A stretch of 64,000 nt of DNA, from NCBI GenBank assembly GCA_963971425.1, contig OZ020515.1:11796291-11860290 (forward strand). Direction: 5' to 3'. Made by a program: the position numbers and the translations under genes. Positions 1-64,000 of the stretch are shown here, one piece after another. The notes below the pieces were generated by a model. It was not told where the DNA came from. It ran no database searches and was given only the letters and a program-made list of their open reading frames with translations. Positions within the stretch are counted from its first letter, which is position 1; each line of letters opens with the position of its first letter. The stretch is from Bryoerythrophyllum caledonicum (lineage: Eukaryota > Streptophyta > Bryopsida > Pottiales > Pottiaceae).

Positions 1-2563
1 AATTCCTTCTCTTTGGTCTGAACACAAGTTTAAGGCATATCAGGACACAACATGATAATCTTCAATGGGTACCTCTGAGGAATCTCACCTTCTGTAGCAC
101 TAGGCCATGATACTCCGAAGCCTCCGCCCACAGTTGCCTCCCAGAGTAGATCTTCCCCAATGCGAACAACGCTGCTACTTTGTCAGGAAACTTCTTCACA
201 GTATGGCTGCAGAATCAGAGCCACATGTCTGAGGAAACAGTGATAAATAACCCTTCTCCATGAAAGGCAGAATAAAACTGAAGAACTAGATCCAAGGTAG
301 AGTTCTTACTGAAGAACTTCAAGAGCTTCGTCCTCCTTCTGCATTGAAACACAGGTTGCTGCCAACTGCAAGAAGAAAAATTAGAGTTCTCGGTAAAGTC
401 TTACTAAAAGAGAAAAGAAAGGTTGACAAATTTGTTGTGAACTTACCACAAGAAGATCATCGGAGCTCATATCTTCAACTGCCTCCATCTTTAGTGCGCC
501 GGATTCAGGTGATGGTGTTGGTGATGGTAATGGCGCTGGTGGTGCTGAGGAGGTTCTCAGCTTCGCCAACTCTGCAAGTGATGGCAATCCAAGAGCTGCG
601 CGCACACGCGGTTGCCGAAGTGCAACTGTCTGTACAAAAGGCAAAACAGGAATCTTAGCTTCAGAGTGAGACACTAACCGTCCAAAAATAGAAACACAAC
701 TGGTTTTTGACGTGAATGGAAAATGGTGTTCAGTACCTGAGCAAGACTGCAGCAATTATTCGTGATCCAATACATGAAAACACCCTGAAAACATGACGTA
801 TTCGCTTAGAAATCAGGGCCTCATCAAGTAAATTGTCCTACTTATTAAACATAAGAAGCGTTTGTTTCAATGAAGTACCTGAGGAAGGTAAAATCCACAT
901 ATGAATGCTGGGATGGTAGCAGCCTCCAACCACCATTTGTAGAACTGCAACACTAAATCGATTTATTAATTTACATAAGCCTTGATTTCGAGAAGATATT
1001 CATAGCCAGAGAATTGGTTGTATACCTTCATGACAGTGCCCATGGTTCCTGTCTGTTGCTCGATTCCTTTGAAGGATAACTACTGCAATCAAGTCCAGAA
1101 AAGCCCACACCCCGGACTTAAATTAAAAAAGATGATCTGTAAGTAAAAAGAAACCATGATCAGGTTAAGGCTACTGACTCTCTTTCCTACAAAAGATGTG
1201 CAAACAAAAGCCATGGTTTTCCAGGATGTACAGCAAATGATGCAGAATAGAACCTGCAAATTTGTGAAGTACGTTGCGGCTACAATAATTGGGAAGAGTG
1301 CTCCCAAGGTACCTTGGACTGGTACTGTCAGGTCAGTAAACCACAGAATTCCTCCCTACAAAAAACCACATACAAAACACACAATTGAATCACCCTAAAA
1401 CATGTTGCAGAGAATTATCCTGATCAAATTATTGCTTGGATCAAGTCACAGAATGAAACTTACAGTATCAAAACCCGGGTGTGAAGCCATGGCCATTTGA
1501 CGAACGGCAACGATCCAGTAAATAAAGAGAGGAACCTGAACCATAAACCCTAAAATTAAGAAAACAGATATTCATGGTACTGAAATAATCTATGCAAGCG
1601 ATTATGAGCTCAAGAGCAGAGAAAATAACGAGAGGAACCTGCAGAAAAATTAATAAATCATGCTATAATGTTGATGAATTCAAGAGCCGAGAAAGAGACC
1701 TGGATCAGGGGCACAGCAATAAGCCAAGCCGGGCTGGGAGCTCCAAGTTCAAGGCGGCGCTTGGTGAAAATGCGGTACTGCGAGGCCAAAGTCTGTCCAG
1801 AGCCAGGACGAGGCACAGGCGGCGGCACTGCAACCGAAACCAAAAATCAGCGACAAAAAAATCCACAAAACAAACCAACAATCAGCGACACAAAAAAAAA
1901 ACATGGCCATGTCCACAGACACAAAACCCTATACCCTTACATTGGCTCCCGAGGCGCGCGAGCAGCGACGCTTTCTGCAGCTGCGTGACTGTGAGCGGAA
2001 AGAGAGCTGCACGCAACGCGAGCGTGGATCCGATGATGGTCAGCCACCTGAATTCATCAACCGAAACCCATCAATCAATCGAACCCCCAAACAAACATCA
2101 GATCTCCAGATAAGAGCAAGAGCAAGACGCACCATGGCACTCCTGAGATGTGCTGAAACCGATCGAGCGTCACAATTATCGCATCCGTGGGCACCTGCAG
2201 CGTGCTCCAAAACACACTCCCTCCCTCCACAACCTCATCGGGACGCAACGTCTCATCGAGATGCAACGTCTCGTCCACCTTCCGCAAAGGCTCAGCGAAG
2301 AGCTCCTGGTCGCCGCCACCGGCTTCGTCCTCTTGCTGGAATGGCGCAACCACGCCTCCATGCCCTGCATTCTCAACGTGCCCACCGCCTCCCCGACTCC
2401 ACCATGAAAATTGACGCAAACCCCCTCCATTGCTAGGGTTTACCCACCGATCAGGACACCTCTCCAATCTTCGGGAAATCGAAGGAGTGGACGACGATGC
2501 TAGCAATTGGCTGCGCCGCAGAAGTGCGCCCACATGCAGACGACACCGATTCGCAAGCGCCAT
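1..2563 (-). CDS. OXA2: OXA2-type mitochondrial inner-membrane insertase with C-terminal TPR region (partial, runs off left edge)
   Basis: Oxa1/YidC-family insertases place proteins, notably cytochrome oxidase subunit 2, into the mitochondrial inner membrane. Plant OXA2 forms add TPR repeats after the insertase domain. I read twelve exons on the minus strand: 2133-2563, 1941-2047, 1700-1827, 1464-1535, 1254-1355, 1026-1079, 879-944, 737-784, 447-629, 310-365, 89-206 and 1-17 (cut by the edge). Phases agree at every junction and introns are 71-174 bp. Exon 1 begins with a basic presequence (MALANRCRLHVGALLRR). The core shows the family hallmarks WWLTIIGSTLALRAALFP, HPGFDTGGILWFTDLT and GVFMYWITNN. 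After a Pro/Ser-rich linker, exons 10-12 read as TPR helices (KEDEALEVL, ALFALGKIY, WAEASEYHGL). The acceptor of exon 6 appears to be a TAG: using the upstream CAG would put TAG in frame. The gene is divergent from the SGNH gene to its right. Confidence 0.88.
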
Positions 2564-2965
2564 AGCAACTCAAGGTCATGTCAAAACCTCATACCCACAT
2601 GCAAACTCACTCTGCAACTCTTCCCGTGTGGCGTTCATCAAGGGACGGAGTTACAGGAAATGGGGCCATTACAGTGTTCCATGACTTGTATCGGGGTTTC
2701 TATTTCTGGGGTTCGAGGGTTTGGAATTGAACTTGCAATCGGTTGTCGTGCAGAATCGCTGATGGATCTCCAAGTCTTAGATCAGGGCTTTGTTTGCGCT
2801 GTTCCAAGTTTCGCTCCAGATTGCGAGCACTGAAGCTGGAGTGATTGCAATTGTTGGTCGTGTAGAATCTCTGATGAAGCTCTTAGATTAGGGGTTCGTT
2901 TGCGCTGTTCTAGATTGTGCGCTCTGAATTTGGAATGAGGTGGTGGAGATGGTGTGAGTGAGGCG
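2564..2965. promoter_or_regulatory. Shared divergent promoter region, OXA2 / SGNH gene
   Basis: This 402-bp gap separates two divergent start codons and must hold both 5' UTRs and promoters. I see no clear TATA box at a convincing distance from either start. A duplicated phrase around an 'agatcagggct/agattaggggtt' core occurs near 2778 and 2885, which may be an old short tandem duplication. Confidence 0.35.
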
Positions 2966-4313
2966 ATGGGAGTGACACTGCAGGCGGGGTTTCTGGCGTC
3001 GTGCGTGGTGTTCGGGCCCATGGCGATGGCGGGGTGGCACCTGACGCGCAACCGGGTGCTCTTCTTCAGCGGCTCGCTCTTCATCGTGCTCGCCGTCTCC
3101 GTGCACGTCTTTCCTTACTTCCCCGTGCTCAACTTCCACGCGCCAAACCTCCCTGAAACGCAGCAAGCCGTGCCTGCTGATGGCGCGTTCATGAACGACA
3201 CGCTTCGCGCGTTTTGTGTCTCCAATCTCCACAAGGTATGCCGCTTCTCCTCTCTCTCTCCATCTCTTGCTGCATTTTCAGCCATACCAATGCGTCAAAA
3301 ACGATCTTCCTCATGTGTTCTTCTCTCAGGTTGGATTCACGCTGCTTCTCCTCTCTCTTTATCTGGGTCCTGTTGATCTTCAGCTACATCAATGCTTCAT
3401 AGACCATCTTCTGGAGCCTGTTTCTCCATCTCTTCTCCCCCTCTCTCTCTTCCTGCATTTCCAACTCCATCAGTACCTCATTGCCTGGAGTGTTAGGGTT
3501 TGAGATTGACGTCTTCTCTTTCGTATGTTGTCCTTCCAGGTGGGATTCACCATCCCGGAGGGCGAGGTCTGGGAGAACCACACGGATTGGGACCACTGGG
3601 ATTGGGCCTGGGACGCGGAGCCTCTTGGTCGCTGCAAGTACCAGAAGCTGCACAGGTCGGAGGCTCTGGAGCTGCTGCAAGGCACATGGATCGTGATCGC
3701 GGGCGACTCGCAGTCGCGCCTCCTCTTCATAGCCCTCCTGGAGCTTCTGCTGCCATCGATCTCGCACCTGCGACCTCACCTCTTCAAGCGGCACAGCGAC
3801 TTCGAGCACTCGCTGGAGAGCCACCGCATCCTCATGGAGTTCATCTGGGCGCCCTACACTCACAATCTAACCCAACTGGCGCATCGCTACCACGAGGAGC
3901 AGAAAGCCCCGGACATCTTCGTCGCCGGCGCAGGCCTCTGGCACATGTTGCACAATGGGAACCACACGCAGTACGGAGCATCGCTTGTGAGGCTGAAGCG
4001 AGCGCTGCAGGCGCTCCATGCCAATCCGCAGCTCTTCTGGATGAGTTTGCCGACCTTGTTGCCGAGGTTTTACCAGAGCCAGCTCAAGATTGAGCGCATG
4101 ACGACGGAGAAGCTGGAGGTCTATAGCTCGGCGGCTGCGGCGAGTCAGATCACTGGTTTGGCCACGTTACTGGACATCCAGGCGTTGAGTCAGCGGTGCG
4201 GCGCTCGGTGCACTCAGGATGGCGTTCATTACAGCCAAGCCATCTACCGAGCTGCTGTGCATGTCATGATCAACAACCTGCTCATCGTCACCAAGCAGAC
4301 ACCGATCACATGA
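2966..4313 (+). CDS. SGNH/PC-esterase-like (CAS1/TBL-type) membrane-anchored protein
   Basis: Two exons: 2966-3235 and 3540-4313 (347 residues), joined GT-AG in phase 0. The start is the ATG at 2966; the open frame extends further upstream only through a GTG. The N-terminus has two hydrophobic stretches (about residues 5-20 and 30-52), as in Golgi or ER type II anchored enzymes. Exon 2 carries the SGNH block I motif GDSQSRLLFIALLELL, and near the C-terminus an Asp-His pair in QDGVHYSQAIYRAAVH, placed as in trichome-birefringence-like and CAS1/PC-esterase acyltransferases that O-acetylate glycans. The family call rests on these motifs. The substrate is unknown. Overall length and the anchor suit a Golgi O-acetyltransferase or esterase. 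Confidence 0.72.
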
Positions 4314-5760
4314 TCGCTACTACATCAAGGGCTCCATCGATGAGACCTTCATTTTTTCAAGTGCATCAGACACCCGATTTTTGAAGGAGCCAGAGACCTC
4401 TCTTGCAGGTGCCATGAAAGTGGTGTTCTTTGGATCCTTTTCCTTCGTCAGTCTGAGCATTTTACGCAGTTCATCAGTTGTGAAAGCTCTACAACTACAA
4501 GGTCATCTATCATGATCTGAAGATGTTGCGGCGGCGTTGGAATGGAGCAGAGTAGCTTCAGCTGTGGGAGCTAAGTCTTGGATGCTGTCAAATGCGGAAT
4601 TTCATTTTCAGACGTTGGCTCTCCTTGGATGAGTATGGATGACCTTGGAACCAATGTCTCGAGTCACTCTTCAGCTCCTAGACTTGAGCTCTGTTTTTCT
4701 TGTTTTCTTTTTTTTCCTGGAAGATTTCCAAGCCTAGAGACGAGGCAGGAGCAATCTCTTAATAAACTTCATATGAGAGAGAGGGAGAGAGATTTGTTTT
4801 TCTTCATACCTTTTTATGTCTTGTCACGTCCCTGCTTCTTTTGTCTAAACCAAACCTTCTCTATTTCCTTTCGGTTCTGTGATTGTCATGTTTGACATGG
4901 TTCTAGATCTGAGCTGACGAGAATTGGTCTCAGTTCTGCATCTGATTATGGGTTGAGCGCCTTTGATTTGACCATATGATCAAGGCTTCTTGTTGATAAC
5001 CTTTTTGGACCTCTTTCTGCAAAAGATGGAGCCCTTGTACGTTGACTCTGAACAGGGCTGAGTCTAGAATTTTGGGGCAAAGGATCTGGTCCGTTGCTTG
5101 TTCACTCTGATGGTTTAATTGTTACATCTGTGCAGGTATGTGCAGGTGTCTGCAAGTTGACCGCCAGGCAGCAGCATTTATCGCCATTTCGGTTGCTGTG
5201 ACAAACATTCAATTCAATGTTGCTGGTAAGTCTATTTGGTCGCAAGTCAAAGTCCAATGCGTTCTTCCCGGATTTCAGTGTTTCTTTCTCAAAATCTAGT
5301 TCTGGAGCCGGATCAAAGTGGGCACCGAATATCGGTCGATTTTCAACACTTTGCGTTCCCCATTTAGTTCCGGGACCTAATACAGCTCCGTTCTCGGAGC
5401 TAAAAATCATTGTCTCTCCTCTCCTTGTTAAGTTTATGTTCTTGATTAGCAGTTTCATGTGATGTCCCCTTTTTCATAAGCTTCACATGTCGTAGAATTA
5501 CATCAAGTGTTGAGAAAGCCCGACCTCTGAACTTATGAAGTTATCACCTATTAGTCAGATATTTGTATTCTAATCTGGTAACCTCGTGTGTGCAGCAATG
5601 GCAATTCCCTGCATCTCCATCTTCCACTTCCTACCAGCGAAGTGAAGCGGAGGTTTCAGAAAGTTCATGTAGGTTCCAATGCTCTGATCTGAACCTCGTG
5701 TGTGTAGCAATGGTTCCTTCAAACTGAAGTGGCTTGATGAATTTCCAGGAGGTGGAATTC
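4314..5760. other. Intergenic / 3' UTR, no gene recognised
   Basis: Contains the 3' UTR of the SGNH gene and AT-rich sequence with a T-rich run near 4700-4730. A 22-bp phrase (cctcgtgtgtg-agcaatgg) occurs at about 5582 and again at about 5695, each time ending in a possible AG acceptor followed by CAATGG. These could be alternative upstream splice sites for the next ORF. Confidence 0.4.
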
Positions 5761-6417
5761 ATGGACCGGAGGAGCAAGCTGAGCGAGGTGCCGGAGTTAG
5801 AAGTCCCCAAGCTCATCGAGCGCAGCCCGTTGATAGACCCGAGGAGGCTCCGGAGCTCCAGGAGCACACCAGCATCAAGGTCCCAGTGCAGATCCACCAA
5901 CACAGACACCAGAAACGCACAACGAAGGAGCTGTTCGCTGAAGCCCATATCAGAGGTGGGCCACCAACCGATCACTGGTACGTTGAACCGCTCTCGGTCG
6001 ACTCCCTTCCCATCCTCACACCACCTGACGACGCCGTGTCCGAACCACGTTCGGTCGCCTCAGTACCGAGTGAACCCCATCGTCAGGTTCAGTGAGAGGC
6101 CATTTCCGGAGCGGATGAATTACGGCATCGCCGGGTACAACACCGCATGGTCTAGGTCGCGGAGCTTCACGGAATCCACACCACCGCGGCCTCGCAGCTT
6201 CTCCAGCGCCGTTCCGGAACTCTCTAGAGCGCCTGAGACCAAGACCCGCCCCAGAAGCGTCACGAGTGTGACTATTCCTGAGTTCGCTTCCACACGAGCC
6301 TCCAGGAGCATGCTTTGGAGGTCGTGGACGCGGCGGTTTCGTGACAAGGTGGGGCGCGTCCGAGTTCGTGATACGTGCTCCAAGCTGCTGTCGAGGTTCC
6401 GAGGCGGCGTCCTTTGA
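5761..6417 (+). CDS. Basic Arg/Ser/Pro-rich protein of unknown function
   Basis: A 218-residue open frame from the ATG at 5761 (MDRRSKLSEVPELEVPKLIE) to a stop at 6417. The same frame is open upstream to a plausible acceptor (tttccag) just before 5752, so an additional 5' exon is likely. The product is strongly basic and low-complexity with many RS, SR and RP pairs, and no transmembrane segment. The C-terminal end (WRSWTRRFRDKVGRVRV) could form an amphipathic basic helix. I do not recognise a family. GC-rich third positions and length favour a real gene, but a chance frame in GC-rich DNA is not excluded. Confidence 0.45.
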   Translation: MDRRSKLSEVPELEVPKLIERSPLIDPRRLRSSRSTPASRSQCRSTNTDTRNAQRRSCSLKPISEVGHQPITGTLNRSRSTPFPSSHHLTTPCPNHVRSPQYRVNPIVRFSERPFPERMNYGIAGYNTAWSRSRSFTESTPPRPRSFSSAVPELSRAPETKTRPRSVTSVTIPEFASTRASRSMLWRSWTRRFRDKVGRVRVRDTCSKLLSRFRGGVL

Positions 6418-7312
6418 ATTCATGGAGGTGCAGGAGTTTTGTTCAAAGACAAGGAAACACTCACGAGCTAGAGATCCCATCTTGCAAGAATTTCAAGCTC
6501 TGCAGATGTTTGTGCTCCACCAGTGATGTAATTTTATGTACAGATCATGATCTAGTCTACCTCAAGCCCTTCTTCTTTTCTTTTCTTTTTAGTTTTTTGG
6601 ACGAGATATGTCAAGGACACAGTGAGAGGGATTCTAGTCTCAAACCATGTATGTATAAAGGTTCATGAGATTTACAACCATACTTGCACCGTACTCAATG
6701 TAGCTAGCGTGAGGGTAAGATGAGCCGACCAGACTAGAAGCGAAACCTTGAGACCTGCGTCCTCATTTTCATCACGAGTTTTGATTTTGTTTGGCGTTTC
6801 TAGCGTTAATGAAAGGGGTTGAGAATTTCAGCGCCCAGTTACTAAAATATTGTGACACATCTCAGATCAAACCAGCATTTCAACGAAAGATTCTACCATA
6901 CAAATGACAGCACGTGCTGTGTTGGAGGCTGAATCGATCCATGACGAACATAAATTAACATTAAGAAGTTGAATGTCAACACTTCAAGTGTGTCTTTCTT
7001 TCACCTTTTCCTCGGATGGAATTTAATGGCTGCTTTTCCGATTGATGACTTGGTAAGAAACCAGGGCACTGGCCATTCACGGGCATATTCTGAAGTTACA
7101 TGCCTCGCTGTGTGTGCATATGACTATCTTTTTCGAAGCAGTTTAAAAGTCCGCGCTTCGGAACAGTGCTGTTGCGGCTTTTGACTGTGTCCATTCTGCT
7201 CTGCTTTTTTAGGCTTGTTGTTGCCCAGGCTAGCTCTGCAAAGGCACAATACCGACACTTATTCCAGGTTTCGTGCCAGAATTTAAGGTCCAACCATTCA
7301 CGCTCAGTATCA
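6418..7312. other. Intergenic, no gene seen
   Basis: No convincing coding frame, repeat or RNA gene up to the left end of the Harbinger element. Confidence 0.4.
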
Positions 7313-7633
7313 GGCCCTCTTTATACTAGAGGCGAGGAGACGTGGAGAAAACCTCACAAGGGCCATGGCTCATCCTTGAGAAAGCCAACCTTTGAACTTG
7401 ACGGCCTTTGGATATAGTGTAAAGTGAGAAGGGGTCACAAAATAGAGTGCTGATTTTTTTAATATATTATCTAATATAGGGCTGGTCGTAACTTCTACTA
7501 CACTACCTCCCATTTCCACCCCAAGACCGGTCTTGTCTTTCTAGTTGTTGGCGGTTTCTTTTGCTTTTTCCTTTCTCGTTTTTGCCTTGTTTATTGAAAT
7601 TTTAGCACTCTGGAGGAGAGGAGGAAGAAGCTT

Positions 7634-8827
7634 GTGGTGATGATGGTCTTGTATTGGTGTTCCTACATGGTTACGCAGCATGTTAACAACATGCAAGCTT
7701 TGATTTTACAAGGTGAGTGGACGAATGTTGCAATTTTCAGCATTTGCCTTCAAAGTTTAGGGTTTAGAGATCAAACCATTTGGAGTTTTGAGAGGCAATT
7801 TGGCTTTGTAGACCGGTATTTGTTGGGTTCATTTACGGAGAAGATGTTCAAGGAAAGGACCCGTGTCTCGCATGCTACATTCAGATTTTTATGTGAGAAA
7901 TTAGGTCCGTTTTTGAAAAAACAGTAAACTCGTTTGAGAAGACCAATTTTTGTAGAAGAGAGAGTTGCAATGTCTTTAGCTAGACTTGGTACATGAGATG
8001 GGCTGCGTATGGTTGGAGAAGTATGTGGAGTTGCAGAATGTACAATTTCAGGAATTGTGAGGAAATTTTGTAAAATGGTGAGATTGCATTTGCAAAAGAT
8101 TTTCATTCAAATTCCAAACGAAAACAGACTTAGGGTTTTAGCAAAAGAGTTTGAGAGGTTGCATAATATACCTTACATTATAGGAGCCGTAGACAGTTCA
8201 CACATTCCTGTGATAGCTCCAGTTATTGGTGGAGAGGATTACTACTGCCGCAAATCTTTTCATTCAGCTTTGTTGCAAGGAATTGTTGATACAAATTGCA
8301 TTTTTTGGGATTATGAGTTTGGGTGGGCGGGAAGCTTGTATGATTGGACTGTTTTTCAACAAACCAAGGTTAGAAGAGCTTGTATGGAAGGGAAATTCCT
8401 ACCATACAAATTTATTGGAGATGCGGCGTATCCGGTGCGGCTTTGGATATATTGTCTATTCAAAGGCACTTATGATGGACTGGAATCTTACAAGGCACAT
8501 TGGAATTTTATCCAATCTTCAACGTAAATGTGTGTGGAGCGTGCATTTAGGATTTTGAAGGGCAGTTGGAGAATAATTCAAAAGAGAGCGGATGTTCCTT
8601 TACGATCAAGGGCAGATATTGTGTCAGCTTGTATTGTCTTGCATAATTTATGCATCATCATGAAGGACAAGTTTGATGCAATATGGATTGAAGAAGCCGA
8701 GGTTGACTTGAAGAAACGGGTTGAAGATGGCATGGTGAAGGGAGGGCAAGTTCTACAAGGACAACGAGCTTCTATTGAAGAGGTAAAATCTCGGATTTTG
8801 AAATCAGGTATGAAAAGAACATTTTAA
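7634..8827 (+). pseudogene. PIF/Harbinger (HARBI1-like, DDE_4) transposase, disrupted
   Basis: One reading frame, interrupted by in-frame stops at about 7924, 7993 and 8525, encodes a HARBI1-type transposase. The helical N-terminal part includes SFTEKMFKERTRVSHATFRF. A helix-turn-helix-like segment is VAECTISGIVRKFCK. The catalytic blocks are GAVDSSHIPV (first Asp), KFIGDAAYPVR (second Asp) and VERAFRILKGSW (Glu). The DDE triad is therefore still visible, and only the stops and perhaps the N-terminus spoil it. The frame continues past 8827 with an acidic tail. Three stops in about 1.2 kb with motifs intact suggest moderately recent decay. Confidence 0.85.
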
Positions 8828-9297
8828 AATTTTGAGATAGAAGTAGATGTTGAAAAGGAAGTTTATTTGATAAAACAAGATGAGAAAGATGTTGATTTAT
8901 TGAGAGAAGCTACTATGGCTCATGAATCCATTGCAAAAACTTTGTGGGAATACAACTTGTCAAAGGAGTCGACTATTCAATTTTCATAATCAAGTAGTGA
9001 TTTTGAAGAATAGCTACAATTTTTCTAGAATGGCTGCCATATGCCTATTCATGTTTTTCAATAAAGCCGTGCTTTCTTGGAAGGTTGTGAGAAAGCTAGT
9101 AGAATTGGAGACAACCTTCTCCAAGATCAATTCCAAATTGTCTTGAAATTTCTTCTTCTTCTTTTCTTGCTTTGGAGTAACCTCATGGTCTTGCAGTTCT
9201 CATGGTGCTTTGTCTTCATCGTTGTCATCTTCACCTTCCGTGGCACATGCTGGAATTTGTTTTTTACACATGCACGAGTAGGATTCCAAACATCAAG

Positions 9298-10529
9298 CTA
9301 GTCAAACCATTTGCAGCCTTGGTGCCTATCCGAACCTGAAATTTCATTGGCTCTCTTATCATTCTTGTATTCGGCATAGATCACCTTGTACTTCTTCTTG
9401 CATGATTCCCATGGGCGGCCAAAGCCTTGAATTGCTGCCACCATTCTTGCTTGCAATTTCAACCATGTATTTATTCCTAAATTTTCATAGTAATACACAT
9501 TAGTACATTCACATACAAGCATGTGGAAGTGAAATGTCAAAAAAACAACCAAGAGGACCTCATTTTGAGACCTAAAGATTGAGGGCAGCATAGTAAAGGG
9601 GTAGAAAAGTCAAATTGTCACACAAATGGGGGGAGAGAAGGAGGGGGGAGAGGAGGGGGGAGAGAAGGAGGGTGGCATACTTCCCAAGGTATTCTCCTTC
9701 CTTAGAAAGAGGTCCATGGTTCAAACCCCTATGGCCGGGCCCTTTAACGAGGCTCAATGAGGGGGAAAGGAGGGGCACCTCGCACCGGATAAGGAAAAGG
9801 CCTTTAAAAGGCCAAATCTGAAATCTGATTTTTTTTTTTTCAAATCAAAAAATTTTGATATGCAAAAATCTTACGGTTATAGTTTTTGAAAAATGTACAA
9901 CCTCATTTTGAAAAAAAATTATGTGTACACATGGATATGAAATAATACAAAACTTTACAGAAGGAAAAAATACACACAGACACACAAACCTTGTTTTTTT
10001 GCACATCTTGAAAATTCTTCTTCCATCTCTCCCCAAATCGATATCAAGGTTTCCACCTCGTAATCTCGCAACCTCCGAGTGGATCCTTCTTCTTCCAAAT
10101 ATGAACCAGCCAAATTCATCACTTCCTTTGTTGTCTTCTCTGATTTCTTCTTCTTTGCTGTAGCACTTGTTTTTCCTCTTTTTGATGGCCGTCCTCTCTT
10201 CTTTGGTGTAGGTACATCCTTTCCGTGTAGTGCCTTTGCTGCAGCCTAGATTGCCTCCTCCTCCTTCACATTCATTAGAGAATTCCTTGCATTTTCACTC
10301 GGTGCCACTTCTTCACTTGATGGTTGCAAATCTAAACCACTACAATGGGGCATTTCAAGAGGCATAAAATATCTAGCACTACCAGCACCAAAATGTTCAA
10401 AATTTGAAACATGCATTTGAGGAGAAATGGGCTGAAATTGGGTTGAGAATAGCTCATCCAAGGCGAATTTTGTCTCCATGCTTGTCCTTGAGATTGCAAG
10501 AACTCCTCATCTTGAGAGTAGCCTTCCAT
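9298..10529 (-). pseudogene. Harbinger partner protein: Myb/SANT-like DNA-binding protein with AT-hook
   Basis: On the minus strand, starting at MEGYSQDEEFLQSQGQAW (ATG at 10529), then an acidic segment after a frame change near 10450, an in-frame stop at about 10245, an AT-hook-like basic run (PKKRGRPSKRGK), and the first half of a Myb/SANT-like domain (RLRDYEVETLISIWGEMEEE). After a probable intron (acceptor near 9475) the second half follows: TWLKLQARMVAAIQGFGRP and ESCKKKYKVIYAEYKNDK. This trihelix-like domain is what PIF/Harbinger elements use alongside transposase for end binding and nuclear import. More minus-strand coding may continue to about 9060. The order (head-to-tail convergent with the transposase) is normal for the family. 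Confidence 0.7.
9612..9845 (+). repeat. G-rich purine tract followed by a tRNA-like (possible SINE) segment
   Basis: A G/A run at 9631-9672 (repeated ggagagaaggagg) is followed by a stretch containing a good Pol III box B match (GGTTCAAACCCC, about 9717-9728) and ending in a T-run near 9829-9840. A convincing box A is not visible, so the SINE reading is weak. It lies inside the Harbinger element. Confidence 0.3.
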
Positions 10530-10670
10530 TGCAATGAACACATGGCAACAAAATTGGGCAAAAAAATTGGGCAAAAAAACCTCAAAAAACAAGCTAACAT
10601 GTACCACTTACTAGTCACAAATGAGGAACAAGAAAAAGATGATTTCAAATGATCAAGGAGCTATCTTTAA

Positions 10671-11615
10671 CCCCTAAAGGACCAAGTGTCCAAAAAGGGC
10701 TTTTTGAAAAATCAGTCAGGTTCCTATGGTGTCAATTTCCAACATTCTTCTTTGAAATTCTTACTATAAAAAGACATTACCAAGACTTGAGTGGGAAAAC
10801 AATTTTTTCCTAAATTGGACATTTGATGAAAAAGTTATAGGGTTTTGAATTTTAAATGGGGAGGGCGGGCACCTCGGGCACCTCCAAAAACTTTTGATAG
10901 GACACTCTATTGAAAGTGAGATTTTCAGTACTCGCAAGTAATATTATTTCCCTTCATGTTGTCAAAAAAAAGTTATTGTCTTTAGTGAAAAATAGCATAC
11001 CAACCCAAGTCAAACATTTTCACACATTGTCACTCATTGTCGGGCAAGGTACCAAAAAAACTTCTTCTTTTCCACATAAAACCTAGAGATCTTCATATTT
11101 TTCACTTTTTATTTTCTCCACAACAATATGTAATGTAAACCTTCTTATTGACCATTCGGATTATCAATCAAAAACATATTAAGTTCAAAAAAAATAAGAG
11201 TGTGAATTAACAAATTTCGAGCCTCCACTCCTTGCACACTTGTTTTGAATATGCTACACCCTGTCTCTACCTCTAAAAATTGGTGTGTAAGGAGCTAACA
11301 TCATGCTTAACAAGATAGTAATAGATTTAGACCTTGTGTGGTGAAATTTTTTGACACCAATTGAAGTCAAAGTCTGCTGATCCACTAAACGCAGGGAAGA
11401 AAATGAACCATTTGCTTGACTTCAAATACTATAATCTTTCAATCCGTGCTGTCAAAGTTTATGAAATTTTGTACATGTATTACTTAATAAGCCTTTATTG
11501 AGATCCTACAGTCAGAACTAAAAATCAAAGTTTTTGTTACCTTCTTTATTCATTGCACTAGAATCCATTAATTTTGAAGTGTTTTTGGTGTAAAACTGTC
11601 TTGGTACCTTAGGGG
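10671..11615. mobile_element. TTAA-flanked MITE, family 1 (piggyBac-like ends), nested in Harbinger
   Basis: A 945-bp non-coding unit beginning CCCCTAAAGGACC and ending GGTACCTTAGGGG, so the terminal inverted repeat is about CCCCTAAGG/CCCCTAAAGG. It is flanked on both sides by TTAA (10667-10670 and 11616-11619). A TTAA duplication with CCC-starting termini is the signature of piggyBac. No transposase frame is present. A second copy, about 88-90% similar by eye, occupies 32980-34767, and a diverged partial third copy starts at 51959, so this is a dispersed family. Confidence 0.75.
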
Positions 11616-11759
11616 TTAAGGAGGACAATCGGGAATGAATAGTAATAGCCGTTGGGTAGAATACGGGTCAAAAAACTGGCCATTAATAAAAGTGGTTGTT
11701 CTGAAATATTCTTTAAAAAATAAAAATGATTGGCTGTGAGAATTTTGGCCGAACGGCCT

Positions 11760-11813
11760 CCCGGATTTTGGGTTAGACCCACCTCTTGAGGTGGGCTTGA
11801 CGAAAAATCCGGG
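11760..11813. other. Long hairpin inside the Harbinger element
   Basis: Two nested inverted repeats: outer CCCGGATTTT / AAAATCCGGG and inner CCCACCTC / GAGGTGGG around a TTGA centre. The cruciform or RNA hairpin would have two stems separated by an 8-base and a 7-base internal loop. Function unknown. It may be a subterminal feature of the transposon. Confidence 0.6.
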
Positions 11814-12115
11814 GCCTAGAAAAATGTGCCTTTTTGCTACCACGAAGGACCAAAGTGTTGTCCATGTCATTTTCTCCTCCTTTTGTCTCTTGGGTTGAAA
11901 AAATCGGGTGTAAAGTGACATTCTTTGGTCTTCTCGATTTCTACACCTTCCATTGGCTGAAATTTCTCTTGTCACGGCCTCTCGCCTCTAGTGTAAAGAG
12001 GCCCTTAGATTCATAGTCACGAGTCTGCTTGCCATTCATATTTGTAAAATATCCAAAGGGAACCATGAAATAGAGTAAATTCTTTCACTCATGAATCTCA
12101 CCATAATTGCAATTA

Positions 12116-12470
12116 GAAGAAGAAGAACTCCATTCCCCGAAGAAGACCGGCGTGAATATAGTGTTTGTTCATTCTCTTCACTAAGCATATGGCCATGGGA
12201 CATAGGCTAGTGTAATAGAATTACTCCCCCGGCTCGAGTGTAAACACTTTTCTACACTAAGTGCTTCCCCACACTAATTGCCTTAGAGACAACCGACATG
12301 TCATCTCCCGAGGGGTTTTGTGGGTCCCCATACAACAAGGCCTTGGGATCCCCACCATAATTGGGTGGACTATAGTGGTAGGCACCACGCCATCAATAGG
12401 ACTTGAACTCACAACCATCTTACTAGTGTGCCATGACCCAAACCACTACACCAAGGCCGTGTTGCCTTTG
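12116..12470 (-). mobile_element. tRNA-derived SINE, full-length, with 10-bp target duplication
   Basis: Read on the minus strand, the head is tRNA-like: box A-like GGTGTAGTGG and box B-like GAGTTCAAGTCC about 35 bases later. A unique body and a TTC-repeat tail follow (ends GAGTTCTTCTTCTTCT). The unit is flanked by perfect copies of ATTGCAATTA (12106-12115 and 12471-12480), the target-site duplication of LINE-mediated retroposition. The last 95 bp recur as a 5'-truncated insertion at 23875-23969. Confidence 0.85.
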
Positions 12471-12597
12471 ATTGCAATTACATCAGGGTTTCAGCTTCAT
12501 TGGAAATAATAGTGGACTTCTTTTATTAGAGATGTGAAGTAAACGTGTTACAAAGTCTGGACTAGGCAATCAAGAAGTTGGATGCAAAAGGACGTAC

Positions 12598-12772
12598 CAC
12601 TACAACAATCCCTGTCGTTTTTCATTTACTATTTTTGAGGATCTTCTGAGTGGGGGAGTCAATTAGGTCAGAAAGGGCAAATAAGTAAATGCTTTTCCAA
12701 TTTTAAGTGAGCAAAGAGCGACATTTAGTGAGTGAGGAGCGGCACTTTTGAACGACAAAGTTCCTTGTAGTG
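12598..12772. mobile_element. Very short CACTA-like MITE
   Basis: A 175-bp segment with inverted ends CACTACAACAATCCCTGTCG (left) and, reading the right end inward, CACTACAAGGAACTTTGTCG. 15 of 20 positions agree, including the CACTACAA tip typical of plant CACTA elements. A 3-bp target duplication is not evident (TAC versus CGG). Confidence 0.5.
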
Positions 12773-14378
12773 CGGATGGAAAAATAATGTTGTTCGTAGT
12801 AGTGTACTCTAATTCAAATAAGGATCGTTTGATGCAACTATGGATATGATCTAATGACTGCTCTTTCCATAGTTGACTACGAAGAAAAATCTTATTGATA
12901 TGGCCCCTGATTGTTATAACAATAGGAGATTGTTATAATGTGGATGTACTCTAACCTTTAAACGTCAGGAGGTGCCACTGATAGCCATAGTATTCTTTAA
13001 TACATTTTATGTGTTCTACATAGTAAAATACGTGCCTATGTATACGGTTCTCGACTAACGTCTACGGGTTAAAAGAAGTGAGATGTGAGGTTTTGGAAAA
13101 GTTATACATTCTTGGGAATACATCCGAGCAATGTCCTGAAGGTGCTTTATCTACATGACATGAAGGATAGGAGATTTGTATTTGCAATTGTGAAGTCTTT
13201 CGGATGGGTGGCATTGAAGGGATCATTTTTTTATATTCTTGTAGGACGAGTCATTTATGAGGAGGGGATTGACGTTATACGCGCCCAACCCCTTTAGTTC
13301 ATCATTATGGATAAAAATAGTGGACAATCTTTTTATAAAGTATTGTATGTGGTTGTAATGTTTGCAGATGTCACATCACAACCAATCAAAGTATGTTTCA
13401 TTGCCACAAGGCACGGATAGTGACCTTTCAGCGCGACCCATAGATTGTCAAGTTGCTTTTCTACGACAAGTTTAGCACATGACAACAAATTGATTGAGGA
13501 AAAAATTATTACCAAGCGTATAACGAATCTGCCTTTGTCAAGTTGCTTTTCTACAACAAGTCTAGCACACGACAACAAATTGATTGAGGCAAAAATTATT
13601 ACCAAGCATATCACGAATCTGCCTTTGTGCATTCTTGTCCCTCTCCTGCACCCACAAGAGTCTATTGATATCTAATATAGGGAAGTATTTTGTTATTGGC
13701 ATCTACACCTTTTTTATCTTCTCGAAGGCGTTGGTACTCACTCTGCTTGGATTTAATTCTCTGACGGCCTCTAATTCAACTGTAGAACGAATGAAACAAA
13801 GTGTACCAGTGGAACAAATTTGATTCATTTCAATTGCATATCCTTTAGATTTTTGGTCATATGCATTTTGTACTATATAGGAGATGAATTTCTAGTCTAA
13901 GTTTTTTCTATGATCCATATTTGATTTTTTTGTCCACATTTTGTCGAGTCCCCGTTACTACTTGTTCTTACACTAGTACAAAAGAAAATGTATGATAGAG
14001 CAATCACAATTGAGGATTTGAAGTTGCCTCAAAGGTTATCAAATATACGTGAAAATTGTAAGATGTCCATGAATATTGATATTTAGTTAGAAAGGTGTTG
14101 CATGACTCAAGGTGTAATTCACACATAAAGAAGAAAACTTGACCAATGTTCAATTAGAAGCACATCAAGGAGAGGTTCAAACTTGCTCATGCCAAAGACA
14201 TTGGACAACAAATTAGTAGAAATCTATTTGAGTAAAATTAGACATGAATGTTTAACTAACACTAAAGTTTGGTGGTGGTTTAGTGATGTTGTGGAAATAT
14301 ATGACGTCTTAGAGCACCTCCACCAATTCTCCACCAACCTGAAGACTATCTCAGAGCACCTCCACCCGACCTGGAGAT
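12773..14378. other. Intergenic, AT-rich, no gene identified apart from the tandem duplication
   Basis: Several short frames (for example 13085-13297, plus strand) without recognisable domains. Near 14312 a TTAGAGCACCTCCACC phrase resembles the tip of the Harbinger MITEs found elsewhere in the window. Its partner end is not seen, perhaps because the copia element inserted into it. Confidence 0.35.
13446..13625. repeat. 90-bp tandem duplication
   Basis: Two adjacent copies, 13446-13535 and 13536-13625, differing at about 8 positions. The unit length is divisible by three and both copies are open in the same frames, so the duplication could lie in an old coding exon (for example CFSTTSLAHDNKLIE is read twice). 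I could not identify a family. Confidence 0.75.
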
Positions 14379-14573
14379 TGTCGAGGTATACAACGCTCCT
14401 GGCCGACGTACACCTCTGTTCATCCGAGTTCATTTGTTGGTGTTTTTTTCATCCTGTAATCATGTTTGTACAAAAGTACTCGTGCATATATTTGAAGCTC
14501 AATCCTCTAATTATTCAGTACATACTAGCACGACTCATATACTTCTCGTCTCATGTGTGTTTACATCCCAACA
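14379..14573 (+). repeat. 5' LTR of the copia element
   Basis: 195 bp, begins TGTCGAGG and ends CCCAACA, immediately followed by the primer-binding site at 14574. It aligns throughout with 22083-22276, sharing blocks such as GTACACCTC-GTTCATC and CTCATGTSTGTT. Confidence 0.8.
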
Positions 14574-14875
14574 TGGTATCACAGTGACCTTTAGCTTAGA
14601 GTAGGATAGTTTTAGCCCATAGAAGCTTACAGCACGAACGAGAGTCGAGTGAGATCAGAGGGCAATGCCGCCAGAACTGGTAGTGGAATTATCAAAAAAA
14701 ACAAAAGAGTCCAAGATTAGAACCGTGAAAGAAGAATTGCTAACTAAATATAGATAGTCAAGCATGGTTCTCCAACCGGTCCAGATAGATGTTAGAGAGT
14801 TTGACAGTAAGGGAGGAAGAGAAATTGAAAGGCATAGAGAACTACTACGTCTAGAGCCTTAAGCTCCATGGTATT

Positions 14876-16080
14876 TTGAGAGCAATAATCCTATGGGCAA
14901 TCACCAATACGATGCACATTTCAACTAACTTTCCTATCAAGATTGAGGGAAAAAAATTCTGTGAGGTCCAACTCAGGAAACGAAATGTTGTTGCCTGTTG
15001 GTTCTTGCTTACATTTGTTGCAGATGATCTAGTGGACACCGTTGGAGGACACACGAACCCCAATGAAGCCTGGGATGCGTTTAAAGAACAATTCTCTTTG
15101 GTTGATCAATCACACGTCCTCACGCTATTATCTCAACTGCAGACCCTTAAGCTCTTGGAGCGAAGCTATGTAGATAACTACATCAAACATGCGCATGAAC
15201 TAAATAATCAACTTAAGAGTATGGGACAAAAGGTGGACGACATACAACTCAAGCACATGGTCTTTAACGGGCTTCTGCATTCATTTGAAAATACCGTCCA
15301 GACTCTCATGCATTTTGATCCAACAATGTCATTTGACAAATTGTGTTCTAAACTCCTCTCGAAACAATTCCGGCAAGAGCATTGCAACCTACTACACGGT
15401 GGCGACGAGGCTCTTTACGTGAGAAGCAAGTATTGGGGAGGGCAAATACCAACATCGCAACAGTAGCAAGGGCGAGGACGTGGCCGTTGGAGCCAAAGCC
15501 TTCCATGGTGGGGATTCCTCTAGATATACCTTGGGAGTGCAGGCAATATGTTCCACGACCGCCGGGACGAGGATACTCTGGAGGAAGAGGAACGATGTTC
15601 AGATTAATACCACCCGGTCGGCCGACAGGAGGCTCGCTGCGACCACCTCATGTGTGCTATTCATGTGGAAAGGCCAGCCACATAGCCAAGGACTATTGAG
15701 ATGGACTACTCCAACCTAAAAACATCGACTACGCTTAGGTAGCCAAGGTATTTGATGATCACATGTATGACCAATATGGACAATATTACTACTGGGAAGA
15801 TCCATATTACTATTTTGATGCTAGCTCATGGTATATTGAGAGTGGTGCAACATCTCATGTTGCATCAGATGCTAGTAGATTAGACTATACACCAATACCT
15901 TGTAATTTTTGCAGCAATGTGAAGGCAGGTGGTGGAAAATCCCACTCTGTGCAAGGAACTGGAACTTCCACCCTGTGCACCTCCATAGGAGAAATCAATT
16001 TGGATAATGTTTGTAACGTACCAACTGTGAAGAAGAATCTTGCATCTCTTGGATCAATATCTGACTTGGGAGGAGTTTAG
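14876..16080 (+). pseudogene. Copia gag, zinc knuckle and protease remnants
   Basis: 14876-15466 encodes a UBN2-type copia Gag (NPNEAWDAFKEQF, QLQTLKLLERSYVDNYIKH, HMVFNGLLHSFENTVQTL). The CCHC knuckle CYSCGKASHIAKDY lies near 15655-15700. A copia-type protease region (SSWYIESGATSHVASD) lies near 15820-15870. The pieces are in the correct order but the reading frame is not continuous. Confidence 0.8.
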
Positions 16081-17728
16081 AACACAGCTTGTCAAATGAC
16101 TGAAGGGGTGAGTATCTCTCCGATGAATTTAGAGATTATTGTTTCATGTATAGCATTAAACACGAACTAATGCAAGCCAAAACACCTCAACAAAATGGTG
16201 TTTTGGAGAGAAGAAATAGGACAATTATGGAGAGGGCGCGCAACATTGCTACTCACTAAAACTTTCCAACGTTTTTATGGCCAAAGGCGGTTGCACTAGC
16301 CACGTTTCTAATCAATATGAGCCACTAGCGAACAAATTCTCAAATACCACTAGAATCAGCCTATATAGGCAAACCAATAGATCTTTTTTATCTCAAGATA
16401 TTTGAGTGTTTAGTGCATGTACATGCTTTGCAAGGAGAGAGACAGAAGCTAAATGGTAGAAGCCACCCATGCATGTTTGTAGGTTACGACTGAGAATCTA
16501 AAGCGTATAGACTTTACAATCAAATCCAAAAGAAAATCCTCATCAGTTGTGACGTGGTATTTGATGAGAGTAAAGAAGGGATCTAATGTCTGCAAATGCC
16601 ACCAACAACCACTGCACCAACCTTTAGCTGGGCTATACCACTCACAAGGACAGATTCATCCCAACTCAATGGTGGCACACCGATTTTATCTCGAGAAAAA
16701 AACTCGCACAACCTCAAAAGCCCAAACGGTTCGGCAAGTAGATCCCACGACCTCTACACGTCCCCGTTAGTCAAAAATCACAAGGAGAGTACAATAGAAC
16801 TTTTGCCAAATGTAACACCATCTCAACAAATTGCAATGGAAAAGCCAACTCCTACGACCATAGGACAAGGCTGTTAAACGGGGAATTGGTGATTTATGGG
16901 GATAGGGTATTGGGGTAGTAAATTTTCCTTTTTCATCTACAAGTAAGTAAGAGGATAAGTAGCTGCGGTGGAAATAAGAGTTTCACTATGGATGAAACTG
17001 TTTGGATGGATGAGATCCCATCCAGATCACTTTTCATCGAGCCCTAGAAGGATGATAGTAGAGTTTGAGGGAGGTAGAGACCCTTGGCTCTAGGTCGAGA
17101 GCTCTCTTCTCTTCTTGCATGATGAGGAAGTAAGATAGAGTCTAGAGGATGCGTGGAGAGTATGGTAGAAAAGAAGAACTTGGATTTCAAACATGGCCAA
17201 GAGACTTGTATGTATGGATGCTTGAGGTGAAGGAGACTCTTGACTTGAAATGAGTATTTTTTATGTATGACATGGAATGCTTGATGGAGTGAATTAGGGT
17301 TAGAGTTAGAGTTAGAGGTGAAGCCGAGTGCTTCTTGGAGTGCCTTGATAAGTAACAGTGAGATCTTGAGAGGAATATGGTTTGGCCTAACGGATTTAGG
17401 TTGATTCATTAGATCTACTCAAGATCTACTCATGCTGAACTTTTATCTTTAGTATCTTGCTCATTAGGGTTTGATTTCTCATCATTGTCTTTGTCTTGGG
17501 AGATCTGTAGGAGATCTGTACCGAATCTGGATCTTGCTTTAAAGCATGCATATGATAAAAAGAACTAATAAACTATTTATGTAAGGTTCGGTTCCGGATC
17601 TTAGCCCTGAGTAGTTTTTAGTTGTGGATGTCCTGGGATTCCAGTTCCGGAATTCAGTTACCATGGGAGTAATAAGGAATTATGCAAAATGTCCCTTTAA
17701 TAAAGGCCCCATGACCGCGGCCAGCTCA
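16081..17728 (+). pseudogene. Copia integrase remnant and unassigned spacer
   Basis: About 16150-16560 matches the copia integrase C-terminal half (TPQQNGV-type block, then ARNIA and PLES-like segments, and a CxFVGYD-like block near 16470). From about 16876 to 17728 I see no coding signal. This part may be an additional unrecognised insertion, because integrase-to-RT spacers are normally shorter. Confidence 0.5.
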
Positions 17729-20212
17729 CACTATTAGAAATTCAGGGATAAATAACTACAACACAAATAACTAGCAAGGAAACAATAACCCATCAATAAC
17801 TCTCGAATTGCTAAGCTGCTCGTTTCCGGTTGCAAAACTGCCCGAGTAATTTTGTAGTTATTGATTTTTTTGCGGGCAATGGGGGGATAAAAGCCACATG
17901 ACTTCTAGTATCATTTGTATTGTCAACCCTAGGTTTTCATCCAAGTATTGTCCGATAGTGTTAATATAGCAAATACGTTGATGACCTGGATTGGGCCTTA
18001 GTAATTCTGTAGTAATACGTTTAAGAATAACTAATCAATAACTGTACAATAACTCAAGCAATAATATAACTTATGACTAAAAATGAACTCATGGATATTT
18101 TTACATAATTGATGATGTGAATGGCTGCCTATTTACGTCTGGTAGTGCTGATGGGGCAAGTACATTGGTGACGTGGATTGTGCCTTTGTAGTTCTATAGT
18201 AATATATTTAAGAATAACTACTAAATAACTGTAAAATATCTCAAGCAGTAATATAATTTATGACTAAAAAATAATTCATGGATTGTGCCTTAGTAACTAA
18301 TTTGTACTAAATTGTGCGGTGGATAGTGGATGAAATTGGAGTTGTGGATGAGAACTAAGTTAGGGTTATGGCAGCTAGGGTTTGGAGTAAATGAGGGCAA
18401 ACGCCCTCATTCTCTCACTCTCTCTTCTTGTGGGGTGTGTGTGTAGAGAGAGAGCTAGAAGGTGGTAGTGTAGAGTTGTTAGAGTGGCTAAACCGGTAGT
18501 TAGGGTTAGAAGAGTGCACACCGAGTACTTTGTGAAGGTTTTGTGAAGAAATGACACTCTTTTAAAACCCTAATGTGTGTTTGGAGGCAAGGCCGAGTGT
18601 ATGGACATGAGATCGTGTTCTCAGAGAGTGGTTTTGTGTAGGAGACCTTTTGGGTTGAGTAGATTGGATCTCATTTCACTAGATCCAATCTAGATCTAGC
18701 CAATATACCCACCTCCAATCCATTATGAGCATTTTTTGAGGCCTCCATTTTGAAGAGGAAGAATACAAGAGACAACTCAAATGTTGGTCCGATGAGCGCC
18801 ATTTCCATTTAATTCTATAAGTTATATCAATTACCATTTTGTAGTTGTTTTTAGTAAGTATGTGATTATTGTGTAGTGATTATTTAGTCATTTCAAAGTA
18901 ATACACTTCTGCTTTGTTCAATCATTCTCTAGTTATTTTAGAGTATTTTGTAGTTATATCAGAGTCATTATGTAGTTATATCAAAGTCATAATGTAAATA
19001 TATTAGAGTCACAATGTAGTTATATCATAGTCATTCTAAGTTATATCATAGTCATTTTGCAGTTGTTTTGAGTTAGTATATAGTTATTGTGTAGTAATCA
19101 TTTAGTCATTTCAAAGTAATTCACTTCTTCTTTGTTCAATCATTCTCTAGTTTTATCAAAGTCATTCTGTAGTTGTTTTGAGTAAGTATATAGTTATTGT
19201 ATAGCAATGCATCTGAATGGATTGTTTAATTACAATTGTGTTTGATGGCCTCGCAGTACCATGTAGGAGATATTTCAATACCATGTGGGAGATTTAGTAC
19301 CATGTGGGAGATTTAGAGATTTAGTGATATTTTAGAATATCCAACTACTGAAGCTCAGGCTCAGCCATGACTGAGGGTTGGTTTTTGATTAGGCATGTAT
19401 TTTTTGGCATTGGTAGGGATTTTGGTACCATGTTTTGGCTCAGACTTTGGAGCATTTTGTTGAACGAGACAATATATTACTATTTATTAACTATCGTACT
19501 TGTAAACTAATCACTATGCATGTATGGGTTTTTTGGGCTCATGTTGTGTTTGCAATCCCTATATATAGATATTTAATAACAAATAAATTCCCTTTAGAAT
19601 AACTCTCTAATCACTATGTAATCACTAGAAAATAACTATGTAATTACTAGATAATTATTCCAGAATCACTTATTTGGTAATTTGGTCTTAATAACTCAAC
19701 AATAACTACAAAAATAAGTTATAAATGACTATGGTAACACTGCAAAATAACTACAAAATAACTATATAGTATGCTTATAGATTTCATCCAATGAAACGCC
19801 TCCACGTAATAGCAAGTGGGTCCCAGAAGAAGTGACACGTAAGTTGCCATATATGATTACACGTCAGCAAGAAAAACACGCCATCATCCACATCAACTGC
19901 CACCTAAAATTCCACCTCAATATAAAATCCACCTCAATATCCACCTCAAATTCCACGTAACACTGAAATCCACGTCATCAGCCACCTCATCATTCCCCCA
20001 TGATGACGTTCCATGTTGGCAGATGGATGAAAAATCCACGTGGCAAAAAGAATAACTATAGAAATCAATAACTCACAACAATAACTCTGCATGTTTCAAA
20101 AATTTATGTAGTTATTCTTTGGTTTTGCCTCTTTGTTTTGTTATTGGTTGCCCATTTGTAACTGAACAAAGAGGCAAACCTCTAGTTATTTATCCCTAGG
20201 TTTCTAATAGTG
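17729..20212. mobile_element. Non-autonomous CACTA (CMC/En-Spm) element nested in copia
   Basis: 2484 bp with inverted ends: left CACTATTAGAAATTCAGGGA, and the right end read inward CACTATTAGAAACCTAGGGA. The match extends into ATAAATAACT on both sides. A perfect 3-bp target duplication TCA flanks it (17726-17728 and 20213-20215). CACTA tips plus a 3-bp duplication define the superfamily. The interior has no transposase frame. It is packed with degenerate direct repeats built on GTAGTTAT (for example 18836-18933 repeated at about 19052-19160), like the subterminal binding repeats of CACTA elements. Confidence 0.85.
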
Positions 20213-20469
20213 TCACTTGCCAACAAAGCTTCCACCTTGAACGGGGTAACTTACTCAGCTGTCGCTGAGACCACTAGCACAACTCCGCCGCAGCCAAGAT
20301 GCCAAGAACCAAATACACGACACCAAATGCCGCAGAGCTGCTGCTGAATGACAACCAACCTCGTCAAGGATGGCGCCAACATCAACATTCCCAACCTCTA
20401 CACGCCATATACGTCAATCAACCCAAGATCAAATGCCATTTTAAAGTCTTGAGGACTACTAGGCTCTCA

Positions 20470-21420
20470 ACTTAAATGTCGTAGGGGAACGACTTGACTA
20501 TCATGAGGCAATAAAATATTTTGGTTGGAAAAAGGCTATTGATAGTGAAGTTAGCAACATTCTTAGAAACAAAAGATGGGAAATTATTGACCGACCTGTA
20601 AGACGAAAACCAATAACGGTAAAGTCGATATTCAAAGAGAAGAGAGCACGTGACACAACCAAATTCAAAGCACGCATAGTGGCATGAAGTTTTCAGCAGC
20701 GTGAAGGAATTGACTATGAGGACAATTTTGGGCCATAATCACAATACGACCGAAATTTGTATTGCTCTACATGCAATGGAAAGAAGATATTTGTTCTCCT
20801 ACACATTGATGATCTACTCATCACAAGGGATAATAAGCTCAGGATTGCAAGGTTGAAAGCTGCGCTACAGTATAACTTTTAAATGTCTATTTAACGAATA
20901 CACACCCTGACATCTCGGTATGTGTTGTGTTGCAAGGAACATGTCATGTCTGGAGCTTGGGCACCTCAATGCTGCAAAACGCATATTGTGGTACCTCAGA
21001 GGCACCATGTATTATGGTCTATTTTTCCCATCATCTTCCTCTGCTCAATACCACACTTATGCGGACGCAGATTGGAGGAGGAACTTAGACACTCGCAGGT
21101 CCACCTTAGATATACTATACAAATTAGGTGACTTGTGCATTTTTTGGTCTAGCAAAATTCAACTAACTATTTTATTATAAAGTACCAAAGTTGAGTATAA
21201 GATTATGACCGATGCGTCACAAGACATCCTATACTTTAGAAGTCTTCTTTAAGAGATTGGAGTTTATATGACAGACACTACATCGATTCATAGTGACAAC
21301 TAATCTTGTATTAAACTTGTATAGAATCTTGTGTTGCACACACAGACCAATCACATTGCCATACATGCTCATTTCATTCAGAAAACTACAAACAAAGGCC
21401 AAAGACAAGGCTATTAAATC
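20470..21420 (+). pseudogene. Copia reverse transcriptase and RNase H remnants
   Basis: 20490-20740 corresponds to the N-terminal RT region (EAIKYFGWKKAIDSEVSNI and FKARIVA-type blocks). The central RT is largely missing. 20920-21180 is the RNase H region (AAKRILWYLRGTMYYGLFF and YADADWRRNLDTRRST), and decayed downstream blocks reach about 21420. Confidence 0.75.
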
Positions 21421-21504
21421 CTATTGCACTGCAACAAGCGGATTTCTTGACTAAGCGCCTCTAGTTTTACGAGAAATTCTTCCAAAATAGAGAAAATGCT
21501 GGAA

Positions 21505-21780
21505 TCATTGCTCCTCCAAGTTGAGACGTTCCTTCACCCACTTCCTGCACGTTCCTTCAGGCATATGGTTGTTATCAATTGAAAGGGCCTTCTGCATCTC
21601 AATATGCTTGAAATCTGGCTGTCGAGGATTTGTCTTCTTTAATCGGTTATTCCACCAATCCTCCGGCTTCCTAAAATATCGCTGCCAGCTACACTCCATC
21701 AACTCGTCATCAGCCCCAATGTGGCTCTCCTTCGAAGCCCTAGGTTGGATACTCTGCATCTCGATCAATTTGTCCTTGTC
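21505..21780 (-). pseudogene. OSB-like (organellar ssDNA-binding, PDF motif) host gene fragment captured in copia
   Basis: The minus strand encodes WQRYFRKPEDWWNNRLKKTN directly followed by PRQPDFKHIEMQKAL and then RKWVKERL. This Trp-rich block with PDFKH is the 'PDF motif' of plant organellar single-stranded DNA-binding (OSB) proteins. Only about one exon's worth is present. It lies antisense to copia, between the RNase H region and the 3' LTR, where copia elements normally have only short non-coding DNA. It looks like a transduced gene fragment; an OSB retrocopy inserted later is the alternative. Confidence 0.65.
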
Positions 21781-22082
21781 TTTTTCTTGGCTTGACAACA
21801 ACACCAAAAAAAAAAAACACCTCGGCAATGGTCTCGCAACCTCGCCGTAGCACCACCCTCATGAGCCAACAACATAACAACAAGATTTCGGCCTGCAGAA
21901 CCGACTACCTTTCAACACATGTTCTATGTCAACCGCACTACTATCATTGTCAACTAAACTTACCAAAGATGAGGTCCACCTGCTCCCACTACTTCTGTGC
22001 CACTACTATAGGAAACCCTCAAAATCTCGACATCTTGCACGTTCAACTGACTCAATAATAAGGTCATTGGAGCAAGAGAGGG

Positions 22083-22276
22083 TATCGAAGTATATTGCGC
22101 TCCTGACTGGCGTACACCTCAGTTCATCTTAGTTCATCCGCTACTACATTTTTATGATGTAATCATGTCTGTACAGACGTACTCTGGTATATATTTGGAC
22201 CTCAGTACCCTAATAGTTTAGTGCGCACGAGCGCGACTCATTCACTTCTCCTCTCATGTCTGTTCACATTCCAAGA
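22083..22276 (+). repeat. 3' LTR of the copia element
   Basis: Aligns with the 5' LTR throughout. Preceded by a purine-rich tract and followed by GAGAC, close to the GAGAT before the 5' LTR. Confidence 0.75.
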
Positions 22277-23874
22277 GAGACGCGTTGCCAAGTATAATTT
22301 TAGAGACTGGAGATGATGAGCTCGGAGCTTGCCTCAGCGAGGCCTGGAAGAAGCTCGCGAGGAGATGAAACGTTAGAGATGGATCCACCAAGTTGTTCTT
22401 ATCATCTAAACCTATAAGCACTACAGCAGGAGCCAAATGAAGGGAAGGCAGTGAAGAATGCTAAGGCGGAGCTTGAACTTACAATTGTAGTAAAGATTCA
22501 AATGTGTGAATGAATCATCTTAAGTTGACTAAATGTATGCATGAAGTCAAACTTAAGTTGACTAGAGCTTTAGTCGAACTTAAGTCAACCAAACTTAAGT
22601 CATGCTCCGTTGTTTCTCATTGAATATATATCATTTTGATAACTAGAAAAATTGTAGAGGATTGATCGCTAGAAAATTGGAGTTTATATTGGTATCGATA
22701 GACCTGATGTGTAATAATATGCAACTAAAACTTTTGCTAGTGTCCACTACAACCATGAACTCCTAGGATCACGTTGCTCTAGCGTAAACCATGAATCAAA
22801 CATTGATGTACATGTCAATGCAAACAATAATAATCTGTTAGGTTGGTGATTGACGCACCATGGGTAACACACATGGCAAAGCGGGAAAGAGCATAAAAAG
22901 GAGCCAATTGCAACCTTCTGGCTACAAGCTCCAGGGCCGCTACACGACTGGCAGCAGACTCGCTGGACGATTGATTGGAGGTCCACTCGGTGTATTGCGC
23001 AGCACGGATTGCCAATTGGTGGGATAGCTCACCGGACCAAAAACCCTCTCCTCCACCGGGTTGGAGAAATGGTTGGGATGTTCCTAGGACCTTGGCATAT
23101 GGTGCAAAATTGAAGAAATAATGATTTGGCATTAATATAAAGAAATCCTTAAGAGAAAACATAGAAAGGGTGATGGAGTACGATCTCAATTATACATGTA
23201 TTAATTAAAAAACAAGACAATGGGGTTGATTGTATTGCAGAAAGTATTCTTCAATTGGGATCACAAAAATTTCAACTTCAGATTTCACAATCTAAGTTCC
23301 TCACGGATTAAGATTTTATACATTAGGTTAATGAGATGACTGTGTAGAAGCCTTGGGATTACTGTAGTCCAAAAGAACTTCGTCCATTTTCTTAAATCCT
23401 AAACCCTAACCTAAATGATGTTGTGCTCATAAATGGACCACAAATATAGGTGATGTTGTGTTGAACCTGGACTGGTTGTAGATGTTCCAGTCATTGGTTT
23501 GAAGTGGACTATCAAGTGTTTACTCCAAGCTCTGTGAGTGAAGCATTCCACTGATTTAGATCACATAATTTTGATCTTTTTCAATGGCTTACATGCTCTC
23601 TTGGCCTAAATCCAATTAAACATTTAGAGGAAATGCTAAAAGGACATTTGTATGAATTTCAAAGTTCTCCAAGAGGAATGTTGCAATTGTAAGAGCGTAG
23701 GGAGGATCATTGGGCTTCAATCACACCAATGTATTATAAGAATTTGCATAAGTATATACTGACTTGAATCCAAGTTTTTTTGGTCGGTTATTAAGTTGTT
23801 TATTAAGAAGGGATGCAAAAAATAAGTGAAGGACGTGTAATTTGCTCATACATACCAATGTGCCAAGAACATTT
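22277..23874. other. Intergenic; CTTAAGTT-palindrome cluster and an unidentified frame
   Basis: 22510-22605 holds several copies of the phrase ACTTAAGTTGACT and its complement, making an imperfect inverted array. On the minus strand, 22815-23100 is open and rather protein-like (FWSGELSHQLAIRAAQYTEW, AASRVAALELVARRLQLAP), with a possible acceptor just before it, and could be a lone exon or an old gene fragment. I do not recognise it. Confidence 0.3.
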
Positions 23875-23969
23875 ACACTAGTCTATGTCCCGTGGCCATA
23901 TGCTTAGTGAAGAGAATGAACAATCACTATATTCGCGCCGGTCTCCTTCGAAGACCGGAGTTCTTCTTC
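23875..23969 (+). mobile_element. 5'-truncated SINE copy with 14-bp target duplication
   Basis: 95 bp matching the 3' end of the SINE at 12116-12470 (shared block ends GGAGTTCTTCTTC). It is flanked by perfect copies of TGCCAAGAACATTT (23861-23874 and 23970-23983, sharing the last T of the tail). Truncation at the 5' end with intact tail and target duplication is the mark of target-primed reverse transcription. Confidence 0.85.
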
Positions 23970-23983
23970 TGCCAAGAACATTT

Positions 23984-25343
23984 TTCATCACCAAATGTAC
24001 CCCACTAGATCTAAAATCTACTACAAACCACAATATACATTTATGACAAGCTATTGTCTAGTATATTCCTACATTGTTGATTGAATTTGAGCTTTTGAAA
24101 GTTTTAACTAGTCACCGTAGAATAGCAAGATTGCCACCCATGGAACAAATACTATTGCTTTTGATTAACAAGGTTTGCTTCTCAAAAATAATTGATTCAA
24201 GTCATTTCATCGTTTGAAGTAAATCATACATATAAGAATGTATATGGTTGTCAAAAAATTCATACATATATTAAGAAGAGTTACTAGTAAAGTCAACCAA
24301 AGTTTCAATAAACTTCTGGTCGTTTGATATTTAATACATCTATCTACTCACTCTTAATAGCTATTAAATATGAAAGAGCTCTGTGGTTAATCCGTATTAA
24401 ATTTGGAGGACCTTAATGGTCTCTAAAAATGTTAGAAATAGTGTAACCACCTTGGAGAAAGTAGGAGAGGTATTGTTGTGCCAAGAATCATAGGCACCTT
24501 TCTTCTCTTGAAGAGGATTATAGAAATTTAGAGCTTTCCAATTATCACCTCATTCAAATGATTAAAATGGAGAAAAGAGATTCAAACTCTTGGTTTCTTT
24601 AAAGCTATCTTGAAAGTATATAGGCTAGTCACCCGAAATTTGATATTGTATCTTGTGATTTACTTGATGAGCTGAAAAGGGGAGGCCGCAACAAAGGAAG
24701 GATAAAGCCAATGCAAATTAAAGGGGTCTAATTCACATTTAGGATGACTACCAAGAAATGTAGGTGCTGCAACTTCTAACCAAAATCAAATGAGGACAAA
24801 CTTGTGCCAAAGCCTCAGCCACAAACAAGCCGAGATGGTGACAATTGCAGAAATCTCTGGCATGTATCCTCAGACGCAATAGAATCAGAGGCCAATTAGG
24901 CGCAAGAATAGCAACAAAACTTGCTTCTCGTAGTTGATCGCGTGGTGTCCAACCATCAAAATTCAGGGTGAGATCTCGAACAATTGCGTTGCCTTGATCT
25001 TGCTCTTGCAGTGCCAAAACTCCATTGAAGTTGGATTCTAAGATGCTGTGATACATCTAACTAAAGGCAGCCAGTAGTCTGAGAGAGTTCCCTCTGTTGC
25101 TATACAAATGTGTCCATGAGTTCCATGAACCAACCTCAACCAGGGTGTTTCCAATCGGGTGGCCTTCAGTCATGGTCAGTGGCTCTCACAGCTGAAGAGG
25201 CTAAATTCCAACCGACCACTCCATCCTCGTCTTCAGAATACCAGGACCAAACAGGGTTTACAGAGGGAAGTGAACACCAACCTTTTCACAACAACTGCAG
25301 GTTCGAATGACCAAGGGAATTGAAAAGGATGAGCTCAGAAATA
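23984..25343. other. Intergenic, no gene identified
   Basis: AT-rich with one unassigned minus-strand frame (24748-25056) that reads protein-like (ASFVAILAPNWPLILLRLRI) but has no family I recognise. Confidence 0.35.
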
Positions 25344-26117
25344 CTAGCCTTTTGGAGATGTAACGTTCGTTGTTTCCACGCTTTTGGAGACCACCAAGGG
25401 CTTCTGAGAGGGCTCCTGCGGAAGAAATCCTTTGGGAGCCGCTGGATCTGAGATCTGCTGCGTCATTACTTCAGCCATCAACGTTTCTGCTTTCTTCTCC
25501 CACTCCTCTTCTAGCTGCGCTTGAGCATGATCGCCTATCTGGTTCACGAACTCAACGGCGGCTTCCTCCTGCACCGTGGCAATTCCAAATGCTTTAAAAA
25601 AGAGGCAACGGATGATGGAGCTGAAGCTGGAGCTCTGAATCCTTCAGTTCGGCACGGAAATTAATGAACAATTTACCAAGTTTAAGAGTGCGGTATTGCA
25701 GATTAAAACATGAACCTGAAACGAATTCAGAGCAATGAGCGAGAAGAAAGGAAGATACCACTGCGCTTAAGCTCTCCTTGAGCTGCTTCATCTCCTCGAC
25801 CACAAACTGAACCTGCTTCAAAGCGGCTTCCTCACGTTGTTTCTCCTGCGCTATCCTGGTCGCTCGCAGCTTCACCCCTCACTACGTCAGCGTCAGCTTT
25901 TAAAACTAAGAATATTGAACTCCAAATCGGATAACCCTAAGTGCGTCACGATTCACTGAAATTCGACATTGTCGCAACAGAAAAAGATGGATCGTACTCG
26001 CGCAAGCTGCTCATTGATCGCCTGCGTGCGCTCGCGCACAGCCTCGTCCGGTGGAAGCCCTCGCAACACACGCACGATCTCTCGCGCCCGCGTCACAAAC
26101 GCCAATTTAAAAATCAT
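25344..26117 (-). CDS. Small coiled-coil protein of unknown function
   Basis: A consistent three-exon model on the minus strand: 25998-26117, 25759-25869 and 25344-25568, all phase 0, giving 151 residues from the ATG at 26117. The first exon reads MIFKLAFVTRAREIVRVLRG and ends NEQLAR. Exon 2 is a strongly charged heptad-like helix (EKQREEAALKQVQFVVEEMK). Exon 3 continues as a helix (HAQAQLEEEWEKKAETLMAE) and ends in a Pro/Ser/Thr-rich tail. The exon 2 acceptor (AAG) is weak and may need revision. The protein would be mostly alpha-helical and probably a subunit of a complex. I do not recognise the family, and I cannot exclude an alternative first exon. Confidence 0.55.
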
Positions 26118-26621
26118 CGTCGCTCCTAGTGCTCCAACCCCTCCATCACTGCCATGGATTGTCCCGAACCCTGAAAATAACGACCCTGCGTCAGTTTCAG
26201 CCCCCAAAACAAAACCAGAAACCGAAGCTCCTTGACGTCAAGCCTTCGCAAACCCTTGCTCATCATCTCCTCCTCTCCTTCACAAGACTTAGAAAAATTC
26301 GCAGATATCCTGCGCTGGTGAAAATGGCGTTCGCTTACTTGACAGCAGCGTCGGCCGATGACACACATGTGCTTCGGCAAATCTCCATAGCCGCTGATCC
26401 TTCGAAGCTCTGCTTTGAATGTGCAATGGGTTCGGAGAGAGAACCGAAGCCCGTCACAGTCCCTGAACCGACCTTATCTATGAGGCGTATACATTTCAGG
26501 AGGTGACGTCGGTTTTGGGTACTGCGACGGTTTTTGGTATTGTTTTCAGCCCTTTCATTTCGTTTCTGACTTGTCCAACAAACTTTGACTTCACTTGGTG
26601 TCAAACTTTTGTATCACATTA
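26118..26621. other. Probable promoter/5' region of the coiled-coil gene
   Basis: GC-rich up to about 26500, then AT-rich. No recognisable gene of its own. Confidence 0.35.
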
Positions 26622-27290
26622 GGGGCAATTCACACTAGGACCAAGGGTTGAGAGGCTAAGTGCTATTAGCAATCTCATTAATCTAGCCTCGAGTTTGGCC
26701 TTGTTCAACCTTTGGGGTTTCACAGAACGGACCAAGGTTTAGAGACCAATGGCCTTTAGAATATCTATATGGCAACACTTTTTGAAGGTTTTGGCGCTAA
26801 GCTCTTGAGGGAATTTTGGGTCGAACGAGAATGGAAATCCAAACTCTTACCACGGTGTGGAGCATTCTTTTCATTAAAATATTCAAAATCTTGCAAAATC
26901 TTAGCCATTAAATTTTTATCTCAATTTTTACTTAGATATTCTATCCAACATTTTTTATCTAAATTTTAACTTTAATTTTTTTTCTCAAAGTTTACTTTAA
27001 TAATCGTTTACGTGAATTATTTTAACCGGAATTTTTACTTGAATTTTTCTTCCTAAATTTTTTTTGTGGTGCCTATGCTAAAAATATAATGAGCATGTTG
27101 GTCATTCTCTTGATTGGGTTTTTTTAACCAAAAATGTGTTTTCTTTTAGGCTTCATGACTAAAAAAAGTGAAAGAGGAAAATTTCAAAACATGAGGACTA
27201 TTAGGAAGTAAAAATTGACTTGAGATTTGCCAAATAATTTGAGTCACCGCCTCTCAACTCAACCCTTGGGCTTCAACACTACAAGGACCC
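26622..27290. mobile_element. Harbinger-like MITE (imperfect ends)
   Basis: Left end GGGGCAATTCACACTAGGAC followed by CAAGGGTTGAGAGGC. The right end read inward is GGGTCCTTGTAGTGTTGAAG followed by CCAAGGGTTGAGTTGAGAGGC. The inner 15 bases match well and the tips partly. TTA precedes the left end, but AAA follows the right end. The tip resembles those of the Harbinger element and of the MITE at 27566. The interior is AT-rich and non-coding. Confidence 0.5.
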
Positions 27291-27565
27291 AAACTTTGCA
27301 AATTGCATATTTAATGTTTTGTTTTAAGAGCGTCTCCACCCATGATGCCAGTCTAGCCAAACCAAGCCAGGTGATGCCCAAGTGGAGCAGGCATGGTTAA
27401 GAGTGTGCTAGGAATTTTATGTACAGCCATCACTGAGGAACTAGAAACCAGGAAGCAACAAATGCCGGAATCTGCCGTTGGGTGCCACGTGACCTAGTTG
27501 TAGAGGGTCGGGCCGGGCTTCTTGTGCCGCCATCAAGTGTATTTTCACCTACTAGTTTACATTTA
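27291..27565. other. Short spacer between two MITEs
   Basis: No gene. A phrase at 27330 (AGAGCGTCTCCACCC) resembles the tip of the GAGCAYCTCCACC MITEs, without a visible partner. Confidence 0.3.
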
Positions 27566-28113
27566 GGGCCGCTTCACACCACGCCGAGTCGAGAGTCCGT
27601 TCGTCAAAATTTTTGCCCAAACTATGGCGAGAGTCCGTTCGTCAAAATTTTTGCCCAAACTATGGCGAGAGTCCGTTCGTCAAAATTTCTGCCCAAACTA
27701 TGGTGAGAGTCCAAACTTTTGAATTAAAAAAATATATTAAAATACATATATTGAAGCCCAAAGCCCAAGTCCAAAGTCCAAACCCCATATCATTACGCCA
27801 AAAAATTCAGCCAAAAAAAATTAGCCTCTTTCGTTTAACGGTCCAGATCTTGTCAGATTTTGATTATTTTATTCAAAAAATTGATGGACTCTCGAAGGAA
27901 GTTTGGGTTGACTAAAAACGACGACCCAAGTTTTACTCGAGAGTTCGTCGCCTTGGCCCCAAAACTCTCCAAAAGTACTGCCATGTAGGCACATTGGAAT
28001 AGTACTGCCATGTAGGCACAATGTGCTCGAGAGGCCGAACTTTGACCATTCAAGCAATCTCATTGGTGGAAACCGACGGACTCTCGACTTGGGCGTTAAG
28101 TGTGAAGCGGCCC
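27566..28113. mobile_element. Harbinger-type MITE with perfect TTA duplication
   Basis: 548 bp with inverted ends GGGCCGCTTCACAC (left) and the exact complement at the right end, extended by a GTCGAGAGTCCG block found inverted further in. TTA flanks both sides (27563-27565 and 28114-28116), the classic PIF/Harbinger target. The GGGCC-CTT-ACAC tip is shared with the larger Harbinger element at 7313-12004, which may belong to the family that mobilised it. Confidence 0.82.
27591..27704. repeat. 38-bp tandem triplication inside the MITE
   Basis: Three near-identical 38-bp units starting at 27591, 27629 and 27667 (each begins GAGAGTCCGTTCGTC), plus a partial fourth. Array length may vary between copies of this MITE. 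Confidence 0.9.
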
Positions 28114-29622
28114 TTACAGCGCCTTTGCGTTTTTCAATGCTAGTCGGCTATGAGCAATGAGTGACGACTACGTCGCCAACTCTATGTTACAAGATAGTCT
28201 TCCTCCTCAGTTTCTTCATTGTTCCTAGTCTTTCATTTGCATTTTCAATTGATGTTGTCTTTCCATTTCATGTTGGAGTCTTTTCCGTTCCATCTATTCA
28301 ATGAATTTTTTTTAACCAAATGAAATGATGAACTCGATGGAAGAATGGATCAACACAAATTGAGCGATCAAGGGCATTTTGGTGTTTGGTGACAGAGGCT
28401 CATCGCTATGCTCTAAAGACCATTCTCACTCGTTTGCAAATCCAACAGACGAAGTGGGGTGCTAGCCTATGAGGTCCGCCACTAGGACGCAAAGCCGAAA
28501 GGAAACCACACTAGGCGGGCCTCCGTCTACTTTGGTGCTGGGAGCACAACTGTCCAAAGCCGCCCCAACCAACGTTTCAGTGATTTGTTCTGTGAAATTT
28601 TCTTTCCAAAGAGGTATGTTGCCTGTGTAAAAGTTTCAACGTGATGACAAACGTCGGGCCTTTGCCATGAACAGAGTCTATGAAGTAGTGGAGATTGTTC
28701 CATGCTCCCGGGCAACCTACTATAAACCCTTTTCACGACGAGGCCTTGCACATGGCCCAAGAATATCTACAAATGTAATAGATCAACCGCGAACAAAGTG
28801 AACAACATCTATCTAGAGGGAAAGTTTCACTATTGACTTTTTTTACATAAATCATTGTAGTTCGTTAATGCTTCATTTCATTAGAGATCAAGAGTATGGG
28901 TTAGATAGAGGAAAGCCAAGTGCATTGCCACTCTGACCAGTGCAAATCAATCCAACAATTCAATCAGCAATGACTCTCCAAAAATCGGTCTCATCAACCA
29001 CTTTTTGGTCCCTTCATCATTCAAGGGTCAACCTTACAAATTGTGAACAGGTTTGTAAATTGGTGGCAAAGCTCTAAGGTAGAATCACCTTATTTGGATT
29101 ACCCATCCAAATCTGCTACGTAGAGTATGCATGAAATGGTGCATGCATTGGTGAAGTTAATCCATAATGGCTAAAAAATCTTAAAATGACAGTATCTAAT
29201 AATAGTCACTAGTGACATTGGATCTTGAGGTGTGCAATTTTTGATTGTGCCAACCACGCGAGCTCCTCATTGGTGGCCTTGCCTCGAAATCTAAAAAGGG
29301 GTGCAGAATTAATCATGCATGTGTTGGTTATGCATGGCATGTCTTTTTTTTTTACTCATGGTCACTTATTAGCATTGAGCAAAGGAGGGCACAAAATCCA
29401 ACCCACCTCGTAACAATACTACATACTCTATAACACAATTATGGACTCTATTAGATTTTGGGCTTTTAAATTTTGTATCAATTTGACACCTTCGAGAGTA
29501 TATTTGAAAAAATGGTTGTTGAGTTTCATTCCTAATTCCGCATGTTCCTACATAATTTCTTTCGACATACAATGTCATTAGAGACCCCATTTGGCTTAAT
29601 TCACAGCGTAAATGTGATTTTG
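28114..29622. other. Intergenic, no gene identified
   Basis: Low coding potential. Around 28740-28790 a phrase resembles part of the 297-bp tandem unit that follows (…catggcccaagaatatctac…), so an older degenerate unit may lie here. Confidence 0.35.
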
Positions 29623-30310
29623 CACAAAAAATCTACAAACTCATTTCACGGAAATCACTGTAGCTCAATGATACTTGCACCGATTGTTGTGGCAATGGTC
29701 TCAATAGATTGTCATCTTCCTCCACCTCTAAGTCATGGTCTATTTTTTTTTCCTTTGAGGTGGCTTGTAGCACTTGCTACAAAGGTTCTTGTGCCACAAC
29801 GACCTATATATGGTCGTTCAGCCTTTACCCTTCAAGGCCAATGAGCTATTCTGGCCCAAGAGAATCTACGTATGTTCTAGATCATGCAAAATCACATCTT
29901 CAACCTAGATACATTTCAACACAAAAATCTACGAACTCATTTCACGAAAATCATTGTAGCTTACTGATGCTCGTACCGATTGTCGTGGCAATGGTCTCAA
30001 TAGATGCCCATCTTCCTCCACCTGTAAGCCATGGTCTATTTTTTTTCCTTCGAGGTGGCTTGTAGCACTTGCTTCAAAGGTTCTTGCGCCAAAACAACCC
30101 ATATATGGTCGTTCGGCCTTCACCCTTTAAGGCCAATGAGCTCTTCCGACCCAAGAGAATCTACACCTTCTCTAGATCATGCAAAATCACATCTACAACC
30201 TAGATACATTTTAGCACAAAAATCTACAAACTCATTTCACGAAAATCATTGTAACTCGCCGATGCTCTCACCGATTGTCGTGGCAATGGTCTCAATAGAT
30301 GCCCATCTTC
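29623..30310. repeat. About 2.3 tandem copies of a 295-297-bp unit upstream of the TLDc gene
   Basis: Units start at 29623, 29920 and 30215 with the phrase CACAAAAATCTAC-AACTCATTTCACG. The third unit breaks off near 30310. Units 1 and 2 are roughly 88-90% similar. The array ends about 0.3 kb before the TLDc start codon and so may lie in its promoter. Confidence 0.85.
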
Positions 30311-30554
30311 CCCCCGTACCCCCACAATCATCACCCAAAAAGGACCCGGAAACCCCGCGTCTATTCCTTGCCCCAAGACATGAACGCCACAGACACGCCC
30401 CAATCACGGGTCCAGCTCGCCCTGCCAAGTCAGCCCATTCCAAACCCCAACGAGTCGTCTCCACGCCAAACTCCCACCTCGTCATCGCATTCCCCTCGCC
30501 ATCGCCGAAGCGAGTAGTGTTGAAGGTTTGAAGCGCGAGGGTTTGGGTGTGAGC

Positions 30555-30569
30555 ATGAGCGGGGGTTAG
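30555..30569 (+). promoter_or_regulatory. Possible minimal upstream ORF (Met-Ser-Gly-Gly-stop)
   Basis: ATG at 30555 followed by three codons and TAG, 34 bases before the TLDc start. If transcribed in the leader it could lower initiation at the main start. The transcription start is not known from the sequence. Confidence 0.3.
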
Positions 30570-30603
30570 GGTTTGGGGTTGGCGGGGCTAGGGTTTGGTG
30601 AAG

Positions 30604-31692
30604 ATGAAGAAGGCGCTGCTGGCGAAGCCGGGGGAGTGGGCGGACAAGGTCGGGGACAAGCTGGGAGGGCTGCTGCCGACGAGCAAGAAGAGCAAGGCGG
30701 CGGCGTCGTTGCCGCGGAAGAACTCGGCGCCGGATTTGGTCAAGTATGGCGCTGCGGAGGAGGCGGATGTCGTCGGCCCATGGGAAGGGTCTGAGGACAA
30801 TGAGAGCAGCGGGGGGCGGGGGTCGCCGGATCCGCCCGGGCCCGACACGTCGTCGTTGTCTGCGTTTCTGATGAATCTGCTGTCGAGCGAGAAGGAGGAG
30901 AGGAGCGCGTTAGGGTTTTCATGGGGCGGGTTGCGGGCCCGAGCGCAGGCGCCGGATGCGAGAGGGGACGAGCCGGGGAATGCGCAGCCGCGGGGGGAGT
31001 TTTACGACGTGGATTGGTTGCTTGTGGACGAGCATGTGAAGGCGGGTGATCCGGTGGCCATCCCGCCGAGGTCGCAGCTGCAGCAGCAGAAGAAGCAGCT
31101 GCCCAGCATCTCCGCCGATCGCCTGCCCAGGATGTCGGACGACTCGGCGCTTCTGTGCGACGAGGTGCGCTGCTGCATCCACCCGGCGCTGCCGACGCTC
31201 GCCAAGGGGCGGCGCTGGGTGCTTCTGTACAGTACGGAGAAGCACGGCATGTCGCTGCTGACTCTCTACCGCAACAGCAACATGATGACGGGGCCGCTCT
31301 TGCTCGTCGCGGGCGACAAGCAAGGGGCGGTGTTTGGCGGCCTCATTACCGCTCCGTTGGTGCCGTCTCCCAAGAAAAAGTACCAGGGGACCAGCGACTC
31401 GTTTGTGTTCAGCAATGTGACAGGGCAGTCGACGATCTTCCATCCCACAGGTGTGAACAGGTACTACGTGCTTGCAACGACGGACGCCCTGGCACTTGGA
31501 GGGGGCAGTCACTTCGCACTGCATGTGGATGCGGAGCTCCTCAACGGGTCCAGTGGCGTATGTGAGACCTATGATAACCCCTGCCTTGCACACTCCGAGG
31601 AGTTCATTCTGAAGCACGTCGAGCTTTGGGGATTCGACCACACTCAGCGTCACTCCTCTTTCTCGGAACCGTCACCTCTGATGACATGGTAA
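30604..31692 (+). CDS. TLDc-domain protein
   Basis: A 362-residue single-exon gene from the ATG at 30604. The N-terminal third is low-complexity and basic or acidic. From about residue 170 to the end runs a TLDc domain: RRWVLLYSTEKHGMSLLTLY, GPLLLVAGDKQGAVFGGLIT, the SFVFSN block, NRYYVLATTDALALGGGSHF (the G-GGG-H/Y segment typical of TLDc), and a closing EEFILKHVELWGFD. TLDc proteins (OXR1/TLDC/NCOA7 relatives) act in oxidative-stress protection and several bind and regulate V-ATPase; plant members are mostly uncharacterised. There is no signal peptide or membrane segment, so it is probably cytosolic. The start was chosen because the frame upstream contains only TTG and GTG. Confidence 0.85.
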   Translation: MKKALLAKPGEWADKVGDKLGGLLPTSKKSKAAASLPRKNSAPDLVKYGAAEEADVVGPWEGSEDNESSGGRGSPDPPGPDTSSLSAFLMNLLSSEKEERSALGFSWGGLRARAQAPDARGDEPGNAQPRGEFYDVDWLLVDEHVKAGDPVAIPPRSQLQQQKKQLPSISADRLPRMSDDSALLCDEVRCCIHPALPTLAKGRRWVLLYSTEKHGMSLLTLYRNSNMMTGPLLLVAGDKQGAVFGGLITAPLVPSPKKKYQGTSDSFVFSNVTGQSTIFHPTGVNRYYVLATTDALALGGGSHFALHVDAELLNGSSGVCETYDNPCLAHSEEFILKHVELWGFDHTQRHSSFSEPSPLMTW

Positions 31693-32975
31693 ACCACTAG
31701 GACTACGAATCTGAAATCGTTTAAGCGGAGTTTGGTGGAAGCCTGGGCGTCACCGCACAAGCCGCAACAATTGCGCTTCTGAGGCTCAGATTTCTGTCCG
31801 TGTTCATTGATTCCGAAGAGCTTCATCATCACTTGCTTGGAGATCGATATGTACTACGCTTGAGTCACATTTTGGTCCCGGAAGATGACGAATAAGCGTG
31901 GACGCTGAACCCCGAGTATGCTCAGGAGATGGACTCTGTTCTCATCCTTCCCATGAGATGTTGGTGCATTGCCAGTAGGCTCTTGGTAAGATTTTTCTCA
32001 ACTTTGATCCAGTAGCATAGCCGTAGTTGAGCCTACCATGCTGGAATCCCTTGTAGTACCTTATGCCACCGCTATACCAACTAACTGTAATTATTAGACT
32101 TGTAAATTGCAAGACAGTCGATAAACTATGCGGTGCTGCTTTGATCGCAAGCATCATCTTCATCATCAGTATTTGCTCATCAGGGTTTGTTGTGACGAGA
32201 CTCAATGTGACTCTGGGTTATGGCATATCGTGAGTACGTTCGAAGCGATTAGGTGACCTAATCTTTACGAGAGGTCCCATGTGCTTTCTCAGGGGCACGA
32301 AGCGCAGATTGCGGGTAGTGATTGGTGTCTTATATGCATAATTACAGGTGGTGTCTATGTTGGACTGTTTGGATCAGAAGTACCCATTACATGTGGATTC
32401 ATTTTCTGCTGAAATCTGATACTTTGGCTCGGTTAAGTAGTACTGACCTGCAGTGACGTCGGCTTCACAATGCAATTGACGGAGGCATGATGCCCTTTTC
32501 ATCGCAGGGATAGATCAGTTGGGATTCCGGTCAATTATTATCTTCTGATGGAGAATGTCTCTATGAAGATGATAGTCTTGTTGAAACCATTCCAGACCAT
32601 GCTATTGAAACCATTCCAGACCATGCTTGTGGAAACAACACCTAATTGTCCATGTAAAGATGTTAAGTAAATGGGAAGGGTGTGTGTTCAGGATGGCAAC
32701 ATGGAATTAAACAATACATGTTGAAGACACAAAACGTGTATTGGAAAAGTAGAAGCATATTAAATGAAGCCACAGTTTATGGAAGAGGTTGAGAAGATGT
32801 CATTTTAAAAGCATCCGAGCATCCACACCCGCCGCGTCAACGACGATGCCAACGGCCTTCCATTTTACAGGGAGCTTCCCCACAGCAAAGAAACTTTGTC
32901 AAGCCAAACATGTAGGGATGCCAAATTCACGCACATTCCGGTGTCACCCACACGGTCCAAAGCGATGTGGATGCT
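31693..32975. other. 3' flank of the TLDc gene, no further gene seen
   Basis: Includes the likely 3' UTR. At 32580-32630 a 25-bp phrase (ttgaaaccattccagaccatgct) is repeated twice in tandem. Nothing else recognised. Confidence 0.4.
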
Positions 32976-32979
32976 TTAA

Positions 32980-34767
32980 CCCTTAACCCCTAAAGTCGAA
33001 AGCCCTCAAAACTGCCAAAAACCCTCAAAACTGCCCTCTTTCAATGCAAGGTGAAATTTTTAAACTTTTGACAAATCTTTGAGTATGTAACCGTAAGATC
33101 TAGTACCTAACTTGTACATGTACATGCATGCCGAATCTTAGATTCAAATTCCTCACCATTTGTGAGATCGTAATGTTCAAAGTTGAAAAAAAAGATTTTT
33201 TCCTTGTTGTAGAATGGAAAACTAATGTTTTGGGGGCCAAAAAAACCATTTTTGAAAGGAAATTTGACATGAGGCTCTTCAAATTCTTGTTCCTATGTGA
33301 GTAAGGAATATGTCCATATAATTTTTACCCTCATAGGACCTATAAAACTTAAAGAAATGCTTAATTTTTCACATGGAGGTATGCTGAAATACAAATACAA
33401 ATGCCCATTTTCAACAATTAAAAAGGCATGTAAAAAGTTATTGGTTTGAAAATCCAAACGGTGAGATCATGCTTTACTACCTCTTTTACATGTGCGAAAA
33501 AAAAAATTCGAAAAAAAGTAAAATCTCAATTTCTGGTGAATTTTTGAAGTTACTGCGATCTAATTGATTTTGGGTAGATTTTGAGAATAAATGAGCATAT
33601 ACCGCAGTTTTGGGCAGTTTTCAGCTTGCCCTAACAGTGTTTTTAAACTTTGACCGTGAATATCTCCTAAAGTATGAGGAATTTTGAAGCATGAATGGTG
33701 TCATTTTAAAGGTATGGGAAAACTCTACAACCTTCCAAAAGTTGAACTTCATACGATCTAAACTTAGTAACTGAGAGCCTGACCAGAGTCAGATCGACCA
33801 CATTCTGGTCGATTTCGACTTTAGGGGTTAAAGGCTAAGTGTCAAAAATGGGCTTTCTGAAAGTTTGGTCATGTTCCTATGGTGTCAATTTCCAACATTC
33901 ATCTTTGAAATTTTTAGTATAGAAAGGTATTACCAAGACCTTAGTGGGTAACAACTTTTTCCTGAATTGGACATGTGATGAAAAAGTTATAGGGTTTTGA
34001 ATTTCAAATGGGGAGATTGGGCACCTTGGGCACCTCCAAAAACTTTTGCTAGGACACTCTATTGAATGTGAGATTTTCAATACTCGCAAATAATATAATT
34101 TCCCCCCATATTGTCAAAAAAAGCTCTTGTCTTTAGCAAAAAATAGCATACCAACCCAAGTTGAACATTTTCACATATTGTCACTCATTGTCAAGCAAGA
34201 TACCAAAAAAACTTCTTCTTTTCCACATAAAACCTAGATATCTCTATATTTTTCACTTTTCATTTTCACCACAAAAATATGTGGTGTAAACCTTCTTACT
34301 GACCATTCGGATTATCAATCTAAAACATATCAAGTTCACAAAAAATTAAAGTGTGAATTGGCAAATTTCGAACCTCCACTCCTTGCACAGTTGTTTTAAA
34401 TATGCTACACCCGTCCTCTACCTCTAAAAATTGGTGTATAAGGAACTAACATCATGCTTAACAAGATGGAAATGGATTTAGACCTTGTGTAGTGCAAAAA
34501 TTTGACACCAATTAAAGTCAAAGTCTGCTGATCCACTAAACGCAGGGAAGAAAATGAACCATTTGCTCGACTTCAAACACTATAATCTTTCAATCCATGC
34601 AGTCAAAGTTTATGAAATTTTGTAAATATATTACTTGATAAGTCTTAATTGAGATCCTTCGGTTAAAACTAAAAATCAAAGTTTTCATTTCCTTCTTTGT
34701 TCATTGCACTAGAATCCGACAATATTGAAGTGTTTTTTGGTGTAAAAATGTCACGGTACCTTAGGGG
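32980..34767. mobile_element. TTAA MITE, family 1, second copy, split by another TTAA MITE
   Basis: Homologous over about 0.94 kb to 10671-11615, beginning AGGCTAAGTGTCAAAAATGG at 33832 and ending GGTACCTTAGGGG at 34767. Its left tip (TTAACCC, 32976-32982) is separated from its body by the 841-bp element at 32987-33827. The right flanking TTAA is degraded (AAGC). Non-coding. Confidence 0.7.
32987..33827. mobile_element. TTAA MITE, family 2, nested in a family 1 copy
   Basis: Inverted ends CCCCTAAAGTCGAAA (left) and the exact complement TTTCGACTTTAGGGG (right), flanked by TTAA on both sides (32983-32986 and 33828-33831). The interior is AT-rich and non-coding and unlike family 1, though the tip CCCCTAAAG is shared, so both could be moved by the same piggyBac-like transposase. 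Confidence 0.8.
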
Positions 34768-35500
34768 AAGCGCTCCGCCAAATGAGTGAACATCATGTTG
34801 TGGGTCACTTTGAGGGTGCCCGAAATTGGGGAGTAGATGTGGGGAGCTTGGTGTGGCAACGGTGCCGCTATGCGTGGTGAGATAACTTCATTATCGAGAG
34901 TAAATTCTTTAATATACACACAAAGTGCCATAATAGATATGCTCAACAACGCAAATAAAAGCTCATCAAAGGAAAATTGAGGACAAATCTCTCACTTGAC
35001 CATTCCACCCTAATGCCATATAAAACAACCATGTCATGCCACTGCCTACATGATGCTCCATAGCGCGGCCCCAAAGATGGAATCAATTGCACGGAATTCA
35101 AGCTAGTTGCTTAATTGGAGTAGTTGAAGAAAAGGAGTAACAAAAGATACAGTACCTTGCAGATGCAGAACAATGCACAGAAGGGAAACCACCGAGCCAA
35201 AACTCACAAGCATCGCCTCGAACCTGGTACTTCCGTGTTCAGTGCCATTCTCCAGAAATACAACCCAGTCGATAACAAGACGGATAAAGCTCAACTAAAC
35301 CTCTCCTGCAGCTGCACAATATACGCCATCACAAACTGCATCTACCTTGATCAGGTGCGCACTTCCGACCACCATAAGCTTCACCAATCGATGCGTCACT
35401 GCGGATCCGACGTTGACGAAACACCAACAGCGAAACACACCAAGCAGGAATCTCTTCCAAAGGGCCCACTGTATACGCAATCCCATTCCCTAGACAGTCA
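34768..35500. other. Intergenic, no gene identified
   Basis: Moderate GC with short frames on both strands, none with recognisable domains. Confidence 0.35.
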
Positions 35501-36641
35501 CCTCCGCTTCCAAGATTCTGGACTAGATAGCAGAGTACTCCTCAATCACCGCCACGATCAAAGCTGCTCTGGGTGACGAGGCAAGTGCTTTATGTGAAAC
35601 TAGAGTGTTTTATTGACCCCGAATCAGGTCTGCATTTATTTACAAGCCCTAAGATCCGCCATGCCAACAGCCGGAATGTCACACTGCTCATCACTCCGCT
35701 CACAGCGACATCGTCACCATTTTCCATTTGCTTCAAGTTGATTCCATTTCTCATTCATGTGCCAGCCCTTCGCAGACTGCTCAAAATGCCACCAAAAAAT
35801 TTGAAAAGGGGGACAGTGTTCCTGCGATCCACTTCCCTCAGATGGCCTCCGCCAGCAGCTTCTCCATCTGCTTGATCTTCGTGTCGATCGACAGGTCGAT
35901 GTGCTTGTCCTGGATGTCCACCACGAGCCCCCCGATGATGCTCCGGTCCACCTTCTGCTCCACCTTCAGCGTCTGCCCCGCCTTCAGGTACCCCTTCAGC
36001 GCGTTCTTGATGTCCTCCAGCTCCGCCGGGCTCAGCTCCAGCGCCGCCGTCACCACAGCCTGCACCTCGCCCCGGTGCGCGTGCAGCAGCTCCGAGTAGC
36101 ACCCCGAGATCCGCTCCAGCTGCGCCAGGCGCCCGTTCTCCGCCAGCACCGCCAGGAAGTTCTTCGTCACGGCATTGAACTTCGTCTGCCCGAAGATCTC
36201 CTCCATCGCCTTCATCCGCGTCGTCTTCGACACCGACGGGTCCCGCAAGAAATCCGCGAACACCGGGTTCTGCTCCGCCGCGCCGATCACCTGCTGCAGC
36301 TCCGTCTCCACGGGGTCCAGCACGTTCCCCCGCACCGCCGTCACGTACAGCGCCGACGCGTACTTCCCCGCCACGCCATACATCGGCAGCGGCACCTCCA
36401 CGTGCTGCTCCGCCTCCGCCTTGGCCGCGAACGACCGCACGGCCCGCCCCGCAGACCGTTCAGAATGCCGCGCCAGGGCCACGGCGCTCCGCACGAGCTG
36501 CTGCGACCTCCACATTGTGCTCCGGCTCGCGAATTCTCTCCCGACGACAGCCAAACTAGCAACCTAATCCGCAGAGCACCAAGACGCAAGAAGCTCTAGA
36601 CACAGAATGCGGAGCTTCAAGCCCTAGAAACAATGGGTGCT
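35501..36641 (-). repeat. OSCP gene duplication unit, copy A
   Basis: Inverted relative to 52384-53532. Similarity starts in the 5' UTR (GCACCCATTGTTTCTAG) and runs through the coding region and 3' UTR past the AATAAA signal. It is interrupted by a 50-60-bp unrelated replacement just after the polyadenylation region and resumes for about 45 bp (GAGTACTCTGCTATCTAG and onward). Because it extends beyond the poly(A) site, this was a DNA-level duplication, not retroposition of the mRNA. Confidence 0.85.
35838..36515 (-). CDS. Mitochondrial F1Fo ATP synthase OSCP / delta subunit, copy A
   Basis: 225 residues, single exon, ATG at 36515 (upstream frame has only TTG). OSCP sits on top of F1 and joins it to the peripheral stalk in the mitochondrial inner membrane. 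The N-terminus is an Arg/Ser-rich presequence (MWRSQQLVRSAVALARHSER). The body shows family blocks: YGVAGKYASALYVTAV, the FLRDPSVSK segment, KNFLAVLAENGRLAQLERI, and the signature IIGGLVVDIQDKHIDLS near the C-terminus. It is identical to copy B except two residues (Gly for Arg after VTAVR, and Thr for Ala in SKTxRMK). The absence of introns in a gene that is usually split in plants suggests that an ancestor of both copies was a retrocopy, or that intron loss occurred. Confidence 0.93.
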   Translation of the reverse strand: MWRSQQLVRSAVALARHSERSAGRAVRSFAAKAEAEQHVEVPLPMYGVAGKYASALYVTAVRGNVLDPVETELQQVIGAAEQNPVFADFLRDPSVSKTTRMKAMEEIFGQTKFNAVTKNFLAVLAENGRLAQLERISGCYSELLHAHRGEVQAVVTAALELSPAELEDIKNALKGYLKAGQTLKVEQKVDRSIIGGLVVDIQDKHIDLSIDTKIKQMEKLLAEAI

Positions 36642-36986
36642 CGCACAGAATCGAAAATAACGCTCACCGAAAACCGCGACCTCTCCCGAAACGGACACTA
36701 TCGGGCTCCTCGGTACACTTACGAATCTAGATTCTATGACTTGTGTTTGAGGTGTTGGTTTCGGGACAGTGACGGTTTTGTGCAGTGGCATGGTCTTTCT
36801 CGACACTCAAAGGGTGTTCTAGCAGTACCGTCGGTGTAATATACTTGGCCAGCTGTCTACGGAGGGTGAACACCTGAGATTTACAAATCTTCGGAAGGTG
36901 GTGTTGTTTGGATATTCTAGAGTGTCACATATTTGTGTGGTTTCCTTACTGAACTTTGCAAGTACAGTATATGTTTTGTCATGTTA
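36642..36986. other. Spacer / promoter region of OSCP copy A
   Basis: No gene. Not similar to the region upstream of OSCP copy B, so the two copies have different promoters beyond the 5' UTR. Confidence 0.4.
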
Positions 36987-37423
36987 GAGCACCTCCACCA
37001 GGGACGCGCCAGCCCGGTGGAGACTGCCCTGGGTTTTGGCCCTGAACCCTGCCCCGTGGTTGAGCTGCAGGGCGGCTAGCGCAGCGCTAGCCGGGAGCAA
37101 GGTTATCCGACCTGGAAACCTGGCTCTCATAATAAAAGCCCTGCTGTGGGTCCATGCAAAAACGCGTCAGTGAATGGACTGTCAGTGGCAGCCACTCCCA
37201 CAGCCATTGTTGCTCCACCATGTGCTAGAACCAAATTGGTGGCCTAGCCCCGGTGAAATTTTCAGTCCCCCGCCATATTCTCTCCTTTTCCAGGCTTGCT
37301 CCCAACTCCCTCCATCCCGCCTGACCGGTTTGGCGGCCCCGACCAGCGCGGTGGGGGAGCACCTTCCTCCAGACCTACCAAACCTCACAGGTCTGCCAGG
37401 ATGGGAGCCTGCGGTGGAGGTGC
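36987..37423. mobile_element. Harbinger-like MITE, split at its right tip by the gypsy element
   Basis: Left end GAGCACCTCCACC preceded by TTA (36984-36986). The right end is GGTGGAGGTGC, cut at 37423 by the LTR element. The missing tip (GTGCTC then TTA) is found at 51547-51555 on the far side of the retroelement. Tip and TTA target are of the PIF/Harbinger type. It contains the palindrome GGCTAGCGC/GCGCTAGCC near 37073-37091. Confidence 0.78.
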
Positions 37424-37790
37424 TGTCAGGATTGGCGCATGGAGGTGTTTATATAGATGGTATTCGGGTAGAAACCATCTAGAGAGTTGTGGAGTTACCG
37501 GAGAGCCCAAGACTTAGCGCTAATGGGAGATTAAGGTTAGGTTTAGTGTCGGGTGGCGGCTAGGGCAACGGTGGTGTCTTTCGACACCTCATCTCGGGAC
37601 TTCGAACCCGGATGACCTCCATGTGTGGTTGAGGGAGACTCATCTTTCTCAAGTTGAGTCTCCCACGTGATGAGGTGAGGGTGTGTACGTGTTGCACATC
37701 GATAGCCTTATCCATATCATGTTTTCACTCTTGAAGAGTGGCATGGACTCGACTTATTGTAATTTGTGAGTGTTTATCACTTATTTGTTA
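37424..37790 (+). repeat. 5' LTR segment (block Y only)
   Basis: 367 bp matching 50950-51316 with about 8 differences. After 37790 the similarity stops, so the last 231 bp of the LTR as seen at the 3' end (block X) are absent here. Confidence 0.8.
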
Positions 37791-38069
37791 CTTGAGAAAG
37801 ATCATGTTGTGGAAATGGGTGTAATCACAACATTATTGTACATCTATTGGGGTTTGTTAACGTTGCTCAAAAACCCTGTATCTGCACTGTATCTACAAGG
37901 TGAAACTCTCTTCAACCCAAGAGACCTGATTCGGATATGACAGGGTCTCGAGCGGAAGGACGTCGCTCCACCATCATCCCAGTGTTGTTGCTGTTGTCGC
38001 GGTGATTTGCTCTTGAGGGACTGCTAGTGTTCACCGTCGCAGAAGAAGGCCGCCCTTCCTCGTCATCGC

Positions 38070-38337
38070 ACCATTCCCGGACTGTAACCGAAGTGAAGAT
38101 CATTCTTGACCGAGACACCGGGAGGTCCAGGGGTTTTGGATTTGTGAACTTCACGTCCCTCAGGAGGCTGAAATCGCTCTCCAAGAGATGGATGGCCGGG
38201 AACTTGCTGGTCGTCAGATCCGTGTGCACTACGCTACTGATAAGTCAGCAGGCGCTCCCCCTAGCAGCGGATTCGGTGGCAACCGTAGAGGGTACGGCGA
38301 CCGGCAGCAGGGCGGAGGCCGAGGATACGGCAACTTC
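38070..38337 (+). pseudogene. Glycine-rich RNA-binding protein (RRM) gene fragment inside the gypsy leader
   Basis: Encodes the second half of an RRM, with the RNP1 motif RGFGFVNF preceded by VKIILDRDTGRS, followed by recognisable RRM end and glycine-rich tail segments (YATDKSAGAPPSSGFGGN, RRGYGDRQQGGGRGYGNF). This is the arrangement of plant organellar and nuclear glycine-rich RNA-binding proteins. The first half of the RRM is missing and the copy is broken. It lies between the LTR and Gag, so it is either a transduced host gene fragment or a retrocopy that landed in the element. Confidence 0.78.
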
Positions 38338-38673
38338 TGAGAACGCTGAACTCTCTACTAGTTTTGGCGGCATCAACCTGGAAGAATTAGAGGTTGGGGT
38401 TTCATCGGAGAGTGACTAGGACCTGCTTGTGGCCTGAGTGCCAGGTGGGAGTCCCATTTTGAAGAAGACGAAGGCTGCCGGAGATGCCAAAGAAGGTGCT
38501 GTGTGGAGGTGGCGGAAGAGTTATTACAAGGGTAACTGGCTCGTTGCAGCCAAGCGTTCATAGCGACGCTACTTTTTGATCCTTCAATATCGGCTGTTCC
38601 TATCATTGTGAAGCAGAATTTCCCAAGTGTGGGATTGTTCACCTACTAGTAGGGAATGTGCGGAGCCAGGTGA

Positions 38674-39960
38674 GGTCGGTGTGGAGAGATGTCGGCGTGA
38701 GAGACGCCGCTCGAGTGCTCATCTAGCGGCGCTGGTAAAGACGTGGGGTCGGTGTGGAGAGACGCCGGCGTGAGGGACGCCGCTCGAGTGTTCATCCTCT
38801 CTTCAGTTTCCTTCGGATTTCAAGGTGAAGCACCAAAGTGCCTGCGGACCAAGGTAAAGCGCATTAGTGCTTGCAGAGCTTTTGGAAGTATCAGCTGGGT
38901 TTACGGCTGCTGGAATCAGTTCTCGGTGACGTCAGTGGAGCTTGTGAGCGGAGGATCAGTGGCCGCGCTCTGACGACGGTTGTTACCTGAGCTTGCGCTA
39001 GCGTTTCTCGTGGCGATCTTCTCCGGATTCAGGGTTTGAAACTCACAGGATCTGGTGGCATTGCAACCAAGGAGGTGCTGGGCATCTGGACGAGCTAAAA
39101 GTTGTTGCGGCTTCCTTGAGTCATGTGAAGGAGAATCCCTTGGAGAGAAGGGAGGCAAAATCGGGCTCCAAGTGGTTGACTAGACACCTCGCTGAAGAAA
39201 ACCGGGTCGAGTGCTCCAGACGTGACAATAGTGCCGGCAGGAAGATGAGCATTTCTACCGGAATGAACTCTTGCCAATTATCGTTCACGTCAGGGTGAGG
39301 ACCTCGAACTTAGGATTTTGATTTCATCTCTGTGAGCAGCGACGTCCAGGAGAAGATGATCGTGGAGTGAAGCGCGGAAGTGCTCATTTGGCTTTGAAAC
39401 ATCCACACTGCAATCGGGTGAGTGGTTGACACTTGTGGATTTCTTAAATCTTTATTGAATTCACTTGTAGTGGTGTGGATTTTCGTGGTGCTTTTGATGA
39501 TGCGGAAGCGCTGCCAAAATTTTGTTAGAATTGCATAGTGTAATTGTCTCCATGTGGGAATGATACATGCTTGAGCACATGTTAGCTTTGTGCACATTTT
39601 AGTGCAAGAGTTGCCCGTTTCTAGTGATTTTGATCACTTAGAATTTTAGGGTGGAGAGATAAGTTTGTATGATGCATCTTGTTAGTAAGTGGTGAAAGTT
39701 TGGGACAGCGGGTGCCATAGTCACCTTCTTCTTGCTCTTCGTCATTTTTGTAAGAGGTGAAGGTGTGGGATAGTGGGTATCATTGTTGCCCACTTCTTAC
39801 CCTTGCCAATTTGCTTGTGAGAGTGATTGGTAGAGTTGTGGGATATTGGGTGCCATAGTCACCTTTTTCTTGCGCTTTGCCACCTTGGGGGAGTGACTAG
39901 TAGAGGTATGGGATGGTGAGTGACATTGTCACTTTCCTCTTGCACTTCGGCTAGGAAATT
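38674..39960 (+). repeat. Tandem repeats in the gypsy leader
   Basis: A roughly 49-bp unit (GGTCGGTGTGGAGAGA…CGCTCGAGTG) occurs at 38674 and again at 38747. At 39690-39950 there are about four degenerate units of 65-80 bp containing GTGGGATA-TGGGTGCCATAGTCACC. Long repetitive leaders are common in large plant gypsy elements. Confidence 0.65.
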
Positions 39961-40030
39961 GGATTATGGGAATGTATGGCTAGACTTTGGGTTGTTCTTA
40001 TCAAATTATTGTGCACACTATTGGTGTCTT

Positions 40031-41402
40031 CACTATAAGAAACCCGTGTTTTTTGTGATAGGGCAACTAACGTGCAATTATGTTTTGTGCAGCATCCGGC
40101 ACGTCAGCGTTGACGTCCAAAAAAATCCGTTATAATTGACATGCGAAAAACATGCCAAAATCTCAAAAAATAGGCCCACATTTTTTAAAACATCACAAAA
40201 ACTTGGGGGTTGAAGGTGTTAAAAATCTGCCATGTGGCTGCCACGTTACGTCCACATCATCGCCACATGGACGGGCAGTGCCACATCCCCAATTTTTTCA
40301 TCCGGGCCCTTGGTAATGTGGCCCATGATGTGGCGCATGACGTGGCATTAGATTGTGACTAGGCTTGCATACGTGGACCCACCATTTTATGACGTGGCAC
40401 CTTTAAAATATGACGTGTCACTTTTTAAAATATGACGTGGCATGTCCAATCAGCATAGTTTAATGCAATAATTAATTGTGGACACTGTAAATTGGGACGT
40501 CATTTCTAACAAGGTATGTTTTCTGTGACGTTCGTTATGATGTTTTCTGTGACGTTCGTTGAGATGGAGGTCACCAAAAGCAAGCACCAAGTCAGCAAAA
40601 GCAAGTGCCATGTCACCAAAAAGAAGCACCATGTCATCAAAAAGTACCGTATCACTTTAAGTTTCAAGGGTAATTCAAATTCATCCAAATAGATGGATGA
40701 AAGTGAATCACTCTTGATTCAAGTGTGATGAGATAGGAGAGAAGGCCTTACATATATATACAATGGGATGCACAAGTGGTGACAATCCATATGGGATTAT
40801 TGGATTTGTCATGGTGTTAGCCTCGTGTTAGCATAAACATTAAAATGTCACAGTAGACGTCCATCCAGACGTCTGTTCCAACATCCTATTTGCCTACGTG
40901 GCAGCTGATTTCAACCTTGCCTACGTGGCACAAACATTTTTAAAAGAATCCAATTTCTACCTTGCCTACGTGGCTCAAACATGTTTTTTGTGATGTCAGT
41001 AAGGACATCCACGTTTTTTGTGACGTCAGTAACGACATCCACGTTTTTATTTTTGTAGGGGTCAGCCCATCTCCATTGTGTTTTAACCGTTGGGCAGTGT
41101 TTTACGGGAGGTTGCAGTAACAATCTCGAAGTTACTCATAGTAAAGCTGAAACCCCCCTGCCGACGTGGCATTGTCACCTTTCTGAGGACGTTGTCTAAA
41201 ACATGACTATGTTCACTAGGACGTCCCGCAAAACAAATACGTTTATGCTAACATCTCTGCGTTTTTCCGCCAATTTTTCCATGTTTGATGCAACATCCAC
41301 CAGAATCCGAGAGCCCAAGGCTCGGCCCGTTCGCAAAAACATGTTTTGAAAAACACACTTGATCACAGCTAACGTCACAAAAATCACGGGTTTCTTATAG
41401 TG
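40031..41402. mobile_element. Non-autonomous CACTA element inserted in the gypsy leader
   Basis: 1372 bp with excellent inverted ends: left CACTATAAGAAACCCGTG then TTTTTTGTGA, right end read inward CACTATAAGAAACCCGTG then ATTTTTGTGA. Flanks are CTT / TTT, a 3-bp target with one mismatch. The interior has no transposase but many short direct repeats around GACGTGGC, CCTACGTGGC and TTTTTTGTGACGTCAGTAA, like CACTA subterminal repeats. It must be younger than the gypsy insertion or have travelled within it. Confidence 0.85.
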
Positions 41403-41742
41403 TTTGTATCACATTGAGCTAAGTGTGGCATATGATAGTGAACAAGAAGTGGAATTCTAGCATTTCCCTAATCTAAGGTTATCATCCATTGTGAGTCCAC
41501 TTAATACAACCACGTAAAAACAGTGGGTTGTATCGAGCATATGGGACATGGATAGTGGAGGTAGGAAGAAGGAATCAAAAGAGTCTAGTGCATCCAAGGT
41601 AGAAATTAGCACTGAGACACTTAGTCAGTTGATTTCTTGCCTCCAAGATTTGTAAGTTAAATCTTCACCTTCCCAGGCAAGCTCTAGTGGTAAGGATTTT
41701 GAATTATCTCCCATAGCCAAGTCGCGAATCAGGACCCAAGAC

Positions 41743-42189
41743 TTGCGGAAGCCAGGCACAAAGGTGCTAAGCGAAGAGTCCGTGAAGTATTGGACTTCAC
41801 TTGGTGGGGTGCGCAAAGTTCGAGCGCTTCAGACCAAGGAGGGTGTTCGAGCTCCTCTTTGTCGTGCACGAGGCCAAGTTGAAGCCGTGGATCTTGTGGT
41901 TGGGGAGAAGGCCATTGTCCTAAAGAACGTTGGGTCAAGGTACACCGTGGAGGTGGTGGATTTCCGCCGAGGGAACCAATTGCCCACGTTCTCCCTCATC
42001 TTTACCGAGTTTGAGAGTGAAGGCTTCGTGTTTCATACTACGTGGCAGTGGGAAGTGGGTGCGTGGCAAGAGCGGGCCAGCAGTGTGTGGGACACACTCA
42101 CCTTGGAGCTACTCGATTGGGAAGTACCACCCACTATCTACGCTCCGGAGAAGAAGGGCACTCATGAAGCATGGCGCTTCTTTGATTAA
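41743..42189 (+). pseudogene. Upstream Gag-region ORF of the gypsy element
   Basis: A 148-codon frame with SVKYWTSLGGVRKV and VEAVDLVVGEKAIVLKNVGS, on the same strand as Gag and 0.27 kb before it. A related coding segment extends upstream to an ATG near 41548. No domain recognised. It is probably the N-terminal part of the Gag polyprotein. Described as part of a broken element. Confidence 0.5.
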
Positions 42190-42461
42190 GCCAACCAATT
42201 CTCAATCTGGAGACGTGGAAAGGGCCCGGTTTCACTCAGAGAAACACCCCATTTGTGGTAGGGGTTCGTGAACGAGTGGTGGAGGAAGTTACCACTCAAT
42301 CGAAGGAAGAGGGGGATACGGTTCAACCGATAGTAGAAGAACGTGAGTTTGTGGTAGAATCTTTGGCACGTAGTGCAAGTTCCCCACCAAGAAAGCCTTT
42401 GCAATCAATTTTTGATTGGGAGGAGATGGCTTCACCATAAGGAGGAGGAGGAGAACGGGGG

Positions 42462-44633
42462 GTGCGACGGTTTTTGGGTGCCACGGGCACTATCGAAGTG
42501 GATGACTTCAAGAGGGAGTTCACCATGTGGTGTGAACTCCAGAAGTCTCGCAACCCCAACTTCAACGCTTACATGGTGTGGAGGGCGTTATTTGGATGTC
42601 TAAAGGGAGCTCCGTTAGCGGATTATGGAGAATTCGAGGCGGCTCACCTCACGGAGATATTGACATGGAGGGATTTCTATGCACCGAATTACACGGATGT
42701 ATTCGGCGGAGCGCTGAGTGTTCTATCACGTGTGGGAAAGGGGAAGCAGGAGGAGGGCACGAGTAGTGCCGAGGACTTGAGCCAACCGATGGAAACGGTA
42801 GCTATTCCACCTCCGTTTAACCCTACGGCCGTATTCTTCACACAGATCCGTCGAGACTATCAAGGTCAACGGGCGGATAAGATGAAGGCATTGAGGTCTT
42901 TTGCGCAAGGAAGAGATGAGTCCTTGCGGGAAGCTCATGCGAGATTGCGGAGACTGATTTCTGCTACTCACGGAGTCACGGAGCAGCAAGCGGTGCAACA
43001 CTGGTACAACATCTTAGAAAAGGAGCTGAAGACACTAGTTCGCAATGAGGCATTGCGATTGAGTGAGCCACCGACTTTGAGATTTGTGTTCGAGACTTCT
43101 GAGAGAATTGAGATCAAATTATTGGAAGAGAAAGCGGCCATGGGATTTCTTAAACGTGAAGAGAAGATTCCTGAGAAGGTGAAGGTGGCCAAGGCTGCGG
43201 TTCTCTCCTACGCCACCGACACTGAAGCATTATGCTTTAGTTGTGGCAAACCGGGGCATTTGAGGAAGGATTGTAAGGAAGGCAAGTCCTCTACCCCTCA
43301 AACCGGTGGCTATTGCTCCGGTTGTGGTGCCAAGGGGCATTCCGAGGCTAAGTGTTGGAAGCTTCACTCCGAGTTGAAGCCTTCTAGAGGCAAGGGAGCC
43401 AAGGCAAGCAACAAGGAGAAGGAGTCCAAGTCTTCGGGAGGAGACAAGAAAGGTTGGAAGGCCAAATTCGCGGAGTTGGAGGCCAAGATGGCGGCCATGA
43501 GCGCGAATGCTGCTTCAGTCAGTGAGAAGCCCCAAGTCACTCCTAGTTTTCATGCTGGAGGCGGGTTTAGATCCGATGATGACGAATTCGGGGACTATAT
43601 GCTAAGTGGCATGGCACTTGCTATCACGGATGGCTCACGGGAGGCTTATGCCCTTACGCGGAGTCAAACACCGGTGACAAAGGAGGTTCCACGTGGAGCA
43701 AGTCCAACCTTGGATCCTCAACATGGAAAGGACAACCGGCAAGCTCGATTGCCAGAGTCTTTCACGTTGGAGGAGATGGTGCCAACATCTTCCATGGTGC
43801 CCCCAACGCATCGGGGGGTATCAACAACTCGGCCTACCGTTGGGATTATAGAGCCACCAACTACGGTGGTGAGAGAAGCGGCAAACGTGGTTTGTGAGGC
43901 TTCACTATTTTCTGCTAAATTGATGTCACAAGAGGGCTTCAATGCAGCGGCGGTCTTCAAGATGGAGGCTCAAATGTGTGAGTTGGGTGATTCCACGGGC
44001 GTCAATGCGTTGAAGACGGAAGTGATTGAAAGAAAGGTGGATAAGAGTCAAGAGGGCAATGTGGAGGGGTTGCTTTCAGCAGCCATGCGTATCAAGACCA
44101 TGGCCGCCAGACCTGCAATCGAGAGGTCATGCATTACACCTGGTGTGGTGGTGGTTGACAACTCCCAGGGGATTTTCCAATTTGTTGGGCCCAAGGGGAG
44201 GGTATTTGTGCCTCGACGAGTGCTTTTGGGTTCAGGAGCTCAACCATTGATGTTGGGAGCATCTGCCCGTGAGGGGTTGGGTTTGACTGGGGACACTTTG
44301 GAGAAGTGTCCATGGACAATTAGCACTTCCATGGGAGGTACGGAGCACGCTTCGGACATCACGAAGGCGGAGTTGATTTTAAGACTCAACGAAGATGATG
44401 TCGAGGATGCAAGCTTTATGAAGGTGAAAGCTATAAAAACGGAGGCCAAGTCATACGATGTTTTGGTGGGCTCGGCGGTGCTATACCCCATGGGGTTCAC
44501 CTTGGATTTCTGGGAGGAAATCACAAGTTATAGACCAGGATGGCAAGCAAGAGATGGACGGAAGGCCCAGCTACCAGCTCGTTTTATTCGAGTTCTGACT
44601 AGCAATCTTGCAGACGTGTTTGCCTTCTCATGA
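42462..44633 (+). pseudogene. Gypsy Gag with two zinc knuckles and a retropepsin-like region
   Basis: A 723-codon open frame. Around residues 115-230 lies a retrotransposon Gag domain (QIRRDYQGQRADKMKALRSF, QHWYNILEKELKTLVRNEAL). Two CCHC knuckles follow: CFSCGKPGHLRKDC and CSGCGAKGHSEAKC. Then comes a Lys-rich linker with a helix (KKGWKAKFAELEAKMAAMSA), a variable region, and near residues 570-700 a segment resembling the retropepsin fold (RRVLLGSGAQPLMLGASARE, SYDVLVGSAVLYPMGFTLDF). It is followed directly by the methyltransferase region. Confidence 0.85.
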
Positions 44634-44930
44634 GGCATGGATGTGAGACCATCATGGTTTCACAAGGGTTGTGATACTTTCCCGATGGATATCCCTACAC
44701 TTCACAAGATGGATGCCCATGTGGGTGACACAAGTGGTGGAGACACGGAGACGTATCAACCTGGCATTGAAGTAGCGTGGGGGACCACGACTCAGCTTCA
44801 AAAGGATGCTGAACAAGTCATCGCAGATGCTTGGCAGCATTCTATACTCCCACAAGCGGAAGATGATTCTAGAAGGGACCAAGACTTAGGCCCACCTCTA
44901 GACACTTCCACCATTCACTGGAAAGCACCA

Positions 44931-45940
44931 GAGGAGGGTATTGTGTTGATGGAGTTATTCGGAGGGATTGGAAGTGGCTTGGCAGTAATGCTGCAAGCAG
45001 GGATCAAGGTCAAACACTACATCTACGTAGATGTTGATGAGGCAGCAAGGCACGTGGCTAAGCGGCATTCACGGCGATTGAAGACTCAATTCCCAGACTT
45101 GTTGGCCACTAGTGCCATCAAAACTTCATTTTCTACTCTTGTTGGTGATATTGCTTTGCTTTCAGCAGAGGATATTCACCGTGTTGGCCATGTGGACCTT
45201 GTCATCGCGGGATGGCCATGTCAAGGATTGTCAATGGTTGGACACCAAAACGGGTTGAAAGACACTCGTTCTTCGCGATTTCATGATATGATTCGCGTAT
45301 TGTCTTTGCTTCAAACCTCTCAGAAGCGACCACCAGGTTACATTGTGGAGAATGTACCAGTGGTGAGTAGCTCGAGGTCGAGGACATTGGAGGGCATGCA
45401 CCGCATACACCAGACTCTGGGCATGCGCGTGTTGTTGGATGCAGTTGCGGTGGGATCGCGAGCACATTGCCCGCGATTGTGGTGGCAAATTTAGCACCTC
45501 AAGAGTTGTTACAGTCCGCTGTGGGTCGAATTAAACGGCCGGATGTCTATGTGAGTGATATTTTGGATCCTCACAGGGCACCGCGGTGCGTTTATCATGA
45601 CGACCAAGCACCTTTGGCGGTTGTCAACCGCAAAGGAGAACCACGTAGGGCACTGCCCACGTTGGTTAGTTTTGCTCGGTCGTATGCCTTTAAGGATAAC
45701 GGCCCGGGTCTTGTGTGGGATTCCTTGTCTCAAGAGATGGTGGAGCCTAATACGGATGAACGGGAGAGAGCCATGGGATTTTCCACGAGCACTACCGATG
45801 CGCCCGGGATCTCGGAGCAACAACGGCGATTAATACTTGGGCAAGCGATGGACTTAAATTGCTTGACTTGGATCGTTTCGTTGCTAGTGGCAGAACAGAA
45901 GCAGTTGGCTTCTAGTTTTACTGGTTACATGGGGTCTTAT
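44931..45940 (+). pseudogene. C5-cytosine DNA methyltransferase domain inside the gypsy element
   Basis: Lies between Gag/protease and reverse transcriptase on the same strand. Ordered C5-MTase motifs are visible: motif I (VLMELFGGIGSGLAVMLQAG, the FxGxG SAM-binding turn), the acidic YVDVDEAARHVAKRH, motif IV with the catalytic Pro-Cys (LVIAGWPCQGLSMVG), motif VI (YIVENVP), a VGSRAHCPRLWW block, and further on ERERAMGF and RRLILGQAMDLNCLTWIVS, which correspond to motifs IX-X. In spacing and in the WPCQG / ENVP / RERAMGF style it resembles the DNMT3/DRM side of the family more than MET1/DNMT1, but I cannot build a tree. The domain is not in one open frame in this copy. Retrotransposon-borne DNMTs have been reported in dinoflagellates and in a charophyte alga. 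Confidence 0.85.
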
Positions 45941-46327
45941 GAGTTGCGGGCGGCCAGAAAACCATTTGTCTCTGTCAGGGTGACAGGCAAAGTGGTTGGG
46001 GGCGAGAAGGCCTTGACACCTCACCCATGGAATATGTAGGGCTCCGCGAATCTTTTCACGACACCCAAGACTGAGGATCATCTTCATGGAGTGAAGGATG
46101 GGAGCCGAAGTAGGGGATTGGCCCACCAAACGAAGGATTTGGAGGAGACTATGGAGAATATGTTCGTGGGAGAACACACAACTCAGCAAAGGGAGACAAT
46201 TGGCAAACTAAGCCAATTGGAAGGACTTGGAAGCTTGGTAGACATGGAGGGAAAAGAGTCTCCTTCGCATGGCATCCAATAGCAACCAAGGAAGGAGAAT
46301 CCTGCTCCAAAGGAACCGAAGGAGGCG

Positions 46328-48256
46328 GTGACCAAGGATACTTGGAAACCGATGGTAGGCCTGGCGGATGGAGCAGTTGAGAGAGAGGAACATGAGTTCC
46401 TCAGGGAGTACTTAGATTGTTTTGCCTTTAGTCTTGAAGATCTTGGAGTATTGAAGGGGCAAGAAGTACATATCAATTTGACGGACAAAGCACCAATATA
46501 CCGGAATCCGTACAAGTATAGCAACGTTGAACGGAGGATGATACGCGCTCGTACGGAGAAGTTGGTGGCTGCGGGGCTAGTGGAGTTGGCTCCACCGGAT
46601 TGCGAGTATACATCGGCAACGGTTATGCCATCCAAGAAAGATATCTACGGTAATTGGACCGAGAAGAGGATGTGCGGAGACTATAGGAGGATTAACAAAT
46701 TCACCAAGTCGGATTGTTATGCCATGCCAACGCCGGAGGAGAACTTTGAGGCTATTGGTCACGCCAAGGTATTTAGTACGTTGGACTTGCGCTCTGGATA
46801 CCACCAGATTGGAGTGAGAGAGGAAGACAAGGAGAAGACCGCGTTTTGGGGCATTGACAAAGATGGGAAGGACCGGTTGTTCCAATGGAAATTCTTACCA
46901 TTTGGATTGAAGAATGCGCCCGCCGAATTCCAGAGGGTTATGGACCGAGTATTCTCGGGCTTGGATTTTGTGAGATGCTACATTGATGATATCGTTGTCT
47001 TTAGTACGAATCGAAGGCAACATAGGCTACACTTGATGGAAGTGTTTGCTAGATTGAGGCTCCACGGTTTGAAATTGCACCCTGGTAAGTACAAATTCTA
47101 CTTTGACCGCATCGAGTACTTAGGCCACATGATATATCTAAGTGGATTGGATGTGGTAGCTAGTAAAATTGAAGTAGTGATGTCTATTCCTAGACCAAGG
47201 GATATTAGTAGGCTACGTGCATTCTTGGGGTTGTGTAATTACTATAGAAAGTTTGTGAAGACTTTGAGTGCTATTACCAAGCCATTAACGATGTTGACAA
47301 GGAATGATCAACCTTGGATATGGGGAGATGAGCAAGAGGTGGCCTTTCAAGAGTTGAAGGATCGCTTGGCATCGGCACCTATACTTCGAAGGCCAATAGC
47401 CGGAAGGACATACCAGCTACACACAGATTGGAGTGCATTGGGAATTGGTGCGGTGTTGACACAAATGGATGACGACGGGAAGGAGTTTGTCATTGCGTAC
47501 GCGAACCGATCCAACAATAATGCGGAGGCCCAGTATAGCTCATATGAAGGAGAGTGTTTGGCTGCCATATGGGCAATTGCTCATTTTCGATGTTACCTCT
47601 ATGGTAACGAGTTCTTGTTAGTCACGGATCATCAACCTTTAAAGTGGTTGATGGAGTCTGACAAACTAACAGGCAAGCTAGCGCGGTGGGCCTTGATGTT
47701 GATGGAATACGACTTCAAGGTGGTGCACAGAGCGGGATTGGTGAATTTGGATGTCGACGGCCTTAGCCGCAATCCAATTCCAAACCAAGCGGATGCTACG
47801 GGCGCTAGGTGGCACGGGGAGGATGAAGGCGATCCGTTACCATGTTGGCATTATTCGGCCTTTCTAAGTGTATTGGCGATGCATGGAGATGACACCGGAG
47901 CTTCTACTGTGGCCACGGTAGATGAGGATGGCGGTGAAGAATCTGGGGGCGCCAAAGACATCTTTGAAGACACAAACGTGATGCATTTTCTAAGGAATGG
48001 AGAAGTGGTGCTTGCGTGGTCTGCTAAGGAGAGAGATCGGGTCTCACAACGAGCCAAACGGTTCGTGTGGAAGAGGACTTTCCTTGTGAGGGTGTGGCCG
48101 GATGGCACGCGAAAGGTTGTGCCAACTCCATTGGAGAGAGTGAAGCTCATCAAGGACACGCATGAAGACCTTGGGCACTTTGGAGTGCGGAGGACTATAG
48201 CTTGCTCCAGCTTCACTATTCGTGGCGAGGTATGCAAATTCAAGTTCAAGCCTTGA
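46328..48256 (+). pseudogene. Gypsy reverse transcriptase, RNase H and start of integrase
   Basis: A long open frame of 642 codons. RT blocks: RMCGDYRRINKFTKSD, FSTLDLRSGYHQIGV, the LPFGLKNAPAEFQRVMD block and the catalytic RCYIDDIVVFS. The connection is AFLGLCNYYRKFV. RNase H: TYQLHTDWSALGIGAVLTQM and EGECLAAIWAIAHFRCYLYG through LVTDHQPLKWLM. The integrase zinc-binding region begins THEDLGHFGVRR, and its Cys pair lies just beyond (ARCMICDRVRASF). Confidence 0.92.
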
Positions 48257-49130
48257 TAGCCCGGTGTATGATTTGTGATCGTGTGCGAGCGTCTTTTAAC
48301 GCTCCGATGCCACAATTGCAACCATTGCCAATTATGGGCTTGGGACATAGGTGGAGCTTAGATTTTGCTGGTCCATTGCCAGTGACACCTTGACACAACA
48401 AATATGTATTGGTGATGATCGAGCACTTCTCGAAATGGATAGAGTTGGTGTCGTTGCCTGACAAGTTTAGTGAGAGGGCCGCTTACTCTTTTCTCGATCG
48501 TGTATTGAGCCGCTTTGGAGCTCCAGCGGAAGTTCTCACAGACCAAGGAAGGGAATTCTTGGGTGAGTTTCAAACGTTGTGTGAGCAAGCGATGATAGAT
48601 CACCGCACTACTTCGAGGGATCATCCCGAAGTGGATGGCTTGGCGGAGCGCATGGTGCAAACCGTCAAGAGGGGGCTTCGGAAGTATAGTTTGAAGAAGG
48701 GACATCATCAAGATTGGGACTTGTAATTACCGTGGATAGCCATGGGCTACCGGTTTAGTAAGCAAGCATCTTTGGCGTCCTTTTCTCCTTACTTTTTGTT
48801 GTTTGGAAGGCAACGAGTGTTACTGAAGGCCATTCAGGCAGATGCTGACACCGTGTTGGCTAACATGGACAATCCAGATACGTGGGCTCAAGTGTGTGAG
48901 CAACGTACGGATTTGTTCAAACGGGTGATGCCTATGGCATTGGAGAATCTTTTCATTGCTCAACATCGGGATACGTTGTGTTATGCTACAATACGGGGAG
49001 GAGGCTACCGACCGCAAGTGCGACGGTTTACTCCTGGAGACTATGTGTATTTGCAACAAGCAGCGCCCACCACCATGGATGTGACAGCGGGACGGGTGAT
49101 CTTGCGAGTTCGTGAGGTGAAGAACTCATG
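48202..49130 (+). pseudogene. Gypsy integrase core and C-terminal region
   Basis: Core blocks in order: HRWSLDFAGPLPVTP (first Asp), the HFSKWIELVSLPDKFS segment, the RFGAPAEVLTDQGREFLG block (second Asp) and DGLAERMVQTVKRGLRKYSL (Glu). Then the GxxSPYFLLFGR-type segment near 48790, and a GPY/SH3-like C-terminal portion (RRFTPGDYVYLQQAAPT, GRVILRVREVKNS). It is in several pieces. Confidence 0.85.
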
Positions 49131-49254
49131 AGTGTTACTGTTGGAGGGTCGTAATGGTAAAATATGGAAGGATCATACGCGTAATTGCGCTCCTTGCCAT
49201 TTACCACACATTGATGGAACGGTAAACCCTAGTATTTCTCACATCTCTTCTGGG

Positions 49255-49386
49255 TTGCGATGTCAATTGTGTGGTAGTGCCAAACGGGCAGCCACAATGG
49301 TCATTTGTGACTTGTGTTCTACAGGGTGACATCTAGAATGTCTAATCCCACCTCTTCTAGAGGTACCAGTGGGTCAATGGCAGCCT
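49255..49386 (+). pseudogene. PHD-finger-like module after the integrase
   Basis: Cys/His spacing follows a PHD finger: CQLCGS, then MVICDLCSTG, then HLECLIPPLLEVPVG with QW. The block 'hydrophobic-CD-C--G--HLECL-PPL--VP-G-W' is the conserved PHD second half. It sits where chromoviruses carry a chromodomain, so it probably reads histone H3 and steers integration. This copy is broken. Confidence 0.72.
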
Positions 49387-50716
49387 CTTTATTAGGAAAA
49401 AAATATCTTCGAAGGGCTGGCGATATTCCCTGGCTTCAAATATGGGCAGCTGGCTAAAAATAAAAGAGGTGCTAGCCAAGCAGCTGGCTACAAAATGCAA
49501 AAGCCTTGTACATAGGTGGCTATGGATAGATCTCAAATATAGAAGTATGTTGGCTACAATCCGACTTTTCACATCCACACTATTGGCTATTGCAATTTTT
49601 TCTCCATGGCTGAGGTGGCCACAAATCAATATGTGAAAAAGAAAACTTGGCGACAACTATTAAATTTACACTAATTTTCATAGCAAACACATTCAATACT
49701 TACATCTTACATGGGAACAACCTTGTAGGCTACGGTTCACAACAATATATCATTTCATTTCACAAACCTAGGAACTTTGATATTGGAAGTTTGATGTGCT
49801 TAATATTTTCAAACTTTGATATTGGAAGTTGATTTTCTGAATCTTTTGACGCACTCCTTTGATGTTGTTTTTGAGGTCAATGTCTACTTTGCAAAGAGTG
49901 GGAGTACTGATGTCAGATTGAACATGACACTTCTATGGCGCCAAAGTTTAAAAGAACTAAACAACTTCCACCATTCAATCAAGAAAGCACCACAAAATTT
50001 AAAATACATCAAACTTGAGAACCTTGGCTACAAGTCCCACACTTCATGTACTTCAGTGATGAATCATGGTATTAGCGACAGATCATACTATAGACTACTG
50101 TAGAAAAGTATATTGGCGATAGTCTGTCCACTCTGAAGTATGCTTTTGGCGAGTGGTGACAAAGGAGAATGAATTGTTTTCACCGAGATTGACTCTATTG
50201 GCGATATCATCCAATCTAAATGGCCAAAAGTAGTGAAGTACTAGCTACCAATCACAGATCAGTATCAAAGGGATACGATCTGATCTGGCTATGCCATCAC
50301 TACCTTCGTAGATGTACTGGCATCTGCTCCCTACAAGCAGTGGCAATTAGGCTATAAAATGGTATTTTAGCCCTAGTTTTCCTTGTGAGGATTTTGAAGC
50401 AGCCAAGTGGATGGTGAAATACTTCGATTTTTAGCCAGTTCTAAAAAGGCTGGTCAATGGTCGTGTCCAAATTATTTAGCACATTAAGAGTCTACGTAGA
50501 CAAGGTCTAGCCATTAAAAGTATTAGAGGCGATTAACGATGGGGCTCTCATTGCACCCGGCCTATCATTTGTCTATACGGTCTATTAGTGTCTTTTCTAT
50601 AGGTCACCTTGATTTTTCTGGACTTGAGAGGTTTTCATGCTCAGTCGTTCATACACTTTACGTTAATTGTGTGGTTCGCCGGTGTGAAAGGGGCTTCAGC
50701 ACGGGCGAAGGGGGCG
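49387..50716. other. AT-rich 3' untranslated part of the gypsy element
   Basis: No coding frame. The phrase TTGGCGA recurs (about 50112, 50148, 50198) and GGCTA phrases are frequent, which could mark a further unrecognised insertion. A purine-rich tract (gggcgaagggggcgag, about 50703-50718) directly precedes the first X block and is a candidate polypurine tract. Confidence 0.45.
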
Positions 50717-50948
50717 AGTAAAGGGGTCCTTGTAGACCAATTACTAAATGTTATGGTTTGGGTATTTATTTCTTTTTCCCTAGCCTAGGTTGTTGGAGGT
50801 TGATAGTTTCTTTTGTGAACTATTGTTTTCGTTGTTTACGGAGGCAACAGTGATAGTATAGTCACCGTTGCTCTGAGTTTGCCTCTAATTGTGCGCTCTC
50901 ACCTGTTGGCACGATGTTATCTTTGCACGATGTGTTTGTGCACGACAG
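50717..50948 (+). repeat. Extra copy of LTR block X
   Basis: 232 bp matching the last part of the 3' LTR (51316-51547) with about 6 differences. Two bases separate it from the TGTCAGG start of the 3' LTR, giving the order X-Y-X at this end, while the left end has Y only. Confidence 0.8.
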
Positions 50949-50949
50949 C

Positions 50950-51546
50950 TGTCAGGATCGGCGCATGGAGGTGTTTGTATAGATGGTATTCGGGTAGAAA
51001 CCATCTAGAGAGTTGTGGAGTTACCGGAGAGCCCAAGACTTAGCGCTCATGGGAGATTAGGGTTAGGTTTAGTGTCGCGTGGCGGCTAGGGCAACGGTGG
51101 TGTCTTTCGACACCTCATCTCGAGACTTCGAACCCGGATGACCTCCACGTGTGGTTGAGGGAGACTCATCTTTCTCAAGTTGAGTCTCCCACGTGATGAG
51201 GTGAGGGTGTGTACGTGTTGCACATCGATAGCCTTATCCATATCATGTTTTCACTCTTGAAGAGTGGCATGGACTCGACTTATTGTGATTTGTGAGTGTT
51301 TATCACTTATTTGTTAGTAAAGGGGTCCTTGTAGACCAATTACTAAATGTTATGGTCTGGATATTTATTTCTTTTTCCCTAGCCTAGGTTGTTGGAGGTT
51401 GATAGTTTCTTTTGTGAACTATTGTTTTCGTTGTTTATGGAGGCAACGGTGATAGTATAGTCACCATTGCTCCGAGTTTGCCTCTAATTGTGCGCTCTCA
51501 CCTGTTGGCACGATGTTATCTTTGCACGATGTGTTTGTGCACGACA
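50950..51546 (+). repeat. 3' LTR of the gypsy element (blocks Y and X)
   Basis: 597 bp, TGTCAGGATC … TGCACGACA, followed by GTGC, the same tetranucleotide that precedes the left LTR segment. Y is shared with 37424-37790 and X with 50717-50948. Confidence 0.78.
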
Positions 51547-51555
51547 GTGCTCTTA

Positions 51556-51946
51556 GAGCATCTCCACCCCAAGACGGAGAACCACGAAATTGGAGTTTTG
51601 TGAGGTCAAAAAGTTGCACCCATCACCTGAAAATGGGGAAACTTTATAAAAATTTAGAAGTTTTGGTGCATGGCACACCAAAATCTCCTTGGATGGGGGG
51701 AGTGCGCCATTTTTTGATGTTGGTGACACACCCATACCCTCGCGACACGTGGCGCCATGTCATTGATGTAGACACGTGGCGCCGTGTCATTGGTGGCGGG
51801 AGGTAAAAGGTCAAACCATTTTTTTGGGTAAACTTTTTTGGAGCTTGGGGTGGAGCCAAGCAATCACCAAACCCTAAACCACTCTTGGCGTGAAATTTTT
51901 TTTCCGTCCTAGCGTGGAAAATTCCACGCCAGGAGTGGAGATGCTC
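51556..51946. mobile_element. Harbinger-type MITE with TTA duplication
   Basis: 391 bp, ends GAGCATCTCCACCCC and its near-complement AGTGGAGATGCTC, flanked by TTA (51553-51555 and 51947-51949). It begins directly where the older MITE (split by the gypsy element) ends, so the two share the TTA. A second long inverted segment near the right end (GCGTGGAAAATTCCACGC) forms a hairpin. Confidence 0.82.
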
Positions 51947-51958
51947 TTAGAGCATTAA

Positions 51959-52250
51959 CCCCAAAATGGCCAATTGTCCAAAAGCAGCTTTTCAAATACT
52001 TGGGCAAACTCCTACTCTGTCAATTTTGAGTGTGATTTTTTTGGACATTTTTCCAAGGCAGACAATCGTAAGAGCTTCATGAGAATATACATATTCTTCT
52101 TTCATTGGACATTTGATGAAAAGTTTATGCTACTCAGAGCAGTTTTTCAACTAACAAGGGCAGTTTGAGAAATTTATTAAGTTGGTAAAAAAAGCGATCT
52201 TATATGCAAAAAATAAATAAGAACTTCTTCACTATGAGGGGGAGATTTAA
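51959..52250. mobile_element. Diverged, probably truncated copy of TTAA MITE family 1
   Basis: Starts CCCCAAAATGGCCAATTGTC after TTAA (51955-51958) and matches 10671 onward in short blocks (CAATTGTCCAAAA, TGTCAATTTTGAG, ATTGGACATTTGATGAAAA). The internal half is missing and the right end is uncertain. Confidence 0.5.
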
Positions 52251-52383
52251 CATCCGGGGCACTATATGATGAAAGCACCACAAGTCCCGCTCCGTTCCAC
52301 GCGCAGTTCCATGCGAGGTCCGACTTCGTCTCTCTCCGTGGATCGCTTGCGTCATCTCGTGCTGCAAGCGTAGAATTGCGGCA

Positions 52384-53532
52384 GCACCCATTGTTTCTAG
52401 GGTTTGAAGCTCCGCATTCTGTGTCTAGAGCTTCTTGCGTCTCGGTGCTCTGCGGATTAGGTTGCTAGTTTGGCTGTCGTCGGGAGAGAATTCGCGAGCC
52501 GGAGCACAATGTGGAGGTCGCAGCAGCTCGTGCGGAGCGCCGTGGCCCTGGCGCGGCACTCTGAACGGTCTGCGGGGCGGGCCGTGCGGTCGTTCGCGGC
52601 CAAGGCGGAGGCGGAGCAGCATGTGGAGGTGCCGCTGCCGATGTATGGCGTGGCGGGGAAGTACGCGTCGGCGCTCTACGTGACGGCGGTGCGGAGGAAC
52701 GTGCTGGACCCCGTGGAGACGGAGCTGCAGCAGGTGATCGGCGCGGCGGAGCAGAACCCGGTGTTCGCGGATTTCTTGCGGGACCCGTCGGTGTCGAAGA
52801 CGGCGCGGATGAAGGCGATGGAGGAGATCTTCGGGCAGACGAAGTTCAATGCCGTGACGAAGAACTTCCTGGCGGTGCTGGCGGAGAACGGGCGCCTGGC
52901 GCAGCTGGAGCGGATCTCGGGGTGCTACTCGGAGCTGCTGCACGCGCACCGGGGCGAGGTGCAGGCTGTGGTGACGGCGGCGCTGGAGCTGAGCCCGGCG
53001 GAGCTGGAGGACATCAAGAACGCGCTGAAGGGGTACCTGAAGGCGGGGCAGACGCTGAAGGTGGAGCAGAAGGTGGACCGGAGCATCATCGGGGGGCTCG
53101 TGGTGGACATCCAGGACAAGCACATCGACCTGTCGATCGACACGAAGATCAAGCAGATGGAGAAGCTGCTGGCGGAGGCCATCTGAGGGAAGTGGATCGC
53201 AGGAACACTGTCCCCCTTTTCATTTTTTTTGTGGCATTTTGAGCAGTCTGCGAAGGGCTGGCACATGAATGAGAAATGGAATCAACTTGAAGCAAATGGA
53301 AAATGGTGACGATGTCGCTGTGAGCGGAGTGATGAGCAGTGTGACATTCCGGCTGTTGGCATGGCGGATCTTAGGGCTTGTAAATAAATGCAGACCTGAT
53401 TCGGGGTCAATAAAACACTCTAGTTTCACATGACTAACCTGAAGTACTCGCCTTCTGTTGTTTCTCTCATAATCAGAACTTGATACCCCTTCGAGTACTC
53501 TGCTATCTAGTCCAGAATTCTTGAAGCGGAGG
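52384..53532 (+). repeat. OSCP gene duplication unit, copy B
   Basis: Inverted partner of 35501-36641, about 15.7 kb away, with the gypsy element in between. The AATAAA signal is at 53409-53414. Similarity ends on the right with GAAGCGGAGG. Confidence 0.85.
52509..53186 (+). CDS. Mitochondrial F1Fo ATP synthase OSCP / delta subunit, copy B
   Basis: 225 residues, single exon, ATG at 52509. 223 of 225 residues equal copy A: the same Arg/Ser-rich presequence and the same FLRDPSVSK and IIGGLVVDIQDKHIDLS blocks. Reading frames, UTRs and the polyadenylation signal are intact in both copies, so both look functional. I cannot tell which is the parent. Near identity across the coding region means either a recent duplication or ongoing gene conversion. 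Confidence 0.93.
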   Translation: MWRSQQLVRSAVALARHSERSAGRAVRSFAAKAEAEQHVEVPLPMYGVAGKYASALYVTAVRRNVLDPVETELQQVIGAAEQNPVFADFLRDPSVSKTARMKAMEEIFGQTKFNAVTKNFLAVLAENGRLAQLERISGCYSELLHAHRGEVQAVVTAALELSPAELEDIKNALKGYLKAGQTLKVEQKVDRSIIGGLVVDIQDKHIDLSIDTKIKQMEKLLAEAI

Positions 53533-54124
53533 CGTTGCAAAAAAACCCTAGTATCGAGTAAGATAATTGTGTCCGGAGGACATCTATCTGTTTAGGGTTA
53601 CGATGCGTGAATGACATCTTCTTGATAACCACCTCGAACATATTCTAACTGCATGTTTTCGGAGCTTCATTTGGTGATTTCCGGTCGTTGATGATTCCCG
53701 GAAGCGAGAGAGTGTGTGCGAGTTCATTTCTATGCATATTGTCGGAGAGGAAGCCTTGTGTCGTTTGAATCAGACAACAATGTCACCAATGATATCTGGT
53801 TCGAAACACTTGTCTTTTGGACAAAAGCATACTGGTCCATACTCGGGGCAGTTACTGTACCCATAGCCGTCGCACATCCCAAAACCGGCACTATCTATCC
53901 ACCGCCTACATAGGAGTCCTTGAAATTAGGTCGGGCATAGATATTGTCCTTTTGTGACGGTTCTGGGTTTTGTGACGGTTTAGGGGGGTGGCTTTTTTTT
54001 TCTGTGTTTGGATTGTGTGAGTGCGGAGGAAGTGTTTTTCGCTGCGAGGTGCGAGCTGGAGAAGCGATTGCAGACGAGAGTGTTGGAGGGATCGCAGGGG
54101 GAGAGGAGAGGAGCTGGTGCGGCG
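53533..54124. other. Intergenic / 5' region of the CCDC174-like gene
   Basis: No gene. A run of T near 53992-54002 and a repeated TTTTGTGACGGTT phrase (53951 and 53970) lie upstream of the next start codon. Confidence 0.4.
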
Positions 54125-55365
54125 ATGGAGGAGGGGAGGGAGAAGCGGGAGCGGGTGGACTCGCTGGGATGGCTCACGGAGAGTGCGGTGATGCCCAAGA
54201 AGCAGCGCGCCATCGAGGGCGTGGGGCCGTCCTCCCTCGTCGAGCTCCGCGCGCACCTCTACCGTACCCACGAGGACGTCAAGCGCGCCAAGGAGCTCGG
54301 CCTCGACCCCGACACCTTCCGCCCTAAGAAGAAAATCGACGCGTTTCTGCACAAGAATTCGGGCGTCGAGGAACGCGCTACCAGGTCCGGCTCCTCCCTC
54401 TCCCTCTCCCTCTCTAATCGTTTCCATAATCCTTCCATACTGTCGTTTGTTGGTGAATTGGAGCGCTTTCAGAAGCACTCTCGGATTATCATTTTGGATT
54501 AGGGTTTAGGGTGATTCTTTTGGGATTAGGGTTTGGAGATTGGCAGACTGTCTGCCTTCAGAACACCTGAGGAAATCTCAGACGATAGGATTTCAGATGT
54601 GTCGAGCATGCCGTTGAATTTTTCAGTTGAGTTCTGAGGGACTTACCGGTTGATTTCTGGTTTGCTTGGTTTGTGCTACAGGGACAAGCTTCATCTCAAG
54701 GCTACGAAGGATGGAGTTGACAGCTACGCAGCCCTCGAGAAGAAAGCTGCGCTTTACGACAAGATCGTGAGGGGCGAGTTGCCCGATGAAGAAGAGAGGG
54801 AGAAGTACAGCGTGGATTTCCTCCGCAAAGGCTCTTTGGACGAGGAAGCCCGGGAAATGGAGCGGGATTCCAGGCACGATGCGAGAGAGAGCGTTGAAAC
54901 TGCGTCAGATGAGAAGGCGAAGTCTGGTGTTGGTTGGGGGTTGGGGAAATCAACAGGTCTAAGCCATGAGCAGAAACAACTCATCAGGTATGCATCACGG
55001 TATCCTTGTTGTTTTTGAGATGCATCGCTGTTGCAAACACGTAAATCGATGGCTTCCTTGTCCTTGCTAGGATCTCAACGCATAGATTGAAAAATATCTG
55101 TTGCGTATGAGTCACTCATCTGGATTGTGAGTGTAAATTTCTGTTCGATCTTCTTGATGGTTGTATCTGATATCCCTGAGTACGTAACAGGGAGGTGAAT
55201 ATAGAAACAAAGGAGGCTCGTGGAAAAGCAGTCGAATTGAAGCAAAGGCGACAAATGCAAGCGGAGAAGAACAGAGAGAAGCTTCGACTCGCGTTTCTGA
55301 AGAAACAGGTTGAGAAACTCAAATCTTCCGGAGGAGAAGCTGCCAGCAAGGAACAGGCCACATGA
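54125..55365 (+). CDS. CCDC174-like nuclear coiled-coil protein
   Basis: Three exons, 54125-54384, 54682-54987 and 55191-55365, with phases that agree (AG|G at both junctions), giving 246 residues. Family-like blocks: SSLVELRAHLYRTHEDVKRA near the N-terminus, then ALEKKAALYDKIVRGELPDE and EEREKYSVDFLRKGSLDEEA, which match the conserved 'K-LYEKM--G---DE----YLVDF-QK' block of CCDC174. A basic coiled coil closes the protein (NREKLRLAFLKKQVEKLKSS). CCDC174 proteins are nuclear and associate with spliceosome/exon-junction factors in animals; the plant role is unknown. It is shorter than animal members, so a further intron-split domain may be missing or absent. The ATG at 54125 was chosen because upstream frames have no ATG. 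Confidence 0.72.
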
Positions 55366-56762
55366 AAGTACGATGCAGCAGACGGTAATCACGATTAAGA
55401 CCTTCTGTGACCAAGTGCGGAGTTGCTGCTCCCTTTGACAGACAACATCGAGGTCCTCCTTGCTTTCAGATCTTTACACCTCGAGTCAGATGAAGCAATC
55501 TTGCACACCTCACAAGGGAGGAGTCACAGCTGCGCATTATCGGAAGGGTCTTAAAACACGGAGGAAGAGAGACTGTTTTCTCAACACAAGGAGGTACCCT
55601 AATGACGAATGCATTTCATTTCTAAAGCAAGGTTTACGGAGAAGCTGGCTGTGAATTGCCAGTGACAAGAAGGCAACTTTGTTCTTCTGTCACAAAATTA
55701 CTTGGGAGGTGAAAATTACAGCAGAATGCCTTTAATGATCATGCCGAATTCCTGATAGAGAGAAGTATTGTCTGGTGTACAGTCAGCTCCCTGTACAACA
55801 GCCATGTTTATTTTATCAGCATGTGTTACAACAGCCCTGTTTGTAGAGGGAGCGGATTTGTTTGTATGTAGAGGGAGTTGGTTGTTGTAAAGGAGCTGAC
55901 TATTTGTAAAGGGAGTTATTGTTTGTAGAGGGAGTTGGTTGTTGTAGAGGGAGCTGATTGTTTGTAAAGTTTTTTGATGTTGTGGTAGTGCAATCCAACT
56001 TATATAGAATTTTGTTTTATTCACATTTACAATTATCACTTAATCTTAAAGATAAAACATGTTGAAGTCCACCTTGAGAGTGATATATATAGAATTAAGA
56101 AAAAAGGGGGTTTTTTTGTAGGAGTTATATTATATGCCAATAAATAAGTCTTGTGAAAGGATTTGGACGGTTCAAGTAGAAAGGTTTTTAATATTTCTGC
56201 AACCTCTTCATAGTCAATGGTTATTACAAGACGTCTTTAACCATTTTAAAAAACTCTTCAACAACCATTCTAATAGCATTTTTGGTGAAAACATAGTTAG
56301 ATTTTTTAGAAAAATCTAGTTCAAACCAAGATAGTATTTGTTATTTTTGTAAACTACAATAAATTTTTGTTGAAAAAGGTATTTTAATTATGTAATATAT
56401 TTTATAAACATAAGTTTTTTCAAATGTATTTAAATCCTTGAACTTGTTAATGAATTATTAGTATAGAATTATTATATAGTTTGTCAATAAAACTACGCTT
56501 GATCATGCATAATTTAGTTTTCAAAATTATCAAGTTAATAAGTTATGCGTAATGAAATTTGAAATGAGAATCTAATGAAAAATTATAATGTAAAGTGTGG
56601 ACTTCGCTCCATGGTACTTACTAGAATTTATATAATGACAATTTGCAAAGTATATAGACTTACAACCTCTAACATTGTATGATTTTGTAACAATGTCTTA
56701 TTTTGTTTAAAAGTACAAGTGAGTGTAAAGACCAAGCCTTGATATTTGACCTCTAAAAGAAA
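55366..56762. other. Intergenic; start of the AT-rich zone
   Basis: Contains the degenerate minisatellite at 55838-55967. From about 55980 the DNA turns strongly AT-rich. No gene recognised. Confidence 0.45.
55838..55967. repeat. Degenerate minisatellite (about 20-bp units)
   Basis: Six or so units around TTGTAGAGGGAG(T/C)(T/G)G, alternating with TTGTAAAGGGAG. Confidence 0.75.
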
Positions 56763-57633
56763 ATGGCACTTGAGCGTCCAGTTAGTCCAGCATGTGATCC
56801 CAAATCTGGTGTAAGTAATTATCTTCAAATACTCAAAACAATCAATATTGATGCTCTAAAACGATTGTAAACCTTTTCTTCTACAATTTGATATTTTTTA
56901 ATACATAATCTATGTTATTCTTTCACATATACAGGAAGGTAGAAAATGTGTTTGCAAAGTTTGTACATGCGGCTTCCACAAATGTCCCCAAAAACATACA
57001 TCAGTGCATACCAAATTTGGAGACAATACAATCTCGGAATATTGTGCAAAATATCCAGAATGGCCTATGCCTTCAAAATTCAAGCGTAAACCAGAAAAAC
57101 ACGATTTTGGAAACGCCAGGATTTCCTCTGCCACTACTTACAGTGATGATTTTGTCAAGCATCCACATGGCCCAGCTAAAATATTTGAACCTCCTACTAG
57201 AAAAGACAATAGTGGTCCATTTATGCCATACACCACCTACAATGTTGATTTTACAGAAAAAACAATTGGACCTAGACATAGAATGCCTGTTCAAAAGCAT
57301 GGAGGAAGCCAAAAATTTACTGGCCAATCTCTATATTCTGTAGAGTTTACAAATCCTGGCAAACAACCAGGAAATCAAATTGTTAGACATGGTGATAATT
57401 TGGGCAGCCGTGGTGCTAAATTTGACTCGGATAGCACGTACCATGATGATTTTAGACAATGGAAAATGCCTACAAAATATGTTCATAAAAAACAAGACAA
57501 TCCTCAACCAACCGGCAAAATTGAAGGTCCTACTATGTACCAATCGGATTTTCAAGGTCGCAAGATTGAGAACAAATGCCCTGTGTATGGTAGTAAACCT
57601 ACAATTGTTTGTGGTGATCACATGTGTTATTAA
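56763..57633 (+). CDS. SAXO-like stabiliser of axonemal microtubules
   Basis: Two exons, 56763-56810 and 56935-57633 (248 residues), phase 0. The Cys-rich N-terminal module CVCKVCTCGFHKCP is the hallmark of SAXO/FAM154 proteins. It is followed by regularly spaced Mn-type repeats with a (T/S)(T/L)Y--DF core: ATTYSDDFVKHP, TTYNVDFTEK, QSLYSVEFTNP, STYHDDFRQW and TMYQSDFQGR, roughly every 35-40 residues. SAXO proteins bind inside axonemal doublet microtubules and centriolar microtubules, so the gene should be expressed in flagellated sperm cells. The downstream end (VCGDHMCY) keeps a Cys pair. Codon use is AT-rich, unlike the other host genes here. Confidence 0.88.
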
Positions 57634-58689
57634 AATATTTTTTCTCCACATCTTATACTTTCACTACATTTTGGAGAAAAATATAATTTGTAAAAAAACT
57701 TATTTTAATGGTTATATGATATAATTTAGAGATGAATGCATCCAAAAAAATTGTTACTTATAATCTATTGTATCAACTAATGGAAATTTTTAATTGTAAA
57801 ATTTTTATTTTGAGTATCAAGCTTTGTATTCTTACTTTTGATAATTCAACTTTTTGCTCTAAAGACATTCTTGAATTTAAAAATAAACTATTGTAAATGA
57901 AAACTTCAAAGTTACACTCAAAACAAGTATTTTAAAAAATTATAATTTCATGGCATGCTTGAAAATGCCAAAAAATCATTTGTTTTGAGATTATCTTATA
58001 ATCCCTTCTTTATATTTAGTTTGTATCAAGTATCGTGGTTGTAAAAGATTAAAAACTTGTAGAGACAAATTTCAATATCATGTATTTAACTATGAATTAT
58101 TGTCAATTAAAAATGTAAAAGTTTGAATAAAAATAAGAATCAATAAATCTAGTAACAACTCTCTCTCTCTCTCTACATGGTTTGTATCCATTGATAACTT
58201 CATATGTTTTAATTTAAAAACCAATTCACTTCATTATAGTTTACATATATTGCAATACTATAACATGGTTGTCTAAAAACATTTGTTTAAATTTTATTGA
58301 TTTTATTAAAAATCTATCATTTTTCAATCATTTGAGTATGTTTTCACTAGGAGAAGAAACTATTTTTAAGTTTACACAGATTTATTCCCAAAAATAAAAT
58401 AACTCTACTAATGATAATCTAAGGTACTAATTCCTAAGTAGTTGTTTATTTTCATGGATATTTTAAATAAATTTAGAAAGCAACTATAATCTCCAATGAT
58501 GCATAAATTCAAAAAAATATTGTGAACCATATGAGTGGAATGAAATCCCTAACACAATGTCAAACATTTCTTTAATATTTACATGCCCAACACACATCCA
58601 CAAGATCCACCAAAAATAACTTATTTGTCAAACTAGCAAATTGGAACCAACAAACACATTCCAAGTTACAAAATTTACCCACTATCTAC
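57634..58689. other. AT-rich intergenic DNA
   Basis: No gene. A short (CT)n microsatellite lies at 58159-58175. Confidence 0.45.
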
Positions 58690-59055
58690 TCCATCTTTTT
58701 CTTCTAGAACCAACTCCATCTTTCTATTACACACCCACCTTTTCTTTCTATTTCCATCCTTTTCTTTGCAATTTCCAACTTTTTCTTCCAATCCCAAAGG
58801 TTATTTTCTACTACATCTCTTCTTTTCTATTGCATCTCTCCTTTCCGAATTCATCTTTCTCTTATGCCATCAATCTTTTGCTTTTAAGTCCAACTTTGTC
58901 TCTTCTATCTTTTCCTTTCTAGATCCAACTTCACCTTTATCTTACGCCTCCATCTTTTCTTTTTCAAGCCCAACCATGTTTTTTTGAATTTCCTCTTTCC
59001 TATTTTTTCCTTTCAAAATCAACTTCGATGTTTCCATCTTTCTCTCACACTAGGG
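58690..59055. repeat. Pyrimidine-rich degenerate repeat tract
   Basis: Plus strand is mostly C and T, built from variants of CCATCTTTTC-TTCTA and CCAACTT-CTCTT at intervals of about 35-40 bases. Open frames here are composition artefacts. A shorter similar stretch is at 59880-59942. Confidence 0.6.
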
Positions 59056-60379
59056 TGATAGTTGACTAGACTAGTATGAAAAACGTCTCACAAAGGATGT
59101 AGGGCCAAAGTCACAAGCGTTCTCTTGTTGCCTAGTGCCAACTCGTCTATGATTTTGGATATCTAATATTGGAATGTGATTGCTTACTTCTTCAACACTA
59201 CAAGACTCTTAAATTTTGAAAATTCCGCCTTATGATTTGAATAAGAGAAGTATCTTTGTCATTGCTACATACGTGACACATGTATCTCAAATCGCACAAA
59301 TATACTTCTTTTTAGAGGTTCACAAGGTAAAATGCTTTAAAATTTTGGGACACATTCATACCATAATGTGTTCATACATTATGATTGAAAATTGTAGACC
59401 GGAAACTTAAATTGACTTTTATTGATCTGAAGAAAAAAAATCCACTACTCCTAAATTAGGGATTTTTGTTGTTTTTGCTCTAAATTCTTATCCAACCTTC
59501 TATACCGAACAAAAGTCTATACTGACACATCAGGTATTCCTAAAAAAAACTTTATTACTCCATCATTTTCTTAGAAAACAAGTTTTTGGTGTCCCAATTC
59601 AACATTTATTTTGAGCAGTATATATCGCATATTTTCAGCCTCTGTAGTATGCAATATACTCCATGTCAGTTATAGATATAGCTAAAGAAATGAGTACATG
59701 TGTCTGGTCAACACAAGGTCTAGAAATCTGTACTTCATTTTATTGGCCACGATTCTTTTAGATTTTTTTAATGGATGGTTGACATTTGACATCAATTTTA
59801 CAAAGGGCTCTAAAACAAATATACTACATAGTATATTTCATTTGCCCAAAAGTGAGTAACCTTAGTGTACTTCTAACCAAATCCATCTTTCTTTTATCCC
59901 TCAAATTTCCCTGTCAAACCATTTCCATCTTTTCTTCTAAGGCAAGAATCAGGGGCATTGTATTCACAAGCTAATAATCTACAAATCACACTTCTATATC
60001 AAAAAAATTATATTATCGATGGCTCAAAAAAGGATAAAATCAATAGTATATTTAAATAGTTAGAAGGATAATGATTAATCAAAAAAGAATTTTAGATCTT
60101 AAATAGACACTAAGAATAAAAAAACTAATAGAAAGGATATAAGATATTAAATCAATCAAAAGTGGAAAAGACATCCAAAACAAAAAGATACAAACATAGA
60201 GAAGAATTAGACAACAAAGTGGAACACCACATTCAATAAATGCCAAAATCTTGGGAGTCAAAAATATTTTTTTTGGTGAACGTAAATTGAAGTTTTCATA
60301 GTCTATGTTGATCTATATGGCTTAGTCGTAGATTCCGCAAGTCAACTTTGTTCACTAGTGTAGTTGCTAGTATAGCCAA
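59056..60379. other. AT-rich intergenic DNA, no gene seen
   Basis: No recognisable coding region, RNA gene or repeat beyond the short pyrimidine stretch near 59880. Confidence 0.4.
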
Positions 60380-60598
60380 GAGCAATGCTATCTTGTAAGC
60401 GGTGAACGATGAGTGGTGAGCGGTGAGTAAAAGAATATATGAGGAAAATAATGATTTTGTACCTTTCTTCAAAAAATATGAAAGTGTTTTATATTACTAA
60501 GCCATAAAACCTAAAATATAAACCCTAAATCCTAAAGCCTATACCCTTAACCCTAAATTTGATGCTCATTGCTCACGGCTCACAAGATAGCAACCCTC
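60380..60598. mobile_element. Small inverted-repeat element (MITE-like) containing telomere-like repeats
   Basis: 219 bp whose ends match in inverted orientation: left GAGCAATGCTATCTTGTAAG, right read inward GAGGGTTGCTATCTTGTGAG, continuing through GTGA-C-ATGAG. Target duplication is unclear (CAA/AAA). Between them, 60508-60558 holds degenerate CCCTAAA units. Confidence 0.6.
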
Positions 60599-60617
60599 AA
60601 AATGAAATAAAGACTTT

Positions 60618-61010
60618 TCACTTAGTCTTCTTCTCCACATAAAGTGATGATGTTTTTTCAAGTTTTAAATCAATGTCTTTCATTAAAGTCTTTTTTTTAA
60701 TTAAATCCGTTATGAATGAATGTAAAGTAATGCGTGGTTGCCTTCTTAGAGAGTTAATGAAGGATTTATATGATGGCGGCAAATTTCTCATCAAAGTTAA
60801 AATTTCTTCATCATCTAGAATAAAACACCCTGATGCAAACAATTGTTCAAGGTGTGATCTAAACACATGAATGTGTTTTGTCATTCCTTCATTTTCTTTC
60901 ATTTTTAGAGTGTGTAGTTTGTGTTTAAGATACATCTTGTGCTTCAAATATATTTTTTGATTATTTCCATGCATAATGTGATGTCTTACATGATTGTATA
61001 TGGCAGACAA
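60618..61010 (-). pseudogene. Isolated Ty1/copia Gag fragment
   Basis: Encodes the UBN2-type Gag C-terminal half: KLHTLKMKENEGMTKHIHVF, HLEQLFASGCFILDDEEILT, LMRNLPPSYKSFINSLRR. No protease, RT or LTR is visible nearby on either side, so this is a remnant of a mostly lost element, different from the copia at 14-22 kb. Likely old. Confidence 0.75.
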
Positions 61011-61577
61011 TATTGTTTTTAATGCAATTGTTGATTATTGACATTGGCTTATTCTTCATGCTCGTGCAACATGGAAAGGTGGTTACCAACAACAATTTAT
61101 GTTGCAAATTGGTGCAATTTATTTGGTTTTACTACCAGTGACCATTGACCACAATTTTTCTGCATTGAAAACCAATGATAATAAATGTTGCCAAATATTA
61201 TATAATAACCATCAAATATAGAAACATGATTGATATCAAGCTTCTGTGTCATTTTTAGAAGCATAACTTTAAAGTCTCAACAATTTAAAAATATGATTGA
61301 AACTCTTTAATTTCCATTGTATATATGGGTAATAATTTGGTTTGTGCCGAATGAGTCAAATCTTCAATGGAATTAAAGACTGGAAATTTAATACTTGCTA
61401 TTATCTTTACATGAGATTGTTGATGTGTAGGCATTTTCGTATGATTTTAATCAGAAACAATCTTCATACACAAGTATACGTTTTTTTAAAAGATATACAT
61501 TTGTTGATCTAAACTTTGCTTTGATATCATGTAGAGATATTTGAGATGAAGAAGAAGTGCTAAACTAATACTACTAT

Positions 61578-61611
61578 TAATAATAATAACAATAATAATA
61601 ATAATAATAAA
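61578..61611. repeat. (ATA/AAT)n microsatellite
   Basis: About 11 units of AAT with one interruption. Confidence 0.9.
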
Positions 61612-61675
61612 ACATAAGAGTCCAAGATTAGAAGTTAAGTTGGAGTCATGTATATACTTGTGAATAACCAACTAA

Positions 61676-61758
61676 ATATTATACTTGTATACTACATACA
61701 TAAATGTTTACTACTTACAAAAATGTATACTACATACAGAAATGTATACTACATATGT
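61676..61758. repeat. Short tandem repeat, about 20-22-bp unit
   Basis: Four units of TATACTACATACA-AAATG type. Confidence 0.75.
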
Positions 61759-64000
61759 TTTTATTAATGTTTCAAAGGACTTCATTTGTCGCAATGGAAA
61801 GATGTATGTGCTTGGTCGAAAACCTTATAATGTTATATATTTTTAGAAAAATAATTATATTTTGATGTTTAATTTTAAAGGCTGATATATTTCTATGCAA
61901 ATTTTTTATGAATTAATAAAGGACTTTCACCATGATGATACATTCTTAGTTAACCAACACAACAAACAACACTTGAAATTCAAAAGTGAGACACCAATTT
62001 ATGTATTTGTAGTTTTTAATTAGAAGAGGTTTAATAAGCTTAGTCACTTATTATTTGAAACCATTGATGACATTGTAAATAATTGTATTACATGTTATTA
62101 TATGAATACGGAATCTATATTATTATTTACACATCATAGCAATTTCTATAATTCTCTGTTGTTTTAGTCTTTTTTTTAATGTAGAGGAAAATATGGAATA
62201 AACAATGCACATAGAGATTCATGTATATACAATTTTACTCATTTATATGAATTTTTATATTTTCATTACAAATATTTATAGACAAAAAATCCTCTTTGAT
62301 TTCTTCTTTAATATTTATAGATTATCAATACATAGGTTATAATGCACCCATTTCAAATTCTTCCAACCACTTACTTGCTAATCCTATTAAAAGATCTATA
62401 CAATATTTGCTAGTTAAAAGAATTCTACAGCATTTGGTCCAATGTTTTAGTAAAGATAAATTTTAGGGCATAATCTTCCCTTTGGAAATTATAGAATCGT
62501 AGAAATCAAGGTCTTCCCTTTGATTCATGAATAGAACAATATCGACACAAATTTATTAACTTAAAACGTTCTCCCATATAATTTGGAGTCAAAGGTTCTA
62601 CTAACAATTCTCTCAGATATTTAAATTTCTGAAGCAACCTTTGATAATTACATTTATTTTGGATGTTTGATTATTTTTCCTAATGTGCTCTATTTTTTCC
62701 CCCAAAATATTGAATAATTTTGATTCATTATATTTAATTTTACTTAAATTATGAATCGTATTTTTAATCATCTCGATGGGCTCACTTGAGGAACCAATCA
62801 TTTAAAGACATAATAAATCAAAATCAATAGAATCTGAGCAAATAGAGTCCTTTGAAAGGAAATTTGGACACTAAATTTTACTTTGGAAATTGCTTTCACT
62901 ATACACAAAAATGGAAGTTCCTCTTTCAAACTTGTAACGATTTCATATTCCAAATCTCTTAGAAATGATAGGTTGGGTTTGATACTTCAATCTACCGAGT
63001 TGAGCAAATAGGAATTGAAGTTGGAGAAAATTTTCTCCTTTTAACAATTTAATCCATTATAATTTTCTCCTTTATTCCAGACTTTATTTAAAATTAATAG
63101 TTTGAAGTCAATCGGTAATAGTTTGAACCTATTTCTAAATAGTTTATCAATATTAGGGTGGCACCATAAAATTGAAAGCCTTGACCATAATATACTGCCC
63201 CATAGACTCAATATAATGCAACAATGAGTATGGTTTTGAGAAGAAAGAAGTCAAGCTTTCTTTGCCAACTTCCCATGGAAATATCAACATGTTGTGATAA
63301 CATGTTTCTCTTTACAATATACACAAGATTTTATTTTGACTATAGCTTTTACTAGGGATTCTTTAATTTGTAATTTATTTTTCCTATTAATGTCCATAAT
63401 TTATAAAAATTTAAAGACACTAAGTTACACTTAAGTTTTCAATTTACTACAATTTAAAGAATACTTAGCATTATCCTCCCCAACAATTGGTTGCCAAAAA
63501 AATGTAAGGTGGAAATTCAAGTCTTTCAAACACCCAAGTATACCCACAATAATGGATTCGCTCTAGGGTGGATCAAGTTTATCTAATGTTGATTAATTTG
63601 TAATTATTTGTGTATAGTTTCGACTCTCTGTTGACAAATGTTTAACTTTCTTCACTGTTTAAGGTAATATATGAGTTTCTAGTATCACTCTTATAAGAAT
63701 TGCTTTCAAAGTAAAACCCAAGGTTTTCAAGTGCCTAGAAGCCTTGCTCCTTATAAACTATGATTCAAAGCTAACCTCTAGCAATCAAGTTCATCCAATC
63801 ACGTACATCATTCATGAGCTTCTATTAATCACAGTTGAACTTAAACAATCACCCAAGCTAGGTACTCTTTAAATAATGAATTTCTCTTAAAATCATGACC
63901 TAACCCTACTATTCAAATGCATATGATATTATATGCTTTGCACTGAGCCATAATTTAATTGTTACCCTAATGCATTTAAATGTATTGTCTTGGTGTTCAC
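61759..64000. other. AT-rich intergenic DNA to the right edge
   Basis: Very AT-rich, with no frame longer than about 60 codons that shows family motifs, no RNA gene and no clear terminal repeats. Confidence 0.45.

Follow-up and report, generated by a model that had tools for sequence, protein, structure and literature searches.

A multicopy Ty3/gypsy-type retrotransposon with a DNMT3-like methyltransferase and split repeats in a land-plant genome

The genome of a land plant, probably a moss, contains a multicopy family of Ty3/gypsy-type retrotransposons which carry their own DNMT3-like cytosine-C5 DNA methyltransferase (DNMT) and whose ends are formed by two split repeats, in the order A1 - internal - B1 - A2 - B2, in place of an ordinary LTR pair. 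We regard it as probable, on balance, that this is a gypsy-type element with a working DNMT3, which primes its own reverse transcription and integrates from a two-repeat circle cut at a B/A palindrome. One damaged copy lies in the window, meaning the whole stretch of 64,000 nucleotides analysed here, and it was for this copy that an earlier note had proposed a Ty3/gypsy element of a streptophyte with a built-in C5 methyltransferase. That such an element exists, in many copies and in a streptophyte, is supported by PF00145 and ORF2 searches of the host genome and by a tree of the ATP synthase OSCP protein. The window OSCP protein has a Sphagnum protein as its nearest named record and groups with Sphagnum and Physcomitrium (82/82) in this one-gene tree, which makes the host probably a moss and so extends the phenomenon to a land plant, a possibility that the note had raised.

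Results

The window copy

Sequence comparison places the element at 37424-51546, between a target-site duplication GTGC at 37420-37423 and its repeat at 51547-51550; all stranded features given here lie on the plus strand. Its left end is repeat A1 (37424-37790), which starts TGTC and aligns to A2 with 8 mismatches over 367 positions. A hairpin loop region within A1, ATCTTTCTCAAG (37642-37653), is the presumed self-primer, and the primer binding site CTTGAGAAAGAT (37791-37802), immediately 3' of A1, is its exact complement. A variable leader slot follows at 37856-39361, its bounds set by comparison with copy c5, and contains a sense-oriented piece of an RRM/glycine-rich RNA-binding protein mRNA. 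The first part of ORF1 (42441-44630) comprises Gag, a CCHC knuckle and a protease-like region, and is followed by the DNMT3-like C5 methyltransferase domain (44934-45967), which in better copies is the C-terminal part of ORF1. ORF2 (46283-49380) contains RT, RNase H, an H2C2 zinc finger, a DDE integrase and a C-terminal PHD finger region. To the right, the purine-rich tract GGCGAAGGGGGCGA (50704-50717), presumed to be the polypurine tract, stands immediately 5' of repeat B1 (50718-50947), and repeats A2 (50950-51316) and B2 (51317-51546) complete the element, B2 finishing in GACA. The palindrome GACAGCTGTC at the B/A junction (50944-50953) is a presumed internal integrase site. Two nested insertions interrupt the element, both missing from the relative c5: one at 40031-41403, with inverted repeats CACTATAAGAAACCCGTG near its ends and probably a DNA transposon, and one of 1.07 kb at 49381-50451.

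The methyltransferase motifs described in the earlier note (FGGIGSG, GWPCQGLS, ENVP, RERAMGF and GQAMD, in this order on the plus strand) were verified, as was their position between the Gag/protease frame and the RT frame (46283-48253). The region matches the DNA_methylase profile PF00145 at 4e-13, and as judged by this profile a chance match is excluded, given the 123 matches scored genome-wide. The proposal that the element encodes its own methyltransferase therefore stands with respect to the domain, which profile and motifs identify as real, and fails for the window copy itself, in which it is broken: an in-frame TGA (44631-44633) closes the Gag-protease frame ahead of the DNMT, the DNMT changes frame near 45470-45485, and ORF2 changes frame near 48200 and contains stops. 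Given these broken frames and the nested insertions the window copy is a relic, and the argument therefore rests on its relatives, among them L009, whose intact DNMT has about 92% amino-acid identity to window positions 44934-45967.

The family in the host genome

A PF00145 profile search of the 437 Mb host genome gave 123 scored matches among 1055 first-look candidates. Of 29 loci fetched besides L001, 21 were read, 17 directly on the plus strand and four via fetched copies, and in all 21 the enzyme is the same as the window DNMT. The top-scoring PF00145 match, L001 (G000:C14:16014858-16018817), was not counted with the family. It encodes what reads as a full-length bacterial-type C5 methyltransferase, lies on a long contig beside a gene that by eye resembles an IS transposase, and is probably contamination or a transfer, misassembly being a further option.

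Ten copies (c1-c10), picked for long frames and hence a favourable sample, fall into subfamilies N (c1-c4, c8, c9) and H (c5-c7, c10 and the window copy). ORF1 measures 1295-1340 aa in nine of the ten, the fetched stretches clipping it, and reaches 1371 aa, the commonest length of the family in the PF00145 search, while a full ORF2 of 1041 aa is present in four (c1, c2, c4 and c5). In the better copies ORF1 contains a CCHC knuckle, a protease match below cut-off and the DNMT, and Pfam identifies RT, RNase H, H2C2, an rve integrase and a PHD finger (2.3e-09) in ORF2. A genome search with ORF2 gave 44 scored copies among 7883 candidates, all 95-100% identical, and in at least 31 of the 44 a DNMT match lies 571-883 bases upstream of ORF2, which contradicts the possibility, raised in the earlier note as grounds for refutation, that other gypsy copies lack the domain. 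A1 and A2 are 100% identical in c1 and in c5, a sign of recent activity.

Identity of the methyltransferase and selection

The C5 methyltransferase motifs occur in order, with the catalytic PC and EN and, from motif VIII, HxxR, and residues P105, C106, E149, N150, H188 and R191 are conserved in at least 90% of 37 relatives. A PDB sequence search with the DNMT returned DNMT3A as best match, then DNMT3C, M.HhaI and DNMT3B close together, with M.HhaI scoring about equal to DNMT3B, and M.HaeIII and DRM2 lower. The structure model of one open-frame DNMT domain, built with a 37-sequence alignment, has a pLDDT of 81 and a pTM of 0.82; in a fold search with this model all of the best 50 matches listed are DNMT3 structures, with TM-scores near 0.6 by query and reaching 0.81 by target. 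By alignment and by model, the methyltransferase is real and DNMT3-like.

Mean dN/dS was calculated by the Nei-Gojobori method from 20 ORF1 pairs (nine copies, c9 being excluded for its short frame) and 12 ORF2 pairs (eight copies, c7 and c10 being excluded likewise). Between subfamilies N and H, where dS exceeds 1 and is thus saturated in several segments, the values are 0.04 for the DNMT, 0.03 for RT, 0.01 for RNase H, 0.02 for the integrase core, 0.04 for the C-terminal part of the integrase, 0.07-0.09 for Gag, CCHC, protease and PHD, and 0.16, 0.25, 0.38 and 0.17 for four inter-domain linker segments; within subfamilies the DNMT gives 0.12-0.13. Since its value is near those of RT and integrase, the DNMT has been conserved about as stringently as the enzymes of replication and, as read from these substitution ratios, is a retained working part of the element's machinery under strong purifying selection.

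Ends of the element

The order A - internal - B - A - B is found in eight of 11 copies (c1, c2, c3, c5, c7, c8, c9 and the window copy) and A - internal - B in c6 and c10, while c4 has B - A - B at the right and a left end that was not located. None of the 11 (the ten fetched copies and the window copy) has the order LTR - internal - LTR, and the description of the element as LTR-bounded is thus not borne out; an ordinary LTR element was rejected, the left end being A alone and the right end B-A-B, or B in c6 and c10. The left terminus is TGTC (TGTG in c7) and the right terminus GACA. Target duplications of 4 bp, read by eye in the flanking sequence, border every one of the 12 copies for which both ends were located, at 12 different places. 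Ten come from the 11 copies of a first set that includes the window, c4 being the one without a left end, and two from the three of a second set, in which c11 is without a left end. They read GTGC (window), CCTC, TAGT, AAAT, AGGA, AACT, ATCG, GGCA, TCCG and CCGT, with ACTT and ACTC in c12 and c13. The rve (DDE) integrase of ORF2, the TG...CA ends and the short target duplication are as in canonical Ty3/gypsy elements; a tyrosine-recombinase element was rejected, there being no such Pfam match in ORF1 or ORF2 and target duplications being present. The B1/A2 junction reads GACA-GC-TGTC, a pattern found 156 times in the genome with at most 2 mismatches, against 2 for the reversed pattern. Tandem extra B-A units were also seen among the places listed, with three junctions 599 bases apart at C9:22325811-22327009 and two junctions 605 apart at C12:23034656-23035261; these fit circles with more than two repeats, or later or unequal recombination.

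A presumed self-primer in two families

The 12-nt complement stands at offset 0 in eight of eight script-readable copies and corresponds to a hairpin loop 144-176 nt upstream of the end of A. An equal complement length was given by only 0-1 of 2000 shuffles of A, and a 36-nt hairpin block is identical between the subfamilies although their A repeats are only 67% identical. That the primer site can pair with RNA of the element itself points to self-priming, which we presume to take place.

A distant family, a third PF00145 group in the same genome and represented by one copy only, has a DNMT 54% identical to that of the main family and repeats that do not match those of c1 and c5 at the DNA level. 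Its right end reads B - GACA-GC-TGTC - A - B, then AGCA, with the same junction GACAGCTGTC as in the main family, and its hairpin loop is GTCTTTGTCAAG. From this right end the primer site CTTGACAAAGAC was predicted before the left end was read; the expectation of AGCA there has no prior record. The first left stretch of this copy (L057) contains no A1, which is found in the next (L060), where AGCA is followed by TGTCACGGG, so that AGCA is the target duplication. CTTGACAAAGAC lies one nucleotide past the aligned end of A1 and matches the family's own loop GTCTTTGTCAAG. As compared in these sequences, primer site and loop have changed together between the families, in a compensating manner.

The leader slot

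A slot of about 1.3-1.7 kb separates the primer-site leader from the gag leader, and its sequence differs in most copies examined (37856-39361 in the window, 2871-4411 in L039, 2993-4563 in L041 and 721-2460 in L053). The slots were compared over leader positions 500-1400, at identities of at least 80%, for the 12 copies whose primer site could be located: only c1 and c2 share the full slot; c7 and c10 share about a quarter, c5 and c7 about a tenth, c13 shares pieces of under a tenth with c1, c2, c3, c8 and c9, and the remaining pairs share none. Some N slots share repeat-like pieces at the lower identity of 67-79%, and the case for foreign cargo is therefore strongest in H. Four of six H slots contain sense-strand stretches that match host-type proteins: RRM in the window, thioredoxin/PDI together with TruB_C_2 in c6, ATP synthase alpha/beta in c12 and, by PDB search where Pfam gave none, chloroplast Cpn60 alpha in c5. 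No host-type protein match was found in the c7 and c10 slots, nor in one scanned frame each of c13 and c1, the slots scanned excluding those of c3, c8 and c9, and none of ten antisense frames, drawn from four slots, matched a Pfam profile. These comparisons suggest that the slot repeatedly captures pieces of host mRNA, probably when the template is switched at a late stage of minus-strand synthesis.

Relatives in other organisms

A protein search with the DNMT domain returned 178 matches; the names among the 120 listed include Calypogeia fissa and Sphagnum troendelagicum, and one match among those listed is labelled as a bacterial bin. The ORF1 search gave 55 matches over the DNMT region, including Marchantia polymorpha, Sphagnum fallax and Closterium. 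Most protein relatives come from metagenomes or unnamed sources, and the Calypogeia proteins show the DNMT part alone. Among the scanned proteins the DNMT stands before RT in the main family, Marchantia P0135, Closterium P0172, P0150 and P0175, and after RNase H in P0153, P0157, P0162 and P0174; P0153, P0157 and P0162 also have a PHD finger, as does P0175 below cut-off. In both trees a split sets apart the order with the DNMT after RNase H, at 100/99 in the DNMT tree (11 of 35 rows) and at 99/97 in the RT tree (10 of 17 rows). As the trees are without an outgroup, they fit one capture followed by relocation, or two captures, alike. The DNMT groups with the retrotransposon DNMTs of other bryophytes and algae, as the earlier note's reading would have it, in a tree from which the host's own DNMT3 is absent. 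A scan of viral contigs by alignment pattern gave 45 pattern matches, none of which was confirmed.

Discussion

Replication and integration

In the LTR-element scheme the primer site and the polypurine tract define the ends of the cDNA. Applied to the present element, reverse transcription would begin by self-priming, the RNA hairpin loop in A annealing just after A1, and the cDNA strands would end at the primer site and the polypurine tract to give a linear B-A-internal-B-A molecule. Joining of its ends would yield a two-repeat circle whose joint is A/B, as inside full copies, and the DDE integrase would cut this circle at one of its two B/A palindromes (GACA-GC-TGTC) and not at the A/B joint, the GC being dropped at the cut to leave an A-internal-B-A-B insertion. 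The circle is proposed as the integration substrate because the cDNA ends fall at A/B and the integration ends at B/A; we infer it, as well as the transcript start and the activity of the enzyme, from sequence alone. The A-internal-B form of c6 and c10 is allowed by a one-repeat circle and equally by ordinary recombination between B1 and B2. Before insertion the DNMT would methylate the cDNA or the circle, and the integrase would be tethered through its PHD finger to chromatin that carries a particular state of the H3 tail; the presence of the domain, as predicted, leaves the histone mark read unspecified.

The ends and target duplications of the element are those of a linear substrate, and they would be accounted for without any circle if RNA running from A1 to B2 were copied via a B1-A2 bridge into a linear A-internal-B-A-B molecule, whose TGTC/GACA ends would integrate like the cDNA of any LTR element. 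Such use of an internal repeat as a bridge template has been proposed for PAT/DIRS elements. The A1...B1-A2-B2 order is likewise that of the split direct repeats which, in the parts of PMC6681497 that concern them, flank the coding region of Ngaro, PAT-like and VIPER elements, although these use a tyrosine recombinase where the present element has a DDE integrase and target duplications. Against a direct linear product stands the position of the primer site and the purine tract at the A/B borders, as though marking where the cDNA ends, and the return of the primer site to the A1 border, within one nucleotide, in the distant family; we therefore hold this alternative to be unlikely, if a serious one. 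The B-A tandem arrays at two of the listed places might suggest that the split repeats are artefactual, produced by nested or tandem insertions or by the assembly, but every testable copy as a whole lies between the two halves of its own 4-bp duplication, at 12 different places, and the repeat order recurs in the distant family, which makes such an origin very improbable. Scarcely credible, too, is a one-off capture of the host's own DNMT gene by a single element, contradicted as it is by the DNMT upstream of most scored ORF2 copies, by the joining of DNMT and RT in Marchantia and Closterium proteins and by the agreement of the RT and DNMT trees on their main split; a host-gene insertion was ruled out by the many copies together with the DNMT/RT fusion in relatives.

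The role of the methyltransferase

The most likely substrate of the DNMT would be the element's own cDNA or circle, the nearest candidate, and methylation of the element's own DNA was proposed by de Mendoza et al. in the relevant part of their study (PMC5890265). CpG content gave no consistent trace of self-methylation when ten copies were compared with both flanks: observed/expected ratios are 0.46-0.53 in N, 0.73-0.89 in H and 0.39-1.00 in the flanks, with the element below both flanks in three copies (c1, c4 and c9, all N), above both in one (c10) and mixed in six, and CpG depletion was rejected as a sign of self-methylation for want of a consistent difference. The enzyme could instead be a passenger or a host-protective brake with no part in replication, kept for lowering the harm of insertions; a benefit to the host was raised by de Mendoza et al., in whose account Symbiodinium elements without a DNMT also transpose (PMC5890265, in the passages on these points). 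Its dN/dS between subfamilies, close to the values for RT and integrase, and the related enzymes in elements of liverworts, mosses and algae speak against such a role, which we judge to be quite unlikely. The earlier note had cited a 2018 study in which retrotransposon enzymes methylate CpG de novo. In the pertinent sections of that study (PMC5890265), de novo CG methylation was shown for the dinoflagellate DIRS enzymes; the Klebsormidium gypsy enzyme gave no methylation, a result called inconclusive by its authors.

Relation to known elements

DNMT3s in retrotransposons have been reported in streptophytes and dinoflagellates (PMC12344493, in part), and gypsy elements with a DNMT and DIRS-like repeats have been known from Klebsormidium since 2018 (PMC5890265, in part), so that the present finding is an extension of that report. 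KnitGypsy-Dnmt3 of Klebsormidium nitens resembles the moss family in its gypsy RT, RNase H and rve domains, its Dnmt3-type DNMT, its DIRS-like repeat order and the purifying selection on its DNMT, but differs in that its DNMT lies in the Pol ORF, whereas here the DNMT closes the Gag-protease ORF1 and RT opens a second ORF, and in its host, a charophyte there and probably a moss here. Compared by description, the account of KnitGypsy-Dnmt3 in the sections of PMC5890265 concerned is without 4-bp duplications, a co-varying self-primer hairpin, a PHD finger or a leader slot. In those sections SymbioDIRS-Dnmt3 and SymbioLINE-Dnmt are likewise retrotransposons with built-in DNMTs, but they use tyrosine recombinase or LINE machinery and show no relationship with the gypsy elements. 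In the open-licence literature, supplements excluded, no report was found of such elements in a named bryophyte. The moss family would accordingly add land-plant hosts, many copies, target duplications which suggest that the split-repeat unit is inserted in DDE fashion, a co-varying self-primer, a B/A palindrome in two distant families, a PHD finger and the leader slot, to the extent that these can be read from DNA.

Tf1/sushi elements are known to self-prime, their primer site being complementary to their own RNA; here, unlike there, the complement lies in a hairpin loop within A and the element's ends are permuted. A circle-type integration site is an old idea for retroviruses, where it was ruled out by linear substrates, and the end anatomy of the moss element offers a natural case in which a DDE integrase appears to use such a site. 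Gene-capturing LTR elements of the maize Bs1 type also hold pieces of host genes inside a retroelement (PMC13317346, in the part on this type), but in the moss family the cargo differs from copy to copy in most of those examined and occupies one fixed leader slot. Tentatively, and with rather less assurance than for the element itself, we suggest that in a bryophyte/algal gypsy lineage the integrase inserts a two-repeat circle at an internal palindrome, uncoupling the ends of replication from those of integration, that the element's own DNMT3 and PHD finger prepare the circle for chromatin, and that in the present host a fixed leader slot is repeatedly refilled with pieces of host mRNA.

These observations extend the range of gypsy elements with a DNMT from a single charophyte to land plants, with relatives in the model liverwort Marchantia. 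With many copies, some having near-identical repeats that point to recent movement, the question of why a transposon methylates DNA becomes testable in bryophytes.

Two further observations concern the surroundings of the window copy. The OSCP gene occurs twice, in 1.05 kb segments at 35592-36641 and 52383-53431, which form an inverted pair with 99.0% identity and enclose the retrotransposon. An open frame at 56902-57633 appears by eye to encode a SAXO-type (axonemal microtubule-stabilising) protein, which fits a plant with swimming sperm.
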